Shown piece after piece: positions 1 to 64,000 of a stretch of 64,000 bases of DNA (its first letter is position 1; every line of letters starts with the position of its first letter). Position numbers and translations under genes: made by a program. Source of the DNA: an uncultured Ilyobacter sp. (GTDB lineage: Bacteria; Fusobacteriota; Fusobacteriia; Fusobacteriales; Fusobacteriaceae); the NCBI RefSeq assembly GCF_963668085.1, contig NZ_OY764058.1, positions 372,001 through 436,000 on the forward strand. Direction: 5' to 3'. The notes beneath the pieces were generated by a model, which worked only from the letters and a program-made list of their open reading frames with translations, was not told the origin of the DNA and ran no database searches.

Positions 1-578
1 GAACGTGTCAATCTCGCTACGAAAGCTAGAGAAAAACCACTTAGAGCTATGACAGGCCCAATAAAATGTTTCCAGGTCTTAAGTCCAAAGGATGGAAGAA
101 CTTGAAGCTTGGCACTGAAAACATAGATTATCAGTGTGGCCATAACAAAACTAGGAATAGTTACACCGATTGTTGCTAATACAGTCACTACATAGTCTTC
201 CCACTTATTTTGTTTTAGTGCTGATATAATTCCTAGTGGGATTCCAATAAGTAGAACCACCAATACTGCCATCATCCCTATTTTTGCAGAGGCTGGAAGT
301 CCCTTGACAATCATATCTGTTACATCAACACCTACCTTTTGGAATGAGGGTCCAAAGTCAAAAGTAAAAACCCCTTTAACATAATCAAAATATTGTACAT
401 GTAAAGGCTGGTCCAATTTGAATTTTGCTTCAAGTGCCTCTATAACTGCAGGCGGCAGAGGCTTTTCTCTTGTAAAAGGTCCTCCGGGTATAGCATGCAT
501 CAAAAAGAAAGTAGCGGTAACTACAAGATACAGTGTAACAAACATTTGTATCATACGCTTTACTATAAATCTACCCAA
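1..578 (-). CDS. Oligopeptide/dipeptide ABC transporter permease, OppB/DppB type (partial)
   Basis: About 192 N-terminal residues are visible and the gene runs off the left edge. The protein is an inner-membrane permease half of a binding-protein-dependent peptide importer. The start reads LGRFIVKRMIQMFVTLYLVV, the usual first helix of the OppB family, followed by the HAIPGGPF motif, a periplasmic loop with LDQPLHVQYFDYV, and further helices (IGMMAVLVVLLIGIPLGIISA, IGVTIPSFVMATLI). No substrate can be assigned. The start is a TTG at 578-576, preceded on this strand by AAGGGAG about nine bases upstream; no better-placed ATG is in frame. Partner genes (OppC, ATPases, binding protein) would lie outside the window, to the left. 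Confidence 0.9.
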   Translation of the reverse strand, partial: MGRFIVKRMIQMFVTLYLVVTATFFLMHAIPGGPFTREKPLPPAVIEALEAKFKLDQPLHVQYFDYVKGVFTFDFGPSFQKVGVDVTDMIVKGLPASAKIGMMAVLVVLLIGIPLGIISALKQNKWEDYVVTVLATIGVTIPSFVMATLIIYVFSAKLQVLPSFGLKTWKHFIGPVIALSGFSLAFVARLTR

Positions 579-1025
579 TTCATTTCTCTCCCTTCTAAAA
601 AAATATATTTTATAATAAATTTAGTCGTAAATATACAGATGAGGATTTAATCAAATCTTCATTATATGAATATTTCCGTCTAAAATATTATTGATAAAAT
701 AATAACTAGTTGACATTACATTTTAATAATTTTTTTCAATAAAATATAATTTATGTTTTATATGTTCACTATCTAAAGGATATTTTGCATAAAAATTCAC
801 TACAAAGAGTGTACTATAAATTCACACTATAGATGGTATCCGAATTATAATAATTTCATTTTGAAATTTGTTATGTAAAAGATGTTCCATCTCAATAAAA
901 GTTAATGACAAAGACTTTAGCTTGTCTTATTTCATATAGATTTTTTCATTTGTATATGTTAAAATAAATGCTATTTAAATATTTCAAGTGTTGTGTAATG
1001 TAAAAAAATGATTAGGGTGGTGAAT
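579..1025. other. Intergenic region between divergent genes
   Basis: AT-rich divergent spacer that must hold promoters for the OppB-type gene (reverse) and the membrane protein (forward). A perfect inverted repeat with 7-base arms (AATTTCA-TTT-TGAAATT, 852-868) could be an operator. No coding region was seen, and no convincing -35/-10 pair at standard spacing. Confidence 0.5.
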
Positions 1026-1769
1026 ATGAAAAAATTAAACTGGAAATTTTACACTGGAATATCCTTGATATCTATGTCAATAATATTTTATCTTATTGCA
1101 TATTTTTTATTTAAAAATCCCCATCATATTGTTGAATTCCTTATAGAAGATATTGCTTTTATGTTTATTGAGGTTTTGCTGGTTACGCTGGTTATACATA
1201 AAGTTCTTGAAAACAGGGAAAAGCAAGAACGTATGGAAAAATTAAATATGGTAATTGGAACCTTTTACAGTGAGGTAGGAACTGAACTTTTAAGTATTAT
1301 AGCACATATGGATGATGGTATAAAGGGTTCTCAGTCTAGATTTAGTGTAACAGACCGTTCTTCCGAAAAGGAATTTCAAGATATGTGTGACTTTTTAAAG
1401 GGACACAAAAGTGAATTTTCTTTAGAAGAAATTGAGTGGTCTAAGTTAAAGTCTCTCTTAGAAAATAAAAAATCTTTTCTATTGAGACTCCTTGAGAATC
1501 CCAACTTATTGGAACACGAAAGTTTTACTGAACTCCTGTGGGCTGTATTTCATCTTGCAGAAGAGTTGAGGTATAGGGGGGCTCTTCATGAACTTCCTGA
1601 AGAAGATTATCGTCATCTCACAGGAGATATGAATAGAGTTTACGGAGAATTAAAAAACCAATGGATAAGTTATATGGAACATTTGAGAAAAAGCTATCCC
1701 TACTTATTTTCTCTTGCCTATCGAACGAATCCATTTGATCACAATGCTTCAGTTATAATAAAAGAATAA
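1026..1769 (+). CDS. Unknown two-helix membrane protein with large cytoplasmic domain
   Basis: Family not recognised. The 247-residue product has two N-terminal hydrophobic segments (about residues 7-27 and 38-56) followed by about 185 charged, mostly helical residues starting NREKQERMEKLNMVIGTFYS, so it probably sits in the inner membrane with a soluble cytoplasmic domain. That architecture resembles small membrane-anchored sensors, but no catalytic or nucleotide-binding motif is visible. An ATG at 1008 is in frame but has no ribosome binding site; the ATG at 1026 follows AGGGTGG at good spacing and is preferred. Single gene with its own terminator. Confidence 0.75.
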   Translation: MKKLNWKFYTGISLISMSIIFYLIAYFLFKNPHHIVEFLIEDIAFMFIEVLLVTLVIHKVLENREKQERMEKLNMVIGTFYSEVGTELLSIIAHMDDGIKGSQSRFSVTDRSSEKEFQDMCDFLKGHKSEFSLEEIEWSKLKSLLENKKSFLLRLLENPNLLEHESFTELLWAVFHLAEELRYRGALHELPEEDYRHLTGDMNRVYGELKNQWISYMEHLRKSYPYLFSLAYRTNPFDHNASVIIKE

Positions 1770-1777
1770 AATTGTTC

Positions 1778-1806
1778 AATGTCAGTTTTACAGGCTGGCA
1801 TTTTTT
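1778..1806 (+). terminator. Rho-independent terminator
   Basis: AATGTCAG (1778-1785) can pair with CTGGCATT (1795-1802), one G-U pair, followed directly by a T-run. It lies eight bases after the stop codon of the membrane protein gene. Confidence 0.8.
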
Positions 1807-1933
1807 ATGAAGAATATTTTAAGTCCTATAATTAAAAAGATATTAAAAAATATAAAAAAATCTTTTTGAATTTCTAAAAAAAAGCTATAATGTAATTGTA
1901 ATATGTTTATTCTACAATTACCAGGAGGTACTT

Positions 1934-2593
1934 ATGAGACAAAAAATGCTTAAGCTTATAGTTCTTTTAAGTTTGTTGATGTCCTCTACTTCTTATGCTC
2001 TTACCCCCAACAATTTTGATTTAAAAGACCTGTATGCTAGAATTAACCTAAAAGAAAAGGTTAGTTTTGAAATTTTTAAAAATGCTATAGCCGGATATCA
2101 AAAAATAAAAGAGAAAAAAAATTCCAGTATTTTGACTATTATTGATTACACAAAACCATCTACCGAACAGAGATTCTTTGTATTGGATATTGAAAATAAA
2201 AAGTTACTTTATGAAACATATGTAGCTCACGGTACAAAAACAGGTGACATTTTTGCTGAAAAATTTTCTAATACTGTTAATTCTCACAAAAGTTCTGTAG
2301 GATTTTTTCTGACAGATGAGACTTATGTGGGAAGTAAGGGTTATTCTTTGAGGCTAGAAGGGCTCGAAGAAGGGATAAATGACAATGCCAGAAGAAGAGC
2401 TATAGTAATCCATGCTGCTGACTATGCCAACCCTGATTTTATAAAAGCTAGTGGAAGACTGGGAAGAAGCTGGGGCTGCCCTGCACTTCCTGAAAAACTT
2501 TCACCAGAGATTATAGACACCATAAAAAATGGAAGTGTCTTATTTGTGAATGGCAATGACTCGAATTATGTAAAAAAAAGTAAGTTTATCTAA
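1934..2593 (+). CDS. Secreted murein L,D-transpeptidase catalytic-domain protein (YkuD_2 type)
   Basis: Product of 219 residues with an N-terminal signal peptide (about residues 1-22, hydrophobic core LIVLLSLLM, likely cleavage near SYA). The catalytic region carries the L,D-transpeptidase signature: H160 in RAIVIHAADY and nucleophile C182 in GRSWGCPALP. Family members form 3-3 peptidoglycan cross-links or attach amino acids or proteins to peptidoglycan in the periplasm; this subfamily (murein L,D-transpeptidase catalytic domain) is less studied than ErfK/YbiS. The start follows AGGAGG. A TATAAT at 1886-1891 is a likely -10. Single gene, convergent with the next one across a shared terminator. 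Confidence 0.87.
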   Translation: MRQKMLKLIVLLSLLMSSTSYALTPNNFDLKDLYARINLKEKVSFEIFKNAIAGYQKIKEKKNSSILTIIDYTKPSTEQRFFVLDIENKKLLYETYVAHGTKTGDIFAEKFSNTVNSHKSSVGFFLTDETYVGSKGYSLRLEGLEEGINDNARRRAIVIHAADYANPDFIKASGRLGRSWGCPALPEKLSPEIIDTIKNGSVLFVNGNDSNYVKKSKFI

Positions 2594-2623
2594 ATTATTG
2601 TAGTCGGAAAATAAAACAAAGAA

Positions 2624-2676
2624 TACCCATAAATAGTTAGGTTATTTGAACTTTACTATTTATGGGTAATTTTATT
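2624..2676. terminator. Bidirectional terminator
   Basis: Perfect 14-base arms, TACCCATAAATAGT (2624-2637) and ACTATTTATGGGTA (2655-2668), flanked by T-rich sequence to the right and A-rich sequence to the left. It sits between the convergent L,D-transpeptidase and decarboxylase-arginase genes and can serve both. Confidence 0.88.
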
Positions 2677-2712
2677 TTTTAAATTTTTAATACGCTGTGT
2701 TTTACTTAGAAA

Positions 2713-5058
2713 TTAATCAGGATTTTTAACATACTCAGTAAGTTCTTTTACAAATTCCATTGTTTTGCTGTTTTTATCATAGATTGGATTGAATTCTACA
2801 ATGTCAACAGATGTAATAGTATAATTTTTAAATAAATATTTGAAACTATGGAAAATATCATCCGGGGCAAGGCCACCTCTAACAGGAAGGCTAACACCTG
2901 GGGCGTACTCAGGATTGATAACATCGATGTCGAAACTTATATGTAGGTTGTCTACATCTAAATACTCTCTGATCTCATCTAAAACTATGTCTATTCCTCT
3001 CTGAGCGATCTCGTCATAAAATACAACCTTTACTCCACTTTTATTTATGATATCCCTTTCCTGTTCATCAAGATCCCTTACACCAAATAATACAACATTC
3101 TCACTTTTTATTTTAGGACCGTCATAAAAACAGTTACATAGATCCTCGTCCCCTAGTCCCTGTAAAAGTGCAAGAGGCATACCGTGAATATTTCCAGTAA
3201 GTGTGCTTTCTTGAGTGTTCATATCACCATGGGCATCCATCCAAATGACCCCTATATTTTTTTCTTTGGCCACCCCTGCTATAGTCCCTATGGCTATAGA
3301 ATGATCCCCTCCTATTGTAATAGGCCTATAACCGTCTTTTACAGCCGTATTTACAGTGTGAGCGATTCTTTCACAAGTATCAAGAATGGTGTTTTTATAT
3401 CTCAGATTTTGGACGGAAAAATCTTCCTTTTGTCTTTCTATTTCGATAACTTCCATTTCGTCAAAGACATCTGGATAGTTGTCCCAGAGAGCTTCTAATC
3501 CGAATTCTATACCTGTTTTGTTTGCCCCTAGATTCATAGGAACACCAAATAGCTGGTTTTTCATTTTTTCTGTGTAGATGTATACTGCATCTTCTTCCTC
3601 AATTACATTAATATATTGGAGTTCATGGTCGTCCATTCCCTGTATATGAAGCTCAGCATCTTTAAGCTCTTTTATGTGTTCTATTATGTCTGAGGTTATT
3701 CTTTCACCAGGACATATAATAGGTATTCCAGGGGGATAAGCCATTATAAGCTCTCCACAGATTTTTCCCTCACTTTCAGCAAAGAGAATTTTGTTCTTCA
3801 CACTGTTAAAGGCCTCTCTTGGTATAAGTACAGGTTCAGGAATAGCTGGCATTTTTAGGGATTTTCTGTGAATTTCGTCTTTACCGAAGAATCTTTCACT
3901 TATATCCCGGAGTGCATCACTAAGCTTTCCTATACTTTCTTCAGAGTCACCTAGGGTGATTATAGCCAAAACATTATAGTAGTCTGAAAGTTCAACTTGT
4001 ATATTATATTGCTCTACTAGGAGAGTTTCTAGCTGAAAACCTGTCAATCCAAGGTCTCTAGCTGTTATTGTCAGCTTTGTAGGATCAAAGGCATAGATAC
4101 CCTCTCTTCCAACTATCTCTATTCCAAAGGAAGATACTCCAGGGATTTTATTGACTTCACTTCTGAGTTTGTGAGAAAGGGCAATAGTCCTAGTCAGAAG
4201 TTCTCTTCCCTCAGTTGCAATCTGCCTTCTTGCACAGTCAAGAGATGCCATCAGGATATATGAAGGAGAAGTTGTGTGAAGTAGACTTAATATCTGCTGT
4301 ACTCTATTTTGGTCGACCCTGTCAGAGTTTACATGCAAAAGAGACATCTGAGTGAGAGCACCAATTATTTTATGAGTGCTTTGAGCACAGATATCTGCTC
4401 CTGCATCCACTGCAGAGATGGGCAAATCTTCATGAAAATGAAGGTGAGGTCCGTGAGCCTCATCAACAACTAGAGGTATATCGTAGCTGTGTGCAATATC
4501 AGCGATTCTCTTGATATCTGTTGCAACACCATAATATGTAGGATTTATTATAAGAACAGCCTTTATATCAGAATGCTGTTTTAACATTTTTTCAACTGTT
4601 TCAGGTTTTACACCGTGTGCAATTCCTAAGTCATCATCAATCTCAGGGTTCATATATATAGGTTCTGCACCACTTAAAATTATTGCTGCAGTTACAGATT
4701 TATGAACATTTCTTGGAACAAGAATTTTTTCTCCTGATTTTACAACTGACATTATCATTGCCTGGATGGCACCAGATGTACCATTGACTGCAAAAAAACT
4801 TTTCTTTACACCGTAAGCATCGGCAGCAAGATCTTGAGCCTCTTTTATGCAGCTTTTTGGCTGATGCAGTCCGTCTACCATCTTAAAGATAGTAACGTCT
4901 ATGGAAAAAGCATTTTTGCCTATAAAGTCAAAGTACTCCTTATCCATTCCTGCACCTCTTTTGTGACCCGGTACGTGAAAGGGGACGATTCCTCTCTTTG
5001 CATATACATCTTTCAATGTGGAAAATAGCGGGGTCATGTTTTGATTTAACTTAGTCAT
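2713..5058 (-). CDS. Fused Orn/Lys/Arg decarboxylase and arginase
   Basis: A 781-residue fusion. Residues 1 to about 485 are a PLP-dependent decarboxylase of the short Orn/Lys/Arg group (related to Bacillus SpeA/YaaO): the N-terminal PFHVPGHKRG, VDEAHGPH, the Schiff-base lysine K230 in STHKIIGALTQMS, and the C-terminal domain with AYPPGIPIICPGE. Residues about 500-781 are an arginase-family Mn hydrolase: GVPMNLGANKTG, GGDHS (583-587), DAHGD (608-612), GNIHGMP (622-628) and SFDIDVINPEYAPG (708-721). GNIHGMP is typical of true arginases rather than agmatinases. If so, arginine would become ornithine plus urea, and the decarboxylase would then make putrescine. The specificity is inferred; an arginine decarboxylase with agmatinase is the alternative. 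AGGAGG precedes the ATG. The gene is transcribed away from the KamA fusion's 3' end, in the same direction. Confidence 0.9.
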   Translation of the reverse strand: MTKLNQNMTPLFSTLKDVYAKRGIVPFHVPGHKRGAGMDKEYFDFIGKNAFSIDVTIFKMVDGLHQPKSCIKEAQDLAADAYGVKKSFFAVNGTSGAIQAMIMSVVKSGEKILVPRNVHKSVTAAIILSGAEPIYMNPEIDDDLGIAHGVKPETVEKMLKQHSDIKAVLIINPTYYGVATDIKRIADIAHSYDIPLVVDEAHGPHLHFHEDLPISAVDAGADICAQSTHKIIGALTQMSLLHVNSDRVDQNRVQQILSLLHTTSPSYILMASLDCARRQIATEGRELLTRTIALSHKLRSEVNKIPGVSSFGIEIVGREGIYAFDPTKLTITARDLGLTGFQLETLLVEQYNIQVELSDYYNVLAIITLGDSEESIGKLSDALRDISERFFGKDEIHRKSLKMPAIPEPVLIPREAFNSVKNKILFAESEGKICGELIMAYPPGIPIICPGERITSDIIEHIKELKDAELHIQGMDDHELQYINVIEEEDAVYIYTEKMKNQLFGVPMNLGANKTGIEFGLEALWDNYPDVFDEMEVIEIERQKEDFSVQNLRYKNTILDTCERIAHTVNTAVKDGYRPITIGGDHSIAIGTIAGVAKEKNIGVIWMDAHGDMNTQESTLTGNIHGMPLALLQGLGDEDLCNCFYDGPKIKSENVVLFGVRDLDEQERDIINKSGVKVVFYDEIAQRGIDIVLDEIREYLDVDNLHISFDIDVINPEYAPGVSLPVRGGLAPDDIFHSFKYLFKNYTITSVDIVEFNPIYDKNSKTMEFVKELTEYVKNPD

Positions 5059-5514
5059 ATCTCCTCCTTTTTTATCATCCTGCTAGATGATATTTTTTCT
5101 AATATTTATAAATGAATTTAAATAAAATAGTCTCTTATAATTATTTACAACTGACACTGAGGGAATCTTTTAAAAAGAATTATTATAGCCTTCTTTTAGT
5201 TTGACGAGACATTCTATTCCTTTTCTTTACAATAGTCAAATAGTATTTTTAAAATATTATATTTAAGTTTAGCAGTGAAAAAAATAATGATGGATGCATT
5301 AGGTCGAAAGTCTTTAAAAATAAGGTTTTGAAGAAATTAATTAGTTTTATTACAGTAAAATCAAATGTGATCCGGAGTTTTTTATTAAAAAAAATAGAAA
5401 ATTTCCCCTTAAATTTAAATTTTCAACACAATAAAAGCCTGTTAAAAATCAATAAATGATTATTTAACAGACCCTTATGAAATTTAAATAAATTATTTTG
5501 GTTTATACTTACTT
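5059..5514. other. Intergenic spacer between the two fusion genes
   Basis: AT-rich spacer of 456 bases. Apart from the terminator hairpin near its right end it holds no coding sequence that I can support. The promoter of the decarboxylase-arginase gene should be here; a reverse-strand TATAAT occurs near 5181-5186 but without a good -35. Confidence 0.5.
5437..5472 (-). terminator. Terminator of the kamA fusion gene
   Basis: On the reverse strand a stem CTGTTAAATAATCA pairs imperfectly with TGATTTTTAACAG and is followed by TTTTA. It lies just downstream of the stop codon at 5515. Confidence 0.75.
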
Positions 5515-7665
5515 TTAGAGTATATTTTTGTACCAAACATTCATACTCTCTATATTTCCGAATATATTTGTGTTGTTGGTCAGTGTTCCTGTGTACTCAT
5601 ACCTATTTCTCGCAAAGGCTTTATTCATACCTTGAGACCTAGCACGGGCAATGGTGTAAAGTATTCTGAAATTTCTTTTCTTTAGTTCAACCTCCATTGC
5701 TTTTAACAATAAACTTGCAAGTCCTGTCTTTCTATATTCTATATCAGTTGCGAAGTCAGTCATCTCAGAAGTCATGTTTTCCCTGTCGGTTTCTGAGGAT
5801 GATAGGGCAACGAGCCTATCGTCGTGCCAGACACCAAAATAGAGAACGTTGTCTTTCATCGTTTCTAAGATGTAGTTTTCGTCGTGTATCGGAAAAGGAT
5901 AAGTTTCAAAAACTTTTTCATATAATAAGGCCATCTCCTCAATATCACTTTCACCACAGACACGGATTTTAAATTTATCAGCTAATTTTCTGAGGTTGAA
6001 TGTATCTACATTTTTTGAATTATAGAGTACATTTTGGATTACCTCTTCGTCAGGTTCGCTTTTTCTGTTTTCGTTTAGGTATTTTGACATAAAATATAAA
6101 TTTTCACCATTCTTAAAAAAACCAGGAACGTGTGCTTCTCTGATATAGTCATTTTCTAAAAAATAACCATAAGAAGTTGTGGGAACCTTGGCAATAATTT
6201 TACCATATCTATTCTTGTAGGCAAGATCATAAAGATTAGTGAATATGTGAGGGATATCTCTAGTGTCTAACTTCATAAGATAAACTCTGTTATTATTGTT
6301 TCCATGATGAACAATTGAGTTTGAAATTTTTTCTATTTTATCTTCATCCTCTGCCTCTTCACCTTCTCTTCTTTCTATTCTCTGGTTATTGTCAGGTGTG
6401 AGAGATATATCATCATTGGTATCTGATAAAAGTTTGGTTATTCCCACACTGTTGTAGTCTACTACCCCGTCGAGATTTAAATGTAGGTTACAAGTGTCAC
6501 AGTCGTCATCACATAGCTGAGTTTTATAATTATCAGGTTCTCTATAAGTGGTAATAACTCCCTCATAATTACGAAGTATTACCTTGTTTTGTGACCAAGA
6601 AATGAGGTAACTTGGCATAACTGGTATCTTACCACCTCCGCCAGGTGCATCTATGACATATCTAGGAATAGCAAAACCACTTGTATGCCCGATGAGACTC
6701 TCTATTATTTCTATGCCTTTTCCAACAGGAGTTCTAAAGTGACTAAGACCTTCTGAAAGATCACATTGATAAAGATAATATGGACGAATCCTGTTTGAAA
6801 CAAGGTTATGAACCAGTTTTTTCATGATCTTAGGGCAGTCATTGACCCTGGCCAATAGAACAGACTGGTTACCTAAAGGTATTCCCGCATCAGCTAGTTT
6901 GACAACTGATTTTTTAGATTCTTCTGTAAATTCTTTAGGATGGTTGAAATGAGTATTGATCCATATGGGATGATGCTTTTTTAAGACATTTATCAAATCA
7001 TCAGTTATTCTCTGAGGGAGAACTACTGGAGTCCTTGTACCGATTCTGATGACCTCCACATGAGGTATCTTTTTTAATTCTGACAAGATCCAATCTAGAT
7101 AGTGGTCACTTAGTAAAAAAGGATCTCCTCCTGATAATAATACGTCACGTATCTCACTGTGACTTTTGATATATTCAATACCATTCATAATGGCATCTTT
7201 ATCTGGGATATTGTCCATATCCCCTACTTTTCTTTTTCTGGTACAGTGTCTGCAATACATGGAACAGACGTTACTTACAAGCAATAAAACTCTATCTGGA
7301 TACCTGTGTGTTATACCTGGTACCGGACTGTCGTGATCCTCGTGAAGTGGATCACTCATATCGCAATTTGTTAAGTTTAATTCTTCAATATCTGGTACAG
7401 CCTGTTTATAGACAGGGTCATTTTTGTAGTCGTCAATATCGATAAGTGAAAGATAATATGGTGTTGCCGCAAATGGGAATTGTTCAATGGTTTTTTTCAT
7501 AGACTTTTTATCTTTGGCATCTAACTCAATGCTAAATACTGATTCTAAAGTTTCAATGTCCTTAATAGAATTTTTCAACTGCCATTTCCAATCATACCAC
7601 TGTGAAATACTTGCTTCACTGTCTAATTTTTTTACTATTTCCTCTTTGTTAATTTTTTTATACAT
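5515..7665 (-). CDS. Fused lysine 2,3-aminomutase and GNAT acetyltransferase (AblA-AblB-like)
   Basis: A 716-residue fusion. Residues 1 to about 415 are a radical-SAM lysine 2,3-aminomutase: the cluster motif CSMYCRHC (C134, C138, C141), [12 protein letters not shown], and the PLP lysine K346 in [11 protein letters not shown]; the zinc cysteines CDDDCDTC follow. An acidic linker (about 430-450) leads to a GNAT domain whose acetyl-CoA loop is [10 protein letters not shown] (about 644-653). In other organisms ablA and ablB are separate genes that make N-epsilon-acetyl-beta-lysine, a compatible solute. The fusion suggests the beta-lysine formed here is acetylated rather than fermented; this is inference. 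The start ATG has GGGGG about 12 bases upstream, which is far but the best available. Confidence 0.9.
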
Positions 7666-7688
7666 AAAAATTTAACACCCCCAGAGGC

Positions 7689-7717
7689 ATTATAACACAT
7701 AATTCAACTTATAACAA
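7689..7717 (-). promoter_or_regulatory. Promoter for the kamA fusion gene
   Basis: On the reverse strand TTGTTA (7717-7712), 17-base spacer, TATAAT (7694-7689). This would give a short untranslated leader before the start at 7665. Confidence 0.6.
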
Positions 7718-8300
7718 ATGTATATAAAGAATTACGAATTACTTTTTTCAAATCCAGAAAATACTCTTTTCTTTTTTCAGCTTCTTTATAGTATGAATTT
7801 TGTAAATTATTAAAGTTTTAATAATTAAAAAAGATGGTTTGTAATAGTTGAATTTATTTATTATCTTTGCAAATTCTCTTTTTCTCTGTGTTCTCCATGA
7901 TAAAAAGGTTTTGTCTTTATTTTGGTTGATTTTTCTGTTTTTATCGGTTTTATTGGAGACGAAATCTTCTGACTCAAATTTTTTTAGTAAATCACTGAAT
8001 TTATTGGAATTTATTTTGAGTAGCAACTAGAGTAAATTCATAAAATTAAATATATTAAAATATTCATGATTTTTTTGTAATTTGAAGGAAGAATAGTTTT
8101 TTTTATTCAAAATAATGTAAAAATTAGTTGCTATTTACCCGATAAATGAAAAGTGAAACAATTGATAAAATTATGGATGTTTTTTTTATAATGCTTGACA
8201 AATCGGCGCTAATGAAGTAGTTTATATACAAATTTAAAATTAGTGTTTAAGTTATTTTAATAATATTTAATTCATATATTTTGAATAAGGGGGAGAAAAT
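7718..8300. other. Long AT-rich intergenic region
   Basis: About 580 bases without a gene I can support. Two overlapping frames (7748-8026 reverse, 7848-8030 forward) are low-complexity, lack ribosome binding sites and are rejected. A 9-base inverted pair, TAGCAACTA (8021-8029) and TAGTTGCTA (8125-8133), lies 95 bases apart. A TTGACA at 8195-8200 is the likely -35 of the aminotransferase gene, but its -10 is weak (TAGTTT at 17 bases, or TTATAT at 21). Confidence 0.5.
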
Positions 8301-9551
8301 ATGAGTCAATTTACATCAAAACATTCCCAGGGGAAATATCTGTCAGACGGGGTTTTCGGGGTTGCAAAAGAAGCTAGAGAAAGAAAGGCTGAGATAGGTA
8401 GCGATGAGGTCATCGATTCAACTCTTGGGGTATTTTTCACTGAAAATGAGGAGTTGGGTACCCTTGCAACTTTCTTTGAAAAATACAATGAGCTTGATTC
8501 ACTAAAAAAAGCTAAGTATGCAGAGGCCATCATAGGAAATAAAAAATATCTGGATGCCGTTGAAAACTGGGTTTTAGATGATGTAAAAAGGGACTTTTAT
8601 GTGAGAAGTGTAGCTACTGCAGGAGGAACAGGAGCCCTTAGCAATACAATGTGGAACCATCTAGATGCTGGTCAAGCAATTGTTTTTCCAGATATAGCCT
8701 GGGGATCTTATAAAGTAATGGCTAGAGAGTATTCTTTAGAGACAATGGAGTATGAGCTTTTTGATGAAAATGACACTTTTAATGTGAAATCCTTCTTAGA
8801 TAACTGTAGGGAAGCTGTGGACAAACACGGGAAAGTGGTGGCAATAATAAATGATCCATGCCATAATCCAACTGGATACACAATGAATGATGTAGAGTGG
8901 AAGGAAGTTATAGAGGGACTCAACAAAATAGGTGAAAAGGGTGCTGTTATTCTTATAAATGATATAGCCTATATGGACTTTTCCTTCAAGGGACTAAAAG
9001 AGTCTAGACAGTATATGAAAGCCTTTAATAATATATCTGACAATGTAATGATAATAATAGCCTTCTCAATGTCTAAAAGTTTTACAAGTTATGGATTTAG
9101 AGTCGGGGCACAGATCGCTATTGCTAAAAAAGAGGAGACTGTTGAAGAGTTTAGGAGAATAACTGAGTTTTCATGCAGATCTAGATGGTCTAATATCCCA
9201 AATGGGGGAATGGAAATATTTTCTGATATAATGAATGACGCTGACCTTCTAAAGAAGTCAAATGAAGAGAGAGCTGAATTTGTGGAGATGCTAGCTACGA
9301 GAGGGAATATATTCAGATCCGAAGCTAGAGAGTGCGGTCTACCTATATATCCGTATAAGGAGGGATTTTTTGTAACTGTAAGGTTGAGCAAAGAGGACAC
9401 TTTAAACCTTCAAGAGGCTCTTAAAAAGAAAAATATTTTTACAGTAGCTGTTGGAGGGGGAATAAGAATAGCTCTTTGCGGTCTAACACAGAAAAAAGTA
9501 AAGGGACTTGCCTTTGTTATAAAAGAAACATTAGATGAAATCAAAAAATGA
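8301..9551 (+). CDS. PLP-dependent class I/II aminotransferase
   Basis: A 416-residue fold-type I aminotransferase. The PLP-contacting NDPCHNPTG is at about 184-192, the aspartate-bearing strand is ILINDIAYMD, and the Schiff-base lysine K259 lies in SMSKSFTSYGFRVGA. The N-terminal half (TAGGTGALSNTMWNHL) is typical of the aspartate/aromatic aminotransferase branch found in anaerobes. The substrate cannot be read from the sequence; aromatic amino acids or aspartate are likely donors. The start follows AGGGGGAG. Single gene with its own terminator, facing away from the KamA fusion. Confidence 0.87.
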   Translation: MSQFTSKHSQGKYLSDGVFGVAKEARERKAEIGSDEVIDSTLGVFFTENEELGTLATFFEKYNELDSLKKAKYAEAIIGNKKYLDAVENWVLDDVKRDFYVRSVATAGGTGALSNTMWNHLDAGQAIVFPDIAWGSYKVMAREYSLETMEYELFDENDTFNVKSFLDNCREAVDKHGKVVAIINDPCHNPTGYTMNDVEWKEVIEGLNKIGEKGAVILINDIAYMDFSFKGLKESRQYMKAFNNISDNVMIIIAFSMSKSFTSYGFRVGAQIAIAKKEETVEEFRRITEFSCRSRWSNIPNGGMEIFSDIMNDADLLKKSNEERAEFVEMLATRGNIFRSEARECGLPIYPYKEGFFVTVRLSKEDTLNLQEALKKKNIFTVAVGGGIRIALCGLTQKKVKGLAFVIKETLDEIKK

Positions 9552-9568
9552 TAATTTGTTAGTGTATA

Positions 9569-9604
9569 GGGGCTCTGGGAGATATTTTCTCAGGGTCTCT
9601 TTTT
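9569..9604 (+). terminator. Terminator after the aminotransferase gene
   Basis: Twelve-base stem (9569-9580 with 9588-9599, four G-U pairs in RNA) and a T-run at 9600-9604. Confidence 0.75.
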
Positions 9605-9673
9605 AAAGATTTAGATTTCCTTTAAACATTCAGTAAAGTTGAGGTGTTTAGCTTTATAAAAACAAAAAAAATC

Positions 9674-9702
9674 TTGACAAATCAGTCGATTTCCTGTAAA
9701 TT
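9674..9702 (+). promoter_or_regulatory. Promoter of the pyruvate carboxylase leader
   Basis: TTGACA (9674-9679), 17-base spacer, TAAATT (9697-9702). Transcription would start near 9709, about 310 bases before the pyc start codon. Confidence 0.65.
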
Positions 9703-9708
9703 GATTTT

Positions 9709-9992
9709 AATAAGCGAGCTGGAATTGGTGAAAGCCGGCATTTTTTAAAAGTACAAAGATTGAATTGAATAATAATTTTTAGAGAACTTTAAATATATTT
9801 ATATGAACCTTTTCGTGCCCAGCATGACTAGTAGTAGTATATGTGTTTTACAGGGATTTAAAATCATTTGAGCTTATTTTATTATAAGCTGTGATTTTAA
9901 GTGCCTGTTTTTTTTTACCAATTTGTAGAATTTATGAAGGTGAGGGGCGTTTTCACCGGTAAAATAATAGTAGTTAATGGGAAGCACAAATT
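9709..9992 (+). promoter_or_regulatory. Structured leader RNA before pyruvate carboxylase (candidate attenuator or riboswitch)
   Basis: Three structural elements are visible in the leader. First, a GCTGG/CCGGC hairpin (9718-9722 with 9735-9739) followed by T6. Second, a 57-base hairpin at 9851-9907 with about 22 base pairs, followed by nine T. Third, after that terminator, a nested structure in which AATTTGT (9920-9926) pairs with ACAAATT (9986-9992), enclosing GGTGA/TCACC (9939-9943 with 9953-9957). The long terminator stands about 100 bases before the pyc start, so it either ends a free-standing small RNA or attenuates pyc. No known riboswitch class was recognised. Confidence 0.5.
9851..9916 (+). 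terminator. Strong intrinsic terminator inside the pyc leader
   Basis: A stem of about 22 pairs with one G-G mismatch and a small internal loop (CAGG...CCTG base, AGCTTA/TAAGCT top), followed by T9 at 9908-9916. Confidence 0.85.
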
Positions 9993-10019
9993 TAGATATT
10001 TATATACAGGGGGGATAAT

Positions 10020-13000
10020 ATGTCTAGAAAGTTTAAAAGAGTTTTGATTGCAAACAGAGGTGAAATTGCAATAAGAATAATAAGGGCGTGTAAGGAGCTT
10101 GGCATAAGGGCTGTTGCCATATATTCTGAAGAGGACAAAACATCTCTTTTCAGAATGAAGGCAGATGAAGCCTATATGATCGGTAAGAACAAGGGTCCTA
10201 TTGACGCTTATCTTTCAATAGATGAAATAATCAGTCTAGCTAAGAAAAAGGGAGTAGATGCAATACATCCAGGATACGGATTTCTTTCTGAAAATCCTGA
10301 ATTTGCCAGAAAATGTGACGAAGCCGGAATAGAGTTTATAGGACCTACAGCTGAGATGATGGAGAGTCTAGGGGATAAAATAAAGTCTAAAATCGTTGCA
10401 TCAAAAGTGGGAGTTCCAACTATTCCAGGTGTTGACAAGCCCATAAAATCTGAGGAAGATCTCCTTTCTTTTTCAGAAACCTGCGGTTACCCTATAATGC
10501 TAAAGGCTGCCGCCGGTGGTGGAGGACGTGGGATGCGTATAGTTAGAACTCAATCTGAACTTATTGACTCATATAGAAGTGCAAAAAATGAAGCCATGAA
10601 GGCCTTTGGAATAGATGATATATTTGTAGAAAAATATGTTGAGGAGCCAAAGCATATAGAGGTTCAGATTTTAGGAGATAAATGTGGAAACATAGTACAC
10701 CTGTATGAAAGAGACTGTTCTGTACAGAGAAGGCACCAAAAGGTTGTGGAAATAACTCCTGCAATTACTTTGTCAGACGAAAAAAGAAAAATCATATGTG
10801 AAGATGCAATTAAAATAGCAAAATCTGTTAGCTACAGGAATGCAGGTACACTTGAGTTTTTGGTGGACAAAGATGAAAATCACTACTTCATCGAGATGAA
10901 TCCTAGAGTACAGGTAGAGCACACTATCAGTGAGATGGTAACAGGAGTAGATATTGTACAGAGCCAGATTCTGATAGCTGAGGGTTATAGACTAGATTCT
11001 GAAGAGATAGGAATACCGTCACAAGATAGCATAGAGACAAGGGGATATTCTATACAGTGTAGAATTACTACAGAAGATCCTGTGAATAACTTTGCACCAG
11101 ATACAGGAAAGATAGATGTATACAGAACAAGTTCTGGTTTCGGAATACGTCTTGATGGAGGAAATGGATATTCAGGAGCTGTAATTAGTCCGTACTATGA
11201 CAGCCTTCTGGTAAAAATTGTATCTCATGGAAGAACTTTTGAAGACGCTAGAAGAAAAGCACTGCGTTCAATAAAAGAGACAAAGGTTACTGGTGTAAAA
11301 ACAAATGTTGCTTTTCTTATAAATGTTCTGAATCATCCTGTATTTGCTAAAGGAGATTGCAACACTAGCTTTATCGCAAATCACAGTGAATTATTTGAAA
11401 ATTCTGTAAAACATGACTTTGAAGGAAATGTTGTAAAGTTTATAGCTGAAAAGGTAGTGAACGAAACTCATGGTGCAGAAAAAGATTTTGATGTTCCTGT
11501 AGTTCCAGGAGCTAAGAAACCTGACAACTTATATGGAACTAAGCAGATTCTCGAAGAAAAGGGACCTCAGGGAGTAGTTGAATGGATTAAGGCTCAGAAT
11601 AAATTACTTCTGACAGATACCACTATGAGAGATGCACATCAATCTCTAATGGCTACCCGTGTGAGAACAACAGATATGACAAAAATAGCAAAGGATACCT
11701 CTATACTTGCTAAAGACCTATTTTCAATAGGATGCTGGGGAGGAGCTACATTTGACGTATCCTATAGATTCCTAAAAGAATCTCCTTGGGATAGGCTGAG
11801 AGAGATAAGAAAGAGAGTTCCTAATGTCCTTCTTCAGATGCTCATAAGAGGTTCTAACGCTGTTGGATATAAAAATTATCCTGATAATGTAATCAAAGAA
11901 TTTATAAAGCAGGCCTCTGACAACGGAGTGGATGTTTTTAGAATATTTGATTCGCTGAACTGGGTAAAGGGAATGGAGCTTTCTATTCAGGAAGTAATAA
12001 AAAACGGGAAAATTGCTGAGGCATGTATCTGTTATACAGGGGATATACTTGACAGCAAAAAAAATAAGTATACACTTCAGTACTATATAGATAAAGCAAA
12101 GGAGATAGAAAAAACCGGGGCACATATTCTAGGAATTAAAGATATGTCGGCACTTTTGAAGCCTTATGCAGCCTTTAAACTTGTAAAGGCTCTGAAGGAA
12201 AATGTATCTATACCAATACATCTGCATACTCATGATACTACAGGAAATGGGGTAGCTACCTGTCTCATGGCTGCAGAAGCCGGTGTGGACATTGTGGATA
12301 CGGCCTTTGATGCTATGTCAGGACTTACAAGTCAGCCGTCGCTAAACTCTATAGTTGCAGCCCTTGAAAATACAGATAGAGATACTGGAATCGATCTTCA
12401 AGATGTTCAAAAGATATCTGACTATTGGAATGCAGTAAGACCTGTCTATGCTCAATTTGAATCTGGTCTTAAGTCTGGTTCTACGGAAATATATAAGTAT
12501 GAAATACCAGGAGGACAGTATTCAAACCTAAAGCCTCAAGTAGAGAGTTTTGGTCTAGGACATAGATTCAACGAGATCAAAGAGATGTACGGTAAGGTAA
12601 ACACTATGCTTGGAGATATAGTAAAGGTAACTCCGTCTTCAAAGATGGTGGGAGACCTTGGTATATTTATGGTAAAGAATGATCTGACTCCAGAGAATTT
12701 CCTGGAAAAAGGTAAGGATATGGCATTCCCAGATTCAGTGGTAGCATACTTTAAAGGGATGATGGGACAGCCAGACGGAGGATTCCCAGAGGATATTCAA
12801 AAGATCGTCTTAAAGGGAGAAAAAGCTATAACATGCAGACCAGGGGAACTTTTACCTCCTGAGGATTTTGACGCAATCATGAAGAATCTGAGTGCTAAAC
12901 ACGGAATAAAGGCAACTATGGAAGACGCAATAAGTTATGCACTTTATCCTGATGTTTTTGAGGCGTATTTAGAGTATTTGAAGGAGTATGGAGACTTTAG

Positions 13001-13457
13001 CTCTATAGGTAGTGATATCTATTTCCATGGACTTGCAGAAGGTGAAACATGTGAAGTCAAAATAGGAGAGGGAGAGGCTCTTGTTATAACTCTTCTTCAA
13101 ATTTCTAAAGTTGACTCAGAAGGATACAGGACTGTAACTTTTGAACTAAATGGAAACCGAACTGAGGTAAGGGTAAAGGATAAATCTCAGAAGGTGGTTT
13201 TAGGAGAGGATACCGAGGCAAAAATGGCTGACTCTGGAAACGAGAAGCATATAGGGGCTAGTATCCCTGGAACTGTTACAAAAGTTCTTGTAAAAGAGGG
13301 AGAGGAAGTAACAGAAAATCAGGTGGTTGTCATAATAGAGGCCATGAAGATGGAAACAAATATAACTGCAAAAATTGCAGGAACAATAAAAGAAATCTAT
13401 GCAAAAGAAGGTCAAGGGGTAAAGGCAGGACAGCTCCTTATAAAGATGGATGAATAA
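10020..13457 (+). CDS. pyc: Pyruvate carboxylase
   Basis: A full-length (1145-residue) single-chain pyruvate carboxylase, which makes oxaloacetate from pyruvate, bicarbonate and ATP in the cytoplasm. The biotin carboxylase part is at 1 to about 450 (ATP-grasp glycine loop GGGGRGMR at 166-173, FIEMNPRVQVEH). The carboxyltransferase begins near residue 533 (DTTMRDAHQSLMATR) and carries the metal motif HLHTHDTTG. The biotinyl domain is C-terminal, with AMKM and acceptor lysine K1110. In a propionate- or succinate-forming anaerobe it would feed the C4 branch. It is monocistronic behind an unusually long structured leader. The start follows AGGGGGG. Confidence 0.96.
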   Translation: MSRKFKRVLIANRGEIAIRIIRACKELGIRAVAIYSEEDKTSLFRMKADEAYMIGKNKGPIDAYLSIDEIISLAKKKGVDAIHPGYGFLSENPEFARKCDEAGIEFIGPTAEMMESLGDKIKSKIVASKVGVPTIPGVDKPIKSEEDLLSFSETCGYPIMLKAAAGGGGRGMRIVRTQSELIDSYRSAKNEAMKAFGIDDIFVEKYVEEPKHIEVQILGDKCGNIVHLYERDCSVQRRHQKVVEITPAITLSDEKRKIICEDAIKIAKSVSYRNAGTLEFLVDKDENHYFIEMNPRVQVEHTISEMVTGVDIVQSQILIAEGYRLDSEEIGIPSQDSIETRGYSIQCRITTEDPVNNFAPDTGKIDVYRTSSGFGIRLDGGNGYSGAVISPYYDSLLVKIVSHGRTFEDARRKALRSIKETKVTGVKTNVAFLINVLNHPVFAKGDCNTSFIANHSELFENSVKHDFEGNVVKFIAEKVVNETHGAEKDFDVPVVPGAKKPDNLYGTKQILEEKGPQGVVEWIKAQNKLLLTDTTMRDAHQSLMATRVRTTDMTKIAKDTSILAKDLFSIGCWGGATFDVSYRFLKESPWDRLREIRKRVPNVLLQMLIRGSNAVGYKNYPDNVIKEFIKQASDNGVDVFRIFDSLNWVKGMELSIQEVIKNGKIAEACICYTGDILDSKKNKYTLQYYIDKAKEIEKTGAHILGIKDMSALLKPYAAFKLVKALKENVSIPIHLHTHDTTGNGVATCLMAAEAGVDIVDTAFDAMSGLTSQPSLNSIVAALENTDRDTGIDLQDVQKISDYWNAVRPVYAQFESGLKSGSTEIYKYEIPGGQYSNLKPQVESFGLGHRFNEIKEMYGKVNTMLGDIVKVTPSSKMVGDLGIFMVKNDLTPENFLEKGKDMAFPDSVVAYFKGMMGQPDGGFPEDIQKIVLKGEKAITCRPGELLPPEDFDAIMKNLSAKHGIKATMEDAISYALYPDVFEAYLEYLKEYGDFSSIGSDIYFHGLAEGETCEVKIGEGEALVITLLQISKVDSEGYRTVTFELNGNRTEVRVKDKSQKVVLGEDTEAKMADSGNEKHIGASIPGTVTKVLVKEGEEVTENQVVVIIEAMKMETNITAKIAGTIKEIYAKEGQGVKAGQLLIKMDE

Positions 13458-13464
13458 AAGATTT

Positions 13465-13497
13465 AGAGCCAAACCGAAAGGTTTGGCTCTTTGTTTT
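13465..13497 (+). terminator. Terminator after pyc
   Basis: Perfect 11-base stem AGAGCCAAACC (13465-13475) with GGTTTGGCTCT (13480-13490), a GAAA loop and a T-rich tail. Confidence 0.92.
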
Positions 13498-13630
13498 TTG
13501 AAAAAACCTCTGAGTTATTGAGGAACTTAATTTCTTTATGAGTTTGGTTTGTATCTTAGAAAAATTTAGGGTATAACTACTATAGCGAGGAGATGTAGAA
13601 CCACCGAAAAATAGATTTTGAATATTTGCA

Positions 13631-13659
13631 TTGACACAGAAAATAAAATGATGTAAGAT
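13631..13659 (+). promoter_or_regulatory. Promoter of the AcuI-like reductase gene
   Basis: TTGACA (13631-13636), 17-base spacer, TAAGAT (13654-13659), 39 bases before the start codon. Confidence 0.7.
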
Positions 13660-13698
13660 AAAAGTACGAAATCGGACTAAAAACGCAGGAGGTATATT

Positions 13699-14688
13699 AT
13701 GAAATTTAGAGCAGTTAGAATATTTGAAGAAGATGGGAATTTTGTAAAGAAAATAGTAGAAAGAAGTATAGAGGATCTTCCAGAGGGAGATGTGGTAATC
13801 AAGGTGAAATACACCTCATTAAACTATAAAGATGCCTTATCTTGTACAGGTAACAGGGGAGTGACAAGAAATTATCCTCATACTCCTGGAATAGATGCTG
13901 CAGGAGTGGTAACAGAATCTAAGACTCCTGATTTCAAAGCCGGTGATGAAGTTATACTTACTGGATTTGATCTAGGTATGAATACCGACGGAGGTTTTGG
14001 AGAGTATATAAGAGTTCCTAAGGAATGGGTTATAAAAAGACCTGCAAATCTTTCTTTAAAAGAGGCTATGATCTATGGAACGGCAGGATTTACAGCTGGA
14101 CTTTCAGTTTATGAGCTGATGAAAGATGTGAAACCTGAAGATGGAAAAATCCTTGTAAGTGGAGGAACTGGGGGAGTAGGAAGTCATGCAGTGAGATTCC
14201 TCTCAAAAATGGGATATAATGTAACGGCAGTTATTAACGGCGATCAAGAAGAGAAACTGGCAACGAAGCTAGGAGCTGAAGAAACTATAAACAGAGAAGC
14301 CTTAGATGATAAAAGTGGGAAGGCACTCTTAAAGCAAAGCTGGGCAGGAGTTGTAGACACAGTTGGCGGAAACCCTCTTTCAACGGCAATAAGATCAGCA
14401 AGTTACGGAGGAGTAGTCACTACCTGCGGAAATGTGGCAGGAGGGGAACTTCCAGCTTCAACAGTATATCCGTTTATACTGAGAGGAGTAAAATTGGTAG
14501 GAATTGATTCTGTACAGTGCCCTAAAGAAAAAAGGGAAAAAATATGGGACCTTATATCTAAAGACTGGAAGGGAACAAATCTCGATTCGGGAATAAAAGA
14601 GGTTGACATAGATGGTATTTTTGATGAAGTGGAAAATATGCTAAATGGTAGACTCATAGGTAGGGTAATAATCAGACATAAGGACTAG
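13699..14688 (+). CDS. YhdH/AcuI-family NADPH-dependent zinc-free alcohol dehydrogenase-like reductase
   Basis: A 329-residue medium-chain dehydrogenase/reductase of the YhdH/YhfP/AcuI group. Characteristic sequences are TSLNYKDALSCTGNRGVTR, PHTPGIDAAG, and the nucleotide-binding loop VSGGTGGVGSHAV. Zinc ligands are absent, as expected for the quinone-oxidoreductase branch. Characterised AcuI members reduce acrylyl-CoA to propionyl-CoA, which would fit a propionate-producing anaerobe, but the exact substrate is inference. AGGAGG precedes the ATG. Monocistronic. Confidence 0.87.
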   Translation: MKFRAVRIFEEDGNFVKKIVERSIEDLPEGDVVIKVKYTSLNYKDALSCTGNRGVTRNYPHTPGIDAAGVVTESKTPDFKAGDEVILTGFDLGMNTDGGFGEYIRVPKEWVIKRPANLSLKEAMIYGTAGFTAGLSVYELMKDVKPEDGKILVSGGTGGVGSHAVRFLSKMGYNVTAVINGDQEEKLATKLGAEETINREALDDKSGKALLKQSWAGVVDTVGGNPLSTAIRSASYGGVVTTCGNVAGGELPASTVYPFILRGVKLVGIDSVQCPKEKREKIWDLISKDWKGTNLDSGIKEVDIDGIFDEVENMLNGRLIGRVIIRHKD

Positions 14689-14706
14689 ATAAATAGATAT
14701 TGATAA

Positions 14707-14740
14707 AACAAAAGAGGTCTTAGGACCTCTTTTGTTATTT
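14707..14740 (+). terminator. Terminator after the AcuI-like gene
   Basis: Thirteen-base stem AACAAAAGAGGTC (14707-14719) with GACCTCTTTTGTT (14724-14736). Confidence 0.88.
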
Positions 14741-14874
14741 AAAGGAAATCAAAATTGATTACGAATCATTTTCTTGAGATAAAAATATGATGGTTTTTTA
14801 CAGTAGGTAGTATAATATTAATAAGAGCATAATGATACATAAAATTATATTAACTAGCTTAAGCTGCTGCTGGA

Positions 14875-15220
14875 AATAATTACTGAATTTATCCAAAGAT
14901 CAGTGTCAAAGGATATTGTCACGAATGAAAATCGATAAAAGGCAAAAAAAATTAACACGAATAAGGATAAAACCTTAGAAAAAATCGACTGTCTGAGCGT
15001 AGCGAGTAGCCAAAAAATAGCGAGTTACACGAGTATATTTTATGGTTCTCAGAAACTTGTTTTCTGAGTTTCCTTATTGCTATTTGATTTTCAAGATTAT
15101 TTAGCTGATTTTTCACAGGCTTGAACTTTTGGTTATGCCCTGACCGAAGGGAGGAAATACCCTTGGGGTGCTTTTCTTTCAAGAGAAAAGTAACGAATCC
15201 CGATAAATGCAATAGTTTAA
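14875..15220. repeat. MITE-like intergenic repeat, copy 1
   Basis: About 346 bases ended by imperfect inverted repeats: the left end (14875-14898) contains ACTGAATTTATCC, and the reverse complement of the right end (about 15198-15220) reads TATTGCATTTATC. It shares with copy 2 (45919-46352) a 35-base block identical at 14973-15007 and 46205-46239 (core GACTGTCTGAGCGTAGCGAG) and a second block with TTAGCTGATTTTTCACAGGC. There is no transposase inside. The reverse-strand frame at 14952-15239 is repeat-derived and not called as a gene. Confidence 0.8.
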
Positions 15221-15279
15221 TTTTAAATAAAGGCAGCAACTTGGGCTAAATACTAAATATACAGAAAGGGGTTAATTTT

Positions 15280-16629
15280 ATGTACCTGAAAAAAATACAT
15301 ATAAAAAACTGGAAATCTATAGAGAATGAAAGCATAGAACTAGAGAATCTCATGTTGCTGATAGGGGGAGCCAATCATGGGAAATCTAGTATTTTTTCAG
15401 CAATACTGTTTTTTCTAGGAGAGCGAAACTACCGAAAAAAAGATAAGAGAAAAGGTGGGGATGAGGTTGAAATAGAGGGAAAATTTCAGATAATTTCACT
15501 TGAAAAGCTAAAGAAACTGAAACCTTATCTAGACAAAAATGATGATCTTGTTTTGAGAATAACAGGTGGAGATGAAGGATTCACCTATAGGGTAATCAAA
15601 GATTACAAGAGTAGAGAGATAAAATGGAATGATTACCAAGATATTATAAAAAATATAGAGGTTGTTTTTATTCCCTCGGTGGCGGCAAGTTCAAAGGAAC
15701 TTACAGATTTTTTCTATAAGAAACTTCTCACAGTCCTTGATAATGAAAATGCCTGCCACGAAGGGATTATAGAAGAAATAAAGACAGTATATTCTGTATT
15801 GCAGCAAGACTATGCAAGCAGGGGACTTCAGAGAAATGTAATATTTAATATTGCCAGGATTCTTTCTAGAGAATCTAAAAAGAAAAAAAGAAGTATATTA
15901 GGCAGCACTATGATTTTATATGAAGAACCTGAACTTTATCTGCACCCTCAGGCAGAGAGGGAACTCTATAACACACTTATACATCTTTCTAAATTTGGGA
16001 CACAGATATATGTGTGCACCCACTCTAGCAACTTTGTGGGTTTGAAGCAGTACAGGTCTATATGTATAGTGAGGCGAGATGAAAGAGGGACTAAGGTGTT
16101 TCAAAACAGAAAAAGACTTTTTTCCAGAGATGAGGTCAAAAGATTTAATATGAATTACTGGATAAATCCTGACAGGAGTGAACTTTTTTTTGCAAAAAAG
16201 GTGATACTTGTTGAGGGACAGACCGATAAGATACTTCTTCCTTATCTGGCAGAATGTATAGGGGCCTATAAATATGAATACTCTATAATAGAGTGTGGTA
16301 GTAAAAGTACGATACCTCAGTTTATACGTCTTTTGAACGGGTTTAGAATACCCTATACAGCTGTATACGATAAGGATAAGCATAATTGGAGAACTGAATA
16401 TGACAAAGAAAATGCAGAATATAAGAATAAGGGGATTCAAAGGAGTATAGACTATTCTATAGGAAGTTATGTGGAGTTTGAAAATGATATAGAAGAAGAG
16501 ATCGATAGCAGCGAAAGAGAGAGAAAAAACTACAGACACAAACCCTTTATGGCACTGAAAAAAGTCATGGCAAAGGATTATGTTATACCTGATAAGCTTA
16601 AAATTAAAGTGGAGAAAATATTTAAATAA
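15280..16629 (+). CDS. OLD-family ATPase/TOPRIM nuclease
   Basis: A 449-residue protein with an SMC/RecF-like ATPase followed by a TOPRIM domain, the class 1 OLD (overcoming lysogenization defect) arrangement. Walker A is GGANHGKSS (29-37); Walker B with its glutamates is ILYEEPELYLHPQAE (about 212-226); the switch histidine is in CTHSSN (246-251). The TOPRIM acidic motifs are VEGQTDK (311-317) and YDKDKH (363-368). OLD proteins are nucleases, several of them phage-defence factors. It is shorter than most (usually 550-650 residues) and stands alone, without a GajB-like UvrD partner or an adjacent reverse transcriptase. The start follows AAAGGGG. It sits beside repeat copy 1. A role in defence is inferred. 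Confidence 0.83.
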   Translation: MYLKKIHIKNWKSIENESIELENLMLLIGGANHGKSSIFSAILFFLGERNYRKKDKRKGGDEVEIEGKFQIISLEKLKKLKPYLDKNDDLVLRITGGDEGFTYRVIKDYKSREIKWNDYQDIIKNIEVVFIPSVAASSKELTDFFYKKLLTVLDNENACHEGIIEEIKTVYSVLQQDYASRGLQRNVIFNIARILSRESKKKKRSILGSTMILYEEPELYLHPQAERELYNTLIHLSKFGTQIYVCTHSSNFVGLKQYRSICIVRRDERGTKVFQNRKRLFSRDEVKRFNMNYWINPDRSELFFAKKVILVEGQTDKILLPYLAECIGAYKYEYSIIECGSKSTIPQFIRLLNGFRIPYTAVYDKDKHNWRTEYDKENAEYKNKGIQRSIDYSIGSYVEFENDIEEEIDSSERERKNYRHKPFMALKKVMAKDYVIPDKLKIKVEKIFK

Positions 16630-16653
16630 AAATATGAGAAAAAAATAGAAATA

Positions 16654-16681
16654 AAAAAGCTCCTTTAAAAGAGCTTTTTTT
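16654..16681. terminator. Bidirectional terminator
   Basis: AAAAAGCTC (16654-16662) pairs with GAGCTTTTT (16671-16679) with T and A runs on the two sides, between the convergent OLD gene and the exporter gene. Confidence 0.8.
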
Positions 16682-16687
16682 ATGAGT

Positions 16688-17143
16688 TTATTTAGGAATT
16701 ATTCTTGAGACAATTTTTTTCCTATGTATATCTTTTAAAATTTTGATAAAGGATGTAACAAAGACTATGCCCATGGCTAAAGAGCATGAAATTAGAAAGG
16801 TTTCTATGCCTTTTGAAAAAGCAGCCAGGGGTTTTTCTTTTATGATATTATACATTGTATAATATATTCCGCCTCCTGGAACCAATGGAATAAGTCCGCA
16901 GATGAGAATGGTGGTAACCGGTGTCTCGAGATACCTTGCAAAAATCTCAGAGAAAAGAGTCAGAGCTATAGAGGACAGAAAATATGAAAAGGATATGGAA
17001 TACCCTGCATTTATGCATAAAAGATAGGTGAGCCAGCTTATACCTCCGCCTATAGAGGTGAAAAAAAGTTTCTTACCTCTTATGTTAAAAATTACTGCAA
17101 AACAAAATGTGGCAAGTAAAGAAAATAAAACCTGCTTTATCAT
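16688..17143 (-). CDS. ThrE-type threonine/serine exporter, small subunit (ThrE_2/DUF3815)
   Basis: A 151-residue integral membrane protein with four to five helices (QVLFSLLATFCFAVIFNIRG at the N-terminus; the conserved loop LIPLVPGGGIYYTMYNII). It matches the C-terminal half of ThrE, which in Corynebacterium exports threonine and serine. The other half is the neighbouring upstream gene, 18 bases away, so the two probably form a split exporter. An in-frame ATG five codons earlier (17158) overlaps the GGAGG; the ATG at 17143 has that GGAGG at correct spacing and is chosen. Confidence 0.85.
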   Translation of the reverse strand: MIKQVLFSLLATFCFAVIFNIRGKKLFFTSIGGGISWLTYLLCINAGYSISFSYFLSSIALTLFSEIFARYLETPVTTILICGLIPLVPGGGIYYTMYNIIKEKPLAAFSKGIETFLISCSLAMGIVFVTSFIKILKDIHRKKIVSRIIPK

Positions 17144-17161
17144 AAAATAAACCTCCAAAGT

Positions 17162-17902
17162 TTACAACATTAATGTTAGAACTGCACCTGTTCCTATAGC
17201 CAAAGAGGTGGCTATAAGCAGAGCTTCTACACCACGTGCCATTCCAGCCATAAAATCTCCGGCTATAATATCCCTAACGGCATTTGTGAGGGCTAATCCG
17301 GGAACTAAAAGCATGAGTGAGCCTATAATTATCTTGTCCAAATTGTCTGCGGCTTCAATTTTTAAGAAGAAAACCCCTATTATTGCACAAATTGCACCGC
17401 CTACACTATTGATGATGAAATAATTTATTTCCAATTTGGTGGACAGCCGGATGAATAAGTTTAAGGCCCCGCCTATAATCATTGCAACAATAAAATCCCG
17501 GTAGGTTCCTCCGAAAATAACTGAGAAAGATGCTGCACAAAAGGCATAGGCCAAGAAATTAAGGTGCATGGGGTAAGGTTTCTTGATTTCAATTGATTTT
17601 AGTGACCTCATGAATTCTTCGGGAGTCTGCTTATAAGCTTCGTTTGCCAAGAGGTTTACCCGGTGTATTTTATCGAGATTTGTGCCTCGTTTTGAAATCC
17701 TTACTATTATAGAGGATATGTTTCCATCCTGATCCTCTATTGATGCCATAATTCCAGTAAGAGTGGCAAAGCAATCGGCAGAATATCCGTACATTTCACA
17801 GATTTTGCAAACGGTATTTTCCACCCTGTAAGTTTCTCCGCCATTTTCGAGGATTATTTTTCCTGCGTGGGTGGAGAGCTTTAATATTTTATCTGTAATC
17901 AT
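17162..17902 (-). CDS. ThrE-type threonine/serine exporter, large subunit (ThrE/DUF1212)
   Basis: A 246-residue protein. The cytoplasmic N-terminal half carries the family signature HAGKIILENGGETYRVENTV (10 residues on from the start) and the RISKRGTNLDKI segment; the C-terminal half has about five membrane helices ending in GVEALLIATSLAIGTGAVL. It is the first gene of the two-gene exporter operon, and the large half of the ThrE fold. The substrate is inferred from the family. RBS AGGAG precedes the ATG. The gene is divergent from the sensor kinase gene. Confidence 0.85.
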   Translation of the reverse strand: MITDKILKLSTHAGKIILENGGETYRVENTVCKICEMYGYSADCFATLTGIMASIEDQDGNISSIIVRISKRGTNLDKIHRVNLLANEAYKQTPEEFMRSLKSIEIKKPYPMHLNFLAYAFCAASFSVIFGGTYRDFIVAMIIGGALNLFIRLSTKLEINYFIINSVGGAICAIIGVFFLKIEAADNLDKIIIGSLMLLVPGLALTNAVRDIIAGDFMAGMARGVEALLIATSLAIGTGAVLTLML

Positions 17903-17937
17903 CTGCCATCTCCTAATAAAAAAATTTTAGCAAATAA

Positions 17938-17966
17938 AGTATAATTAATTAATCTGAATATTTCAA
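17938..17966 (-). promoter_or_regulatory. Promoter of the exporter operon
   Basis: Reverse strand TTGAAA (17966-17961), 17-base spacer, TATACT (17943-17938). Confidence 0.72.
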
Positions 17967-18027
17967 TAGTTTTTATAATATCTTTGCAGAAACATCTAAA
18001 AGTAAAGTATAGAGGTGGCCGATAAAT

Positions 18028-18056
18028 TGGACAATAATTTGTAAATAAGATATAAT
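18028..18056 (+). promoter_or_regulatory. Promoter of the two-component operon
   Basis: TGGACA (18028-18033), 17-base spacer, TATAAT (18051-18056). Confidence 0.72.
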
Positions 18057-18088
18057 GTCCTATAATAAAATTATGGAGTTGGTGATTT

Positions 18089-19768
18089 ATGCTTCAATTA
18101 TTCAATCATCTTTTAAATAATATAGGATATACAATTACAATAGCCTTTTTTCTTTCAAGGCTTAAGGCCTTTAGGAAAATCATCGAAAAAGAAGCCTTTG
18201 AAACCAGGGATAAGCTGATACTGTCAATTGTATTTTCCACTATGGCTATATTGGGAACTTATGTAGGGGTAGACTACAACGGCGCTATTGCAAACACAAG
18301 AAATATAGGTGTAGTTGTAGGAGGAATACTAGGAGGGCCGGTGGTCGGGATAACTGCAGGAGTAATTGCAGGAATTCACAGGGTGCTTATTGATATCAAT
18401 GGAATAACCGCCCTTCCTTGTGGACTAGCTACTATTATAGGTGGAATTCTGTCAGGGATGCTCTATAAAAATATAGGGGTGAACAACAGGAAAATTTATG
18501 GTTTTGTGGCAGGGGTCATCGTGGAAAATATAAGTATGGCGTTTATACTTATATTTTCAAAGCCTTTTCATATAGCACAGGATATAGTAATGAATATATA
18601 TGTTCCGATGGTTCTTGCAAATGCACTAGGTGTGTCTATTGTCATAGCAATAACAGAGAGCATACAAGAGGACAAGGAAAAAATGGCAGGAGAACAGTCG
18701 AAACTTGCCATGGAAATAGCCAATAAAACTCTTCCTTTTTTCAGAGAACTTGACAACAACTCTCTGAAAAATGTGTGCCGAGTCATACAGGAATCTCTAG
18801 GAGCCAAGGTTGTAATAATAACAGATAAGAAGTATATACTGGCAAATTATAGTGATGATCCCGAGTACCTTTTGACGCATAGGGAGATAATAAGTGAGTC
18901 TACAAAAGAGGTACTTAACTCAGGGAAATTATTGGTTATCGAAAGTACAGATGATGAAACAAAATTTCACTGTGGTCTAAAAGATATTCATTCTGCTATT
19001 ATAACACCTTTAAAAGAGGCCGAAAAAGTAGTTGGGGCACTTAAAATATATTATGCAGAAAATAGCTCCCTGTCATCTAGAAACAGGTATCTGGCAGAGG
19101 GACTCTCTCAGCTCATATCGACTCAGTTAGAAATAAGCCGGCTAGAAAGATTGAAGGAGATGGCAGCAAAATCAGAACTAAGAGCACTGCAGGCCCAGAT
19201 AAATCCGCATTTTCTTTTTAATGCACTGCACACAGTGGCTTCTTTTGTGAGAATGGATCCCTCTAAGGCAAGAGAGATAATAATTGATCTTTCTACATAT
19301 TTGAGATTTAATATTGAAAGCGGTGACAAACCAGTTACCCTTGAAAAAGAGCTTGAGCAGGTCAAGGCCTATGTAAACATAGAACGGGCCAGGTTTAACG
19401 GGAAAATAAATGTTCATTATTTTGTAGAGGAAGAGGTAAGGGGACGTATGATTCCTAGCCTTATAATACAGCCACTTGTTGAAAATTCGATAAAACATGG
19501 GATTCTTAAAAATACCCATGCGGGGAATGTATGGATCAGTGCTTATAGAGAAGGGAAGGATCTCAGGGTAGAAATACAAGATGACGGGGCAGGTATAGAT
19601 GAAAGGATAATAGAAAAAATAAATTCTGAAGATAAAAAACCTGAACGAATTGGATTGTATAATGTCCACAGCAGAATCAAGCTCTTGTACGGCAAGGGGC
19701 TTTTAATAGAAAAACTTGAAAAGGGTACTAAAATCAGTTTTCTTGTAAAATCCGGGGGGGAAAAATGA
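18089..19768 (+). CDS. LytS-family sensor histidine kinase
   Basis: A 559-residue kinase. Residues 1 to about 190 are the 5TM-5TMR_LYT membrane sensor (GGILGGPVVGITAGVIAGIH, NGITALPCGLATIIGG); about 215-350 is GAF-like; the LytS-type phosphoacceptor H374 is in INPHFLFNALHTV; the HATPase N-box is QPLVENSIKHG (N466), with DDGAGID at about 498-504. LytS/BtsS/YpdA kinases sense envelope state or pyruvate. The ligand cannot be told here; no lrgAB-type target is adjacent. The last four bases (ATGA) overlap the response regulator start, so the pair is translationally coupled. Confidence 0.9.
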   Translation: MLQLFNHLLNNIGYTITIAFFLSRLKAFRKIIEKEAFETRDKLILSIVFSTMAILGTYVGVDYNGAIANTRNIGVVVGGILGGPVVGITAGVIAGIHRVLIDINGITALPCGLATIIGGILSGMLYKNIGVNNRKIYGFVAGVIVENISMAFILIFSKPFHIAQDIVMNIYVPMVLANALGVSIVIAITESIQEDKEKMAGEQSKLAMEIANKTLPFFRELDNNSLKNVCRVIQESLGAKVVIITDKKYILANYSDDPEYLLTHREIISESTKEVLNSGKLLVIESTDDETKFHCGLKDIHSAIITPLKEAEKVVGALKIYYAENSSLSSRNRYLAEGLSQLISTQLEISRLERLKEMAAKSELRALQAQINPHFLFNALHTVASFVRMDPSKAREIIIDLSTYLRFNIESGDKPVTLEKELEQVKAYVNIERARFNGKINVHYFVEEEVRGRMIPSLIIQPLVENSIKHGILKNTHAGNVWISAYREGKDLRVEIQDDGAGIDERIIEKINSEDKKPERIGLYNVHSRIKLLYGKGLLIEKLEKGTKISFLVKSGGEK

Positions 19769-20490
19769 AGTGTATAATTGTAGATGATGAATATCCTTCG
19801 AGAGAGGAATTAAAATATTTTATAAAAAATTTTAGCGACATAGAAATTGTTCAGGAATTTGAAGATCCTTTAGAGGTCCTTAAATACCTTCAAGAAAACA
19901 GTGTGGATATAATATTTCTAGATATAAATATGCCAAATTTAGATGGAATGAGTCTTGGTAAACTTATTTCAAAATTCAATAAAAAGCCTGAGATGGTTTT
20001 TATCACTGCATATGATCATTATGCAGTTGACGCCTTTGATATTCAAGCTTTTGACTATATTATGAAACCTTATTCAGAAGAGAGGATAGTTAATACTCTA
20101 AAAAGGCTTGAAAACAGATACGGAGTTAAGTCCGATGATGTTAAAGAATCTCACACCCATTCAAAACTAACCATATGCAAGGGAGATAAAATGCAGGTTT
20201 TATCTTTAGATGAAGTATATTATTGTGAGGCCTGTGAACGGGAGACAAAGATATTTACAGAAAAAGATATCTATATGTCTAAACTAAAAATTTCAGATTT
20301 GGAAACCAAGCTCCCTAAAGATATGTTTTTTAGATGTCACAGATCCTATATAGTAAATATAGATAAAATATCAGAAATAATACCATGGTTTAACAGTACT
20401 TATAATCTAAAGTTTAAAGGTCTCAAAGACGAGGTGCCTGTAAGCCGTGGTAAAGTAAAAGAGTTTAAGGAGATAATGAATATAAAATAA
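19765..20490 (+). CDS. LytTR-family response regulator
   Basis: A 241-residue regulator. The receiver domain has DDEYPSREE, phosphoacceptor D53 in IFLDINMPNLDGM and K101 in MKPYSE. The C-terminal LytTR DNA-binding domain (about 135-238) has the typical FFRCHRSYIVNIDKI and VSRGKVKEFK. It is paired with the LytS-like kinase by a 4-base overlap. Targets are unknown; the downstream YjdF-like gene is likely in the same operon (32-base gap). Confidence 0.92.
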   Translation: MKCIIVDDEYPSREELKYFIKNFSDIEIVQEFEDPLEVLKYLQENSVDIIFLDINMPNLDGMSLGKLISKFNKKPEMVFITAYDHYAVDAFDIQAFDYIMKPYSEERIVNTLKRLENRYGVKSDDVKESHTHSKLTICKGDKMQVLSLDEVYYCEACERETKIFTEKDIYMSKLKISDLETKLPKDMFFRCHRSYIVNIDKISEIIPWFNSTYNLKFKGLKDEVPVSRGKVKEFKEIMNIK

Positions 20491-20521
20491 CTATTCCATA
20501 AATGCAAAGAGGTGTGATGAG

Positions 20522-21148
20522 ATGAGAAGAGCAAAGGTGAATCTCTTTCAGCTGTTGATATTTTTGGGTGTTTTGATGTGGAGCGGAATAAAACCTTATG
20601 ATACTTTCACATGGATGTTAGAGGTGGCGCCGGCAGTTATCGGCGCTGTCGTAATAGTGGCAACTTATAAAAAGTTTCCCCTGACACCTCTGACTTACTG
20701 GCTTGTTCTTATTCATGCTATTATTTTAATAATTGGTGGACATTATACTTATGCAAGAGTGCCTTTTTTTAACTGGCTTAAAGATATATTTGAATTAGAG
20801 AGAAATAACTATGACAAGCTAGGTCATTTTGTACAGGGGTTTACACCTGCAGTGATAGCCAGAGAAATTTTACTAAGAAAGTCGGTGGTTTCTAAAGGAA
20901 AGTGGCTTTTCTTTATTGTTATATCAATATGCATGGCAATAAGTGCCTTTTATGAACTCTTGGAATGGTGGGTTGCCCTTGCTACTGGGACTGGGTCCAA
21001 TGAGTTTCTTGGGACACAGGGATATATTTGGGACACGCAGTCAGATATGTTTTATTGCCTTATAGGTGCTTTTTTATCGCTGATTTTTTTCAGAAAACTT
21101 CATGACAGGGAACTTGAAATTATAGATAGCGAATCTAAGAGGGGGTAA
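20522..21148 (+). CDS. YjdF-like DUF2238 membrane protein
   Basis: A 208-residue integral membrane protein with about six helices. Conserved family features seen are IIGGHYTYARVPFFNW, the NNYDKLGHFVQGFTPA segment and FYELLEWW. DUF2238 proteins are widespread and of unknown function. It follows the LytTR regulator closely and ends in a shared terminator, so it is probably cotranscribed. An RBS-like AGAGGTGTGATGAG lies just before the ATG. Confidence 0.83.
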   Translation: MRRAKVNLFQLLIFLGVLMWSGIKPYDTFTWMLEVAPAVIGAVVIVATYKKFPLTPLTYWLVLIHAIILIIGGHYTYARVPFFNWLKDIFELERNNYDKLGHFVQGFTPAVIAREILLRKSVVSKGKWLFFIVISICMAISAFYELLEWWVALATGTGSNEFLGTQGYIWDTQSDMFYCLIGAFLSLIFFRKLHDRELEIIDSESKRG

Positions 21149-21163
21149 TCCCCTCTTTTTTTT
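21138..21163 (+). terminator. Terminator overlapping the DUF2238 stop codon
   Basis: AGAGGGG (21138-21144) pairs with CCCCTCT (21150-21156), followed by a T-run; the TAA stop lies in the loop. Confidence 0.88.
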
Positions 21164-21731
21164 ATTGGGAGGAGTATGGGGATATTTTTAAATTAAATTC
21201 ACATAAATCATAATAAAAATATATGAAATTTATAATATTTAAGAAATCTATTAACTGAAATCTGCTTTTTATTTATTCTCTGAATTTGAAATGTATCAAA
21301 ATAAGAAGAAATGGTGGCAAAAAGCATGGTAAAAAAAGCATGTTTCTTTTTAATTTCATCTAAAAATAAGAGCAGAGGAGGTTTTTATATAAAATACTAT
21401 CCCTGTAAACATTAGCTTAGATTCAAAGTATTTGTTTGATGAATTTTTAATAAAAAGTATATTGATAATATATAGCGGGATTATAGCATAATATGTTTGC
21501 AAATTGAATACTTGTCATAGTATACTCTCTTTGTAGACGAATCAAACAGTTAACATATAATTTGACTCGATATAGAACAATTAACTTTTTATTTTTTTAA
21601 AATTTCGATATTTAATATTTTATTAATTTAGTTTTAATAAAAATTATGATAGAATAACTGGAAAAAAGTTTGAACTTTATCTTATAAAAGCTTTAACAAC
21701 TATATTACAAAATTAGCAAGGAGGAGATTTA
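21164..21731. other. Long leader/intergenic region upstream of gltS
   Basis: AT-rich stretch without a supportable gene. A promoter TTGCAA (21497-21502), 18-base spacer, TATACT (21521-21526) would give an untranslated leader of about 200 bases before gltS. A TAGAAT at 21650-21655 is an alternative -10. No terminator hairpin was seen in the leader. Confidence 0.45.
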
Positions 21732-22925
21732 ATGTTAGTTTATGAGTTTAACATGATGCAAACACTAACTTTGGCAGCAATCGTTTTACTGGTGGGGAGG
21801 GCAATTAAACACAGAGTTCCATTCTTTGAAAAGTTCTTCATACCATCACCTGTTATAGGAGGTGTTCTCTACTCGATAATAACTTTGATAGGTCACAGTA
21901 GCGGGTCTTTTGAATTCACTTATGATGGGCAGTTGAAAACATTATTCATGGTTGCTTTCTTTACTACTATAGGATTTGCAGCTAGCTTTAAGCTTTTGAA
22001 AAAGGGTGGAATTCAGGTAGGAATTTTCTTGGGAGTAGCAACTACTCTTGTAATCTTACAAAATGTTGTAGGTGTAAGTTTAGCTAAGGCATTTCATCTG
22101 AACCCTCTACTGGGACTTGCAGTAGGATCGGTACCACTTACTGGGGGACACGGAACTGCAGGAGCATTTGGACCAGTACTTGAAGCAGCCGGAGCTCAAG
22201 GAGCGATGGCGGTATCTATAGCATCAGCCACTTTTGGACTTATTGCAGGTTGTGTAATTGGGGGTCCTATAGGAAAAAGACTTATGGCAAGACACGGACT
22301 TACATCAATTTCTGATGATGGTGCACAGAATTTTGAAGGAGTCGCAAAACCTGAAGAAGAAAAGATAACTGAGGGTACGCTTATGAACACAGTTTATCTT
22401 ATAACATTATGTATGGGGCTTGGAACTGTTATTTCGATGATTATTAAAAAAGCAGGAATAGTTTTGCCAATCTATATCGGTCCGATGATAGTAGCTGCTG
22501 TAGTAAGAAACCTGGCAGACGGGAAATCTATTAGCCTTCATCACAAGACTATAGACACTATAGGTAATATTTCACTTTCTCTTTTCCTAGCAATGGCTCT
22601 TATGACAATGAGATTATGGGATCTAGCTGCCCTTGCAGTACCATTAATTGTAATGTTACTTGCCCAGACAGCACTTATGGCTGCCTTTGCATACTTTGTA
22701 ACATACAAGATCATGGGAAGAGACTATGATGCTGCAGTTATATCTTGCGGACACTGCGGATTTGGTATGGGAGCAACACCAAATGCAATGGCAAATATGG
22801 AATCTTTTACAGCTTCAAACTTTCCTTCACCAAGAGCATTCTTTGTACTGCCGCTAGTAGGAGCACTGTTTATAGATTTCACAAATGCATCAATAATTAC
22901 ATTCTTTATCAATATTTTTTCATAG
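21732..22925 (+). CDS. gltS: Sodium/glutamate symporter
   Basis: A 397-residue GltS-family carrier with about ten membrane helices. Family hallmarks are the early PSPVIGGVLYSI segment and the repeated re-entrant glycine-rich loops: VPLTGGHGTAGAFGPVLE in the first half and SCGHCGFGMGATPNAMAN in the second. It imports glutamate with Na+ at the inner membrane. Its neighbour is a glutamate racemase, and glutamate is a fermentable substrate for many fusobacteria. The start has GGAGGAG. Length and motifs are normal. Confidence 0.95.
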   Translation: MLVYEFNMMQTLTLAAIVLLVGRAIKHRVPFFEKFFIPSPVIGGVLYSIITLIGHSSGSFEFTYDGQLKTLFMVAFFTTIGFAASFKLLKKGGIQVGIFLGVATTLVILQNVVGVSLAKAFHLNPLLGLAVGSVPLTGGHGTAGAFGPVLEAAGAQGAMAVSIASATFGLIAGCVIGGPIGKRLMARHGLTSISDDGAQNFEGVAKPEEEKITEGTLMNTVYLITLCMGLGTVISMIIKKAGIVLPIYIGPMIVAAVVRNLADGKSISLHHKTIDTIGNISLSLFLAMALMTMRLWDLAALAVPLIVMLLAQTALMAAFAYFVTYKIMGRDYDAAVISCGHCGFGMGATPNAMANMESFTASNFPSPRAFFVLPLVGALFIDFTNASIITFFINIFS

Positions 22926-23084
22926 AATTAAATTATTGAAAATATAAAATAAATATTGCCTATTGAATATTACATTAGATTTGTAAAAAGCTAGGGTCAG
23001 ATAGGCTTCTTGGATAAGAAGATATTTGACCTTTAGTTTTTTATTGTTATTTCGGATTAATAAGGTTGAAGGAGTGAAATTTAA

Positions 23085-23870
23085 ATGGCGAAAATCGGGG
23101 TTTTTGATTCTGGCGTCGGAGGAATTACCGTAGTAAAAGAAATTAATAAAATTTTGCCTGAAGATACAATAATATATTATGGTGACAATAAAAATTTTCA
23201 TTATGAGAATTTAAGTGTAGACCAGATAAGAGAACACTGTATGAAAATTGTGGAATTTTTGGTGCTTAACGGCGTGGATGCAGTTGTTGTGGCATGCAGC
23301 GTAGCCACCGCTGCAGCTCTTGAGACTTTAAAGTCGAGATTTGCCCATATTCCCATAGTGGGTGTGATAGATACCGGTGCTAAAATCGGACTTGAGACTA
23401 CTTCTAATAACAATGTGGGGATATTTGCAACGCCTGCAACAGTAGCTATGGATGCCTACCCAAAAGCTTTGAGAGGGATTAGTAGGAAGATTTCAGTATT
23501 TCAAAAAGGGTGTCCTAAGCTGTGCTATATGATAGAAGACGGGTGGGAGGATACTCTAGAGAATGATGAAATTGTTAAGGAATATCTCAGCTATATACCT
23601 GAAAAAGCTGATACTTTGCTCTTGGGATGCACTCATTATCCATTGATAAAGCATGTTATAGCCAGATACTTCAAAGGGAATATTGTAGATTCTGCAAGAG
23701 AGACTGCTGAAGCAGTAAAAAAAGAGCTGTTTCTGAAAACAGGGAAGTCTAAAATGAGTAAAACAGGACATCAAGAGTATTATATAAGTGGCGACATAAA
23801 AAAGTTCACAGAGGTTGCAGGAGATTTTCTAGGTGAGAATATCAGTAAGGTTTACAATATAGAGTTGTAA
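23085..23870 (+). CDS. murI: Glutamate racemase (divergent)
   Basis: A 261-residue Asp/Glu racemase that would supply D-glutamate for peptidoglycan. Both catalytic cysteines are present: C71 in VVVACSVATAAAL and C182 in LLGCTHYPLI, and the start IGVFDSGVGGITV is typical. Two normally conserved segments differ: GDTARxPYG reads GDNKNFHYENLS, and the ACNTA motif reads ACSVA. Identity as MurI is likely but substrate preference could differ. It lies 159 bases after gltS on the same strand, possibly as one unit. The ATG follows AAGGAG. Confidence 0.82.
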   Translation: MAKIGVFDSGVGGITVVKEINKILPEDTIIYYGDNKNFHYENLSVDQIREHCMKIVEFLVLNGVDAVVVACSVATAAALETLKSRFAHIPIVGVIDTGAKIGLETTSNNNVGIFATPATVAMDAYPKALRGISRKISVFQKGCPKLCYMIEDGWEDTLENDEIVKEYLSYIPEKADTLLLGCTHYPLIKHVIARYFKGNIVDSARETAEAVKKELFLKTGKSKMSKTGHQEYYISGDIKKFTEVAGDFLGENISKVYNIEL

Positions 23871-24028
23871 ATTATGTTTTGAAAATTGACTAATAGACTC
23901 TAAAAAATTAATTCCAGAGAGGGTTGTAGTTTTTTAAGTATTTTATTGCTAGTTTTATGACGTGACATTTATTAATGAATTTTTAAAAATGTCAGAGCTC
24001 AGAAAAAGTAACTTGAAATATAAGGGAA

Positions 24029-24058
24029 AGATTCGGGGAGACGCCTGGATCTTTTTTT
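24029..24058 (+). terminator. Terminator after murI
   Basis: AGATTCGGG (24029-24037) pairs with CCTGGATCT (24044-24052, two G-U pairs), followed by a T-run. Confidence 0.65.
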
Positions 24059-24164
24059 TATAAAGGAAGGATTTTAGATCAATTGTTAATTTATATTATT
24101 TTAATTTCATGCCTATTCTAGTATACTAATATAGTAAAATAATTTTATTGAGGAGTTGCTTATT

Positions 24165-25628
24165 ATGAAAAAAACTTATCTCTGGTATGATTATGAAACT
24201 TTTGGAGCAGACCCTAAAAGAGATAGGATTTCTCAGTTTGCTGGGGTCAGAACAGATGAAAATTTTCAAGTGATAGATGAGATGGTCTACTACTGCAAAT
24301 TGGCTGAAGATTATCTTCCAAATCCAGAGGCTAGCATTATAACGGGAATAACCCCACAGGAAGCAATAGAAAAGGGAATAACAGAAAACGAGCTGGCAGA
24401 AATACTGTTTAAAGAATTTACAAAAAATGGGACAGTGACTATAGGCTATAACAGCATAAAATTTGACGATGAGGTAACAAGAAATTTTTTTTATAGAACT
24501 TTTCGAGATCCCTATGAGCGAGAGTGGAAAAACAACTGCTCAAGATGGGACCTTATGAGGGCCATTTTAGGGGTGTATGTTATGAAGCCTGAACTCCTTA
24601 ACTGGCCGGTTAAAGATGACGGCAGGGAATCTTTTAGGTTAGAGGAACTGAGTATAGAAAACGGGATCATCCATGAAAATGCTCACGATGCAAAATCAGA
24701 TGTATATGCTACCATAGGGCTTGCAGAACTTATCAATAAAAAATCTCCTAGTGTTTTTAATTATTTTTTCAGCTTGAAAGATAAGGAGTTTGTAAAATCT
24801 GAACTATCTAAGGATGAACTGTTTTTGCATATAGATTTTGGATATGGTTATGATAGGGGATATGCTTCCTTGGTTTATAAAATGGGTGATTTTATTAAAA
24901 GTGGAGATAAAAATGCCTTTTTATTTATAGATGTTTTTAGTGATGTTGATGCTCTTGAAAATATGAGTTTAGACGAGATAAAGGAATATCTCTATTATTC
25001 TACCGAAAAGCTAAATGAGATAGAAAAAGAGCGACCAGGTTTAAAACAGATAAGAATTAATCAGAGCCCGCTTATTATTCCTTATAAGAGTCTCAGGGAA
25101 AAACCAGGATTTTTGGAAAACATGGCTGAAAATTTACAAGAAAAGTTGGAAAAAATAAAATTACTTTCATCAAAAAGAAAAAATGAGTTTTTGAAGGTAT
25201 TTATGAGAGAGGAAGACGATGTTGAAACTGATGCAGACTTAGATATATACGGGTCATTTGCCACCCCACGGGACAGAAGAGAGATGGAATCCTTTCACAG
25301 AGAGAATTATGAGTATGTACCTAAATTTAAGGATAAAAAATACAGAGAATTATATTTTAGATTTATAGGAAGGAATATGCCTGAGATTTTTACAGTTGAT
25401 GAGATGTCAAAATGGAAAGAGCACTGTTATCAATGTATAAGCGAAGAGCGTGAAGGATTTCAAAATATGGCCTCTCTAAAAAATGAAATATCAAAATTGG
25501 AAAAGAAGTATAGGGGGGAAAGAGAAAAGCTCGGAATTCTAAAAGAGATAAAAGAATATGCTGAAAATCTGGAAAAAAAATTGAAAACAGAATCTATAAA
25601 GCCCGGTGAGCAACTGAAAATGTTCTGA
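24165..25628 (+). CDS. sbcB: Exodeoxyribonuclease I
   Basis: A 487-residue ExoI, a 3'-5' single-strand DNA exonuclease acting in repair and recombination. The DnaQ-like active site is visible: WYDYETFGADPKRDRISQFA (ExoI motif with the DE pair), IGYNSIKFDDEVTRNFFYR and HDAKSDVYAT. The C-terminal SH3-like/ExoI-specific part extends to KPGEQLKMF. A TTG at 24156 is in frame, but the ATG at 24165 has GAGGAG nine bases upstream and is preferred. Monocistronic. Confidence 0.93.
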   Translation: MKKTYLWYDYETFGADPKRDRISQFAGVRTDENFQVIDEMVYYCKLAEDYLPNPEASIITGITPQEAIEKGITENELAEILFKEFTKNGTVTIGYNSIKFDDEVTRNFFYRTFRDPYEREWKNNCSRWDLMRAILGVYVMKPELLNWPVKDDGRESFRLEELSIENGIIHENAHDAKSDVYATIGLAELINKKSPSVFNYFFSLKDKEFVKSELSKDELFLHIDFGYGYDRGYASLVYKMGDFIKSGDKNAFLFIDVFSDVDALENMSLDEIKEYLYYSTEKLNEIEKERPGLKQIRINQSPLIIPYKSLREKPGFLENMAENLQEKLEKIKLLSSKRKNEFLKVFMREEDDVETDADLDIYGSFATPRDRREMESFHRENYEYVPKFKDKKYRELYFRFIGRNMPEIFTVDEMSKWKEHCYQCISEEREGFQNMASLKNEISKLEKKYRGEREKLGILKEIKEYAENLEKKLKTESIKPGEQLKMF

Positions 25629-25674
25629 TTATTTGAAGTTTTTAATTTTGAAAATATGGTTGAAATAAAAAAAG

Positions 25675-25703
25675 TTGCATTAATTTGTTTTTTTTGATAG
25701 AAT
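25675..25703 (+). promoter_or_regulatory. Promoter of the pyr operon
   Basis: TTGCAT (25675-25680), 17-base spacer, TAGAAT (25698-25703), 34 bases before the leader-peptide start. Confidence 0.6.
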
Positions 25704-25736
25704 AATTCCAGTAAAAATTTTAAGAGGGGGAAGAAA

Positions 25737-25895
25737 ATGTTGTTTAGGATATCTTCTATAAGAAGAAAAAAAATGATACATTTTATGTTTTCTAAATCTT
25801 TTCATTCTATTTTTAAAGTTTTTTCAACCTATAATATTAATCATAATAATACTTCAATTTTAAATTTAAATAAAATGAATTTCACAGGAATAGTG

Positions 25896-25907
<12 letters not shown>
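25737..25907 (+). CDS. Pyr operon leader peptide (PyrL-like)
   Basis: A 56-residue frame begins with ATG 12 bases after a strong AGAGGGGG ribosome binding site (MLFRISSIRRKKMIHFMFSK...). Codons 16-30 are U-rich (TTTTATGTTTTC, CATTCTATTTTTAAAG, TTTTTTC). Its stop codon (25905-25907) lies in the loop of the terminator that precedes pyrB. This is the layout of the enterobacterial pyrBI leader, where low UTP makes polymerase pause in U-rich stretches so that the coupled ribosome disrupts the terminator. No sequence similarity to E. coli PyrL is claimed; the role is inferred from architecture. Confidence 0.75.
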
Positions 25908-26870
<963 letters not shown>

Positions 26871-26885
26871 GGAGGGATTTTGAGG

Positions 26886-27323
26886 ATGGAACTTCAGATA
26901 AATGCAATCGAAAATGGAACGGTAATAGATCACATAGACTCAGAGAAAACTCTTGAAATAATGAATCTTTTGGAACTAAATAAGGAAGAAGGTACTATAA
27001 TGGTAGCTTTTAACCTAGAAAGTAAAAAACAGGGAAAAAAAGGGATAATCAAAATAGACGGAAGAATACTAAAGGACGAGGAGATGGAGAAAATATCCAT
27101 CTTGGCTCCAAGGGCATCAATAAATATAATAAAGGATTTTAAGGTAGTGGAAAAGAAGATGGTGGAACTGCCAGGGACCATCAACGATGTCATAAAATGT
27201 CAGAATCTAAAGTGTGTCACAAATTTTGAAAAAGTACCTACAAAATTTTACAGAGAGGGAAAAAAATACAGATGTGCTTATTGTGAGACCAGCGTAAAGA
27301 AAAATAATATAATTTTGAAATAA
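26886..27323 (+). CDS. pyrI: Aspartate carbamoyltransferase regulatory subunit
   Basis: A 145-residue PyrI. The N-terminal allosteric domain begins MELQINAIENGTVIDHI, and the C-terminal zinc domain has two CxxC-type pairs, CQNLKC and CAYC, which join it to PyrB. It confers CTP/ATP control on ATCase. A TTG at 26880 is in frame but lies in the GGAGGGA ribosome binding site; the ATG at 26886 is chosen. It stands between pyrB and pyrK in the operon. Confidence 0.95.
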   Translation: MELQINAIENGTVIDHIDSEKTLEIMNLLELNKEEGTIMVAFNLESKKQGKKGIIKIDGRILKDEEMEKISILAPRASINIIKDFKVVEKKMVELPGTINDVIKCQNLKCVTNFEKVPTKFYREGKKYRCAYCETSVKKNNIILK

Positions 27324-27336
27324 TAGAGGAGGCAGC

Positions 27337-28140
27337 ATGTTTTTAGAAAATGGGGTAATCATAGAAAATAAAAATATGGGAGATAATTACTATCTCATGA
27401 AAGTAAAGGCGGTAAAATCAGCTGCTGCAGCCAAAGCGGGACAGTTTTACATGATAAAATGCCACAACGGGATTAGAATATTGGGAAGACCTATAAGCAT
27501 TCATCATGCGGATCCTGAAAACCACATGTTAGAGTTTTATTATGAAGTAATAGGTGAAGGGACAAAAGAATTTACCAATTATAAAATCGGCGAAGAAATA
27601 AGACTGCAGGGACCTCTAGGTACAGGTTTTGACACAGAGATAAAAGGAAAGAAGATTCTCGTAGTAGGAGGGGGAATGGGTATGGCTCCTCTGAAATATC
27701 TGGTGGAATCAGTAAAAAATAAAAATACTGTAACCATAATCGCAGCAGGAAGAGACGTAGGTGCAGTGAGAATAGCAGACAATTACCACTTCCCAAAAGA
27801 GGATATATTCTTTGCAACTGATGACGGCACTGTGGGAATGAAGGGAAATGCAGTAGATGCAATGAAAAAACTTCTTTCAGAAGAAAAATATGATATTGTG
27901 TATACATGTGGTCCTCATAAGATGATGGAGGCAGTGGCCAAGGTAGCGGCAGAGCACAATATGAGATGTCAGATCTCCCTAGAGGAAAAAATGGCCTGTG
28001 GGGTGAAGGCCTGTGTGGGTTGTTCTATAAAAACTAGAGATGGAATGAAAAGGGTATGCGCAGACGGACCTGTATTTGAGGCGGAGGTAATTGTGGATGT
28101 AAATCCTAAAGAAAATCCAGGATGCAGCTGCGGAAAATAA
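27337..28140 (+). CDS. pyrK: Dihydroorotate dehydrogenase B, electron-transfer subunit
   Basis: A 267-residue FAD/[2Fe-2S] protein. It has the flavin-binding RPISI motif near residue 51, the NAD-binding GGGMGMAPL (about 111-119), and the C-terminal cluster ligands C221, C226, C229 and C241 (ACGVKACVGC, VCADGP). It passes electrons from dihydroorotate via PyrD to NAD+. It is placed just before pyrD, as usual for type 1B enzymes. GAGGAGG precedes the ATG. Confidence 0.96.
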   Translation: MFLENGVIIENKNMGDNYYLMKVKAVKSAAAAKAGQFYMIKCHNGIRILGRPISIHHADPENHMLEFYYEVIGEGTKEFTNYKIGEEIRLQGPLGTGFDTEIKGKKILVVGGGMGMAPLKYLVESVKNKNTVTIIAAGRDVGAVRIADNYHFPKEDIFFATDDGTVGMKGNAVDAMKKLLSEEKYDIVYTCGPHKMMEAVAKVAAEHNMRCQISLEEKMACGVKACVGCSIKTRDGMKRVCADGPVFEAEVIVDVNPKENPGCSCGK

Positions 28141-28159
28141 TTTTGAGGGGTGAATAATT

Positions 28160-29080
28160 TTGAATAGATTGAAAACTAATTTTGTAGGTTTGGATTTGAA
28201 AAATCCCATAATGACAGCATCAGGATGCTTTGGGTTTGGGCTTGAGTATAAAGATTATTTTGATCCTAATGAGCTGGGAGCAGTAGTTGTAAAAGGTCTT
28301 ACTCTAGAGCCTAGAGATGGAAACTCTGGCACGAGGATAGCTGAAACTCCAGGAGGAATGTTAAACTCGGTGGGACTTGAAAACCCAGGGATAGACTACT
28401 TTGAAAATGTTATAACAAAAGAGATAGATGGGAAGATAACTAGTCCTATCATAACGAATATAAACGGAAGAACCATAGAGGAATATGTGGAGATAGCAAA
28501 GAGAGTTGAGAGTATAGAGGCTGTGAAGGCAATAGAGCTAAATATCTCGTGTCCCAATGTAAAAGACGGAGGCATGGCCTTTGGTGCCAGACCGGAAGTT
28601 GCCGGAGCGGTGACTAAGGCAGTAAAAGAGGTGACTTCTAAACCCGTCATAGTAAAGCTTTCTCCAAATGTAACAGACATAGTTGCAATTGCCAAGATTG
28701 TAGAGGAAAACGGGGCAGATGCAGTAGCTCTTATCAACACACTCCTGGGGATGTCTATCGATATAAAGAAAAAGAAGCCTGTTTTAGGGAATATATTCGG
28801 AGGACTTTCAGGTCCTGCGGTAAAGCCTGTGGCCCTTAGAATGATTTATCAGGTTTCTCAGGCAGTTAAAATCCCTGTACTGGGTATGGGAGGCATAAGC
28901 AATGTACAAGATGCCATAGAATTTCTTATGGCAGGAGCCTCTGCAATATCCCTAGGGACAGGAATATTTATGGATCCAATTCTTCCTGTGGAGATAAAAG
29001 AGGGCCTTGAAAAATACTGCCTTGAAAATAATCTTGATAATATATCTAAAATTGTAGGAGCGGCACACCCGAATAAATAA
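28160..29080 (+). CDS. pyrD: Dihydroorotate dehydrogenase B (NAD+), catalytic subunit
   Basis: A 306-residue FMN-binding class 1B dihydroorotate dehydrogenase. The N-terminus KNPIMTASGCFGFG, the active-site segment ELNISCPNVKDGG, and the phosphate-binding GMGGISN and SLGTGIF motifs are present. It acts with PyrK in the cytoplasm, oxidising dihydroorotate to orotate. The start is TTG at 28160, after GAGGGG; no in-frame ATG fits the family N-terminus. The gap to pyrK is 19 bases. Confidence 0.96.
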   Translation: MNRLKTNFVGLDLKNPIMTASGCFGFGLEYKDYFDPNELGAVVVKGLTLEPRDGNSGTRIAETPGGMLNSVGLENPGIDYFENVITKEIDGKITSPIITNINGRTIEEYVEIAKRVESIEAVKAIELNISCPNVKDGGMAFGARPEVAGAVTKAVKEVTSKPVIVKLSPNVTDIVAIAKIVEENGADAVALINTLLGMSIDIKKKKPVLGNIFGGLSGPAVKPVALRMIYQVSQAVKIPVLGMGGISNVQDAIEFLMAGASAISLGTGIFMDPILPVEIKEGLEKYCLENNLDNISKIVGAAHPNK

Positions 29081-29120
29081 TCTAAGTAAGAGAAATAATG
29101 AATAAGTTAGGGGGAATAAA

Positions 29121-29840
29121 ATGAATGCTAAAGACAGACTTATAGTGGCACTAGACTTTCCAACAATAGAGGAGGCAAAGGGCCTCGTAGAAATCTTAGG
29201 AGACTCTGTCTCTGTATATAAGGTAGGACTTGAGATGTTTCTAAACTCTAAGGGAGAAGCTGTGGATTATCTTAGCTCTCTTGGGAAAAAAGTATTCTTA
29301 GATCTTAAGTTTCACGACATACCAAATACAACTATGATGGCGTCTGTCTTTGCAGCAAAACAGAATGTCTTTATGTTTAATGTTCATGCTGCAGGTGGAA
29401 GAAAGATGATGAAGAGTGTTTCTGAAGAGGTGAAGAAGATAAATCCAGATGCTCTTGCTATCGCTGTAACTGTCCTCACAAGTTTCTCTGACGATGAGAT
29501 AAAAGAACTTTATAAAACTGAGCAGTCAATAAAAGAACTTGCAATGCACTGGGCAAAGGTAACCAAAGAAAGCGGGATGGACGGAGTTGTCTGCTCTCCT
29601 TGGGAAGCATCGGCTATAAAAGAAGAGTGCGGAAAAGACTTCAAAACAATCTGTCCAGGGGTAAGACCTAAATGGGCAGCGGCAAATGACCAGCAGAGGA
29701 TAATGACTCCTAAAAATGCCATATTAAATGGATGTGACTTTCTGGTGGTAGGAAGGCCTATAACCAAGGCTGACGATCCTGTAAAGGCGGCAGGGCTTGT
29801 CTTAGAGGAGATAAAAGAAGGACTGGCTGAGGTATGCTGA
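29121..29840 (+). CDS. pyrF: Orotidine 5'-phosphate decarboxylase
   Basis: A 239-residue TIM-barrel OMP decarboxylase, the last step to UMP. It carries DRLIVALDFPT at the start, the catalytic FLDLKFHDIPNT motif (Lys-Asp tetrad), CPGVRPKWA and VVGRPITKADDP. The last seven bases overlap the pyrC start, indicating coupling. The start has GGGGG upstream. Confidence 0.97.
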   Translation: MNAKDRLIVALDFPTIEEAKGLVEILGDSVSVYKVGLEMFLNSKGEAVDYLSSLGKKVFLDLKFHDIPNTTMMASVFAAKQNVFMFNVHAAGGRKMMKSVSEEVKKINPDALAIAVTVLTSFSDDEIKELYKTEQSIKELAMHWAKVTKESGMDGVVCSPWEASAIKEECGKDFKTICPGVRPKWAAANDQQRIMTPKNAILNGCDFLVVGRPITKADDPVKAAGLVLEEIKEGLAEVC

Positions 29841-31090
29841 TAAAAAATGCCAGGCTGGTACTGGAAAAGGGAGAAGAGGCTCTGAGAGATATATTGGTGT
29901 CAGATGGGAAAATTGCAGAGATATCTCCGGAGATAGGTATAGAGGATGCAATAAATAAAATATTTAAAGAAAACAGTCACCTTGTAAAGATGGATTACCT
30001 TGACCTCGAGGGGAGATACCTCATCCCCGGAGTAGTAGATCCTCATGTTCATATGAGAGATCCAGGATTGACTCACAAAGAGGGTGCAACAACTGGATCT
30101 ATGGCATGTGCTAAAGGCGGGGTTACGACCTTTATAGATATGCCTAATACAATTCCAGCAACTATTACAGAGGAAGCCCTTGATGACAAAAGAGGGATAT
30201 TTAAAAATAAGACTTATGTGGATTATGGTTTTCACTTTGGTGCCGCTGGTGATAATAACAGCCAGGAAATAAAAAGTGTAAAAAATATAGCTTCAACAAA
30301 GGTATTTCTTAATATATCAACAGGTAAGATGATGTTGGAAAATGATGAAATTTTAAATGACATCTTTTCTACGTCTAAAATCGTAAGTGTACATGCTGAG
30401 GAAGATATGGTAAAGAAGGCCATATCTCTTTCTAGAAAAAACAAGAATGAACTGTACCTTTGTCATCTCTCTCTCGCAGAGGAAGTGGAAGAACTAAAAA
30501 AGGCAAAGGCTGAGGGAATGAAGGTCTATGGAGAGGTAACTCCACATCATCTTTTTCTGAATACAACTCACAGAGATCAAAACGAAGAGAGTAAAAAACT
30601 GCTCGTAATGAAACCTGAGCTAAAAAGCAGTGATGACAATGAGTGTCTGTGGAAAGCTCTGAACAATGGAATAATAGATACAGTGGGAACTGATCATGCT
30701 CCTCACCTTTTATCTGAAAAAATGGAAAAGACTACCTTCGGGATTCCAGGAGTAGAACATTCTTTGGAAATGATGCTAAGAGGTCTAAAGGAAGGGAAAA
30801 TTAGCATGAAAAGGCTTATAGAGGTTATGAGTGAAAATCCTGCCAAAATCTTTAATATAAAAAACAAGGGGAAAATAGAAGTTGGATATGACGCTGATTT
30901 TGTAGAGTTAGATATGGAGAAAGAGAGAATCATTGAAAGAAAAGAAGTAGTATCTAAATGTGGATGGAGCCCTTATGAAGGACTGAAAACAGGAGGAACT
31001 GTGCTGACAACTATCGTCAGAGGCGAGATAGTATATAAAAATGGAAACTTTAAAAATAAAATCGGAAGGGAAGTGGAATTTAATGGATAG
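29834..31090 (+). CDS. pyrC: Dihydroorotase
   Basis: A 418-residue class I (PyrC/AllB amidohydrolase) dihydroorotase that closes carbamoyl aspartate to dihydroorotate. Metal ligands are in DPHVHMRDPG (about 71-80) and VHAEEDM; the active-site aspartate region is GTDHAPH. It starts within pyrF (ATGCTGA overlap) and ends within pyrE. A few residues (27-54) extend a loop relative to short homologues. Gene identity is clear. Confidence 0.95.
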   Translation: MLIKNARLVLEKGEEALRDILVSDGKIAEISPEIGIEDAINKIFKENSHLVKMDYLDLEGRYLIPGVVDPHVHMRDPGLTHKEGATTGSMACAKGGVTTFIDMPNTIPATITEEALDDKRGIFKNKTYVDYGFHFGAAGDNNSQEIKSVKNIASTKVFLNISTGKMMLENDEILNDIFSTSKIVSVHAEEDMVKKAISLSRKNKNELYLCHLSLAEEVEELKKAKAEGMKVYGEVTPHHLFLNTTHRDQNEESKKLLVMKPELKSSDDNECLWKALNNGIIDTVGTDHAPHLLSEKMEKTTFGIPGVEHSLEMMLRGLKEGKISMKRLIEVMSENPAKIFNIKNKGKIEVGYDADFVELDMEKERIIERKEVVSKCGWSPYEGLKTGGTVLTTIVRGEIVYKNGNFKNKIGREVEFNG

Positions 31091-31706
31091 AGCAAAACAA
31101 GTAGCAAAAGTACTTTTAGATACAGAGGCAGTGAGGTTAAATGTAAAGGAACCTTTTACATATGTATCTGGAATCAAGAGCCCTATTTACTGCGACAACA
31201 GGAAGGTGATTGGTTATCCAGAAGGGAGAAAGATAGTTGTAGAAGGTTTTGTAGAACTTCTCAAAAATAAAGACTACGATGTAGTTGCAGGTACTGCAAC
31301 AGCAGGAATACCTTGGGCAGCATTTATAGCCGAAAAACTTGATAAACCTATGTCCTATATAAGGTCTAAGAAAAAAGAGCACGGAGCAGGGAAGCAGATT
31401 GAAGGGGCAGACCTAGAAGGAAAGAGAGTAATAGTAATAGAAGACCTTATCTCTACAGGCGGAAGTTCTATAAAGGCTGTAGAGGCAGCTAGAGAAGCTG
31501 GGGCAGCCCATGTGGAAGTCTTGGCAATATTTTCTTATGAGTTTGAAAAAGCTGCTAAGAGTTTTGAAGAGGCAAAATGTGAGTGCCAAACAATATCTAG
31601 TTTTTCAACTCTTATAGATCTTGCAGAAAATGATAACTATCTAAATTCTGAAGAAGCTGAAATCGCTATGAAATGGAATAAAAATCCCAACCAGTGGGGT
31701 AGATAA
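31083..31706 (+). CDS. pyrE: Orotate phosphoribosyltransferase
   Basis: A 207-residue enzyme converting orotate and PRPP to OMP. The PRPP-binding loop is VIVIEDLISTGGSS, and the flexible catalytic loop is RSKKKEHGAGKQIEG. An upstream in-frame ATG at 31041 lies deep inside pyrC; the ATG at 31083, overlapping the pyrC stop by eight bases and preceded by GGAAGTGG, is chosen. It is the last gene of the pyr operon. No strong terminator follows; the ilv promoter begins 34 bases later. Confidence 0.95.
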   Translation: MDRAKQVAKVLLDTEAVRLNVKEPFTYVSGIKSPIYCDNRKVIGYPEGRKIVVEGFVELLKNKDYDVVAGTATAGIPWAAFIAEKLDKPMSYIRSKKKEHGAGKQIEGADLEGKRVIVIEDLISTGGSSIKAVEAAREAGAAHVEVLAIFSYEFEKAAKSFEEAKCECQTISSFSTLIDLAENDNYLNSEEAEIAMKWNKNPNQWGR

Positions 31707-31740
31707 TTGAAGGAAATACCGATTGATTGTTTAAAAATCG

Positions 31741-31769
31741 TTGACAAATGGACAAAATTACTATATGAT
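31741..31769 (+). promoter_or_regulatory. Promoter of the ilv leader
   Basis: TTGACA (31741-31746), 17-base spacer, TATGAT (31764-31769). Transcription would begin near 31776. Confidence 0.78.
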
Positions 31770-31804
31770 TAGTACTAATAAAAGCTATTTATAGGAGAAA
31801 TAAT

Positions 31805-31870
31805 ATGACTTTTAATAGATTTGAATATAAATTTTTTCTCATTATCATACTGATTTGCTCTCAGGTTTAA
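31805..31870 (+). CDS. ilvBN leader peptide
   Basis: A 21-residue frame after AGGAG (ATG 31805) containing the run FFLIIILI followed by CSQV and a TAA stop. The cluster of Leu and Ile codons (31838-31855) lies directly before the first RNA pairing segment, as expected of a ribosome-mediated attenuator of branched-chain amino acid genes. No homology to E. coli IlvL is claimed. Confidence 0.85.
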   Translation: MTFNRFEYKFFLIIILICSQV

Positions 31871-32001
31871 ACTTTGTAAAAACGAAAGTTTTTTACATGC
31901 GAAGTTTGAGCCCTGTTTTGATCCTCATAAAAAAGGCTTGAGCTGAGAGTTAACAATGAATCAAAACAAGCTTGAGCCATCTGGTTTAAGCTTTTTTTTT
32001 T
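31864..32001 (+). promoter_or_regulatory. ilvBN transcription attenuator with five alternately pairing segments
   Basis: Segments A GGTTTAAACTT (31864-31874), B AAGTTTGAGCC (31902-31912), C GGCTTGAGCT (31935-31944), D AAGCTTGAGCC (31968-31978) and E GGTTTAAGCTT (31983-31993). Each neighbour pair (A:B, B:C, C:D, D:E) can form a 10-11 pair stem if G-U pairs are allowed. D:E plus the T-run (31992-32001) is an intrinsic terminator. A ribosome finishing the leader peptide covers A, so B:C and D:E form and transcription stops. A ribosome stalled at the Leu/Ile run leaves A free, so A:B and C:D form and E stays single. Confidence 0.85.
31968..32001 (+). terminator. Terminator stem of the ilv attenuator
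   Basis: AAGCTTGAGCC (31968-31978) with GGTTTAAGCTT (31983-31993), ATCT loop, 11 pairs including two G-U, then a T-run to 32001. Confidence 0.88.
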
Positions 32002-32114
32002 AGGGAGATAATTGAGTTAGTTTGTCATTCATTCTGATAAATTTAAATAGCATTTGGTATTAAAGCAAAGTCTAGCAACGAAGAAGTAGTTAAACATGGG
32101 GGTGGGAGATACAG

Positions 32115-33800
32115 ATGAGTTATAAGAGTTTTATAAAAGGGTCAAGAATTGTATTGGAAGTTTTGAAAAGGATGGGAGTAAAGGATATATTTGGATATCC
32201 TGGAGGAGCAGTCATTCCAATTTACGATGCTTTTTATGATTTTGATGGGATAAAACACTATCTATCAAGGCATGAGCAGGGTGCCACTCATGCTGCAGAC
32301 GGATATGCAAGGACTACTGGTAAAACCGGGGTATGCATAGCAACGTCCGGGCCGGGGGCCACAAATACAGTCACAGGAATAATGACTGCCTATATGGATT
32401 CTGTGCCTCTTTTGGTAATAACAGGACAAGTTCCCACTAGTTTTTTAGGAAGAGATTCATTTCAAGAGTCGGATATACTAGGGATAACATCGCCAATCAC
32501 AAAACATAATTATCTTGTAAAAAATATAGAAGAGCTTCCAGGGATTCTAAAAGAAGCCTATGCTCTTACTAAAAAAGGAAGACCGGGACCTGTACTTATT
32601 GATATTCCAAAAGATATACAGATGCAGGAGATCTCAGTAGAAAAGTTTGAAGAATTATATGCAATTCACTGTGAGTATGTGGGAAATAAATATCCTAAAA
32701 AATATACAGCAAAAGATATCAATTCTGCTGTGGAACTTATAAAAAATGCCAACCAGCCTGTATTTATTATCGGCGGAGGGGTCATGAACGCAGGGGCGGC
32801 AGAAGAAACTCAAAAGCTACTATCAAAAATAAAGGCTCCTAGTGTAGCCACTTTGATGGGCCTAGGGGGAGTTCCTCATAATTTCCCAGGACACATGGGA
32901 ATGATAGGTATGCACGGAAAGGTATGGGCCAACAGATGTGTAAATGAGGCAGATTTAGTTGTTTCTCTTGGAATGAGATTTGATGACAGAATTGTTGGGG
33001 ATCCGGAAAAATTTGCTCCCCATGCTAAAAAAATACACGTAGATATTGATGCAGCGGAAATAAATAAAAATGTCAAAATTGATCTTCCACTTGTAGGGGA
33101 CGCTAAAGATGTATTAGAGGACCTTCTCAATGCAGGTATAGAGGCTGATTTTACTGAGTGGATGGAGAAATGTGAATCCTATATACTAGATGAAGGTTCA
33201 CAAGGGGATTGCCTGAATCAGGTAAGTGCAATAAAGTACCTAGGAGAGATTTTACCAGATACCAGCATAGTAGTAACTGACGTGGGACAGCATCAGATGT
33301 TTACAGCTCAACACTTTAAATTTAAACAGCCTCTTTCTTTTTGTACATCTGGAGGAGCTGGTACCATGGGATATGGACTTCCTGCAGCTATAGGGGCACA
33401 GGTAGGGAATCCAGATAAAAGGGTAATCTCGATCATAGGAGACGGTGGATTCCAGATGAATCAGCAGGAGCTTATTGTTCTCAAGCAGTACCACCTTCCT
33501 GTAAAGATCTTTATATTAAATAATGGGACATTAGGAATGGTTAGACAATGGCAGGAACTTTTTAATCAAAAGAGATATTCTGAGGTTATTCTGGATGTGA
33601 ATCCTGATTTTGTAAAACTTGCTGAGGCAAATGGATTAAGAGGGGTAAGGGTCAACAGTGTAGAGGAATTAAAACAGATCGAAGCGATGATAAATGATGA
33701 CCAGCCGCTTCTTGTGGATGTGGTAGTTCCTAGAGATTGCAATGTATATCCGATAATACCAGCAGGGAAGTCTTTTTCAGAAACGATAATAGGGGAGTGA
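32115..33800 (+). CDS. ilvB: Acetolactate synthase large subunit
   Basis: A 561-residue thiamine-diphosphate enzyme of valine/leucine/isoleucine synthesis. It begins GSRIVLEVLKRMGVKDIFGY; the catalytic glutamate is in SRHEQGATHAADGYAR, and the ThDP/Mg motif is GDGGFQMNQQEL through LNNGTLGMVRQWQELF. The FAD-binding middle domain is also present, typical of anabolic AHAS. It follows the attenuator and precedes its regulatory subunit by five bases. RBS GGTGGGAGA. Confidence 0.97.
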   Translation: MSYKSFIKGSRIVLEVLKRMGVKDIFGYPGGAVIPIYDAFYDFDGIKHYLSRHEQGATHAADGYARTTGKTGVCIATSGPGATNTVTGIMTAYMDSVPLLVITGQVPTSFLGRDSFQESDILGITSPITKHNYLVKNIEELPGILKEAYALTKKGRPGPVLIDIPKDIQMQEISVEKFEELYAIHCEYVGNKYPKKYTAKDINSAVELIKNANQPVFIIGGGVMNAGAAEETQKLLSKIKAPSVATLMGLGGVPHNFPGHMGMIGMHGKVWANRCVNEADLVVSLGMRFDDRIVGDPEKFAPHAKKIHVDIDAAEINKNVKIDLPLVGDAKDVLEDLLNAGIEADFTEWMEKCESYILDEGSQGDCLNQVSAIKYLGEILPDTSIVVTDVGQHQMFTAQHFKFKQPLSFCTSGGAGTMGYGLPAAIGAQVGNPDKRVISIIGDGGFQMNQQELIVLKQYHLPVKIFILNNGTLGMVRQWQELFNQKRYSEVILDVNPDFVKLAEANGLRGVRVNSVEELKQIEAMINDDQPLLVDVVVPRDCNVYPIIPAGKSFSETIIGE

Positions 33801-33805
33801 ATGGG

Positions 33806-34291
33806 ATGAAATACAGGGAAATACTTATAATAATGAACAATAAACCGGGAGTTTTAAGTAAAATATCGGGATTATTTCAAAAGAGGGGAATCAATATAGA
33901 AACAATCACTGCAGGGGAAAGTTATCCTGCAGACCTTGTGAGAATGACTGTGTGTGGAAACTGGGACGAGTACACCGTACACCAGATAATGGCTCAGGCA
34001 GAAAAACTTTTTGATGTGAGATTTGTAAAAGAGTTTGACGATAAAAATAGTGTGGACAGGGAGTTGGCACTTATTAAATTGAAGGCCGATGACTCTAGAA
34101 GAGCTGAAATAATGCAGGTAACGACAATATATAGGGGAAATATTGTAGATGTAGGAAGAGAGAGCCTTATAATAGAGATCACTGGCGGGAAAGATAAAAT
34201 CGCAGGTTTTCTTGACTATGTAGAAACTTTTGGGATTTTAGAAGTTGCTAGAACTGGAGTAACAAGCATGACAAGAGGAAGTGAAATGTAA
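33806..34291 (+). CDS. ilvN: Acetolactate synthase small (regulatory) subunit
   Basis: A 161-residue ACT-domain regulatory subunit: ILIIMNNKPGVLSKISGLFQ with RGINIETITAG at the N-terminus, and a C-terminal half ending EVARTGVTSMTRG. It gives valine feedback to IlvB. An open frame extends upstream to 33737 inside ilvB, but the ATG at 33806, after AGGGGAG, matches the family start. It ends the ilv operon; no ilvC or ilvD is nearby. Confidence 0.96.
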   Translation: MKYREILIIMNNKPGVLSKISGLFQKRGINIETITAGESYPADLVRMTVCGNWDEYTVHQIMAQAEKLFDVRFVKEFDDKNSVDRELALIKLKADDSRRAEIMQVTTIYRGNIVDVGRESLIIEITGGKDKIAGFLDYVETFGILEVARTGVTSMTRGSEM

Positions 34292-34300
34292 TTTTAAATA

Positions 34301-34341
34301 AAAAATCACGGGGTCTAAGCTAAGACTACCGTGATTTTTTT
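34301..34341. terminator. Bidirectional terminator after ilvN
   Basis: AAAAATCACGG (34301-34311) pairs with CCGTGATTTTT (34329-34339), with an inner GTCT/AGAC helix. A-run on the left and T-run on the right allow use on both strands. Confidence 0.85.
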
Positions 34342-34663
34342 ATTTGTGATTTTTATTTTTGAAATAAAAATTGAAAACCCGTTTCCTTATAATAGGTATT
34401 TTTTTGAAATTTATTCTGGGATGTTTACTTGTTATAGACCTAAAAAAAATGTAGGTATATGTAGTAAAAGGAAGGGGAAAAAAAACCATAATATAGGGAA
34501 TAAGAGACTTTTTTCTCATCTTCTGTGTCTTAAATTTTTTTGTTCCCATCTTTCCAAGCCATATATTCTGACTAAGAGCCCCTATACCCCCAACTAGAAT
34601 GATGGCAATAGACAAAACTAATGTAGAATCTGTTATTATTATAAGAATTCTCTTTATATCCAT
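34340..34663 (-). CDS. Hypothetical small membrane protein
   Basis: No family recognised. The predicted 107-residue product has one clear membrane segment near the start (RILIIITDSTLVLSIAIILV, then GGIGAL) followed by a very basic region. Support for it being real: GAGGTG stands eight to nine bases before the ATG, and the frame ends exactly at a terminator that works on this strand. Against: the C-terminal half is low-complexity and rich in K, N and F. It may be a degraded remnant. It lies 107 bases downstream of the flavin oxidoreductase gene in the same direction. Confidence 0.4.
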   Translation of the reverse strand: MDIKRILIIITDSTLVLSIAIILVGGIGALSQNIWLGKMGTKKFKTQKMRKKSLIPYIMVFFPLPFTTYTYIFFRSITSKHPRINFKKIPIIRKRVFNFYFKNKNHK

Positions 34664-34769
34664 AGGTCCACACCTCTTAACGGTATAGGTTTTGTAAAAA
34701 TTATATTAAAGTTATTTACTGATAATTGATAAGATTCCTTTTATATATACAAGAATCAGTCGAAAAAAT

Positions 34770-35732
34770 TTATTTCTTAAAGAGCAGACTTTTTCTTCTC
34801 TTAAATTGCTTTTTTGCCCATCTCATCCAATGGGGCCTTGCAATGAGACCTCTTCCTATGGCCACAAAATCTAAATAACCGTTTTCGATAAGCCAACTGG
34901 CATCTTTTTCGGTCTTTATTTTCCTCACTCCTATAACAGGTATATCTACATGTTTTTTTATCTCTGTACCTAGATATATAACCCAGTCGAGGGGAAATTC
35001 TTCTGGCAGATCAATTTTTATCTCAGACTTATAGGCGGGGTCTGGTACACCGCTAGAAACATGTAAGAGATCCACCCCTATACTCTCTAAATATCTAGCT
35101 ATTTCCACGCCATCCTCTAGATGAGGTTCATTGCCACCCATTCTATAGGCGAGGATAAAATCTTCGTCAAAAAGGTCTCTGGTGCGTTCTATGAGCTCTT
35201 TGTTAAAGTACATCCTCTTTTGAAAATTTCCTCCGTATTTATCTTTACGAGTGTTCCAAAGACGTGAATTTAACTGTGAGAGAAGATAGGTGTGTGCCCC
35301 GTGAATCTCAATTCCGTCAAAGCCGCATTTTTTTGCTCGACGAAAGGCCTCTAAAAATTGATCTAATATATTATCAAGAACTTTTTCTTCCACAGTTGCT
35401 ATGTCTTCCTTAAAACCTGCATGGTGTATCTGTATTATTGCAGGGACATTCCATTTATGGCAGATTTTGGCTATTTCAGAAAGCCCTGGTATGAAACTGT
35501 CGTCCCATATTCCAATCTGATTTGGACGGAGTTTTCCATCAGAGGCTACACATGAAGCCTCAACAATTATTAGTCCCACTCCGTTTCTAGCCACGTCCTC
35601 GTACCAGTTTACAAGCTCTTTTGTGACAAGCCCGTCTTTTTTTACCAAGGAAAATCTCACCATAGGTGGAAGTACAATTCTGTTTTTTATATTTATATTT
35701 TTTATTTTATAAGGTGAGAAAATTGTATTCAT
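34770..35732 (-). CDS. NADH:flavin oxidoreductase, old yellow enzyme family
   Basis: A 320-residue FMN TIM-barrel enzyme. N-terminal IKNRIVLPPMVRFS, substrate-binding EIHGAHTYLLSQLNSRLWN and the C-terminal FMN-phosphate segment FVAIGRGLIARP are present. It lacks the cysteine cluster motif and the C-terminal FAD/NAD domains of 2,4-dienoyl-CoA reductase, so it is the short form. Family members reduce activated C=C bonds; the substrate here is unknown. The ATG follows a GGAGG-like stretch (TTGGAGGCAAC). Single gene. Confidence 0.88.
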   Translation of the reverse strand: MNTIFSPYKIKNINIKNRIVLPPMVRFSLVKKDGLVTKELVNWYEDVARNGVGLIIVEASCVASDGKLRPNQIGIWDDSFIPGLSEIAKICHKWNVPAIIQIHHAGFKEDIATVEEKVLDNILDQFLEAFRRAKKCGFDGIEIHGAHTYLLSQLNSRLWNTRKDKYGGNFQKRMYFNKELIERTRDLFDEDFILAYRMGGNEPHLEDGVEIARYLESIGVDLLHVSSGVPDPAYKSEIKIDLPEEFPLDWVIYLGTEIKKHVDIPVIGVRKIKTEKDASWLIENGYLDFVAIGRGLIARPHWMRWAKKQFKRRKSLLFKK

Positions 35733-36186
35733 GTTGCCTCCAATATTATTTAAAAACTTAATTTTAAAGATATTCTAAAATTTTACCAAAAAACTCGTAA
35801 AAAAACTAGAAAATAATATTCATAGGAGACAGATACATAACCACTATTCGATTGAAGGAAAATTAATTATTAGGGTACTTCTGGTTTTAGAAAATAATCA
35901 CTTTTAAATCCTCTACTTATATAGCTATTAAACCAACTTAAACTAGTTAATGCTCAAATTTATTAAAATATACATTTTTTACAAAAAATGGGCAACATAA
36001 AAATTGTATTTGGCTTAATATTTTTTATCAAGTTATAACATCTACAGTATTTAAGTCCTATAATTTATTAATATTAAATTTTTTTAAAAAAATAAAAATA
36101 ATAAATATTAAGAAGATTCAGATAAATTAAAAATTATGATATAATATGATGAATTTTTATATAAGATACATAAAAGGAGGAAAATA
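35733..36186. other. Divergent AT-rich intergenic region
   Basis: About 450 bases separating the flavin oxidoreductase gene (reverse) and the ABC-F gene (forward). Apart from the forward promoter listed separately, I see no gene, repeat or hairpin of note. Confidence 0.5.
36117..36145 (+). promoter_or_regulatory. Promoter of the ABC-F gene
   Basis: TTCAGA (36117-36122), 17-base spacer, TATAAT (36140-36145), 41 bases before the start codon. Confidence 0.6.
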
Positions 36187-37806
36187 ATGATCGCAACAAG
36201 TAACCTTTCAATGAGTTTTGGGGGAAGGAAGCTTTTCGAAGATGTAAATGTAAAATTTACTCCTGGGAATTGCTACGGACTAATAGGTGCAAATGGTGCC
36301 GGTAAATCAACTTTTGTAAAAATACTTTCTGGAGAACTTGACCCTACTGAGGGAGAAGTTATTTTTGACAAGAAAAAAAGTATGGCAGTTCTTAAGCAGG
36401 ATCACTTTGCTTATGAAGAAAATGATGTTTTAGACGTGGTACTAATGGGACACGAAGAGCTTTATTCGATAAAAAAAGAGCAGGAAGAATTATATTCTAA
36501 ACCTGATGCAACTGAAGAAGATTATGCTAGGGCAGGAGAGCTAACTGATAGAATAGAAGAGCTAGATGGTTGGTCAGCAGAAACAAATGCAGAGAAGATA
36601 CTAATGGGGCTAGGTATAGGGGCAGATCTTCATACTAAAATGATGAAAGAACTCACAGAGGGAGAAAAAGTAAAAGTTCTCCTAGCTCAGGCCATATTTG
36701 GTGATCCAGATGTACTCTTACTTGACGAGCCTACCAACGGACTCGACATCATGGCTATCTCTTGGCTTGAAAATTTCCTTATGACCCTTGAGAATACAAC
36801 TGTTATAGTTATATCCCATGACAGACACTTTTTAAACAAGGTGTGTACTCATATCGCAGACGTTGATTATGGTAAGGTAAAAATGTATGTAGGTAACTAT
36901 GACTTCTGGTATGAGTCAAACCAGCTTATGGTTACACTTATAAATAATAAAAACAAAAAACTTGAGCAAAAAAGAGCTGAACTAAAAGACTTTATCGCCA
37001 GATTTAGTGCCAACGCTTCAAAGTCAAAACAGGCAACTTCTAGAAAGAAGCAGCTAGAAAATCTTCAGTTAGAAGATATGCAGGTTTCCAACAGAAAATA
37101 TCCGTTTATTGAGTTTAAGGCTGAGAGAGAATCTGGAAATAACATTCTGAAGGTAGAAAACCTTACTAAAACCATTGACGGTGTAAAAGTACTAGATAAC
37201 TTAAGCTTTACAATTAATCCTAAGGACAAGGTTATTCTTCTTTCTAAAAATGATATAGTGAAAACAACACTTCTTTCTATATTAGCAGGAGAGATAGAGC
37301 CAGATAGCGGGAGCTTTACTTGGGGAGTTACGACGACTCAGGCCTACATGCCTAGAGATAACTCAAAATTCTTTGAAGGTTCCGACCTTGCATTGATTGA
37401 CTGGTTGAGACAGTATTCTCCAGACCAGCATGATTCATTTGTAAGAGGTTTCTTAGGAAGAATGCTATTCTCTGGAGAGGAATCTTTCAAGAAGGTAAAT
37501 GTCCTTTCAGGAGGGGAGAAAGTAAGATGTATGCTTTCTAGAATGATGCTTACAGGATCGAATGTACTTTTATTTGATAACCCTACAGATCACTTGGATC
37601 TAGAATCAATAACATCTTTAAACAAAGCGCTAGTTAAATTTGACGAAACAATTATTTTTGCCGCTCATGACCATGAGTTCATACAGACTGTGGCAAACAG
37701 AATAATTGAGATCACTCCTAACGGATTGCTTGATAAATTAATGGAATATGACGACTATATCCAGGACGAGGCCATACAGGAAAGACTGGCAGAACTTTAC
37801 GGATAA
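36187..37806 (+). CDS. ABC-F family ATPase, YbiT-like, with degenerate second ATPase site
   Basis: A 539-residue tandem-ATPase protein without membrane segments. NBD1 is intact: Walker A GANGAGKS (34-41), Walker B LLLDEPTNGLD (177-187), with a variant signature LTEGE like E. coli YbiT. The linker (about 245-310) is a charged coiled coil. In NBD2 the Walker A reads SKNDIVKT (353-360), losing its glycines, and Walker B reads LFDNPTDHLD, with the catalytic Glu replaced by Asn (465), while LSGGE is kept. ABC-F proteins act on ribosomes as translation factors or resistance factors; this subgroup is poorly understood. RBS AAAAGGAGG. Confidence 0.9.
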   Translation: MIATSNLSMSFGGRKLFEDVNVKFTPGNCYGLIGANGAGKSTFVKILSGELDPTEGEVIFDKKKSMAVLKQDHFAYEENDVLDVVLMGHEELYSIKKEQEELYSKPDATEEDYARAGELTDRIEELDGWSAETNAEKILMGLGIGADLHTKMMKELTEGEKVKVLLAQAIFGDPDVLLLDEPTNGLDIMAISWLENFLMTLENTTVIVISHDRHFLNKVCTHIADVDYGKVKMYVGNYDFWYESNQLMVTLINNKNKKLEQKRAELKDFIARFSANASKSKQATSRKKQLENLQLEDMQVSNRKYPFIEFKAERESGNNILKVENLTKTIDGVKVLDNLSFTINPKDKVILLSKNDIVKTTLLSILAGEIEPDSGSFTWGVTTTQAYMPRDNSKFFEGSDLALIDWLRQYSPDQHDSFVRGFLGRMLFSGEESFKKVNVLSGGEKVRCMLSRMMLTGSNVLLFDNPTDHLDLESITSLNKALVKFDETIIFAAHDHEFIQTVANRIIEITPNGLLDKLMEYDDYIQDEAIQERLAELYG

Positions 37807-37883
37807 TAATATTGAGGGTGCAGAATTTTCTGTGCCCTTTTGTCATAAAATAGAAAGTTGCAGGGTTAAGAGAGGAGGAGAAT

Positions 37884-38519
37884 ATGAAAATAGTGGATCT
37901 CACACATATGATAAATGAAAATATGCCGGTGTTTCCAGGGTCGGAAAAGCCAAAATTTGAGAATATAGGGGTTTTGGAAAAGGATGGTTTCGAGGAGAAA
38001 AAAATAACTATTTATTCTCATACCGGGACCCATATGGATGCTCCTAGGCACATCCTAGCTGATAGCAAAGGGCTTGACGATTTTTCACCGGAGAAATTTA
38101 TTGGGAAAGGTATAGTTGTTGATGCTAGAGGTAAAAGTGATATAACTCTTGAACTTCTCAGTAAATATGAAACAGAGATAGAGAAAAGTGATTTTGTACT
38201 TATAAATACAGGATGGGACAGATATTGGGGAGAGGATAGATACTATAGAGGTTTTCCAACTATGACTATAGAGGCTGCCCAATGGATTGCCTGCAAAAAA
38301 ATTAAGGGGCTAGGTATAGATGCCATATCAGTAGACCCTGTTGAAAGTTTGGACCTTGTTAACCATAATATTCTCCTTAAAAAAGAGATACTGATAATAG
38401 AAAATTTAAAAATCCCTGAAAAACTTCATGGAAAGGAATTTTTATTTTCAGCCTTTCCTTTAAAAGTTGAAAATTCAGACGGTTCCCCTATACGGGCAGT
38501 GGCCATCTTAGATATATAA
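37884..38519 (+). CDS. Cyclase-family metal hydrolase (kynurenine formamidase-like)
   Basis: A 211-residue protein of the cyclase/KynB family. The metal-binding signature HTGTHMDAPRH is at 46-56, with the N-terminal DLTHMINENMPVFPG and the C-terminal LFSAFPLKVENSDGSPIRAVA. Known members hydrolyse N-formylkynurenine, isatin or related amides. No tryptophan-catabolic neighbours are visible, so the substrate is open. GAGGAGGAG precedes the ATG. It is 77 bases after the ABC-F gene and convergent with the small gene that follows. Confidence 0.85.
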   Translation: MKIVDLTHMINENMPVFPGSEKPKFENIGVLEKDGFEEKKITIYSHTGTHMDAPRHILADSKGLDDFSPEKFIGKGIVVDARGKSDITLELLSKYETEIEKSDFVLINTGWDRYWGEDRYYRGFPTMTIEAAQWIACKKIKGLGIDAISVDPVESLDLVNHNILLKKEILIIENLKIPEKLHGKEFLFSAFPLKVENSDGSPIRAVAILDI

Positions 38520-38521
38520 AC

Positions 38522-38698
38522 TTATTTTTTTATCTTCTCCCTGTTGGGGCAGAATTCAATTTCATTTCCTTTAAAAGTTTTTCTCCCCTTGCAAAATCTA
38601 TCGTATTTTTTGCACTGGGTGCAAATATGAGCTAAGTATTCGTTTATTATTTCTAGATTTTCGTCAAAAAGCTGATAGTTGTTTGAGTTTTTTTTCAT
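38522..38698 (-). CDS. Small four-cysteine protein (putative zinc-binding)
   Basis: A 58-residue frame with a perfect AGGAGG five bases before its ATG, below the size normally called. It contains four cysteines, C26-x2-C29-x6-C36-x13-C50, in HICTQCKKYDRFCKG and IEFCPN, a spacing compatible with a single zinc or iron site. Family not recognised. It is the last member of the reverse-strand thiol-redox gene row and its stop codon almost touches that of the convergent cyclase gene (two bases apart). Confidence 0.72.
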   Translation of the reverse strand: MKKNSNNYQLFDENLEIINEYLAHICTQCKKYDRFCKGRKTFKGNEIEFCPNREKIKK

Positions 38699-38761
38699 GT
38701 AATTACCTCCTGACTTTATTTTACTTTATTTTTCAGACTTAGCAAGTAATAAATTAAAAAA

Positions 38762-38795
38762 AATTAAAAAACCTCCCTAAGCAGTTTTAGGGAGG
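38762..38795 (-). terminator. Terminator after the cysteine-rich protein gene
   Basis: CCTCCCTAA (38772-38780) with TTAGGGAGG (38787-38795), followed on the reverse strand by TTTTTTAATTTTT. The small four-cysteine gene downstream therefore probably relies on read-through or its own promoter. Confidence 0.85.
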
Positions 38796-38810
38796 CGGGT
38801 GTAAATACGA

Positions 38811-39104
38811 TTATTTTTTATTTTTCAGGTGTTTATCTTTGACCATATTGATGACAGTTTTCATTTTTCCACGAATGTGGTCATAGCCCACATCCTTTAT
38901 GTGAGGAAGGCTGCACTGAGAACAGTCCTTTATTCCGTGCTCTGTATATTTAAAATTACCACCGCACTCTTCGCCCATCATGTATAGAGGGCAGTAACAG
39001 AACAAACAGTTAAATTTTTCCTTGTCATCCATTTTGTGACATGGGAAATACTCACACTTACTGTTTTGTACAAATTTATGGTTAAAAGCCTCTTTCTTTA
39101 ACAA
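38811..39104 (-). CDS. Cysteine-rich small domain protein
   Basis: A 97-residue protein matching the 'cysteine-rich small domain' family: ECEYFPCHK-like start (CEYFPCHK), FNCLFCYCPLYMMGEECGG, and DCSQCSLPH. Ten or so cysteines suggest a metal cluster or zinc site. The function of the family is unknown, often found near cobalamin or redox genes. The start is TTG at 39104 with GGAGG seven bases before; the frame has no ATG giving a better start. Reverse-strand row with glutaredoxin. Confidence 0.83.
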   Translation of the reverse strand: MLKKEAFNHKFVQNSKCEYFPCHKMDDKEKFNCLFCYCPLYMMGEECGGNFKYTEHGIKDCSQCSLPHIKDVGYDHIRGKMKTVINMVKDKHLKNKK

Positions 39105-39152
39105 TCAAATACCTCCATTTTATTATTTCTGTTTTATGCTATGTCTGTGATG

Positions 39153-39434
39153 TTAAATTTCTTCCCTTGTGTCACTTGGATTTAAAAGAGAGTCAAGCCT
39201 TTTAGAATTATCTAATGCAAATAAATCGTCACATCCGCCCACGTGGAACTCATCGATGAAAATCTGTGGGACAGTCTTTCTGCCATTTGATCTTGTGATC
39301 ATAACTTCACGCTGTTCTGGGTGTTCTTCAATATCTATTTCCGTATAGTTTACTTTTTTGGAATCCAAAAGCATCTTTGCCCTGATACAATACGGACAGG
39401 TTTTTTTTATGTAAATAGTTATCTCTTTCTTCAT
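39153..39434 (-). CDS. Glutaredoxin
   Basis: A 93-residue glutaredoxin with the dithiol active site CPYC (C13-C16), the cis-proline segment TVPQIFID and the glutathione-binding GGCDDL. It reduces disulfides or glutathione-mixed disulfides in the cytoplasm. AGGAG precedes the ATG. It belongs to the reverse-strand thiol-redox cluster. No glutathione synthesis gene is in the window. Confidence 0.92.
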   Translation of the reverse strand: MKKEITIYIKKTCPYCIRAKMLLDSKKVNYTEIDIEEHPEQREVMITRSNGRKTVPQIFIDEFHVGGCDDLFALDNSKRLDSLLNPSDTREEI

Positions 39435-39503
39435 TTTTTCTCCTAAATTCGATTGATTTATTTTTCTTTATTTTACCAAAAATTAAAGATTTTTAAAAAT
39501 CTT

Positions 39504-39845
39504 TTATACTGTTAAAATATTTTCTTTATTTTTTATGAGTTCAGTTAAAGGCTCACCCCATAGTTTCAGTTCAATTCCTAATTCCATAAGTTTTTCTGTT
39601 GTTCCAAGATTATTGGCACAGGCAAGGCACCCGCTGAACTTAACTCCTGACTCCTCTCCCTCTTTTATAAGCTGTTGGATATTATCATTTTCAGCAACAA
39701 GTTTAGATGTCGCCCCCCAGATAACAACTGTAACCTCATCCCACCAATTTCTAAGCAAAGCATTTTTAGAGTACATCATGACCATATGCTCTGCCGTTAA
39801 AGGGTTGTCGTTTGTCCATAGAATATACAAATTATCTTTCTTCAT
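39504..39845 (-). CDS. DsrE-family protein
   Basis: A 113-residue DsrE/F-like protein: NLYILWTNDNPLTAEHMVMM at the start, VTVVIWGATSKLV and the cysteine pair in SGCLACANNLG. DsrE-like proteins carry sulfur on a cysteine or act as small sulfur relays; the exact role of this subgroup is unknown. The context (glutaredoxin, flavin reductase) supports a sulfur or thiol function. AGGGGGAATG precedes the ATG. Confidence 0.82.
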   Translation of the reverse strand: MKKDNLYILWTNDNPLTAEHMVMMYSKNALLRNWWDEVTVVIWGATSKLVAENDNIQQLIKEGEESGVKFSGCLACANNLGTTEKLMELGIELKLWGEPLTELIKNKENILTV

Positions 39846-39928
39846 TTTTTCATTCCCCCTATACTGATTTCTATCTTATAGAATATATGAATTTTTTCAC
39901 CCTTATCAATCTATTTTTTTCTTTATAA

Positions 39929-40567
39929 CTATCCTTTATTCAGGTAGTCCTCTAGTATTTTCCCTGCATTTTTACATTTTTTTATTGATTCTGGTTGATC
40001 ATAAAACTCAGGCGGCAGCATTTCAGTGGTTACTTTCTCCACAAATCCATGATTTTTTACTATATTGCCGTCAACACATGTCATTCCGGCTCCACAAGTA
40101 TAACATTGAGAATAAGCCCCTACTAAAAATTTTGAAATCACATTCATTTTATTGCTTTTTGCAAAGTATTCAACAATTTTAAGTACCTGGTTATTTTCTT
40201 CATCCTTAGAATAGCCGGTGGATATGATTACAAGGGGTTTATTCTTCAATAAAAAGGCACTTTTGTGACGGAAACAAAAGCATCTTTCTAGTAAACTATG
40301 TGAAAGAGCGTTGGGGAGGTCATAATAATTTGGAACTCCCAACACAATGGCGTCAGCTTTTACCATAGCTTCTGCTATTTCTGGGAAATCATCTTTAACT
40401 ACACATTTGTTATCTTCGATACATCCAAGACAGCTAACACACCCTGATATATGTTTTCCAGAAAGTGAGATAAATTTTGTTTCACCGTTGTAATTTCCGA
40501 GTATTTCTTTAACTGCATAGTCTGTTATTCTATTCGGCCTTGGACTTCCTGATATACCTAAGATCAT
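39929..40567 (-). CDS. NAD(P)H-dependent FMN reductase / flavodoxin-like iron-sulfur flavoprotein
   Basis: A 212-residue flavodoxin-fold protein. FMN phosphate-binding GISGSPRPNRITDYAV is N-terminal, then a cysteine motif CVSCLGCIEDNKC (about 43-55) typical of iron-sulfur flavoproteins, and GVPNYYDLPNALS. It could pass electrons to thiol or metal targets in the redox cluster. C-terminal C-x-x-C (CYTCGAGMTC) is additional. AAAGGAG precedes the ATG. Confidence 0.83.
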   Translation of the reverse strand: MILGISGSPRPNRITDYAVKEILGNYNGETKFISLSGKHISGCVSCLGCIEDNKCVVKDDFPEIAEAMVKADAIVLGVPNYYDLPNALSHSLLERCFCFRHKSAFLLKNKPLVIISTGYSKDEENNQVLKIVEYFAKSNKMNVISKFLVGAYSQCYTCGAGMTCVDGNIVKNHGFVEKVTTEMLPPEFYDQPESIKKCKNAGKILEDYLNKG

Positions 40568-40756
40568 ATTTGGTCTCCTTTATTCTATTTGCTATCATTT
40601 TACATTTCTGTGAACATTTTTAAAAAATTTAGAAAAAGTTTGATAGGAACATAATCTTTTTTATCATTTACTAGATTCCCCAGATTTGAGATATATCTGT
40701 AAAATCCTCATTTACAAAACATATGAGGAAGATATTTAAATCTAATGTAATTTAAT

Positions 40757-40782
40757 ATAGGGTTCCAGTTAGAACCCCTATA
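40757..40782. terminator. Hairpin between FrnE-like and flavoprotein genes
   Basis: ATAGGGTTC pairs with GAACCCCTAT around a six-base loop. No long T-run follows on either strand, so it is at best a weak terminator or mRNA processing hairpin. Confidence 0.4.
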
Positions 40783-40832
40783 GGTGACTAGCAAAATAAT
40801 TTAAAAACAATTCGATATAGTCCCTTTTATAG

Positions 40833-41465
40833 TTACATCTCAGCTGCTTTCTTTAGAGCACCCTTAAAATGTTCTATGCTCTGTGCACCTGAAACAGCCA
40901 CCTTGTCATTAATTATAAAAAAAGGAACTCCTGTTATCCCAATACTTGAAGCCTCCATCTGATCTTTTGCAACCTCTGATAAATAAGACTTCTCTTTTAG
41001 AACTTTTTCCAACTTATCAGTATTGAGACCAATTTCGCTAGCTAGAGATAGCAAAGTTTCTAAATTTCCTAAATCTGCTCCCTCTTCGAAATATGCCTTG
41101 AATAATTGGTCAACAAGGATCTTTTCTTTTCCCTCATCCTTGGCAAATTTAGCTGCCTGATGAGCCAGGGAAGTGTTATTTCTTATCATAATATCATACC
41201 TATAATTCAATCCAACTTTAGCCGCCTCACTTTTAGTGGCATCCATACGTGCTTTTGCACTTTCATAAGGCACTCCGTATTTTTTTGCTATAAACTCATA
41301 ATAATTTCCACGTTCATGCTTTACCTCATCTGGATTAAGCTGATAGCTCCTGAAGCTTATATCTATATTCTCTCTATTTTCAAAGCTTTCAAGAGCCTTT
41401 TCTAACTTTTTTTCACCCAGGTAACAGTAGGGGCATACAAAATCAGACCAGATTTCTATTTTCAT
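40833..41465 (-). CDS. DsbA-family oxidoreductase, FrnE type
   Basis: A 210-residue cytoplasmic DsbA-fold protein. Active site CPYC (C11-C14) in IEIWSDFVCPYCYLGEK, the helical insertion typical of FrnE, and the cis-proline GVPFFIINDKVAVSGAQ. FrnE-like proteins are disulfide isomerases or oxidoreductases linked to oxidative stress. The frame opens at 41486, but the ATG at 41465 after AAAGGAG matches the family start. It follows the HAD gene by 24 bases and is likely cotranscribed. Confidence 0.9.
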   Translation of the reverse strand: MKIEIWSDFVCPYCYLGEKKLEKALESFENRENIDISFRSYQLNPDEVKHERGNYYEFIAKKYGVPYESAKARMDATKSEAAKVGLNYRYDIMIRNNTSLAHQAAKFAKDEGKEKILVDQLFKAYFEEGADLGNLETLLSLASEIGLNTDKLEKVLKEKSYLSEVAKDQMEASSIGITGVPFFIINDKVAVSGAQSIEHFKGALKKAAEM

Positions 41466-41489
41466 ATGATCACTCCTTTTATACAATCC

Positions 41490-42158
41490 TTATTTAATCT
41501 TTATAATTTTTTTAGCCAAATCAATTAAGTTTGTTTCAGATATATCTGGTTGAAGATAATATGGGTTAAATATTTCTTCTTTACGCTTTATATAAGCTGT
41601 TGTAAGGCCCACTTTTTTTGCTCCAAACAGATCCCAGTCATGAGAAGCAACCATAGCAATATTATCAACAGATGTTTTTTCTTCTTTGGTTACATACTCA
41701 TATATGTCGTTAAATGGCTTGTATTTTTTTACAGAATCAACAGAGTAAAACTTATCAAACAGGTTGATAATTTCGGCATTTGTAAGTTGTTCTTCAATCA
41801 TTTCTAATGATGAATTAGATACAGCGACTACCCTAATTTTATTTGCCTTGAGGAGCTCAAGTGCTTTAGGAACGTCATCATATGCAGGTAATTTTCTAAA
41901 GGCACCTAATATTTCAATTTTGATTTCTTTTGTTAATTCTTTATTATTTTCATAAAACAAACTCTCTAATACCACTTCTGCCAGTTCGCCGAAATTCTTG
42001 TATTCATCTATGGCGCCTACTACAGTAGATGTATGTAATAATTTAGTAAACCAATATTTCAGAACATAGTTATCATCAAAATATTTATCAAAATTTTCTT
42101 TGAGTAAACTTAAATCTAGCATTGTCTCATTAATATCGAATAATACAGTTTTTATCAC
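41490..42158 (-). CDS. HAD-family hydrolase, haloacid dehalogenase type II-like
   Basis: A 222-residue HAD hydrolase. Motif I is FDINETMLD, motif II is VAVSNSS, motif III is KKYKPFNDIY, and motif IV is VASHDWDLFGAKKVGL. This pattern (SHDWDxxGA) is that of (S)-2-haloacid dehalogenases, though many family members are phosphatases. Substrate unknown. Likely operon with the FrnE-like gene. AGGGGGAG lies about 12 bases before the ATG. Confidence 0.87.
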   Translation of the reverse strand: MIKTVLFDINETMLDLSLLKENFDKYFDDNYVLKYWFTKLLHTSTVVGAIDEYKNFGELAEVVLESLFYENNKELTKEIKIEILGAFRKLPAYDDVPKALELLKANKIRVVAVSNSSLEMIEEQLTNAEIINLFDKFYSVDSVKKYKPFNDIYEYVTKEEKTSVDNIAMVASHDWDLFGAKKVGLTTAYIKRKEEIFNPYYLQPDISETNLIDLAKKIIKIK

Positions 42159-42476
42159 TATGTTCTCCCCCTATACCTTTTAGTCATAATTGCATTTTTA
42201 CAATAATCAATTTCTGTCCTTATAAAATACGAGTAAAAATATTTTATATTACAAAAGATGTGTGAGCAAACAAATCTTTATACTTATATAGGATAAAGTG
42301 TATTTTTCATATCTTCATTTCTTTTATAGCACCCCAAGTTTATAAGAATTTATTTCCAATGCCAAGCTGAATTAAAATAAATATTAAAGCCAGTCGGCAT
42401 TGGAAATCTTTTGGGAAAAACTCGTTTATTAATAAAAAGTTGAAATTTCTAACGATGAATTATTGCACTACAGAAG
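42159..42476. other. Spacer with a long inverted repeat
   Basis: AT-rich gap between the peroxiredoxin gene and the HAD gene. It contains a perfect 11-base inverted pair TTTCCAATGCC (42353-42363) and GGCATTGGAAA (42396-42406), which may end the upstream transcript although no T-run follows on the reverse strand. A promoter for the HAD-FrnE pair is expected here but not clear. Confidence 0.5.
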
Positions 42477-43127
42477 TTATACTATTTTTTTATACGCTTC
42501 GATAACTTCACTTGGCTCGGCACGTGTTGTATAGTCGGCGTCCACCCAGGCATTGGTAATGACTCCGTCCATATCGATAACATAGGTAGCGGCTATCGGT
42601 AACTCAGCTTCTTCATTTCCCTGTGATCTCTTAAGATCTATCCCAAAACCGTCATATATAGTCTTAAGCTTTTCAGGAACTTTGAAAAGTAAGTTTAATT
42701 TTCTTGCAAATTTATTGTCAATATCACTTAAAACCTTAAAATTAAGTTTTTCAATTTCCACAGATTCCATTGTCACATCTGGCTTCTCTGGGGATATTGC
42801 AAACATTGCTATTTTTTCGTCACTATTTTCTCCTAGGAGTTCATCATAAAAGGCTAGCTCCATGTTGCAGTAAGGACACCATGTTCCACGGTAGAAACTT
42901 ATTATAGCAGGTTTGTTATCCAATAACTCTTTAATGGATACAGTCTCACCGCGGTGATTCAAAAGTTGCCCGTCAGGTATCTTATCCCCAACATTTAGAG
43001 GATTACTTTCATAGCCGGCTTCTTTTAGATCTCTAGTCACTTTATCCATGTATTCCAATGTTACACTTGGCAGTGCCTTTTTCTTGTCGCTATTTCTTTT
43101 TTCTAAAGCTTCTTTTAGTGTTTTCAT
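42477..43127 (-). CDS. Peroxiredoxin-like AhpC/TSA-family protein
   Basis: A 216-residue thioredoxin-fold protein of the AhpC/TSA group. The active site is FYRGTWCPYCNMEL (C84, C87), the CxxC form of a peroxiredoxin-like (PRXL/Prx-like2) enzyme, followed by AISPEKPD. The first 45 residues are a helical extension. It probably reduces peroxides using the adjacent thioredoxin. AAAAGGAG precedes the ATG; the thioredoxin gene is 73 bases upstream. Confidence 0.88.
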   Translation of the reverse strand: MKTLKEALEKRNSDKKKALPSVTLEYMDKVTRDLKEAGYESNPLNVGDKIPDGQLLNHRGETVSIKELLDNKPAIISFYRGTWCPYCNMELAFYDELLGENSDEKIAMFAISPEKPDVTMESVEIEKLNFKVLSDIDNKFARKLNLLFKVPEKLKTIYDGFGIDLKRSQGNEEAELPIAATYVIDMDGVITNAWVDADYTTRAEPSEVIEAYKKIV

Positions 43128-43200
43128 TGTATATTCTCCTTTTAAATCATATTTTTATAAATATTTAAACTTAAAAATTAAATAGATTTATTTGCTATTT

Positions 43201-43518
43201 TTACAAAACTTCATTGATCATTTTTTTGATATTTTCTTTAGTGGCATTTTCTTTAACGAGTTCAGCTATTTTTTCTCCGTCTTTATAAATTGCCACTGTA
43301 GGCAGACCCAATACCTTTTGTTTTATAGCAACTTTCATGGCTCCAATGGTGTTAAACTTTGTAAATTTTATCTTATCTCCAAATTCCGCAGATAATTCTT
43401 CTACATGGGGCATGAGAGCCTTGCAATCTTCACACTTGTCACTCCAGAAGTCTACTAATAAAAGTCCTTTGCTTTCAAGAACCTCTTTTTCAAATGTGTC
43501 CTTTTCCAATTGAATCAT
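43201..43518 (-). CDS. trxA: Thioredoxin with atypical CEDC active site
   Basis: A 105-residue thioredoxin in which the redox motif is C29-E-D-C32 (FWSDKCEDCKALMPHVEEL) instead of CGPC. The cis-proline is in LGLPTVAIYKDGE. The overall sequence resembles the thioredoxin of glycine-reductase clusters of clostridia (which have GCVPC in the same frame of KALMP). It is 41 bases after trxB and forms one transcript with it. GGAGG precedes the ATG. Confidence 0.9.
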   Translation of the reverse strand: MIQLEKDTFEKEVLESKGLLLVDFWSDKCEDCKALMPHVEELSAEFGDKIKFTKFNTIGAMKVAIKQKVLGLPTVAIYKDGEKIAELVKENATKENIKKMINEVL

Positions 43519-43559
43519 GTGAATTCCTCCAATTTTAAATAATAAATTTTTTATCGGTC

Positions 43560-44522
43560 TTATATCTCAAAATTTGACAGGTATTTTTCTATGGCAGTAG
43601 CGGCTATTGCACCATCTGAAGCTGCTGTTATTACCTGTCTAAGTTCTTTAGGTCTCAAATCTCCTGCGGCATACACACCAGGTATATTCGTAGCCATAAA
43701 TTCATCTGTAGGAATGTAGCCCCACTGATCCATGTGGACATGTCCTTTAAACAAAGCTGTTGCAGGTTTGTAACCTATAAACACAAATATTCCAAATGTT
43801 CCTATGTCTTCGTCTGCAATATAATCCCAGGTTTCACCTGTTAGATTGTCTCTAAAAGTTGCCTCCTCTAAGATACCGTCTCCTCGCATCTCCACTACCT
43901 CACTATTAAACCTGACCTCTATCTTTGGGTTTGCCATGACCTTATCAGATATAGACTTTGCACAGGTGAATTCAGGTTCTCTAGCAATAATAGTGACTTT
44001 TTTGGCAAATTTTGTAAGATATATAGCTTCTTCTGCTGCCGCATACCCGGCTCCGATACAAAATACTTCCAGGTCTTCAAAGAAATCAGCGTCACAGGTA
44101 GCACAGTAAGATACCCCCTTACCAGTAAGAACTTTTTCCCCTGGAGCATCAAGTTTTCTTGAGTATGCTCCTGTGGCTATGATTACTGTTTTACCTAGAA
44201 ACTCGGTTTTATCTTCTGTTATAACTTTTTTTATCTTTCCAGAAAAATCCAGGCTCACTACACCCTTCATAATTCTTTCTGCTCCAAAATGCTCTGCCTG
44301 TTTTAACATTCTAGCAACTAATTTGGGTCCCGAAGTCTCCATCTCATCAGCTTTAAATATCGATCCTGGATAGTTTGCTACCTCTTCCGTAGTTACTATC
44401 TGACCACCCATTTTATCTTTTTCAAGGATCAGTGTGGAAAGCTTTGACCTCGAAGCATATAAGGCGGCTGAAAGGCCCGCCGGGCCACCACCGATTATAA
44501 TAACATCATAAATTTTATTCAT
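43560..44522 (-). CDS. trxB: Thioredoxin-disulfide reductase-like flavoprotein
   Basis: A 320-residue low-molecular-weight thioredoxin reductase. FAD-binding IIGGGPAGLSAALYASR at the N-terminus, the redox pair CATC (C140-C143) and C-terminal GVYAAGDLRPKELRQVITAASDG are present. The second dinucleotide site reads GAGYAAAEEA (157-166), and the usual NADPH 2'-phosphate motif HRRxxxRA is replaced by AREPEFTCAKS, so the electron donor may not be NADPH. It reduces the neighbouring thioredoxin. First gene of the trxB-trxA-peroxiredoxin row, behind a TetR-type operator. Confidence 0.92.
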   Translation of the reverse strand: MNKIYDVIIIGGGPAGLSAALYASRSKLSTLILEKDKMGGQIVTTEEVANYPGSIFKADEMETSGPKLVARMLKQAEHFGAERIMKGVVSLDFSGKIKKVITEDKTEFLGKTVIIATGAYSRKLDAPGEKVLTGKGVSYCATCDADFFEDLEVFCIGAGYAAAEEAIYLTKFAKKVTIIAREPEFTCAKSISDKVMANPKIEVRFNSEVVEMRGDGILEEATFRDNLTGETWDYIADEDIGTFGIFVFIGYKPATALFKGHVHMDQWGYIPTDEFMATNIPGVYAAGDLRPKELRQVITAASDGAIAATAIEKYLSNFEI

Positions 44523-44545
44523 TGTATCCCCCCATCAGCATCCCC

Positions 44546-44566
44546 ATATGACCGGTCGTCTTAAAA
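44546..44566. promoter_or_regulatory. TetR-type operator upstream of trxB
   Basis: ATGACCGGTCGTCTTAAAA, with the palindromic core GACCGGTC. It matches, apart from one base, the sequence at 45221-45241 in front of the TetR gene. A reverse-strand TTGAAA at 44574-44569 is a possible -35 that would place the operator in the promoter. Confidence 0.75.
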
Positions 44567-44626
44567 AGTTTCAAACTAAAACTGCTTTAAGTTAAAAAAT
44601 CTAAACACTGCAGTTTTTATTCTTTT

Positions 44627-45211
44627 TTACTTCAATAAGACCTCGGTTAAAATAGTATAAAAATCATCTAAGGCAGTTTTATTTGCCGACATTTTCATCC
44701 TTACAAGAGATCCCTGCCAACTGCTTATAATAAAGCTGGCCAAAGTTTTTAGATCGACTTTACTTTTTAAGTCTCCCTTTTCCTGTGCCTCGGTCAAGTT
44801 TTTATAAACCTGCGACACGATTACCTTGGTTATATCAGCAGCAGCTTTTGAGATTGATTCAGTGACGTCTCCCATTTCCTGGCTGAGATTTCCTATAAAA
44901 CAACCGTATTTCAATTCTTTTTCCACTACATTTTGTATTCCTTGCTCAAAAAATTTTTTGATCCTCTCTAGAGGTTCAAGATCTTTATTTGTCGATAAAA
45001 GAATTTTATGAACTGGATTGTTGTCATAATAATAGTGCAGGGCATCTATGGCATACTGTTCTTTATCTTCAAAATAATTATAAAAAGACCCCTTTGGAAT
45101 ACTTGCAGCATCGGTAATATCTTTTACACTTGTCCCATTGTAACCTTTCAGATACATCAGGTCTATTGAAGCTTTTATAATCTCGTCTTTTCTCATTTTT
45201 TTATTCTTCAT
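44627..45211 (-). CDS. TetR/AcrR-family transcriptional regulator
   Basis: A 194-residue regulator. The N-terminal helix-turn-helix is visible in GTSVKDITDAASIPKGSFYNYFEDKEQYAIDAL. The C-terminal ligand domain is variable, with C-terminal SSWQGSLVRMKMS as in YcdC/TetR_C groups. It likely represses itself and trxB, because the same operator-like sequence precedes both. The first ATG (45211) is only a few bases from the predicted transcription start, so translation is nearly leaderless; an ATG at 45196 is an alternative. Ligand unknown, plausibly an electrophile or thiol stressor. Confidence 0.9.
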   Translation of the reverse strand: MKNKKMRKDEIIKASIDLMYLKGYNGTSVKDITDAASIPKGSFYNYFEDKEQYAIDALHYYYDNNPVHKILLSTNKDLEPLERIKKFFEQGIQNVVEKELKYGCFIGNLSQEMGDVTESISKAAADITKVIVSQVYKNLTEAQEKGDLKSKVDLKTLASFIISSWQGSLVRMKMSANKTALDDFYTILTEVLLK

Positions 45212-45217
45212 ATCAAT

Positions 45218-45246
45218 AGTATATGACCAGTCGTCTTAAAAGTCAA
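45218..45246 (-). promoter_or_regulatory. TetR gene promoter with operator in the spacer
   Basis: Reverse strand TTGACT (45246-45241), 17-base spacer, TATACT (45223-45218). The spacer is occupied by the operator-like sequence AAGACGACTGGTCA. Predicted start of transcription is at or next to the ATG. Confidence 0.8.
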
Positions 45247-45419
45247 TGTTTTTTCAAAAAATATTTCAGACATATGCTGGCTGGTATTCAAAATACTAAA
45301 ATATATAGTCTTAAAAAGAGTAACTTATGTTAAATTTTGTATAATATTATAAATAGGTCTATATATGTAATTATAATCGTATAAGAGCAGTACTTTTAAA
45401 ATATAGAGGGGTGGTTTTC

Positions 45420-45920
45420 ATGAAAAATAAATGTATTTTTTTCTTAACAATATTAACACTCATATCGACACAGGATTTATATGCAAAAAACGATAAGGCG
45501 AATAAAGATAAAAGCAGCAAATCCAGTGAATCTAAAGAATCAAAGGGAAGTATCAATTCTAGTGTGAAATCTCACGACGCAAAGAAAAATTGGGGCCAGC
45601 TTAAGAATGATTTCAAGGAATCTCAGACAGACCTTGATAGTGACGGAGATTTTGATAAATTTGATGAGAAACTTTATAAGGAACAAATAAAAGCAGAGAA
45701 GAGAATAAGAAGAGAAGTGAGGAGATCTGGGATCTCTGATGAGGAAATAGAAAATGCAGTTAAAGAATATTTTTATGAGCAAACCATTGATCCAAATTTA
45801 TTAGATTATTTTTCTGAAAGATCTTTAGAAAAAATGGAAAGAGCAGTAGAAAAATATGAGAACTCAGAAAAGAAAGTGTTTTCAAAACAGGGTATAATTA
45901 CAGAAGAAGTGGTAGAGTAA
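45420..45920 (+). CDS. Unknown secreted protein with acidic Asp-rich motif
   Basis: Not recognised. A 166-residue product with a signal peptide (residues 1 to about 21, core IFFLTILTLIST, cleavage near LYA), then a Lys/Ser-rich low-complexity region (about 22-55), then DLDSDGDFDKFDE, which resembles a single calcium-binding loop, and a charged helical C-terminus. It is probably periplasmic or surface-exposed. A GTG at 45411 is in frame, but the ATG at 45420 has GAGGGG at correct spacing. Repeat copy 2 begins at its stop codon. Confidence 0.72.
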   Translation: MKNKCIFFLTILTLISTQDLYAKNDKANKDKSSKSSESKESKGSINSSVKSHDAKKNWGQLKNDFKESQTDLDSDGDFDKFDEKLYKEQIKAEKRIRREVRRSGISDEEIENAVKEYFYEQTIDPNLLDYFSERSLEKMERAVEKYENSEKKVFSKQGIITEEVVE

Positions 45921-46352
45921 ATTATTGAATTTATCCAAAAGCCTCTGTTACTTTCTTTGCTTGCCCAAAGAAAGTAACCAAAGAAAAGGCACCCCTAAAA
46001 AATACCTAAAATTACTTCTGAACTAACTTTCTATTGAAATATAGTCGGTAAACCTCCTTATTTCAATGAAAGTGGATTTCACAAGATGATTTCTTAACGG
46101 CATTTTTTAAAGGGGAGTTCAAAATCTTTAAATAATTTTTTAAAATCTTTTGAAATTCCTTTGGCCATTGACAAAATCAGCGTTAAGAATAACCGAAGTA
46201 AAATCCTTAGAAAAAATCGACTGTCTGAGCGTAGCGAGTTTCGAGTTTTTCTCGGATTTTCAAGGTTGTTTAGCTGATTTTTCACAGGCCTTGATTTTTG
46301 GTTACTTTTCATCAAGGAAAAGTAACGGAACTTTGGTAAATTCAGTAATTTA
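45919..46352. repeat. MITE-like intergenic repeat, copy 2
   Basis: A 434-base element with long imperfect inverted ends: the left end reads AAATTATTGAATTTATCC, and the reverse complement of the right end reads AAATTACTGAATTTACC, with subterminal GTTACTTT stretches also inverted. Inside the left arm is a hairpin, GTTACTTTCTTTG (45947-45959) with CAAAGAAAGTAAC (45966-45978). It shares internal blocks with copy 1 (14875-15220). No transposase. The reverse frame at 46094-46315 is repeat-derived. Confidence 0.82.
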
Positions 46353-46385
46353 TCTGAATTTCTTTCAAATAGTAACTTAAATTAT

Positions 46386-47654
46386 TTATAAAAAATAGGC
46401 AATAATTTTATCTAGTGATTCCATGCCGCCTAGCCAAAGAACCATGACAACTATAAATCCAAGTAGAGTAAGTATTTCAGAATGTTTATAATTTTCCCCT
46501 ATAACAGTTTTATTTTTAGAAGCCAGTAGAATGATTGCCAATACCACAGGGAGAATAATTCCGTTGAATGTTCCTGCTACCAGCAAAAGTACCACAGGGT
46601 TTCCCATTAGAGCCATCATAAGGGCGGAAAAAGCAGTAAAAAATATCATGGAAAATTTTTCATTTTTTTCCACTACTGGGAAAAGAGTTTTTATAAATGA
46701 CACTGAGGTATAAGCAGAACCTACTATGGATGTAATTGATGCCAATAAAAGTATTACTCCAAATATCTTATAACCAAAAATTCCTGATACATGTCTTAGA
46801 TCAGATGCTTCTGGATTTATGCTGTGAAGGTCTCCCATCTTACTTATAATACCTAAAACGGCGAAGAAAAGCATAAGCCGTATAAAAGTAGAAAGTAAAA
46901 CCCCTATACACGCACTGCCGTCTATTTTCTTTAAATTATTTTTTCCTGTCAATTCTGTCTCTATCAGACGATGTCCTCCGGAAAAGGAGATATACCCTCC
47001 TATGGTACCTCCTATTATTGTCATCATTGGAAATATAAGGTTTCTAAAATTTTCAGGATTTAAATTTTTGTGTAGAATCACGCTAGCAGGTGGATTGATT
47101 TTAAAAAGTGTATATCCCACAAGAGTTACCAGTACAATGGCCAAAACCTTTGTAAAGTTTTCCATAACAGCTCCAGAATCCCTTGCAATGAAAATAAGGC
47201 TGCATAAACCTCCTGCTATAACTGCACCTATAGAGGGTTCTATTCCCATGAGAATATTGAATCCAAGGGCTGCTCCGGCGATGTTTCCTATGTTAAAGGC
47301 AAGTCCTCCTAGAGAGATAAGAAGAGCAACAAGATAGCCTAGTCCAGGAGCCACTCTGTTGGCTATATCTTGTCCTCTCATTCCTGAAACACCGATGATT
47401 CTCCATAGGTTCATCTGTACGATGAGAGCTACGATAGTAGACAGTATTATAGCAAAGATAAAATCAGACTTATAACGGCTGGTAAAAAACGATGTTTGTA
47501 TTAGAAACCCAGGTCCAACTGCAGACGCTGCCATCAGGAAAGCCGCTCCCATAGTGGTTCCCTTGCTTTTTTTCATTTTTTTTAGCTCTGAGAGTGAATT
47601 TTGTATTTTTCCCTGTGTAACTAGGGATATTTTTTTTCTTACTATGCTTATCAT
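46386..47654 (-). CDS. NRAMP-family transporter, YcsG-like, with non-canonical metal site
   Basis: A 422-residue carrier with about eleven membrane helices in the NRAMP/LeuT fold. In helix 1 the canonical DPGN metal motif is replaced by AVGPGF (about 45-50), and the helix 6 region reads GGTIGGYISFSGGHRLIE instead of the MPH motif. This matches the divergent YcsG-like branch, whose substrate is not settled. It should not be annotated as a manganese importer without evidence. The gene sits behind a leader containing an intrinsic terminator. RBS GGAGG. Confidence 0.83.
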   Translation of the reverse strand: MISIVRKKISLVTQGKIQNSLSELKKMKKSKGTTMGAAFLMAASAVGPGFLIQTSFFTSRYKSDFIFAIILSTIVALIVQMNLWRIIGVSGMRGQDIANRVAPGLGYLVALLISLGGLAFNIGNIAGAALGFNILMGIEPSIGAVIAGGLCSLIFIARDSGAVMENFTKVLAIVLVTLVGYTLFKINPPASVILHKNLNPENFRNLIFPMMTIIGGTIGGYISFSGGHRLIETELTGKNNLKKIDGSACIGVLLSTFIRLMLFFAVLGIISKMGDLHSINPEASDLRHVSGIFGYKIFGVILLLASITSIVGSAYTSVSFIKTLFPVVEKNEKFSMIFFTAFSALMMALMGNPVVLLLVAGTFNGIILPVVLAIILLASKNKTVIGENYKHSEILTLLGFIVVMVLWLGGMESLDKIIAYFL

Positions 47655-47680
47655 AAAAATAACCTCCGTGATTGGAAAAT

Positions 47681-47725
47681 AAAAAAAGTCGTTTTACCCC
47701 CAGAAACTGAGAAAGTAAAACGACT
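47681..47725 (-). terminator. Leader terminator (candidate attenuator) upstream of the NRAMP-like gene
   Basis: On the reverse strand AGTCGTTTTAC (47725-47715) pairs perfectly with GTAAAACGACT (47697-47687) and is followed by seven T. It lies 26 bases before the start codon of the same-strand gene, so it can attenuate it. Confidence 0.82.
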
Positions 47726-47808
47726 AAAAATTTATTGATAAAGAGACAGGGGTTTAATCTGTTTCTGACAATGAATTCATCATTTACCGAATATAATATC
47801 TTTTTTAT

Positions 47809-47837
47809 ATTAAACCCTATAAAGCTGTATATGTCAA
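47809..47837 (-). promoter_or_regulatory. Promoter of the NRAMP-like gene leader
   Basis: Reverse strand TTGACA (47837-47832), 17-base spacer, TTTAAT (47814-47809). Transcription from about 47802 gives a leader of about 147 bases that contains the terminator. Confidence 0.75.
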
Positions 47838-48001
47838 GAAAAAAATAGAACAGTCCGTTCTTAAAGTGAATATAAATTAACAGAAAAAAATTTGGATTAA
47901 CTAAAAGGTTTTTGGTATTATTTCAGTAATATATTAATTGAGTGATTTTTTTCAGTGAATAAATAATCACTGGATATTGTTCAATAATAGGGGGAACTGG
48001 T

Positions 48002-49210
48002 ATGAAGGATTTTGTTCAGGTAAGTGACAGCGTGACTTGGACTGGGGTAATTGATCAAGATATGAAGAAGTTTCATGGAGAAGAGCTTTCGATTCCCAAT
48101 GGAACGAGTTATAATTCTTATCTTGTAAAAGATGAAAAAACAGTACTTATAGATACCGTTATCTATAAAAAGGGGTATGAATGGGTTTCTAAATTAAAAA
48201 AAGAGATAGATCTCAAGGAGATTGACTATATAGTCATGAATCATAGTGAGCCTGACCACAGTGGAGGTCTCTTAGAACTTATGAGAGAGATTCCTGAAAC
48301 TCCCATTGTCTGCACAGAGAAAGGTATGGAAATTCTAAAAAAATATTATGGTAAAAATTGGAATTTTCAAACTGTAAAAACCGGGGATAAGCTAAATATA
48401 GGTTCTAAGGAACTTATTTTTGTGGAGATGAAGATGCTTCACTGGCCTGACAGTATGTTAACTTATCTTACTGAGGAAAATATACTTTTTAGTAATGATG
48501 CCTTTGGTCAACACTATGCAAATTATGGGTTGTTTAATGATATGGCAGACCAGGATCAGCTAAATTATGAGTGTATGAAGTATTATGCCTGTATTCTCAC
48601 TCCTTTTAGTGGTATACTAAAGAATAAGCTAGAAGAAGTATTGGCGCTAGATCTAAAGATAGACATGATTTGTCCTTCACACGGAGTTATCTGGAGAGAC
48701 AATCCATTACAAATAGTCCAAAAATACCTGAAATGGTGTAACAGCTATAGTGAGTCACAAGTCACAATTGTCTATGATACAATGTGGGAAAGTACCAGAA
48801 AAATGGCTGAGTCTATTGCTGAGGGAATCAGCGATGTGAGACAGGATATAAGGGTTAAACTGTATAATTCAGGTAAAAATTCAGAAAATGATATAGCTAC
48901 CGAAATTTTTAGATCAGAAGGTTTTCTTTTGGGATCTTCCACTATAAATAACGGAGTTCTTCCCTCAATGTCTGCTTTGATGGAGTCCATAAAAGGTCTG
49001 AAATTTACAGATAAAAAAGTAGGTGCCTTTGGAAGTTACGGCTGGAATGGAAAATCACTTGATATTATAAATCAAGGCTTAGATGAAATGCAACTAGAAA
49101 GGATATCAGATGGTGTAAAAACCATGTGGAATTTAGATGATGAAGATCATGAAAAATGTAAGGAATTTGGAAGAGAATTTGCAAATAGTCTCTTTGTAGA
49201 ACTGCTTTAA
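48002..49210 (+). CDS. fprA: Flavodiiron protein (A-type flavoprotein, oxygen/NO reductase)
   Basis: A 402-residue flavodiiron protein. The N-terminal metallo-beta-lactamase domain holds the diiron ligands HSEPDH (H81, E83, D85, H86), and later MLHWPDS, SNDAFG and CPSHG. The C-terminal flavodoxin domain (about 255-402) starts VTIVYDTMWESTRKMAESIA. It reduces oxygen to water or NO to N2O, protecting the anaerobe. It is followed by a ferredoxin and a superoxide reductase gene, an oxygen-defence row. RBS AGGGGG. Confidence 0.95.
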   Translation: MKDFVQVSDSVTWTGVIDQDMKKFHGEELSIPNGTSYNSYLVKDEKTVLIDTVIYKKGYEWVSKLKKEIDLKEIDYIVMNHSEPDHSGGLLELMREIPETPIVCTEKGMEILKKYYGKNWNFQTVKTGDKLNIGSKELIFVEMKMLHWPDSMLTYLTEENILFSNDAFGQHYANYGLFNDMADQDQLNYECMKYYACILTPFSGILKNKLEEVLALDLKIDMICPSHGVIWRDNPLQIVQKYLKWCNSYSESQVTIVYDTMWESTRKMAESIAEGISDVRQDIRVKLYNSGKNSENDIATEIFRSEGFLLGSSTINNGVLPSMSALMESIKGLKFTDKKVGAFGSYGWNGKSLDIINQGLDEMQLERISDGVKTMWNLDDEDHEKCKEFGREFANSLFVELL

Positions 49211-49256
49211 AAACTGCTTTTAATAAATTTTAACATAAAAACTAGGAGGTATAACA

Positions 49257-49436
49257 ATGGCTTATAGAATCAATCAAAGTGAATGTATAGCCTGTGGTGC
49301 TTGTGAACCGGTTTGTCCAGTTAGCTGCATCTCAGAAGTGGTAGACGGTAAAAGAGAGATAGACGAATCTGCGTGCATAGACTGCGGTGCGTGTGCAGGA
49401 GTTTGTCCAGTAGAGTGTATTGCTGTAGCAGAGTAA
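49257..49436 (+). CDS. 2[4Fe-4S] ferredoxin
   Basis: A 59-residue clostridial-type ferredoxin with two full CxxCxxCxxxC sets: CIACGACEPVCP (C10-C20) with C24, and CIDCGACAGVCP (C40-C50) with C54. AGGAGG precedes the ATG. It lies between the flavodiiron protein and desulfoferrodoxin genes (46 and 39 base gaps) and is the likely electron donor for one or both, which is inference from position. Confidence 0.95.
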   Translation: MAYRINQSECIACGACEPVCPVSCISEVVDGKREIDESACIDCGACAGVCPVECIAVAE

Positions 49437-49475
49437 TAAAAAAATTTATTAAACATAAAAAGGAGGCATAAAGTA

Positions 49476-49853
49476 ATGGCAAAATTATTGGAAGTTTACA
49501 AATGTGATTTGTGTGGAAATATTGTAGAGGTTTTTCACGAAGGAGCCGGAGAATTAGTTTGCTGCGGCGAGGCTATGAAATACCAGGAGGAGAAAACTGC
49601 TGACGGATCTCAAGAGAAGCACGTTCCTTTTGTGGAAAAAATTGAGGGTGGATTCAAGGTTCGTATAGGGGAAGGAGCCGAGCATCCTATGACTGAGGCA
49701 CACTATATTGAATGGATAGAAATTATAGCTGACAATAAAGTTTACAGACAGAACTTAAAACCTGGAGAAAAACCAGAAGCTGTATTTATGATAGATGCAG
49801 AGAAGGTTGACGCTAGAGAATATTGCAATGTCCACGGTCACTGGAAAAACTAA
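49476..49853 (+). CDS. dfx: Desulfoferrodoxin (superoxide reductase)
   Basis: A 125-residue two-centre superoxide reductase. The N-terminal rubredoxin-like centre I uses C10, C13, C29 and C30 (CDLCG, VCCGEAM). Centre II ligands are seen in [20 protein letters not shown] and CNVHGHW. It reduces superoxide to hydrogen peroxide without releasing oxygen, fitting its place after fprA and ferredoxin. RBS AGGAGG. Confidence 0.95.
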
Positions 49854-49868
49854 TAGTAAAATAATTTT

Positions 49869-49898
49869 AAAAGCTCCCGGGTTTGTGGGAGCTTTTTT
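49869..49898 (+). terminator. Terminator after the oxygen-defence genes
   Basis: AAAAGCTCCC (49869-49878) pairs with GGGAGCTTTT (49887-49896), followed by a T-run. Confidence 0.9.
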
Positions 49899-49985
49899 AT
49901 GTGAAAAAACTAGTAACAGATGTTACCGAAAGTCTTTGATAAAGATGTTATAGTTTTTGCATTAAAGATGATTAAGGAGGATATT

Positions 49986-50303
49986 ATGAATAAAACATTA
50001 AAAGTCGAAAACCTAGGTCAAATGATAAATTATCAAGACGGTTCAGTTGTCAGTAAGATACTTATCGGTAAAAAAAATGGTACAGTAACTCTTTTTTCAT
50101 TTGATGAGGGACAGGTTCTAAGTGAGCATACTGCACCCTTTGATGCAATGGTTGAAATATTAGACGGGAAGGCTCTTATCACAGTTTCTGGAGTAGAATA
50201 TATACTTGAGAAAGGGGATATGCTCATAATGCCTGCAGACGAGCCTCATGCTCTCAAAGCACAAGAAAGATTTAAGATGCTTCTTACGATGATTAAGTCA
50301 TAA
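49986..50303 (+). CDS. Single-domain cupin protein
   Basis: A 105-residue cupin. Metal-binding motif 1 is in EGQVLSEHTAPFDAMVEILDG and motif 2 in LIMPADEPHALKAQ. Small cupins of this kind bind a metal and have varied or unknown roles. The frame extends up to 49920, but the ATG at 49986, after AAGGAGG, is clearly the start. Monocistronic with its own terminator, next to the oxygen-defence genes. Confidence 0.85.
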   Translation: MNKTLKVENLGQMINYQDGSVVSKILIGKKNGTVTLFSFDEGQVLSEHTAPFDAMVEILDGKALITVSGVEYILEKGDMLIMPADEPHALKAQERFKMLLTMIKS

Positions 50304-50309
50304 TTTTAG

Positions 50310-50337
50310 AGACAGTTCTATGAACTGTCTTTTTTTC
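50310..50337 (+). terminator. Terminator after the cupin gene
   Basis: AGACAGTTC (50310-50318) with GAACTGTCT (50322-50330) and a T-run. Confidence 0.88.
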
Positions 50338-50730
50338 AAGTAGAAAAAGACCTTACTAGGTAGATTCAAACCATAAAAAAAAACACGTATTGCACAAGTT
50401 TGTATCCTAAAGTAGTGCTCAGAATACATTCTGGAGCTTCAGGATCAATATTTAGCATAGAATTGTTTTACCCCCTGAATTTTCATACTCTTTTTAATTA
50501 TCTTAGTCGGTTTATATAAAAAGTTATTATCTATTATTTAGATTTATAATTTTAAGTTGCCATAAATATGACACATAATTTTGAGATTTTAAGACATAGA
50601 TTAACTATTTTAATAAATAAATCTTTCAAAAAAAGTCAAAATCTAAAATTTTCATAAGTCTATTCGTTTTAAAAGTATTTCAACTTTTAATGTTGATTTT
50701 TAATATATAACGAAAATTTGGACTATTTTG
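50338..50730. other. AT-rich intergenic region
   Basis: About 390 bases before the DPS-like gene promoter. I see no gene, repeat or convincing hairpin. Confidence 0.5.
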
Positions 50731-50759
50731 TTGACAACAAGCAAAAAAGGATGTATATC
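50731..50759 (+). promoter_or_regulatory. Promoter of the DPS-like ferritin gene
   Basis: TTGACA (50731-50736), 17-base spacer, TATATC (50754-50759). Confidence 0.68.
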
Positions 50760-50765
50760 TTAAAT

Positions 50766-50777
50766 GTGCATATGCAC
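50766..50777. promoter_or_regulatory. Palindromic operator-like site
   Basis: GTGCATATGCAC is a perfect 12-base palindrome in TTAAAT...TTAAAA context, at about +1 to +12 of the preceding promoter, a position suited to a repressor. Confidence 0.6.
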
Positions 50778-50845
50778 TTAAAAAAAGATTGTTAGGTTAA
50801 ATTCTAATGATGATAAAAATTAAAATAAGTAAAAGGGGGATTCAA

Positions 50846-51349
50846 ATGGGAACAAGAAGTAGAGAGATTGTAGATTTAGACGTAGAGGAACTATTAAAAT
50901 TATTGAACAGCGCTTATGCCGACGAATGGCTAGCATATTACCAGTATTGGATAGGAGCACAAGTTGTAAAAGGACCTATGAGAGAAGCTACAGTTACAGA
51001 GTTGATGCAGCATGCTACTGAAGAATTTACTCACGCACAGTGGGTGAGTGACAGGATTATCCAGTTGGGAGGTACTCCACCTATTTCTTTTGAAGAGATA
51101 CTAGAAAAAACTCACTGTGGATATGATGCCCCTGCTGATCCATATGTAGAAGAAATATTGAAACAAAATATAAAAGGGGAACAGTGTGCCATAAGTGTTT
51201 ACAAAAATATAATGGACGTTACCAAGGATAAGGATATGGTAACTTATAATATGGCACTTAAAATCCTGGAACAAGAAGAAGAGCATGAAGAAGATCTTCA
51301 GGCAATTTTTGAAGATATTGAGATTATGAGAGAAAGGTTTAGAGGGTAA
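50846..51349 (+). CDS. DPS-like / thioferritin-type ferritin-family protein
   Basis: A 167-residue four-helix ferritin-like protein. Iron-site carboxylates and histidines are placed as in bacterioferritin: E27, ATEEFTHAQW (E60, H63), E112 and EEEH (144-147). Two cysteines, C91 in KTHCGYDAP and C114 in GEQCAIS, match the conserved pair of DPS-like thioferritins, which use peroxide to oxidise iron. It probably protects against peroxide and iron stress. An open frame extends to 50807; the ATG at 50846 after AAAAGGGGG is chosen. Monocistronic. Confidence 0.85.
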   Translation: MGTRSREIVDLDVEELLKLLNSAYADEWLAYYQYWIGAQVVKGPMREATVTELMQHATEEFTHAQWVSDRIIQLGGTPPISFEEILEKTHCGYDAPADPYVEEILKQNIKGEQCAISVYKNIMDVTKDKDMVTYNMALKILEQEEEHEEDLQAIFEDIEIMRERFRG

Positions 51350-51378
51350 TTTTGCCCAAATAAAAAAATTGAATTTTT

Positions 51379-51408
51379 AAAGGAGCTTTATTTTAAAGCT
51401 CCTTTTTT
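51379..51408 (+). terminator. Terminator after the DPS-like gene
   Basis: Perfect 12-base stem AAAGGAGCTTTA (51379-51390) with TAAAGCTCCTTT (51394-51405), then T. Confidence 0.92.
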
Positions 51409-51594
51409 ATCTTGAGAGCTTTATCTAATTTGATTAATAAGGAATCAACTATACAGGACTAGTTACCAGGGCAGTAGGTGTGAACCTATCTCTTTTCTAA
51501 TATTTGAGGTAAAGATTACTTACTTTGTTTTATAGTTTAAAATTACTAAGAGTTTATAAAAACATTTTGAATATAACAGTTAAAATATAATAAT

Positions 51595-51623
51595 TTGTTA
51601 TGACTTATTTTATCTGATAAAAT
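51595..51623 (+). promoter_or_regulatory. Promoter of the PduO-like gene
   Basis: TTGTTA (51595-51600), 17-base spacer, TAAAAT (51618-51623). The rest of the 330-base gap from 51350 holds nothing I can support beyond the terminator. Confidence 0.6.
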
Positions 51624-51680
51624 TTAGGAATTAAATAGTTAAATTTATTGTCAATTTTCAAAATAAGAAAGGGGGCACTT

Positions 51681-52181
51681 ATGCATTGTTTTCCAGATAT
51701 CTGTTACAAAAGCAAGGTTTGTGATTTGACTGACGAGATTGATATACTTTCTTCCTTTGCAGGACAAGCCTTCGGGCAATGTAAAAACAAAAAAATGAAA
51801 GAAGATCTCTTAAAAATACTTAATCTAACCTACATACTAATGGGAAAACTCAGAGATAACTGTGATTTTTTAAAAGAGGACAAGTTAATTCTTAAGGAAA
51901 TAAAAATAAGGTATGACAAAAAGGGTGGAAAAATAAAAAATCATGTATTTATCTTGCCTCAGGGAGGTCTTTTAGCCGGGAATCTTCATATCTGCAGGGC
52001 TCTGTCCAAAAAGATATCCCGAATGTTTTCCAAGGCAAAAAGTGAGATTACATTTGAGGCTTGTGAGATAGAGGAGACCATCAGTATGCTCAGTGATATC
52101 TTTTACAATATGGCTCTTTGTGTAAATTATGAAAATAACGTAGAAGAAATTCCAGTGATACTGATCCCAGAAAGAAAATAA
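51681..52181 (+). CDS. PduO-type cob(I)alamin adenosyltransferase-like protein
   Basis: A 166-residue helical protein. Its middle, FILPQGGLLAGNLHICRALS, resembles the LPGGS..AA.LH.AR segment of PduO/CobA2 adenosyltransferases. However the N-terminal ATP-binding TGDxGxT motif is missing, and the usual RRAER reads KKISRMFSKAKSE. It may be a divergent enzyme or a non-catalytic relative; the assignment is tentative. The frame opens at 51648, but the ATG at 51681 after GGGGG is preferred. Single gene. Confidence 0.55.
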   Translation: MHCFPDICYKSKVCDLTDEIDILSSFAGQAFGQCKNKKMKEDLLKILNLTYILMGKLRDNCDFLKEDKLILKEIKIRYDKKGGKIKNHVFILPQGGLLAGNLHICRALSKKISRMFSKAKSEITFEACEIEETISMLSDIFYNMALCVNYENNVEEIPVILIPERK

Positions 52182-52383
52182 AGTAAACTTTAACAATTTA
52201 AAAGAGGAGAAATTCAGATTTTTCCAATATTATTCTAAGAAAAAGTTCCACAATTTACTTATGAATAAGCCTAAAATAGAGAAGTTATATTATTTGATTA
52301 ATGCTTAAATACAAGTGATTAAAATCTAATTATTAATTTTATATTCAAGTTAAGAAAATTAACTTTTATAAATGGAGGGCAGC

Positions 52384-52710
52384 ATGAAAAGAGGCGTGAA
52401 ACTTCTGAGATCAAATTTAGAAAAAGTATTCCCTACCAAAGAAAAATTGACTAAAGAAATTGGTGAGTCTTATGGCATCATAAACCTCATGCTAAGTGAT
52501 GACACAGAGATAGAAGACTGGTTTTTAGACAGGATAAAAAATTATATCCCAGAGAAAGAATTTGATATGGCAAAAAATCTCATCTCTCTAGCCAGAAGAT
52601 CAGATACCACTAAAACTCATACAGTTACAGAGATTGACAATGCTGATGAAGCGGAAAAACAATATTACCAGATATATCCTGATCTGCCTATTTTTTATGA
52701 AAACAAATAA
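52384..52710 (+). CDS. Unknown small protein
   Basis: Not recognised. A 108-residue soluble, charged and mostly helical product (VKLLRSNLEKVFPTKEKLTK, IEDWFLDRIKNYIPEKEF), without cysteine motifs, signal peptide or membrane segment. An ATG at 52372 overlaps the GGAGG; the ATG at 52384, eight bases after it, is the start. It ends at a bidirectional terminator. Confidence 0.65.
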   Translation: MKRGVKLLRSNLEKVFPTKEKLTKEIGESYGIINLMLSDDTEIEDWFLDRIKNYIPEKEFDMAKNLISLARRSDTTKTHTVTEIDNADEAEKQYYQIYPDLPIFYENK

Positions 52711-52712
52711 AA

Positions 52713-52735
52713 AAACACCCAGAGGGTGTCTTTTG
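52713..52735. terminator. Bidirectional terminator
   Basis: ACACCC pairs with GGGTGT around AGA, with an A-run on the left and a T-rich stretch on the right. It serves the forward unknown gene and the reverse small gene. Confidence 0.75.
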
Positions 52736-52756
52736 TCATTCAGGTAAATATAAATA

Positions 52757-52948
52757 TTATGAGCTGTAAAAATCAGTATCTCCATTGATGAAGTATTCAT
52801 GGTTTCTCTCTGTCTTTTCCATAGCAGTGTGTTTTGACGGGAATACAAAACTTTTTAATGTATTTTTTACGAAAAACTGTGTTTTCATGGAATTACATCT
52901 GGTGAAAAGCAAAGAAGTTAATAATACCCAAAAATGAAAATTATTCAT
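52757..52948 (-). CDS. Hypothetical small exported protein
   Basis: A 63-residue frame with AGGAGG directly before the ATG and an N-terminal hydrophobic stretch, MNNFHFWVLLTSLLFTRC, that looks like a short signal or anchor; the cysteine is not in a standard lipobox. The remainder is polar. It ends 22 bases before a terminator that works on this strand. Family unknown. An in-frame ATG at 52963 overlaps the ribosome binding site region and is not used. Confidence 0.5.
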   Translation of the reverse strand: MNNFHFWVLLTSLLFTRCNSMKTQFFVKNTLKSFVFPSKHTAMEKTERNHEYFINGDTDFYSS

Positions 52949-53115
52949 TTTTCCTCCTAGCAAGTTATATTATAAAGTAGATTATACTGCAAAAGAGACA
53001 AAAATACAATAGAGATTTTTCAAACAAAAAAGATACTAGGATTTGACCTAATATTTCATAGAGATTGGAAGTGAAATCTAAGAATTGAAAAAATACTCGT
53101 ATAGGGGTGATCACA

Positions 53116-53313
53116 ATGAAACTTGATCTAAAATTAAAGGAGGCCGGATTTTTGAAGGCCCTTTTAGAAAGAGAAGCTTCTAGAAACAGGAGGGATCTCA
53201 GAGACTTAGATCCTATAGAGGATAAGTTTTTGTACAACATAACCATTGAAGAGACAGAATCCTTTGAGAGTATTGCTCAGCAGATAGCTGATAAGCTAAA
53301 AAGAAAAAAGTGA
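53116..53313 (+). CDS. Unknown small charged protein
   Basis: Not recognised. A 65-residue highly charged helical product (KLDLKLKEAGFLKALLERE, then NRRDLRDLDPIEDKF) ending in LKRKK. No cysteines. The ATG at 53116 has GGGGTG six to seven bases upstream; an ATG at 53107 lies inside that site. It ends just before a bidirectional terminator shared with the BCCT gene. Confidence 0.62.
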   Translation: MKLDLKLKEAGFLKALLEREASRNRRDLRDLDPIEDKFLYNITIEETESFESIAQQIADKLKRKK

Positions 53314-53324
53314 ATAAAATTAAA

Positions 53325-53357
53325 AAAGCCCTTAGAATTATATATCTAAAGGCTCTT
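53325..53357. terminator. Bidirectional terminator
   Basis: AAGCCCTTAGA pairs imperfectly with TCTAAAGGCTC around ATTATATA. T-runs are available on both strands, so it can end the small forward gene and the reverse BCCT gene. Confidence 0.75.
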
Positions 53358-53369
53358 TTCATGATATTA

Positions 53370-55052
53370 TTATTTATTTAATCTGCTTTTTATTTTTTCA
53401 TTCTTTTCAAAATTTCCACGGATTTTTTCGTTGAAAATTTTATTTAACAGTTTATCTTCACGGTATTTTTTCAGTTTTTTAAGATCTGTACTAAGACCCA
53501 CATGAAGACTGTAAGTCATCACTAGCAACAGTGCTGCAAAGGGAAGCCCAGAGATTACAACTGCTGTCTGAAGGGCATTTAAGGCGTCTGTTCCACCTGC
53601 TATAAGAAGAGCTATTGCTAAAACTCCTTCCATAACAGCCCAGAAGACTCTTTGTGGAACTGGAGAGTCTAGTTTACCACCAGATGTAAGATTGTCTACA
53701 ACCAATGAACCTGAGTCAGAAGAGGTGACAAAGAAAGAAACTACAAGGAATATCCCTGTTGAAGACATAATTATTTTTAATGTCTGAGACACATCCATAT
53801 TCTGAATCATTTCAAATAATGAGGTTGCCACGTTAAATTTTACTGCATTAAACAGAAGACCGTTGTTTGATATATCCTGAAATAATGCTGCACCTCCAAA
53901 AACTGACATCCAGATAAAACTGAGAAGTGCAGGGATTATAAGAATAGCAGAAAGAAACTCCCTTACTGTTCTTCCCTTTGAAATCCTAGCTATGAACATT
54001 CCTACAAAAGGAGACCATGAGATCCACCATGCCCAATAAAATATTGTCCAGCTTCCTTGCCAGTTTTCTTTTCCCTGCTCTGACCAAAAACTGATACTAA
54101 CAATATTATTTAGATAAAATCCAACACTGTTGTTAAAAAGTCTTACTATAAATAGAGTCGGTCCTATGAAAAGAATTAGCAATAAAAATATTGCAGCTAC
54201 CCTCATATTGAGCTCAGATAGAATTCTGACTCCTTTTCCGATTCCAGATATAACAGATATAGTTGCTATCCCTGTTATTATACAGATCAATAAGACCTGT
54301 ACAGTTGTACTTTGAGGAATACCAAATAAGTAGTTTAATCCTGCATTTATCTGTTGGGCACCAAATCCAAGGGAGGTAGCCAGACCGAATAGACAGGATA
54401 TAACGGCTAGGATATCAATAATATCCCCTAATATACCAAAAACCTTGTCTTTGAATATAGGATAAAACACAGACCTCAGAGACAACGGAAGCCCTCTATT
54501 GTAGGCAAAAAATGCCAGTGCCAGAGATATAAGGGCATATATTCCCCAAGGATGGAAACCCCAGTGGTAGAATGTTATTCCTAGTGCAGAGGCTAAGGTA
54601 GCCTTTTCTCCAAACATAGGTAAAACACTGTTATAGTGGTATAGAGGTTCCCCTATACTCCAGAACATAAGACCGATACCCATTCCTGCACTGATAAGCA
54701 TAGAATACCAGGCAAAATTTGTAAACTCGGGCTTGGCCTCTGGACCACCTAGTCTCACCTCACCTAGCTTACTAAATAATAGATAGATGGGAAATAACAG
54801 GAAAAAATTTGCACTTAGTATGAAAAACCAATTCCATTTTGTTGTGATAGTATTTTTCAGACTGCTGAAAACCGTGTTTGCAGCATCAGGATTTTTTAAA
54901 GTGAATATTAAAAATAATATTACCAATATTCCAGATATTATGGAAACCTGAGGATGGAAATCAAAACCAAACTTATTAAAGTTTCTAGAATGTAGAAGTT
55001 TTGATTTTCCCTTTAATTTCTGTGTTTCGTATGTAGGTCCTTTTGAATACAA
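53370..55052 (-). CDS. BCCT-family transporter (betaine/carnitine/choline)
   Basis: A 560-residue carrier with twelve membrane helices. Family landmarks are AGMGIGLMFWSIGEPLYHY (glycine-rich helix 3) and the tryptophan-rich helix 8 signature FYWAWWISWSPFVGMFIARI followed by SKGRTVREF. BCCT proteins import betaine, choline, carnitine or similar quaternary compounds with Na+ or H+. The substrate cannot be fixed from sequence. The start is TTG at 55052, six bases after AGGAGG. It lies behind a long leader with a strong terminator. Confidence 0.92.
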   Translation of the reverse strand: MYSKGPTYETQKLKGKSKLLHSRNFNKFGFDFHPQVSIISGILVILFLIFTLKNPDAANTVFSSLKNTITTKWNWFFILSANFFLLFPIYLLFSKLGEVRLGGPEAKPEFTNFAWYSMLISAGMGIGLMFWSIGEPLYHYNSVLPMFGEKATLASALGITFYHWGFHPWGIYALISLALAFFAYNRGLPLSLRSVFYPIFKDKVFGILGDIIDILAVISCLFGLATSLGFGAQQINAGLNYLFGIPQSTTVQVLLICIITGIATISVISGIGKGVRILSELNMRVAAIFLLLILFIGPTLFIVRLFNNSVGFYLNNIVSISFWSEQGKENWQGSWTIFYWAWWISWSPFVGMFIARISKGRTVREFLSAILIIPALLSFIWMSVFGGAALFQDISNNGLLFNAVKFNVATSLFEMIQNMDVSQTLKIIMSSTGIFLVVSFFVTSSDSGSLVVDNLTSGGKLDSPVPQRVFWAVMEGVLAIALLIAGGTDALNALQTAVVISGLPFAALLLVMTYSLHVGLSTDLKKLKKYREDKLLNKIFNEKIRGNFEKNEKIKSRLNK

Positions 55053-55074
55053 TGTACTCCTCCTTTTTTTTTAT

Positions 55075-55126
55075 AAAAAAGGCACTCTAACTCTATTATC
55101 CAAATGAATAATAGAGTTAGAGTGCC
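55075..55126 (-). terminator. Leader terminator (candidate attenuator) upstream of the BCCT gene
   Basis: Perfect 19-base stem (55081-55099 with 55108-55126, core CACTCTAACTCTATTAT) around an eight-base loop, followed on the reverse strand by T6. It is only about 22 bases before the start codon of the same-strand gene. Confidence 0.85.
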
Positions 55127-55350
55127 TTAGCTTCACCAATTTATACTTGATTCACTATATACCATTAAAAATAGCATAGTTCGTTGCCTTCGTAAAGAAT
55201 ATAAAGACCCTGAACAAACCCCAGTTCTACTTTTATTTTTCGATTAAATTTTCCCTATAAAGGATTAGCTCGAATCAGCACTGTATAAAACATTGTTAAC
55301 CTCACAAACCAGGTACTAATTTAACCTACTTCATATTAAACTCAAGTAGT
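55127..55350 (-). promoter_or_regulatory. Long 5' leader of the BCCT gene
   Basis: The leader, counted from the predicted start near 55344, is about 290 bases including the terminator. Two very short frames with ribosome-binding-like sites occur in it (55293-55255, 12 codons; 55177-55133, 14 codons, ending just before the terminator). No known riboswitch consensus was recognised. Confidence 0.45.
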
Positions 55351-55379
55351 ATGATAACAAAATTATAGTCTTTAGTCAA
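55351..55379 (-). promoter_or_regulatory. Promoter of the BCCT gene leader
   Basis: Reverse strand TTGACT (55379-55374), 17-base spacer, TATCAT (55356-55351). Confidence 0.7.
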
Positions 55380-55421
55380 CATTTTATGAATTTTGTAGTA
55401 TTTTTATACATGGAGGTAGTT

Positions 55422-56114
55422 GTGGAAATTTTAAAATATGACTTTTTAATTTTATCTTTAATATTTCTCATCCCTGGTGCAGTTATATTTATCCTGAGAA
55501 AAGACCTGAGGGCAACTATAAAAAAAATGTCTCTTATCTCTCTTCCCTTTGCCTTTGCAGAAAAATTATTTTATCCAAGCTATTGGGAGCCAAATTTTCT
55601 TTTAGATCTGGGAAATAGGCTTGGATTTGGCTTAGAGGATTTTATTTTTGTAGTATCTCTGGCCTCTTTTACATCCACCGTATATGCCTTTAGCTTTGGC
55701 AAAAGATATTTAAAAAATAATATTGAAAAGCCCGGTTTATTTTTAATAAGAATTTTTTTTATTTCAGTATCGGTAATTGTTCTCATTGTTTTATCTGTCT
55801 GGATTAATATCCCTGCCATATACAGCTCTGTTTTCACAATGATAGCTGTACCATTAATAATAATTCTTAAAAGACATGATCTTTTGGCCCCAGGTATTTT
55901 GGGAGGAATTCTTTCAGCCTTTGTGTATTTTATTTTATGCCTTGTTTTTAATATGATCTATCCGGGAATCTTCGAAAAAATATGGCATACTCATTTATTA
56001 TTAAATAAATTTAAGATGGGGGTACCCCTTGAGGAATTGATATACGGCTTTGGTGCAGGGTTCTGTGCAACAATAATTTACCCCTATATTTTTAATTATA
56101 AATTTGGGAGTTGA
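55422..56114 (+). CDS. Lycopene cyclase-domain-like membrane protein
   Basis: An integral membrane protein of about 230 residues with six to seven helices and the C-terminal motif VPLEELIYGFGAGF (PLEE near 202-205), characteristic of the CrtYc/CrtYd-type lycopene cyclase domain. A second PLEE-like element is not evident (GFGLEDFIFVVSLAS near residue 70 is the likely equivalent). The start is GTG at 55422, five bases after GGAGG; ATGs at 55386 and 55410 lie before or in that site. The UbiA gene starts seven bases after its stop. The substrate is unknown; no carotenoid genes are present here. Confidence 0.7.
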   Translation: MEILKYDFLILSLIFLIPGAVIFILRKDLRATIKKMSLISLPFAFAEKLFYPSYWEPNFLLDLGNRLGFGLEDFIFVVSLASFTSTVYAFSFGKRYLKNNIEKPGLFLIRIFFISVSVIVLIVLSVWINIPAIYSSVFTMIAVPLIIILKRHDLLAPGILGGILSAFVYFILCLVFNMIYPGIFEKIWHTHLLLNKFKMGVPLEELIYGFGAGFCATIIYPYIFNYKFGS

Positions 56115-56120
56115 TAACTT

Positions 56121-57026
56121 ATGGATAAATTAAATTCTTGGATAAAGGCCTCAAGATTACCTTCCCAGAGCTATATATTTTTTCCCCTGCTTTTGGGTCA
56201 GGGTTTTTACTATAACATAACCAGGAACTTTAGCATTATTTTTTTTATACTGATACAGCTATTTGGACTTTTGATTCAGCTCTATATAGTTTATGCCAAT
56301 GATTACGCAGATTATGAGATAGATAAAACCAATGACACATTCAATATCTTTTCAGGAGGTTCTAGGGTACTGGTGGAGAATCTAATATCTAAAAAAGAGA
56401 TGAAAAAGGCTATAATAATCGTAGTAGGTTTAAATTTTCTTTTGGGAATAATTTTGACACTTGGTTTCAGAAGATTTTTTAGCATTCCCATGATAACGAT
56501 CTCTTTTCTTTTGCTTTGGGCCTATAGCTATTCCCCTATACGTCTATCCTATAGAGGTGGGGGTGAAATACTTCAGACAACAGGTGTAGCGGTACTCCTT
56601 CCTTTATTTGGCTATTATATCCAAGGGGGAACTTTTCAGGAATTTCCATGGGTATTTCTTTTGTTTTTCTTTCCCTTACAGTTAGGCTGTGCAATGTCTA
56701 CAAGTCTTCCAGATTATCCATCTGACAGAAAGGGAAATAAGAGAACCTCTACGGTTATATTCGGATTCGAAAAGACCAAAAGTTATATCATAGTCATAAA
56801 TTTTATAAGTCTTTTTATATTTTATCTTGTTGCATGGCTTCAATTAAACTATCTAAAGTCTTATACTGTACTTGCAATACCTCTAATATGCAATTTATAC
56901 CTGGTGTATCTGAAAAAAAGATCAAAGATATCCTCTTCATATCTAGATAAATTCGTTGCAGTGAATATTTTCATAGTAATTAGTTTAACAGCTGGAAATG
57001 CTTTACTTTTATTTTTTAAAGGTTAA
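56121..57026 (+). CDS. UbiA-family prenyltransferase
   Basis: A 301-residue, nine-helix prenyltransferase. The two Mg-pyrophosphate motifs are NDYADYEID (60-68) and DYPSDRKGNKRT (198-209). The early NDxxDxxxD with the adjacent polar loop (GGSRVLVENLISKKE) is shared with MenA-like and lycopene-elongase-like enzymes. It transfers an isoprenoid chain to an unknown acceptor in the membrane. It forms a tight pair with the lycopene-cyclase-like protein. Acceptor and product cannot be inferred from the window. Confidence 0.87.
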   Translation: MDKLNSWIKASRLPSQSYIFFPLLLGQGFYYNITRNFSIIFFILIQLFGLLIQLYIVYANDYADYEIDKTNDTFNIFSGGSRVLVENLISKKEMKKAIIIVVGLNFLLGIILTLGFRRFFSIPMITISFLLLWAYSYSPIRLSYRGGGEILQTTGVAVLLPLFGYYIQGGTFQEFPWVFLLFFFPLQLGCAMSTSLPDYPSDRKGNKRTSTVIFGFEKTKSYIIVINFISLFIFYLVAWLQLNYLKSYTVLAIPLICNLYLVYLKKRSKISSSYLDKFVAVNIFIVISLTAGNALLLFFKG

Positions 57027-57047
57027 ATACCCTAGATCTAAAGATAA

Positions 57048-57078
57048 AAAAATCCTCCCATAGGGAAGGATTTTTTTT
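57048..57078. terminator. Bidirectional terminator
   Basis: AAAATCCTCCC pairs with GGGAAGGATTTT (one bulge), with A-run and T-run on opposite sides, between the convergent prenyltransferase and Bax-inhibitor-like genes. Confidence 0.82.
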
Positions 57079-57080
57079 AT

Positions 57081-57785
57081 CTATCTTTTTTTTCCGAATA
57101 TTCTAAGTAGATATAGGAATAAGTTAATGAAATCAAGGTAAAGTGCCAAAGCACCTATAATTGAAACCTTGTCCACCACAGAGATATCCTGTGAAACGGC
57201 CACAGTAATATTATTTTTTATACGGTTCACGTCATATCCGATAAGTCCTATGAATATAAGAACTCCCATATATGATATTATCCAGTATAATGTTGGAGAC
57301 TTGAGAAAAATATTGACTACCGAAACGATGATAAGAGTTATCAGCCCAACCTTCAGTAAATTACCAAATTTACTCAGATCCTCTTTAGTAGTGTATCCAT
57401 ATATTGCCATTATTAGAAATATTGCCATGGCACCGGCAAAGGTATACAGTATGGAAAGTCCTGTATAAACAATTGCTATAAGAGAAAGAGTTATTCCGTT
57501 TAGAGCTGAGTAGAAAAGAAACAAAGCCCTGCTTTTTGCGGTACTCATATGGTATACCCTCATTGAGAGAATAAACACTAGGGCAAGCTCTCCGATAATA
57601 AAGGCAAACATATATTTATATGCCAGGTTTAATAAAACCGGGTTGGTAAGTGTAAAAATAGAAGCCGCTAGAGTGACAAATAGTCCTAATACCATCCATC
57701 CGAAAACACCTGCTATTTTTTTTGTCACCAGCTGATCAATCTCTTCAATAGAGAGATAACCTCTATTTTGCATTCTTTCGTCCAT
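57081..57785 (-). CDS. Bax inhibitor-1/YccA family membrane protein
   Basis: A 234-residue protein with seven membrane helices after a short polar start (MDERMQNRGYLSIEEIDQLV). The BI-1 family pattern is seen in FLIMAIYGYTTKEDLSKFG and the C-terminal GALALYLDFINLFLYLLRIFG. Bacterial relatives (YetJ) act as pH-sensitive calcium leak channels; YccA binds FtsH. The role here is not known. AAAGGAGG precedes the ATG. Monocistronic. Confidence 0.92.
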   Translation of the reverse strand: MDERMQNRGYLSIEEIDQLVTKKIAGVFGWMVLGLFVTLAASIFTLTNPVLLNLAYKYMFAFIIGELALVFILSMRVYHMSTAKSRALFLFYSALNGITLSLIAIVYTGLSILYTFAGAMAIFLIMAIYGYTTKEDLSKFGNLLKVGLITLIIVSVVNIFLKSPTLYWIISYMGVLIFIGLIGYDVNRIKNNITVAVSQDISVVDKVSIIGALALYLDFINLFLYLLRIFGKKR

Positions 57786-58077
57786 AAAATTTCCTCCTTT
57801 GATATATAGCTTAAATTATAAAAATTTTGTACAGGGTAGTCTAGAATTTTTGTTGCCTTCAAAAGAATATTCATATAATGTGAATTCTATATAAAAACTA
57901 ATATTCCTTTATATTTTTTTCAATTTTCTTATACCTAGTTTATTATATCTCACTAAATAGTTTATTCAAAGAAAATTTGAAATATATTAAATATTTTTAT
58001 GCTCTGGAGATGTAAAAATAAAAGGAAACAAGGAAAGACTAATAAAATATAATTAAAAGTATAAAGGAGGGTTCAAA

Positions 58078-58599
58078 TTGATTATAGAAAAAATAGATGG
58101 ATTGTATCAAGTAACTGCTATGAAGCCATTTAGAAAAACTAAAGGAGTAGTGTTTGATCTAGTCCCCAATGAGATAGTTGAAGAAACAGTATCAGTAGAC
58201 AGGGTTATTCATGAGAATGGTGCAATATCTCCCGGAGAGATAGGAGATGTGAAACGACCCTGGTATTTTCATCCCTTTCAAAGAGACAATCTACTGGTTC
58301 TCCACGGGTACAGGACAGTGGAACTTTATACGAAAGATCATGGGAAGATTGTAACCTTTGAAATTCATCCTGACAGAATATATAAAAACGGTGAACTTCT
58401 TTATGAGGGGGGAGTTATGCTCTCATGGCCAACTCAGGTTTTTCACAGGATAACCAGCGGGGAAAAAGGCTCTGCATCACTTAATTTCGCCATGAGAAAA
58501 AAAGGATTTGATATAAAGACTAACTTTAATATCTACGATCTAGATCTTGTCACTGGGGAATTTTACGTACTAAGAGAGGGATATAAGGACCAAATTTGA
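58078..58599 (+). CDS. Cupin-like protein of unknown function
   Basis: A 173-residue soluble product. The beta-rich middle (FHPFQRDNLLVLHGYRTVEL through SWPTQVFHRITSGEKGS) resembles a cupin barrel with possible metal-binding His residues, but no named family is certain. The start is TTG at 58078, seven bases after AAAGGAGG; no ATG gives a comparable site. Single gene. Confidence 0.65.
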   Translation: MIIEKIDGLYQVTAMKPFRKTKGVVFDLVPNEIVEETVSVDRVIHENGAISPGEIGDVKRPWYFHPFQRDNLLVLHGYRTVELYTKDHGKIVTFEIHPDRIYKNGELLYEGGVMLSWPTQVFHRITSGEKGSASLNFAMRKKGFDIKTNFNIYDLDLVTGEFYVLREGYKDQI

Positions 58600-58728
58600 T
58601 AACTGTATTGGTATAGGGGTTATTTCCATATGAAAATATAATTTTTAACTCTTTTTAATTTCTTTTTTCTGCACTATAAACTTTTATTAAAATATTTTCA
58701 TGTAAATTTTATAAAGGAATAAAATTAT

Positions 58729-58757
58729 TTGACAAAGAGAGAGAGGTATAATAAAAT
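58729..58757 (+). promoter_or_regulatory. Promoter of the second TetR gene
   Basis: TTGACA (58729-58734), 17-base spacer, TAAAAT (58752-58757). Confidence 0.7.
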
Positions 58758-58807
58758 TATTTGTTAGAACTGATTTATTCTATGAAATAGGACATCAGGG
58801 GGTATAG

Positions 58808-59434
58808 ATGCAGGTCAAAAAGCAGGAAATAAAGGAAAAAATCTATAGAGCAGCTTTTGAAGAGTTTTATGAAAAGGGTTTTAAAAAAGCCACTATGAAT
58901 ACTATTTCTGATAATTCAGGAGTTCCAGTTGGAAATATTTACCGATATTATAAAAATAAAGAAGCTATATTTAAAGATATCGTGGAAGATGTTGCAGTAG
59001 AGTTGTCCAATCTATTTTCAAATTGCTTAAAAATAAAATATTTATCTACTGATAAGTCTTACAGTGATAGTTTAAGGAAAGAAGTATTGGAATTTTTGGA
59101 AAAGCTTTTAGAATTATCCTTAAAAAACAAAAGAACAATCGAGATACTTTTTGAAAAAAGTCACGGGTCTAAATTTGATAAATTTGAAAAAAACCTAGAG
59201 CTGAAGTTTATAGAAAACTCTATATATACGGCGGAGCTGGGTTTAAGAAATTCAAAATTGAGCCAGGAAGATACTGAGATTGTAAAAGTTTCTGCAAAGG
59301 TTTTTTTGAAAGGCCTAGAGACCATAATGGTAAATTATTCTGATAACGAAGAACTGAAAAGAAATCTCATGTTTAGATTTGCTGATTTCTTTATAACTGA
59401 TATAGGTTCTAGAATGAAGCTAGGTAAAAGATAA
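58808..59434 (+). CDS. TetR/AcrR-family transcriptional regulator
   Basis: A 208-residue TetR-type repressor. The helix-turn-helix is in KATMNTISDNSGVPVGNIYRYYKNKEAIFKDI. The C-terminal domain is variable and gives no ligand. No obvious efflux or enzyme target is adjacent; it is convergent with the epimerase gene. AGGGGG precedes the ATG. It ends in its own terminator. Confidence 0.9.
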   Translation: MQVKKQEIKEKIYRAAFEEFYEKGFKKATMNTISDNSGVPVGNIYRYYKNKEAIFKDIVEDVAVELSNLFSNCLKIKYLSTDKSYSDSLRKEVLEFLEKLLELSLKNKRTIEILFEKSHGSKFDKFEKNLELKFIENSIYTAELGLRNSKLSQEDTEIVKVSAKVFLKGLETIMVNYSDNEELKRNLMFRFADFFITDIGSRMKLGKR

Positions 59435-59435
59435 T

Positions 59436-59467
59436 AAGCTTCCTTGTATAATACAGGAAGCTTTTTA
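59436..59467 (+). terminator. Terminator after the second TetR gene
   Basis: AAGCTTCCT (59436-59444) with AGGAAGCTT (59455-59463), then T-rich. Confidence 0.88.
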
Positions 59468-59528
59468 TTTAAATACTATTTACAGAATATTTTGGACACT
59501 CTCATCAAACCAACTAACTTGAACTCAT

Positions 59529-60509
59529 CTATCGAAGAGAGGTCTTTTTTAATTCATTAAATTCTTGATACCAAGAAATAAAGTTTTTTATACCATTTTT
59601 AAAATTAGTTTTAGGAGAGTATCCTAAGAGTTTTTTTGCTTTAGAAATGTCAGCATAAGTTTTGTTTACATCTCCAGGTTGTAGTGGAAGGTGATTTATG
59701 ATCGCTTTAATTCCAAGCTCATCTTGTATAACTTGAATCATTTTATTTAGAGAAATTGTTTCGGACTCTCCTAAGTTCAATATATGATAAATACCTTGGT
59801 TTTCTCTTAAATAATCGATACTTTTTATTATCCCGTCTAGGATATCATCTATATATGTATAATCTCTTTCTGAAGACCCATCCCCGTAAACAGGTACTGC
59901 TTTTCCTTCTGTAATAAATTTTGTAAATTTATGTATTGCCAAATCAGGTCTTTGTCTTGGACCATAAACAGTAAAAAATCTGAGTTGAATCATATCTATA
60001 TTATAAAGGTGATGAAATACATGTCCTAGAATTTCTCCTGATTTTTTAGTTGCTGCGTAAGGAGATATAGCGTAATCAACTACGTCATTTTCACTAAAAG
60101 GAACCTTACTGTTATTTCCGTAAACTGACGAAGAAGATGCTTGAATAAATTTATTAATTTTATATTTTTTACACAGTTCAAGAATATTCATTAAGCCTTT
60201 AATGTTAACTTCTTCATACAACAAAGGATCTTCCAAAGATGGTCTTACCCCTGCCATAGCCGCTAAGTTAATTACCATTTCTACTCTGTTTTCAGAGAAA
60301 ATTTTTTCCAAAAAAGGCATATCCCTTATATCTCCTTTAAACAGTTGAAATCTATCATTTGATATAAGCGTTTTAATATTATTTTCTTTAATCATAGGAT
60401 CATAATATTCATTAAAATTGTCTATACAGATTATTTTTTCTCCATTTTTTATAAGATTTTCACAAAGATGTGAGCCTATAAACCCTGCTCCTCCAGTAAT
60501 AATAATCAT
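59529..60509 (-). CDS. NAD-dependent nucleotide-sugar epimerase (extended SDR)
   Basis: A 326-residue extended short-chain dehydrogenase. NAD-binding GGAGFIGSHL is at the N-terminus (about 6-15); the catalytic SSSVYGNN and YAATK motifs and the sugar-binding RFFTVYGPRQRPDLAI segment follow. The latter matches UDP-glucuronate 4-epimerase/GalE-like enzymes making surface sugars. The frame opens at 60536, but the ATG at 60509, just after AAGGAGGG, is the start. It is downstream of the glycosyltransferase genes and probably supports the same surface modification. Confidence 0.9.
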   Translation of the reverse strand: MIIITGGAGFIGSHLCENLIKNGEKIICIDNFNEYYDPMIKENNIKTLISNDRFQLFKGDIRDMPFLEKIFSENRVEMVINLAAMAGVRPSLEDPLLYEEVNIKGLMNILELCKKYKINKFIQASSSSVYGNNSKVPFSENDVVDYAISPYAATKKSGEILGHVFHHLYNIDMIQLRFFTVYGPRQRPDLAIHKFTKFITEGKAVPVYGDGSSERDYTYIDDILDGIIKSIDYLRENQGIYHILNLGESETISLNKMIQVIQDELGIKAIINHLPLQPGDVNKTYADISKAKKLLGYSPKTNFKNGIKNFISWYQEFNELKKTSLR

Positions 60510-60634
60510 TTTCCCTCCTTGATTTCGATTATTCAAATAACCTTTTTTTATATATTAAGTTTTTATAAATACAAGTAGACCTAAGTCTTAATCTAATGCT
60601 GGATAACTTTATTTTTTTGTTCGTTAAACATTTA

Positions 60635-60733
60635 TTATAGATCAAAGATTATCAGAGCTTTTCCTACAATATACATTGGGATGAATAAAATCCAAAGTAC
60701 CAAGGTTAGTAAATTAGAAAATATTACTTTCAT
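60635..60733 (-). CDS. 32-residue single-helix membrane peptide coupled to the glycosyltransferase
   Basis: A tiny frame whose ATG overlaps the TGA stop of the upstream glycosyltransferase gene (ATGA), with AGTGAGG seven bases before. The peptide, MKVIFSNLLTLVLWILFIP and on, is one hydrophobic helix. Overlap, ribosome binding site and composition argue that it is translated. It could be a small subunit or stabiliser of the ArnT-like enzyme; family not recognised. Confidence 0.5.
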   Translation of the reverse strand: MKVIFSNLLTLVLWILFIPMYIVGKALIIFDL

Positions 60734-62313
60734 GGGATAACCTCACTTTCTTCTGATGATACTTGATATAGATAGTTACTTCCTATCTTAAACTTATTGA
60801 AATTACTTAAAGTATTTTTTAGCTCCTGATTTCTTTTAATATCTTTTGTTCTTACAAAAAGGATTATATTTTTCTCTCTGATAACCTTATGTAAGCTATC
60901 CAAATCATTAATATTTATAACTGGCTCATGGAGATAGACATCCATATTTTCTGATTTTTCAAAATTAAATGCATAAAAGCTGGATGCTATTTTTTTTGAT
61001 TTTATTTCCTGTCCCTTCTCAGCGAGAGCCTTTAGCCCTATTTCGCTGTTTAAGTCTTCAAGATTCATAGAAATGGAAAAAATAAGAAACAACATCCCAA
61101 AAATAATTCCCCAAAATGATTTTTTAAAATTCCCCTTTTCTATATGTAAAAGGGAATATATACCTGCTAAAGAGACAAACAGCAAGCCACTATAAAATAA
61201 AAAAGTTATTTCAAAGGGTAGTTTATTTAAAAATGCAGCCGCAAAAATTCCAGGGAATATTAAAAACAGTAATAATCCAGGAAGTGCCGCACACCATTTC
61301 CAGTATTTTTCCTTTGACAGTCTCCTAAACTGTAACACAGATAGAAAAGCCACAAAGGGATAAGCTGGAAGTAGGTATATTTCAAGCTTGCTGCTTATAA
61401 AAGAAAGCAGGATGAAAGTAGATATTACAACTGTTCTAAAGAATTTTTCCAGAAGACCTGCATTGCTTCTGTTTTTTATTCCCAGGATAAAAGTAGTGAC
61501 ATAAAAAAGAGACCAAGGAAGAAAACTTGCTAGAGATCCTGTGAAATAATAATAAAAAGGTCTTTTGTGTTTGAAGGAGTTTACCCCCCTTCCTACAGTC
61601 TGTTTTACTGTGAGGTTATAAAGGTAACCCTTTCCCCCTTCGAAATATACCAAGGAAAGCCAGATGACTGTTAGACTAACTAGAATAATAAGTCCTCTTA
61701 ATGGAAGATACTGTCTTATTTTAGAAAGTTTTTTCTCAGCTGTAAGAAATACAATTATAGATACCAGCGGAATGAGTATTCCCAAAGGCCCCTTGGTAAA
61801 CAGTGCAAGAAAGATCCACAGCCAAATAAGATAAGGCTCCCAAGATTTTCCAATTCCTGTATAGCATCTGTAGAAACTGTATAGAGAAAGAATTATAAAC
61901 AGTGTCATGAGCATATCCATCCTAAGAACAAGTCCACCTCCAAGGAAGATAGATGTGGTGAAGAGCATTCCTGATGCTAGAGTCTGATCTTCTTCGTCTA
62001 GTTCAGATGAAGACCACCTGCTCATTATTATAAGTATCAAAAGGGCCGGTAAAAGACTGAACATTCCAATTGTAGGAACACTGTAGCTCCCAGTTATGTT
62101 CTTGACCATCATGATGATCCAAAAGTATAAGGGGGGTTTGTCTGCATATGGAATTCCGTGATTATAGAAAGCAAATATATTTCCTTTATCTAAGGCCTCA
62201 GTTACTATACTTATATATTTAAGTTCGTTGTCAGGTGTAAGATCTCTAAAAAAGAAAATAGGATAAACCAAGAGTGCCATTCCTATAAATATGAAAATTT
62301 TTCTATTTTTCAT
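60730..62313 (-). CDS. ArnT/PMT-like (GT39) glycosyltransferase
   Basis: A 527-residue integral membrane protein with about twelve helices and a C-terminal soluble part. The first periplasmic loop has DLTPDNELKYISIVTEALDKG and the ADKPPLYFWI motif that is typical of ArnT-type lipid-linked sugar transferases; FTKGPLGILIPLVSIIVFL follows. It transfers a sugar from a polyprenyl phosphate donor, probably to lipid A, glycan or protein at the outer face of the inner membrane. Acceptor unknown. It follows another GT39 gene by 39 bases. Confidence 0.87.
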   Translation of the reverse strand: MKNRKIFIFIGMALLVYPIFFFRDLTPDNELKYISIVTEALDKGNIFAFYNHGIPYADKPPLYFWIIMMVKNITGSYSVPTIGMFSLLPALLILIIMSRWSSSELDEEDQTLASGMLFTTSIFLGGGLVLRMDMLMTLFIILSLYSFYRCYTGIGKSWEPYLIWLWIFLALFTKGPLGILIPLVSIIVFLTAEKKLSKIRQYLPLRGLIILVSLTVIWLSLVYFEGGKGYLYNLTVKQTVGRGVNSFKHKRPFYYYFTGSLASFLPWSLFYVTTFILGIKNRSNAGLLEKFFRTVVISTFILLSFISSKLEIYLLPAYPFVAFLSVLQFRRLSKEKYWKWCAALPGLLLFLIFPGIFAAAFLNKLPFEITFLFYSGLLFVSLAGIYSLLHIEKGNFKKSFWGIIFGMLFLIFSISMNLEDLNSEIGLKALAEKGQEIKSKKIASSFYAFNFEKSENMDVYLHEPVININDLDSLHKVIREKNIILFVRTKDIKRNQELKNTLSNFNKFKIGSNYLYQVSSEESEVIP

Positions 62314-62352
62314 GAGTATAATTCCTTTCAGGTAAGAGGTATCTAAATCATC

Positions 62353-63963
62353 TTAACCTTTTTTATTTTTAATCACTTTGTATAAATAAATAATTTTATC
62401 GTCATCTTCATATTGGTAGTAAGTATCTTTTTTTTCTATTATAAATTGAGATTTAAGAGTTTCTTTTATCAGTAGCTCTTTTCTACTGTCTAACAAGAAA
62501 AACTCATTGGGCATATTTTGAAAATTATCTATTACTTTTATTTTCTGACCGACCTTCCATACATTCTCAATCTGATCGTCTTTAAACGTATAAACAATAC
62601 TAGAAAATGTATTTGAGTCTTTGACAGTGCTCAAATATTTATATTCATCTCGGTATTCTGTTCTTACGTATTTTTCTACAAACCATGTCACAGAGATGTT
62701 GATTATAATCATTAAGAATCCTGTCATAAAAAGGATTTGTTTTATTTTTCTTTTTTTAGTAAATCCCATTATAAATTCGTATGAAAAGAATAAAAAAAAC
62801 ACTGCAACAAATGATAAATATATGATTCCTATATGTCTATTTCTATATCCTTTGAAGTAAAACATAGGGGGAATTAAAATCGATATTGTGACCATAAGAA
62901 TGGTATGAGTTTTTATTATAAAATTTTCTATTTTTACAAGCTCTTTCCAGTCTCTGTTTATGAAATAAAAGATAAGATGTGAGGCCATCATAGGAGTCAG
63001 AATATACAGTGGAACTCCATATCTTTTTTTCTTCATTTTTATTAAAGATATCAAAACAAAAGTTATTAAATTCCATAAAAAAAGCATTGAGAAAAATTTA
63101 TTATCTGGGCTTCTTTTTTCTGACCATTTTTTGAAAAAAGAAGCGAGAGCAAAAATCATCCACACACCAATGTAAATAACATAATCAAAATAATAAAATA
63201 TGCTTTTTACATGTTTGTTTGACCAGGTAGAAGCCTCTTTATTCATGACAGAGATAAAGAGATCTTTTTGAGTTAACATAATCGCCGCAGGCCATAAAGC
63301 AGCCAAACCCACCCCTATAACAATAGTAAATAATATTTTTTTCCAGCTGACTCTTATATTTGAAAACCCATAGGTTACAGAATACGCTACAAAAAATGGT
63401 AACATCATGCCGTAGACAGGTACGGGTCCTTTACTGAGGAGTGACACCCCCATAAAGACACCGGAGATTATGAAATAAATTATGTTCAAGGATTTTAAAC
63501 CTATAAAAATATATGTAACACATCCAAACATAAAAATATAGGGGAACATATCCCATGCATTCTCATTTCCAAGTTTTATTATCATAAAGGTTGTGGTACT
63601 TACCAACCCAGATATAAAAGCCAATTCAGGATTTTTCGTAGCTGATTTTACCAAAAAATAAATCAGAAAAATCAGTCCCAAGGTGCATATTGCAATTGGA
63701 AGTCTGAGGACAAACTCATTGGTTGTTGTGTTAAAAAATTTCATAAATAAAGCTGTCAGCCATGTGGGAAAGGGAGGTTTTTCAAATCTGAATTCACCGT
63801 TCATGGTGGTTATGATCCAGTTCCCATTTTGTACCATCTCTCTAGCAGTGACAAAATTTCGTGCTTCCATTATTCCTACCCTACCAACCCATAGGCTAGG
63901 AAACAGTGTTATTATTCCGTAGAAAAAAAGATAAAGGAGACTTTTTTTCTCTCTAACTTGCAT
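62353..63963 (-). CDS. GT39-family (ArnT/PMT-like) glycosyltransferase
   Basis: A 536-residue membrane glycosyltransferase paralogous to its neighbour. The first loop has WVGRVGIMEARNFVTAREMV with the acidic residue and EKPPFPTWLTALFMKFF; LLSKGPVPVYGMMLPFFVAY matches the conserved KGP segment. About twelve helices. Two GT39 genes in tandem with an epimerase suggest a lipopolysaccharide or surface glycan modification locus. GGGAGG is five bases before the ATG. Confidence 0.87.
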   Translation of the reverse strand: MQVREKKSLLYLFFYGIITLFPSLWVGRVGIMEARNFVTAREMVQNGNWIITTMNGEFRFEKPPFPTWLTALFMKFFNTTTNEFVLRLPIAICTLGLIFLIYFLVKSATKNPELAFISGLVSTTTFMIIKLGNENAWDMFPYIFMFGCVTYIFIGLKSLNIIYFIISGVFMGVSLLSKGPVPVYGMMLPFFVAYSVTYGFSNIRVSWKKILFTIVIGVGLAALWPAAIMLTQKDLFISVMNKEASTWSNKHVKSIFYYFDYVIYIGVWMIFALASFFKKWSEKRSPDNKFFSMLFLWNLITFVLISLIKMKKKRYGVPLYILTPMMASHLIFYFINRDWKELVKIENFIIKTHTILMVTISILIPPMFYFKGYRNRHIGIIYLSFVAVFFLFFSYEFIMGFTKKRKIKQILFMTGFLMIIINISVTWFVEKYVRTEYRDEYKYLSTVKDSNTFSSIVYTFKDDQIENVWKVGQKIKVIDNFQNMPNEFFLLDSRKELLIKETLKSQFIIEKKDTYYQYEDDDKIIYLYKVIKNKKG

Positions 63964-64000
63964 CGCTACCTCCCGCCAGTCTTTCTTTTTTTATGAGATA
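63953..64000 (-). CDS. Possible 3' end of an upstream gene (partial)
   Basis: One reverse-strand frame stays open from the window edge to a TAG at 63955-63953, encoding YLIKKERLAGGSDAS and overlapping the start of the GT39 gene by 11 bases. This would be a coupled upstream member of the glycosyltransferase operon. Sixteen codons are too few to identify it, and it could be chance. Confidence 0.25.
   Translation of the reverse strand, partial: YLIKKERLAGGSDAS

Follow-up and report, generated by a model that had tools for sequence, protein, structure and literature searches.

A probable five-segment, ribosome-mediated attenuator before ilvBN in Ilyobacter and its relatives in the Fusobacteriaceae

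How might a bacterium couple transcription of its acetolactate synthase genes to its supply of branched-chain amino acids when an intrinsic terminator stands before them? The question is raised by the window, that is, the whole stretch of 64,000 nucleotides of DNA from an uncultured Ilyobacter sp. that was analysed, where the leader at 31741-32001 can be read from the sequence as a promoter match, a 21-codon leader gene, five RNA segments (A-E) and a terminator, followed by ilvBN (Table 1). We hold it very probable that this leader is a ribosome-mediated transcription attenuator of ilvBN, which would sense charged tRNA-Ile (and tRNA-Leu) by way of the leader peptide and in which five mutually exclusive segments would choose between terminator and read-through. 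A ribosome held on the sensor codons (31838-31855) would leave A free, so that A:B and C:D would form, E would stay single and polymerase would read through to ilvBN. A ribosome that reaches the stop codon would cover A, B:C and D:E would form, and transcription would end.

Table 1. Features of the ilvBN leader and the genes that follow it (positions in the window)
Feature	Position	Strand	Remarks
Promoter-like site TTGACA-17-TATGAT	31741..31769	+	11/12 consensus positions; sigma-70-type match; predicted
Ribosome binding site AGGAG of leader	31793..31797	+	7 nt 5' of ATG 31805; read directly
Leader peptide gene, MTFNRFEYKFFLIIILICSQV	31805..31870	+	ATG 31805, TAA stop 31868-31870; 21 codons
Sensor codons CTC ATT ATC ATA CTG ATT (Leu Ile Ile Ile Leu Ile)	31838..31855	+	ON zone in masked folds
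A' segment	31857..31864	+	can pair with C' 31943-31950
Segment A	31864..31878	+	overlaps leader stop codon; core 31864-31874
Segment B	31898..31912	+	partner A or C; core 31902-31912 invariant in genus
B' segment	31914..31922	+	pairing partner D' 31960-31968
Segment C	31935..31944	+	partner B or D; C:D = antiterminator
C' segment	31943..31950	+	partner of A'
Segment D	31968..31978	+	partner C or E; C:D leaves D base 31968 alone unpaired
Segment E	31983..31993	+	terminator 3' arm
T-run of intrinsic terminator	31992..32001	+	ten T
ilvB, acetolactate synthase large subunit	32115..33800	+	TIGR00118, 703.5 bits vs cut-off 538
ilvN, acetolactate synthase small subunit	33806..34291	+	TIGR00119 and NF008864, both above cut-off

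An earlier note on this DNA had described a promoter, a 21-codon leader frame with FFLIIILI (leader codons 10-17) and a T-run, and direct reading bears out all three, the promoter as a consensus match. The promoter-like site is invariant in all three genomes of the genus; three such sites were found against 2.8 expected from shuffles, so the match is by itself no proof. The leader gene, which is identical in genomes G001 and G002, has what an attenuator needs, namely a short reading frame with a ribosome binding site and a run of product-amino-acid codons, and the intrinsic terminator (31968-31993 plus the T-run) sits between this frame and the structural genes, with a gap of 113 bases before ilvB; a transcript ended there would measure about 225 nt. 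The start of ilvN was placed by analogy with the I. polytropus annotation.

Each adjacent pair of the five segments is complementary, as had been claimed. With G-U pairs allowed, A:B joins 31864-31878 to 31898-31912 (15 pairs), B:C joins 31903-31912 to 31935-31944 (10 pairs), C:D joins 31935-31944 to 31969-31978 (10 pairs), and D:E joins 31968-31978 to 31983-31993 (11 pairs). The antiterminator C:D excludes the terminator D:E, an arrangement that is kept in relatives. Additional pairings are C:E (17 pairs), A':C' and B':D'. The chain had also been called a near-repeat of one sequence and its complement; that pattern follows from the chain of complementarity and carries no separate evidence of origin.

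The four-helix chain is not a chance outcome of base composition. The RNA at 31776-32001 folds better than 200 of 200 shuffles (z -3.4). Counting the longest chain of helices of at least 8 pairs, two helices being linked when the 3' arm of the first overlaps the 5' arm of the second, we obtained a chain of four in the leader and at most three in dinucleotide shuffles (three in 25 of 1000, four in 0 of 1000), and among 3452 tiles of 148 bases on both strands of the window the single one with a four-helix chain is the leader itself.

ilvBN lies beside pyr genes on what is taken to be the counterpart of a 0.96-Mb replicon: the leader and the start of ilvB match pILYOP01 of Ilyobacter polytropus DSM 2926 at 92.8%, the sole record returned by a PLSDB DNA search. 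Over the leader itself, I. polytropus differs in 3 of 261 columns. The pyr genes directly upstream (27337-31706), named from the I. polytropus annotation, encode dihydroorotate dehydrogenase and its electron transfer subunit, pyrF, an amidohydrolase and pyrE. A T-rich stretch (31913-31922) directly after segment B is kept in aligned members, mostly as TTTTG or TTTTA, and could either make polymerase pause or lengthen the B:C helix. On another contig of the same genome (G000 C3 1374989-1378212), ilvD has a second ilvB-like gene (48% identity) beside it, and no leader of the present family was found there.

To model the translating ribosome, we masked the transcript as far as 12 bases beyond the start of the A-site codon and folded what was left of the nascent RNA. 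At a transcript end of 31981, where D has emerged and E has not, C:D reaches a probability of 0.71-0.98 while the A site is at any of the codons 31838-31853, drops to 0.39 at Cys 31856 and is at most 0.02 from Ser 31859 through the stop codon; this switch region is unchanged for footprints of +10 to +16 and at 25, 30 and 37 C. With RNA out to 31990 and the ribosome anywhere from 31859 to the stop, B:C (0.74-0.93) and D:E (0.64-0.69) are formed together. The switch logic put forward earlier, B:C and D:E with the ribosome at the stop and A:B and C:D with a stall on Leu or Ile codons, thus holds in masked folds at the relevant lengths. The route to the stop state needs amending, since under a ribosome that covers A, transcripts ending at 31981-31986 first go through B-D pairing, with B'-D' and B-D pairs present (B':D' 0.91-0.96) and B:C appearing only once E is out.

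The full-length fold has D:E at 0.93-0.98 in every ribosome state, so read-through must be kinetic: with D:E always more stable once E is out, C:D would have to last while polymerase passes the T-run. C:D covers D except for base 31968, which would leave E almost without a foothold, and invasion should therefore be slow. Where no ribosome is present, A:B and C:D would initially have the advantage, the number of segments being odd; C:D is 0.70 at 31981 and then 0.19 at 31986, versus 0.37-0.86 under a stalled ribosome, and because it fades sooner than with a stalled ribosome, a default that fails open is only a weak prediction. The sole Val codon of the leader (31865) falls in the OFF zone, past the switch region, so Val shortage should not de-attenuate, and the prediction is that ilvBN is controlled by Ile and Leu and not by Val.

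Conservation gives a second line of evidence. Within the genus (three genomes), 7 of 261 leader columns vary, whereas downstream of the terminator 29 of 113 do. A, C, D, E and the B core are free of variable leader columns, and two (31899, 31900) fall in outer B. The core arms being invariant, the genus itself is uninformative on pairing there. We read 20 further regions, 19 upstream of ilvB in other Fusobacteriota and one around the second ilvB of the window's own genome, and the leader layout recurs in 8 of the 19. Seven are from Cetobacterium genomes, where it precedes an ilvD-ilvB operon (ilvD tested in one) with leaders such as MNKFKNLFTIIIIICFWVWI; the eighth is from Propionigenium maris, where it precedes an aminotransferase class IV gene and ilvD, with leader MINVVNRYVLISIIISGRLEE.

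Aligned with the three Ilyobacter leaders, these eight give 11 sequences (10 distinct) in which the four pairings lie in the same register, with some mismatches. A:B and C:D are paired in 92.3% of cells (slid controls 16-62%) and B:C and D:E in 96.7% (slid controls 7-57%). The compensatory changes that the earlier note had asked for, with the alternate pairings themselves, are found in Cetobacterium and P. maris, the opposite of the loss that it had named as refuting: each structure has four pairs with two-sided changes, which make up 8 cells for A:B and C:D against 2.8 in shuffles and 12 cells for B:C and D:E against 4.3. Examples are 31869:31907 (A-U to G-C), 31872:31904 (C-G to U-A) and 31977:31984 (C-G to U-A). 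Pairs 31873:31903, 31904:31943 and 31944:31969 are unpaired in Cetobacterium, and P. maris breaks 3 of 11 pairs of A:B, 1 of 10 of B:C and 1 of 10 of C:D (alignment A3). As for the accessory helices, A':C' was rejected as a conserved part: it is paired in 69.6% of cells of the 11 sequences and not consistently kept in Cetobacterium, which makes it a genus feature at most; the three Ilyobacter ilvA leaders allow it too, with GCTCTCA facing TGAGAGT. Cetobacterium has not retained B':D'.

A covariance model (R1) built on the 11 aligned leaders was searched over 98 Fusobacteriota genomes and gave 26 matches at E up to 1.4e-9 in 12 of them, 11 of the matches being seeds of the model itself. Every one of the 26 comes after a leader rich in Ile, Leu or Val, and the gene that follows is either a branched-chain amino acid gene (22) or a transporter of the bile-acid-symporter (BASS) family (4). 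The 15 that were not seeds stand before ilvA (3), ilvE (8) and the BASS-family transporter (4). The ilvA members, one in each of the three Ilyobacter genomes, have five consecutive Ile codons, as in MNILLKEKKYENIIIIISSQVWTV (TIGR01127 tested in one), and the window's own genome carries family leaders on two contigs, before ilvBN and before ilvA. The ilvE members come from eight Cetobacterium genomes, with leaders such as MNTKLKFGFLLALIIIILSSSV (TIGR01122 tested in one). The transporter members come from four Cetobacterium genomes; the one tested matches Pfam SBF and lies below the NCBIfam cut-off, and an LDH-like gene comes next in the two loci whose sequence reaches further.

Beyond these strong matches, 24 of the 98 genomes have some R1 match at E 0.5, and the weak matches, among those read, are mostly chance. 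A second model, R2, extends the family to three genomes of genus g14 (E 1.8e-5 to 1.2e-4). There the leaders, MSSNTLKTVIIYIHILLIS for example, stand before the gene for a family-5 solute-binding protein (checked in one genome). R2 also finds, in P. maris, the Val-rich leader MYKNAHKEVTVSIVDVRPEG before engB and valS (E 0.0016). A weak R1 match in P. maris (E 0.02) lies before tyrS; its leader, MKKNFTLGNRYYYYYL, has five Tyr codons and its own helix chain, with C split in two halves; the segments do not align, for which reason it was excluded from models R2 and R3. The codon run of the leader thus differs with the downstream gene (Ile, Val, Tyr) and so may be swappable, with Val before valS and Tyr before tyrS as candidate swapped sensors. 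We set aside as chance, being plain terminators or lying within genes or next to tRNA sequence, the matches L107:7653, L171-L173 and L178-L181, ten of the weak matches L188-L201, and also L223-L226.

With the weaker g14 member L170, the 26 strong matches make a set of 27 (25 distinct), L107:7653 having been dropped before counting. Three to six consecutive in-frame Ile codons are present in 25 of the 27 (L163 has two, L170 none), and where leaders differ in length, the reading frame is kept. Non-synonymous positions have changed less per site than synonymous ones in the ilvD group (0.055 v 0.142) and the ilvE group (0.056 v 0.171), and slightly less in the ilvA group (0.099 v 0.137), but not in the small bass, sbp and metN groups (metN compared without gaps). 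In the 27 members, B:C and D:E are paired in 94.8% of cells, with 8 two-sided pairs (46 cells against 13.7 in shuffles), in an alignment that was fitted to this structure and so favours it. A:B and C:D are paired in 88.7%, with 5 two-sided pairs (12 cells against 4.2); here 16 of 500 shuffles attain the covariation score, and sliding by -3 columns yields 14 two-sided cells versus 12. The number of pair types is not above shuffles in any of the four counts (11 and 27 sequences, both structures).

Folded in the same simple model, 23 of the 27 members have C:D at 0.13 or below when the ribosome stands at the stop, and in 20 the mean of C:D over the Ile codons is at least 0.5. C:D is kept at the stop in four members: L003 (0.45), which is the ilvBN leader of genome G001, L158 (0.67), L161 (0.82) and L163 (0.97). 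With D out and the ribosome at the stop, B:C is at least 0.80 in 18 members and lower in nine, including the window's own leader (0.02). In the three ilvA leaders good switching is confined to the fourth Ile codon, and the P. maris valS and tyrS leaders have no clear switch.

Could a simpler, ordinary four-segment attenuator account for the leader, with B:C, C:D and D:E sufficing and A, or the A:B hairpin, being there by chance or only to pause polymerase? Attenuation needs no more than a terminator with a single antiterminator, A:B could be a hairpin at which polymerase pauses, and there is a T-rich step after B in aligned members. We nonetheless regard this reading as unlikely: C:D is lost in the folds once A is covered, and A:B lies in register in other genera, with two-sided changes at 31869:31907 and 31872:31904. 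The leader chain, of four helices and five segments, also departs from the trp/leu type (1:2, 2:3, 3:4).

A ligand-binding riboswitch or a protein-bound leader, to which translation would be irrelevant, is very improbable. Strong structure does precede a biosynthetic gene, and excerpts of PMC8632094 present a Veillonella ilvD leader as a weak riboswitch candidate; against this, Rfam 15 has no match in the window at the gathering score, for which a riboswitch at the ilvBN leader was rejected, and the features of the leader frames argue for translation, namely the rows of Ile codons in nearly all members with length changes that stay in frame, the lower non-synonymous change in the ilvD and ilvE groups (slightly in ilvA), and a codon run that follows the gene. 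We give next to no credence to a constitutive terminator with decorative complementarity and a promoter after it that drives ilvBN. D:E is the most stable state in all full-length folds and the terminator is 113 bases away from ilvB, but within the genus these 113 bases have diverged and the leader scarcely has, and other genera keep the alternate pairings. The ribosome-mediated attenuator is thus the reading that we retain.

How does this attenuator compare with known ones? The enterobacterial trp, leu and ilv attenuators have four segments. The ilvBN leader has five and shares with them the principle of ribosome position, by which, according to excerpts of PMC1183508, the place of the ribosome on regulatory codons picks antiterminator or terminator. 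In Corynebacterium glutamicum, a branched-chain leader peptide likewise precedes ilvB in ilvBNC, with a terminator, an antiterminator and an anti-antiterminator in hairpins H1-H3, and the Val codons of its leader MTIIRLVVVTARRLP matter for the Val response (excerpts of PMC11857589); compared by description, that system has three hairpins. The earlier contrast between five segments and the classical four stands for the chain itself, and multi-segment attenuators are not new in principle, because the Salmonella his attenuator has segments A-F (excerpts of PMC4046918; see also those of PMC10989985 for his, and of PMC1262725, PMC2494555 and PMC4833913 for further background). The element is ribosome-mediated attenuation of a new form, close in principle to his. 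Among open-licence PMC papers on Fusobacteria, Ilyobacter or Cetobacterium, none was found that describes such a leader-peptide attenuator.

The likeness to his is closest in Cetobacterium, whose leaders have a predicted sixth segment, Z, inside the first leader codons, so that Z, A, B, C, D and E correspond in layout, segment by segment, to A-F of Salmonella and E. coli his. At full length, pairing of segment A with upstream RNA is 0.47-0.98 in all 19 Cetobacterium leaders and 0.00-0.01 in all six Ilyobacter leaders, and the his-type first segment, which pairs with the second when untranslated and leads to termination, is thus not found in Ilyobacter. Untranslated his RNA terminates, whereas the Ilyobacter leader, for which no first segment is predicted, may read through; that it may fail open when untranslated is a weak prediction from folding. 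Four of the 19 Cetobacterium leaders still favour C:D (0.67-1.00) with D out, despite the upstream pairing of A, and the untranslated state shifts with the assumed 5' end (in L159, C:D is 0.03 with 30 bases before the ATG versus 0.67 with 35).

Tentatively, and with more doubt than confidence, we suggest that the Fusobacteriaceae may have had one ancestral five-segment chassis that was copied before many genes and re-aimed by swaps of the codon run (Ile before ilvBN, ilvA, ilvD, ilvE and the BASS transporter, Val before engB-valS, Tyr before tyrS), with a removable sixth segment that would set the default: leaders with it would fail closed, as his does, and leaders without it, as in Ilyobacter, would fail open. 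Attenuators are usually described operon by operon, and fast RNA change hinders tracing. Here one architecture can be traced by compensatory changes across genera and before several genes of one pathway, perhaps across amino acids, which offers a natural series for studying the spread of attenuators and their shifts in specificity; whether a leader has the one extra segment or not yields a testable prediction on its untranslated state. The larger point is thus the family, in which a single RNA layout is reused across a pathway and perhaps across amino acids.

Several other leaders were noticed along the way. Before a methionine-type ABC transporter in four Cetobacterium genomes (L218-L221 in G034, G018, G005 and G065; MetN- and MetQ-like genes at L219, below the NCBIfam cut-offs) there is a Met-rich leader, MTNYNLISKTTMMNMMPMGVGTKN or close to it, with alternate helices and a terminator. 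L220, the one that was folded, has its Met codons within the ON zone, and its untranslated state is ON too; these leaders may be a further or independent attenuator. On the reverse strand of a g14 genome (L222, 436-625, G070), leader MKFHIFGLTAQFNNNNNNMSRFGL, with six Asn codons, likewise has a terminator and alternate helices. About 720 bases further on, past some masked bases, asnA begins (TIGR00669 above cut-off).

Upstream of ilvD in Veillonella (L229), a branched-chain-rich leader frame beginning MVLLAILVLVLFLVVNVIRINNSIEV comes before a GGCGATT terminator with a rival upstream arm. The motif published for Veillonella ilvD, as excerpted from PMC8632094 and assumed to be the same as L229, may be a leader-peptide attenuator. 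Terminators of the form AAGGCGATT / AATCGCC also stand before ilvD in five other Fusobacteriota loci (L114, L115, L118, L120, L121) and in Veillonella L229 and L230, the last with the variant GACGATT; ilvD was tested in L114, L115, L121, L229 and L230. The ilvD terminators of Fusobacteriota and Veillonella possibly represent a shared second type of attenuator.

T-boxes control amino acid and synthetase genes by transcription antitermination. A T-box (RF00230) reads tRNA directly and has no leader peptide, unlike the ilvBN leader, where none was found at the gathering score or at E 0.01. The idea that Fusobacteriota have no T-boxes was dropped, as 21 of the 98 genomes match at E 0.01, two above the cut-off, and the window's own genome has three clustered T-box-like matches at G000 C2 81267-83719 (E about 1e-13 to 1e-14, below the Rfam cut-off).
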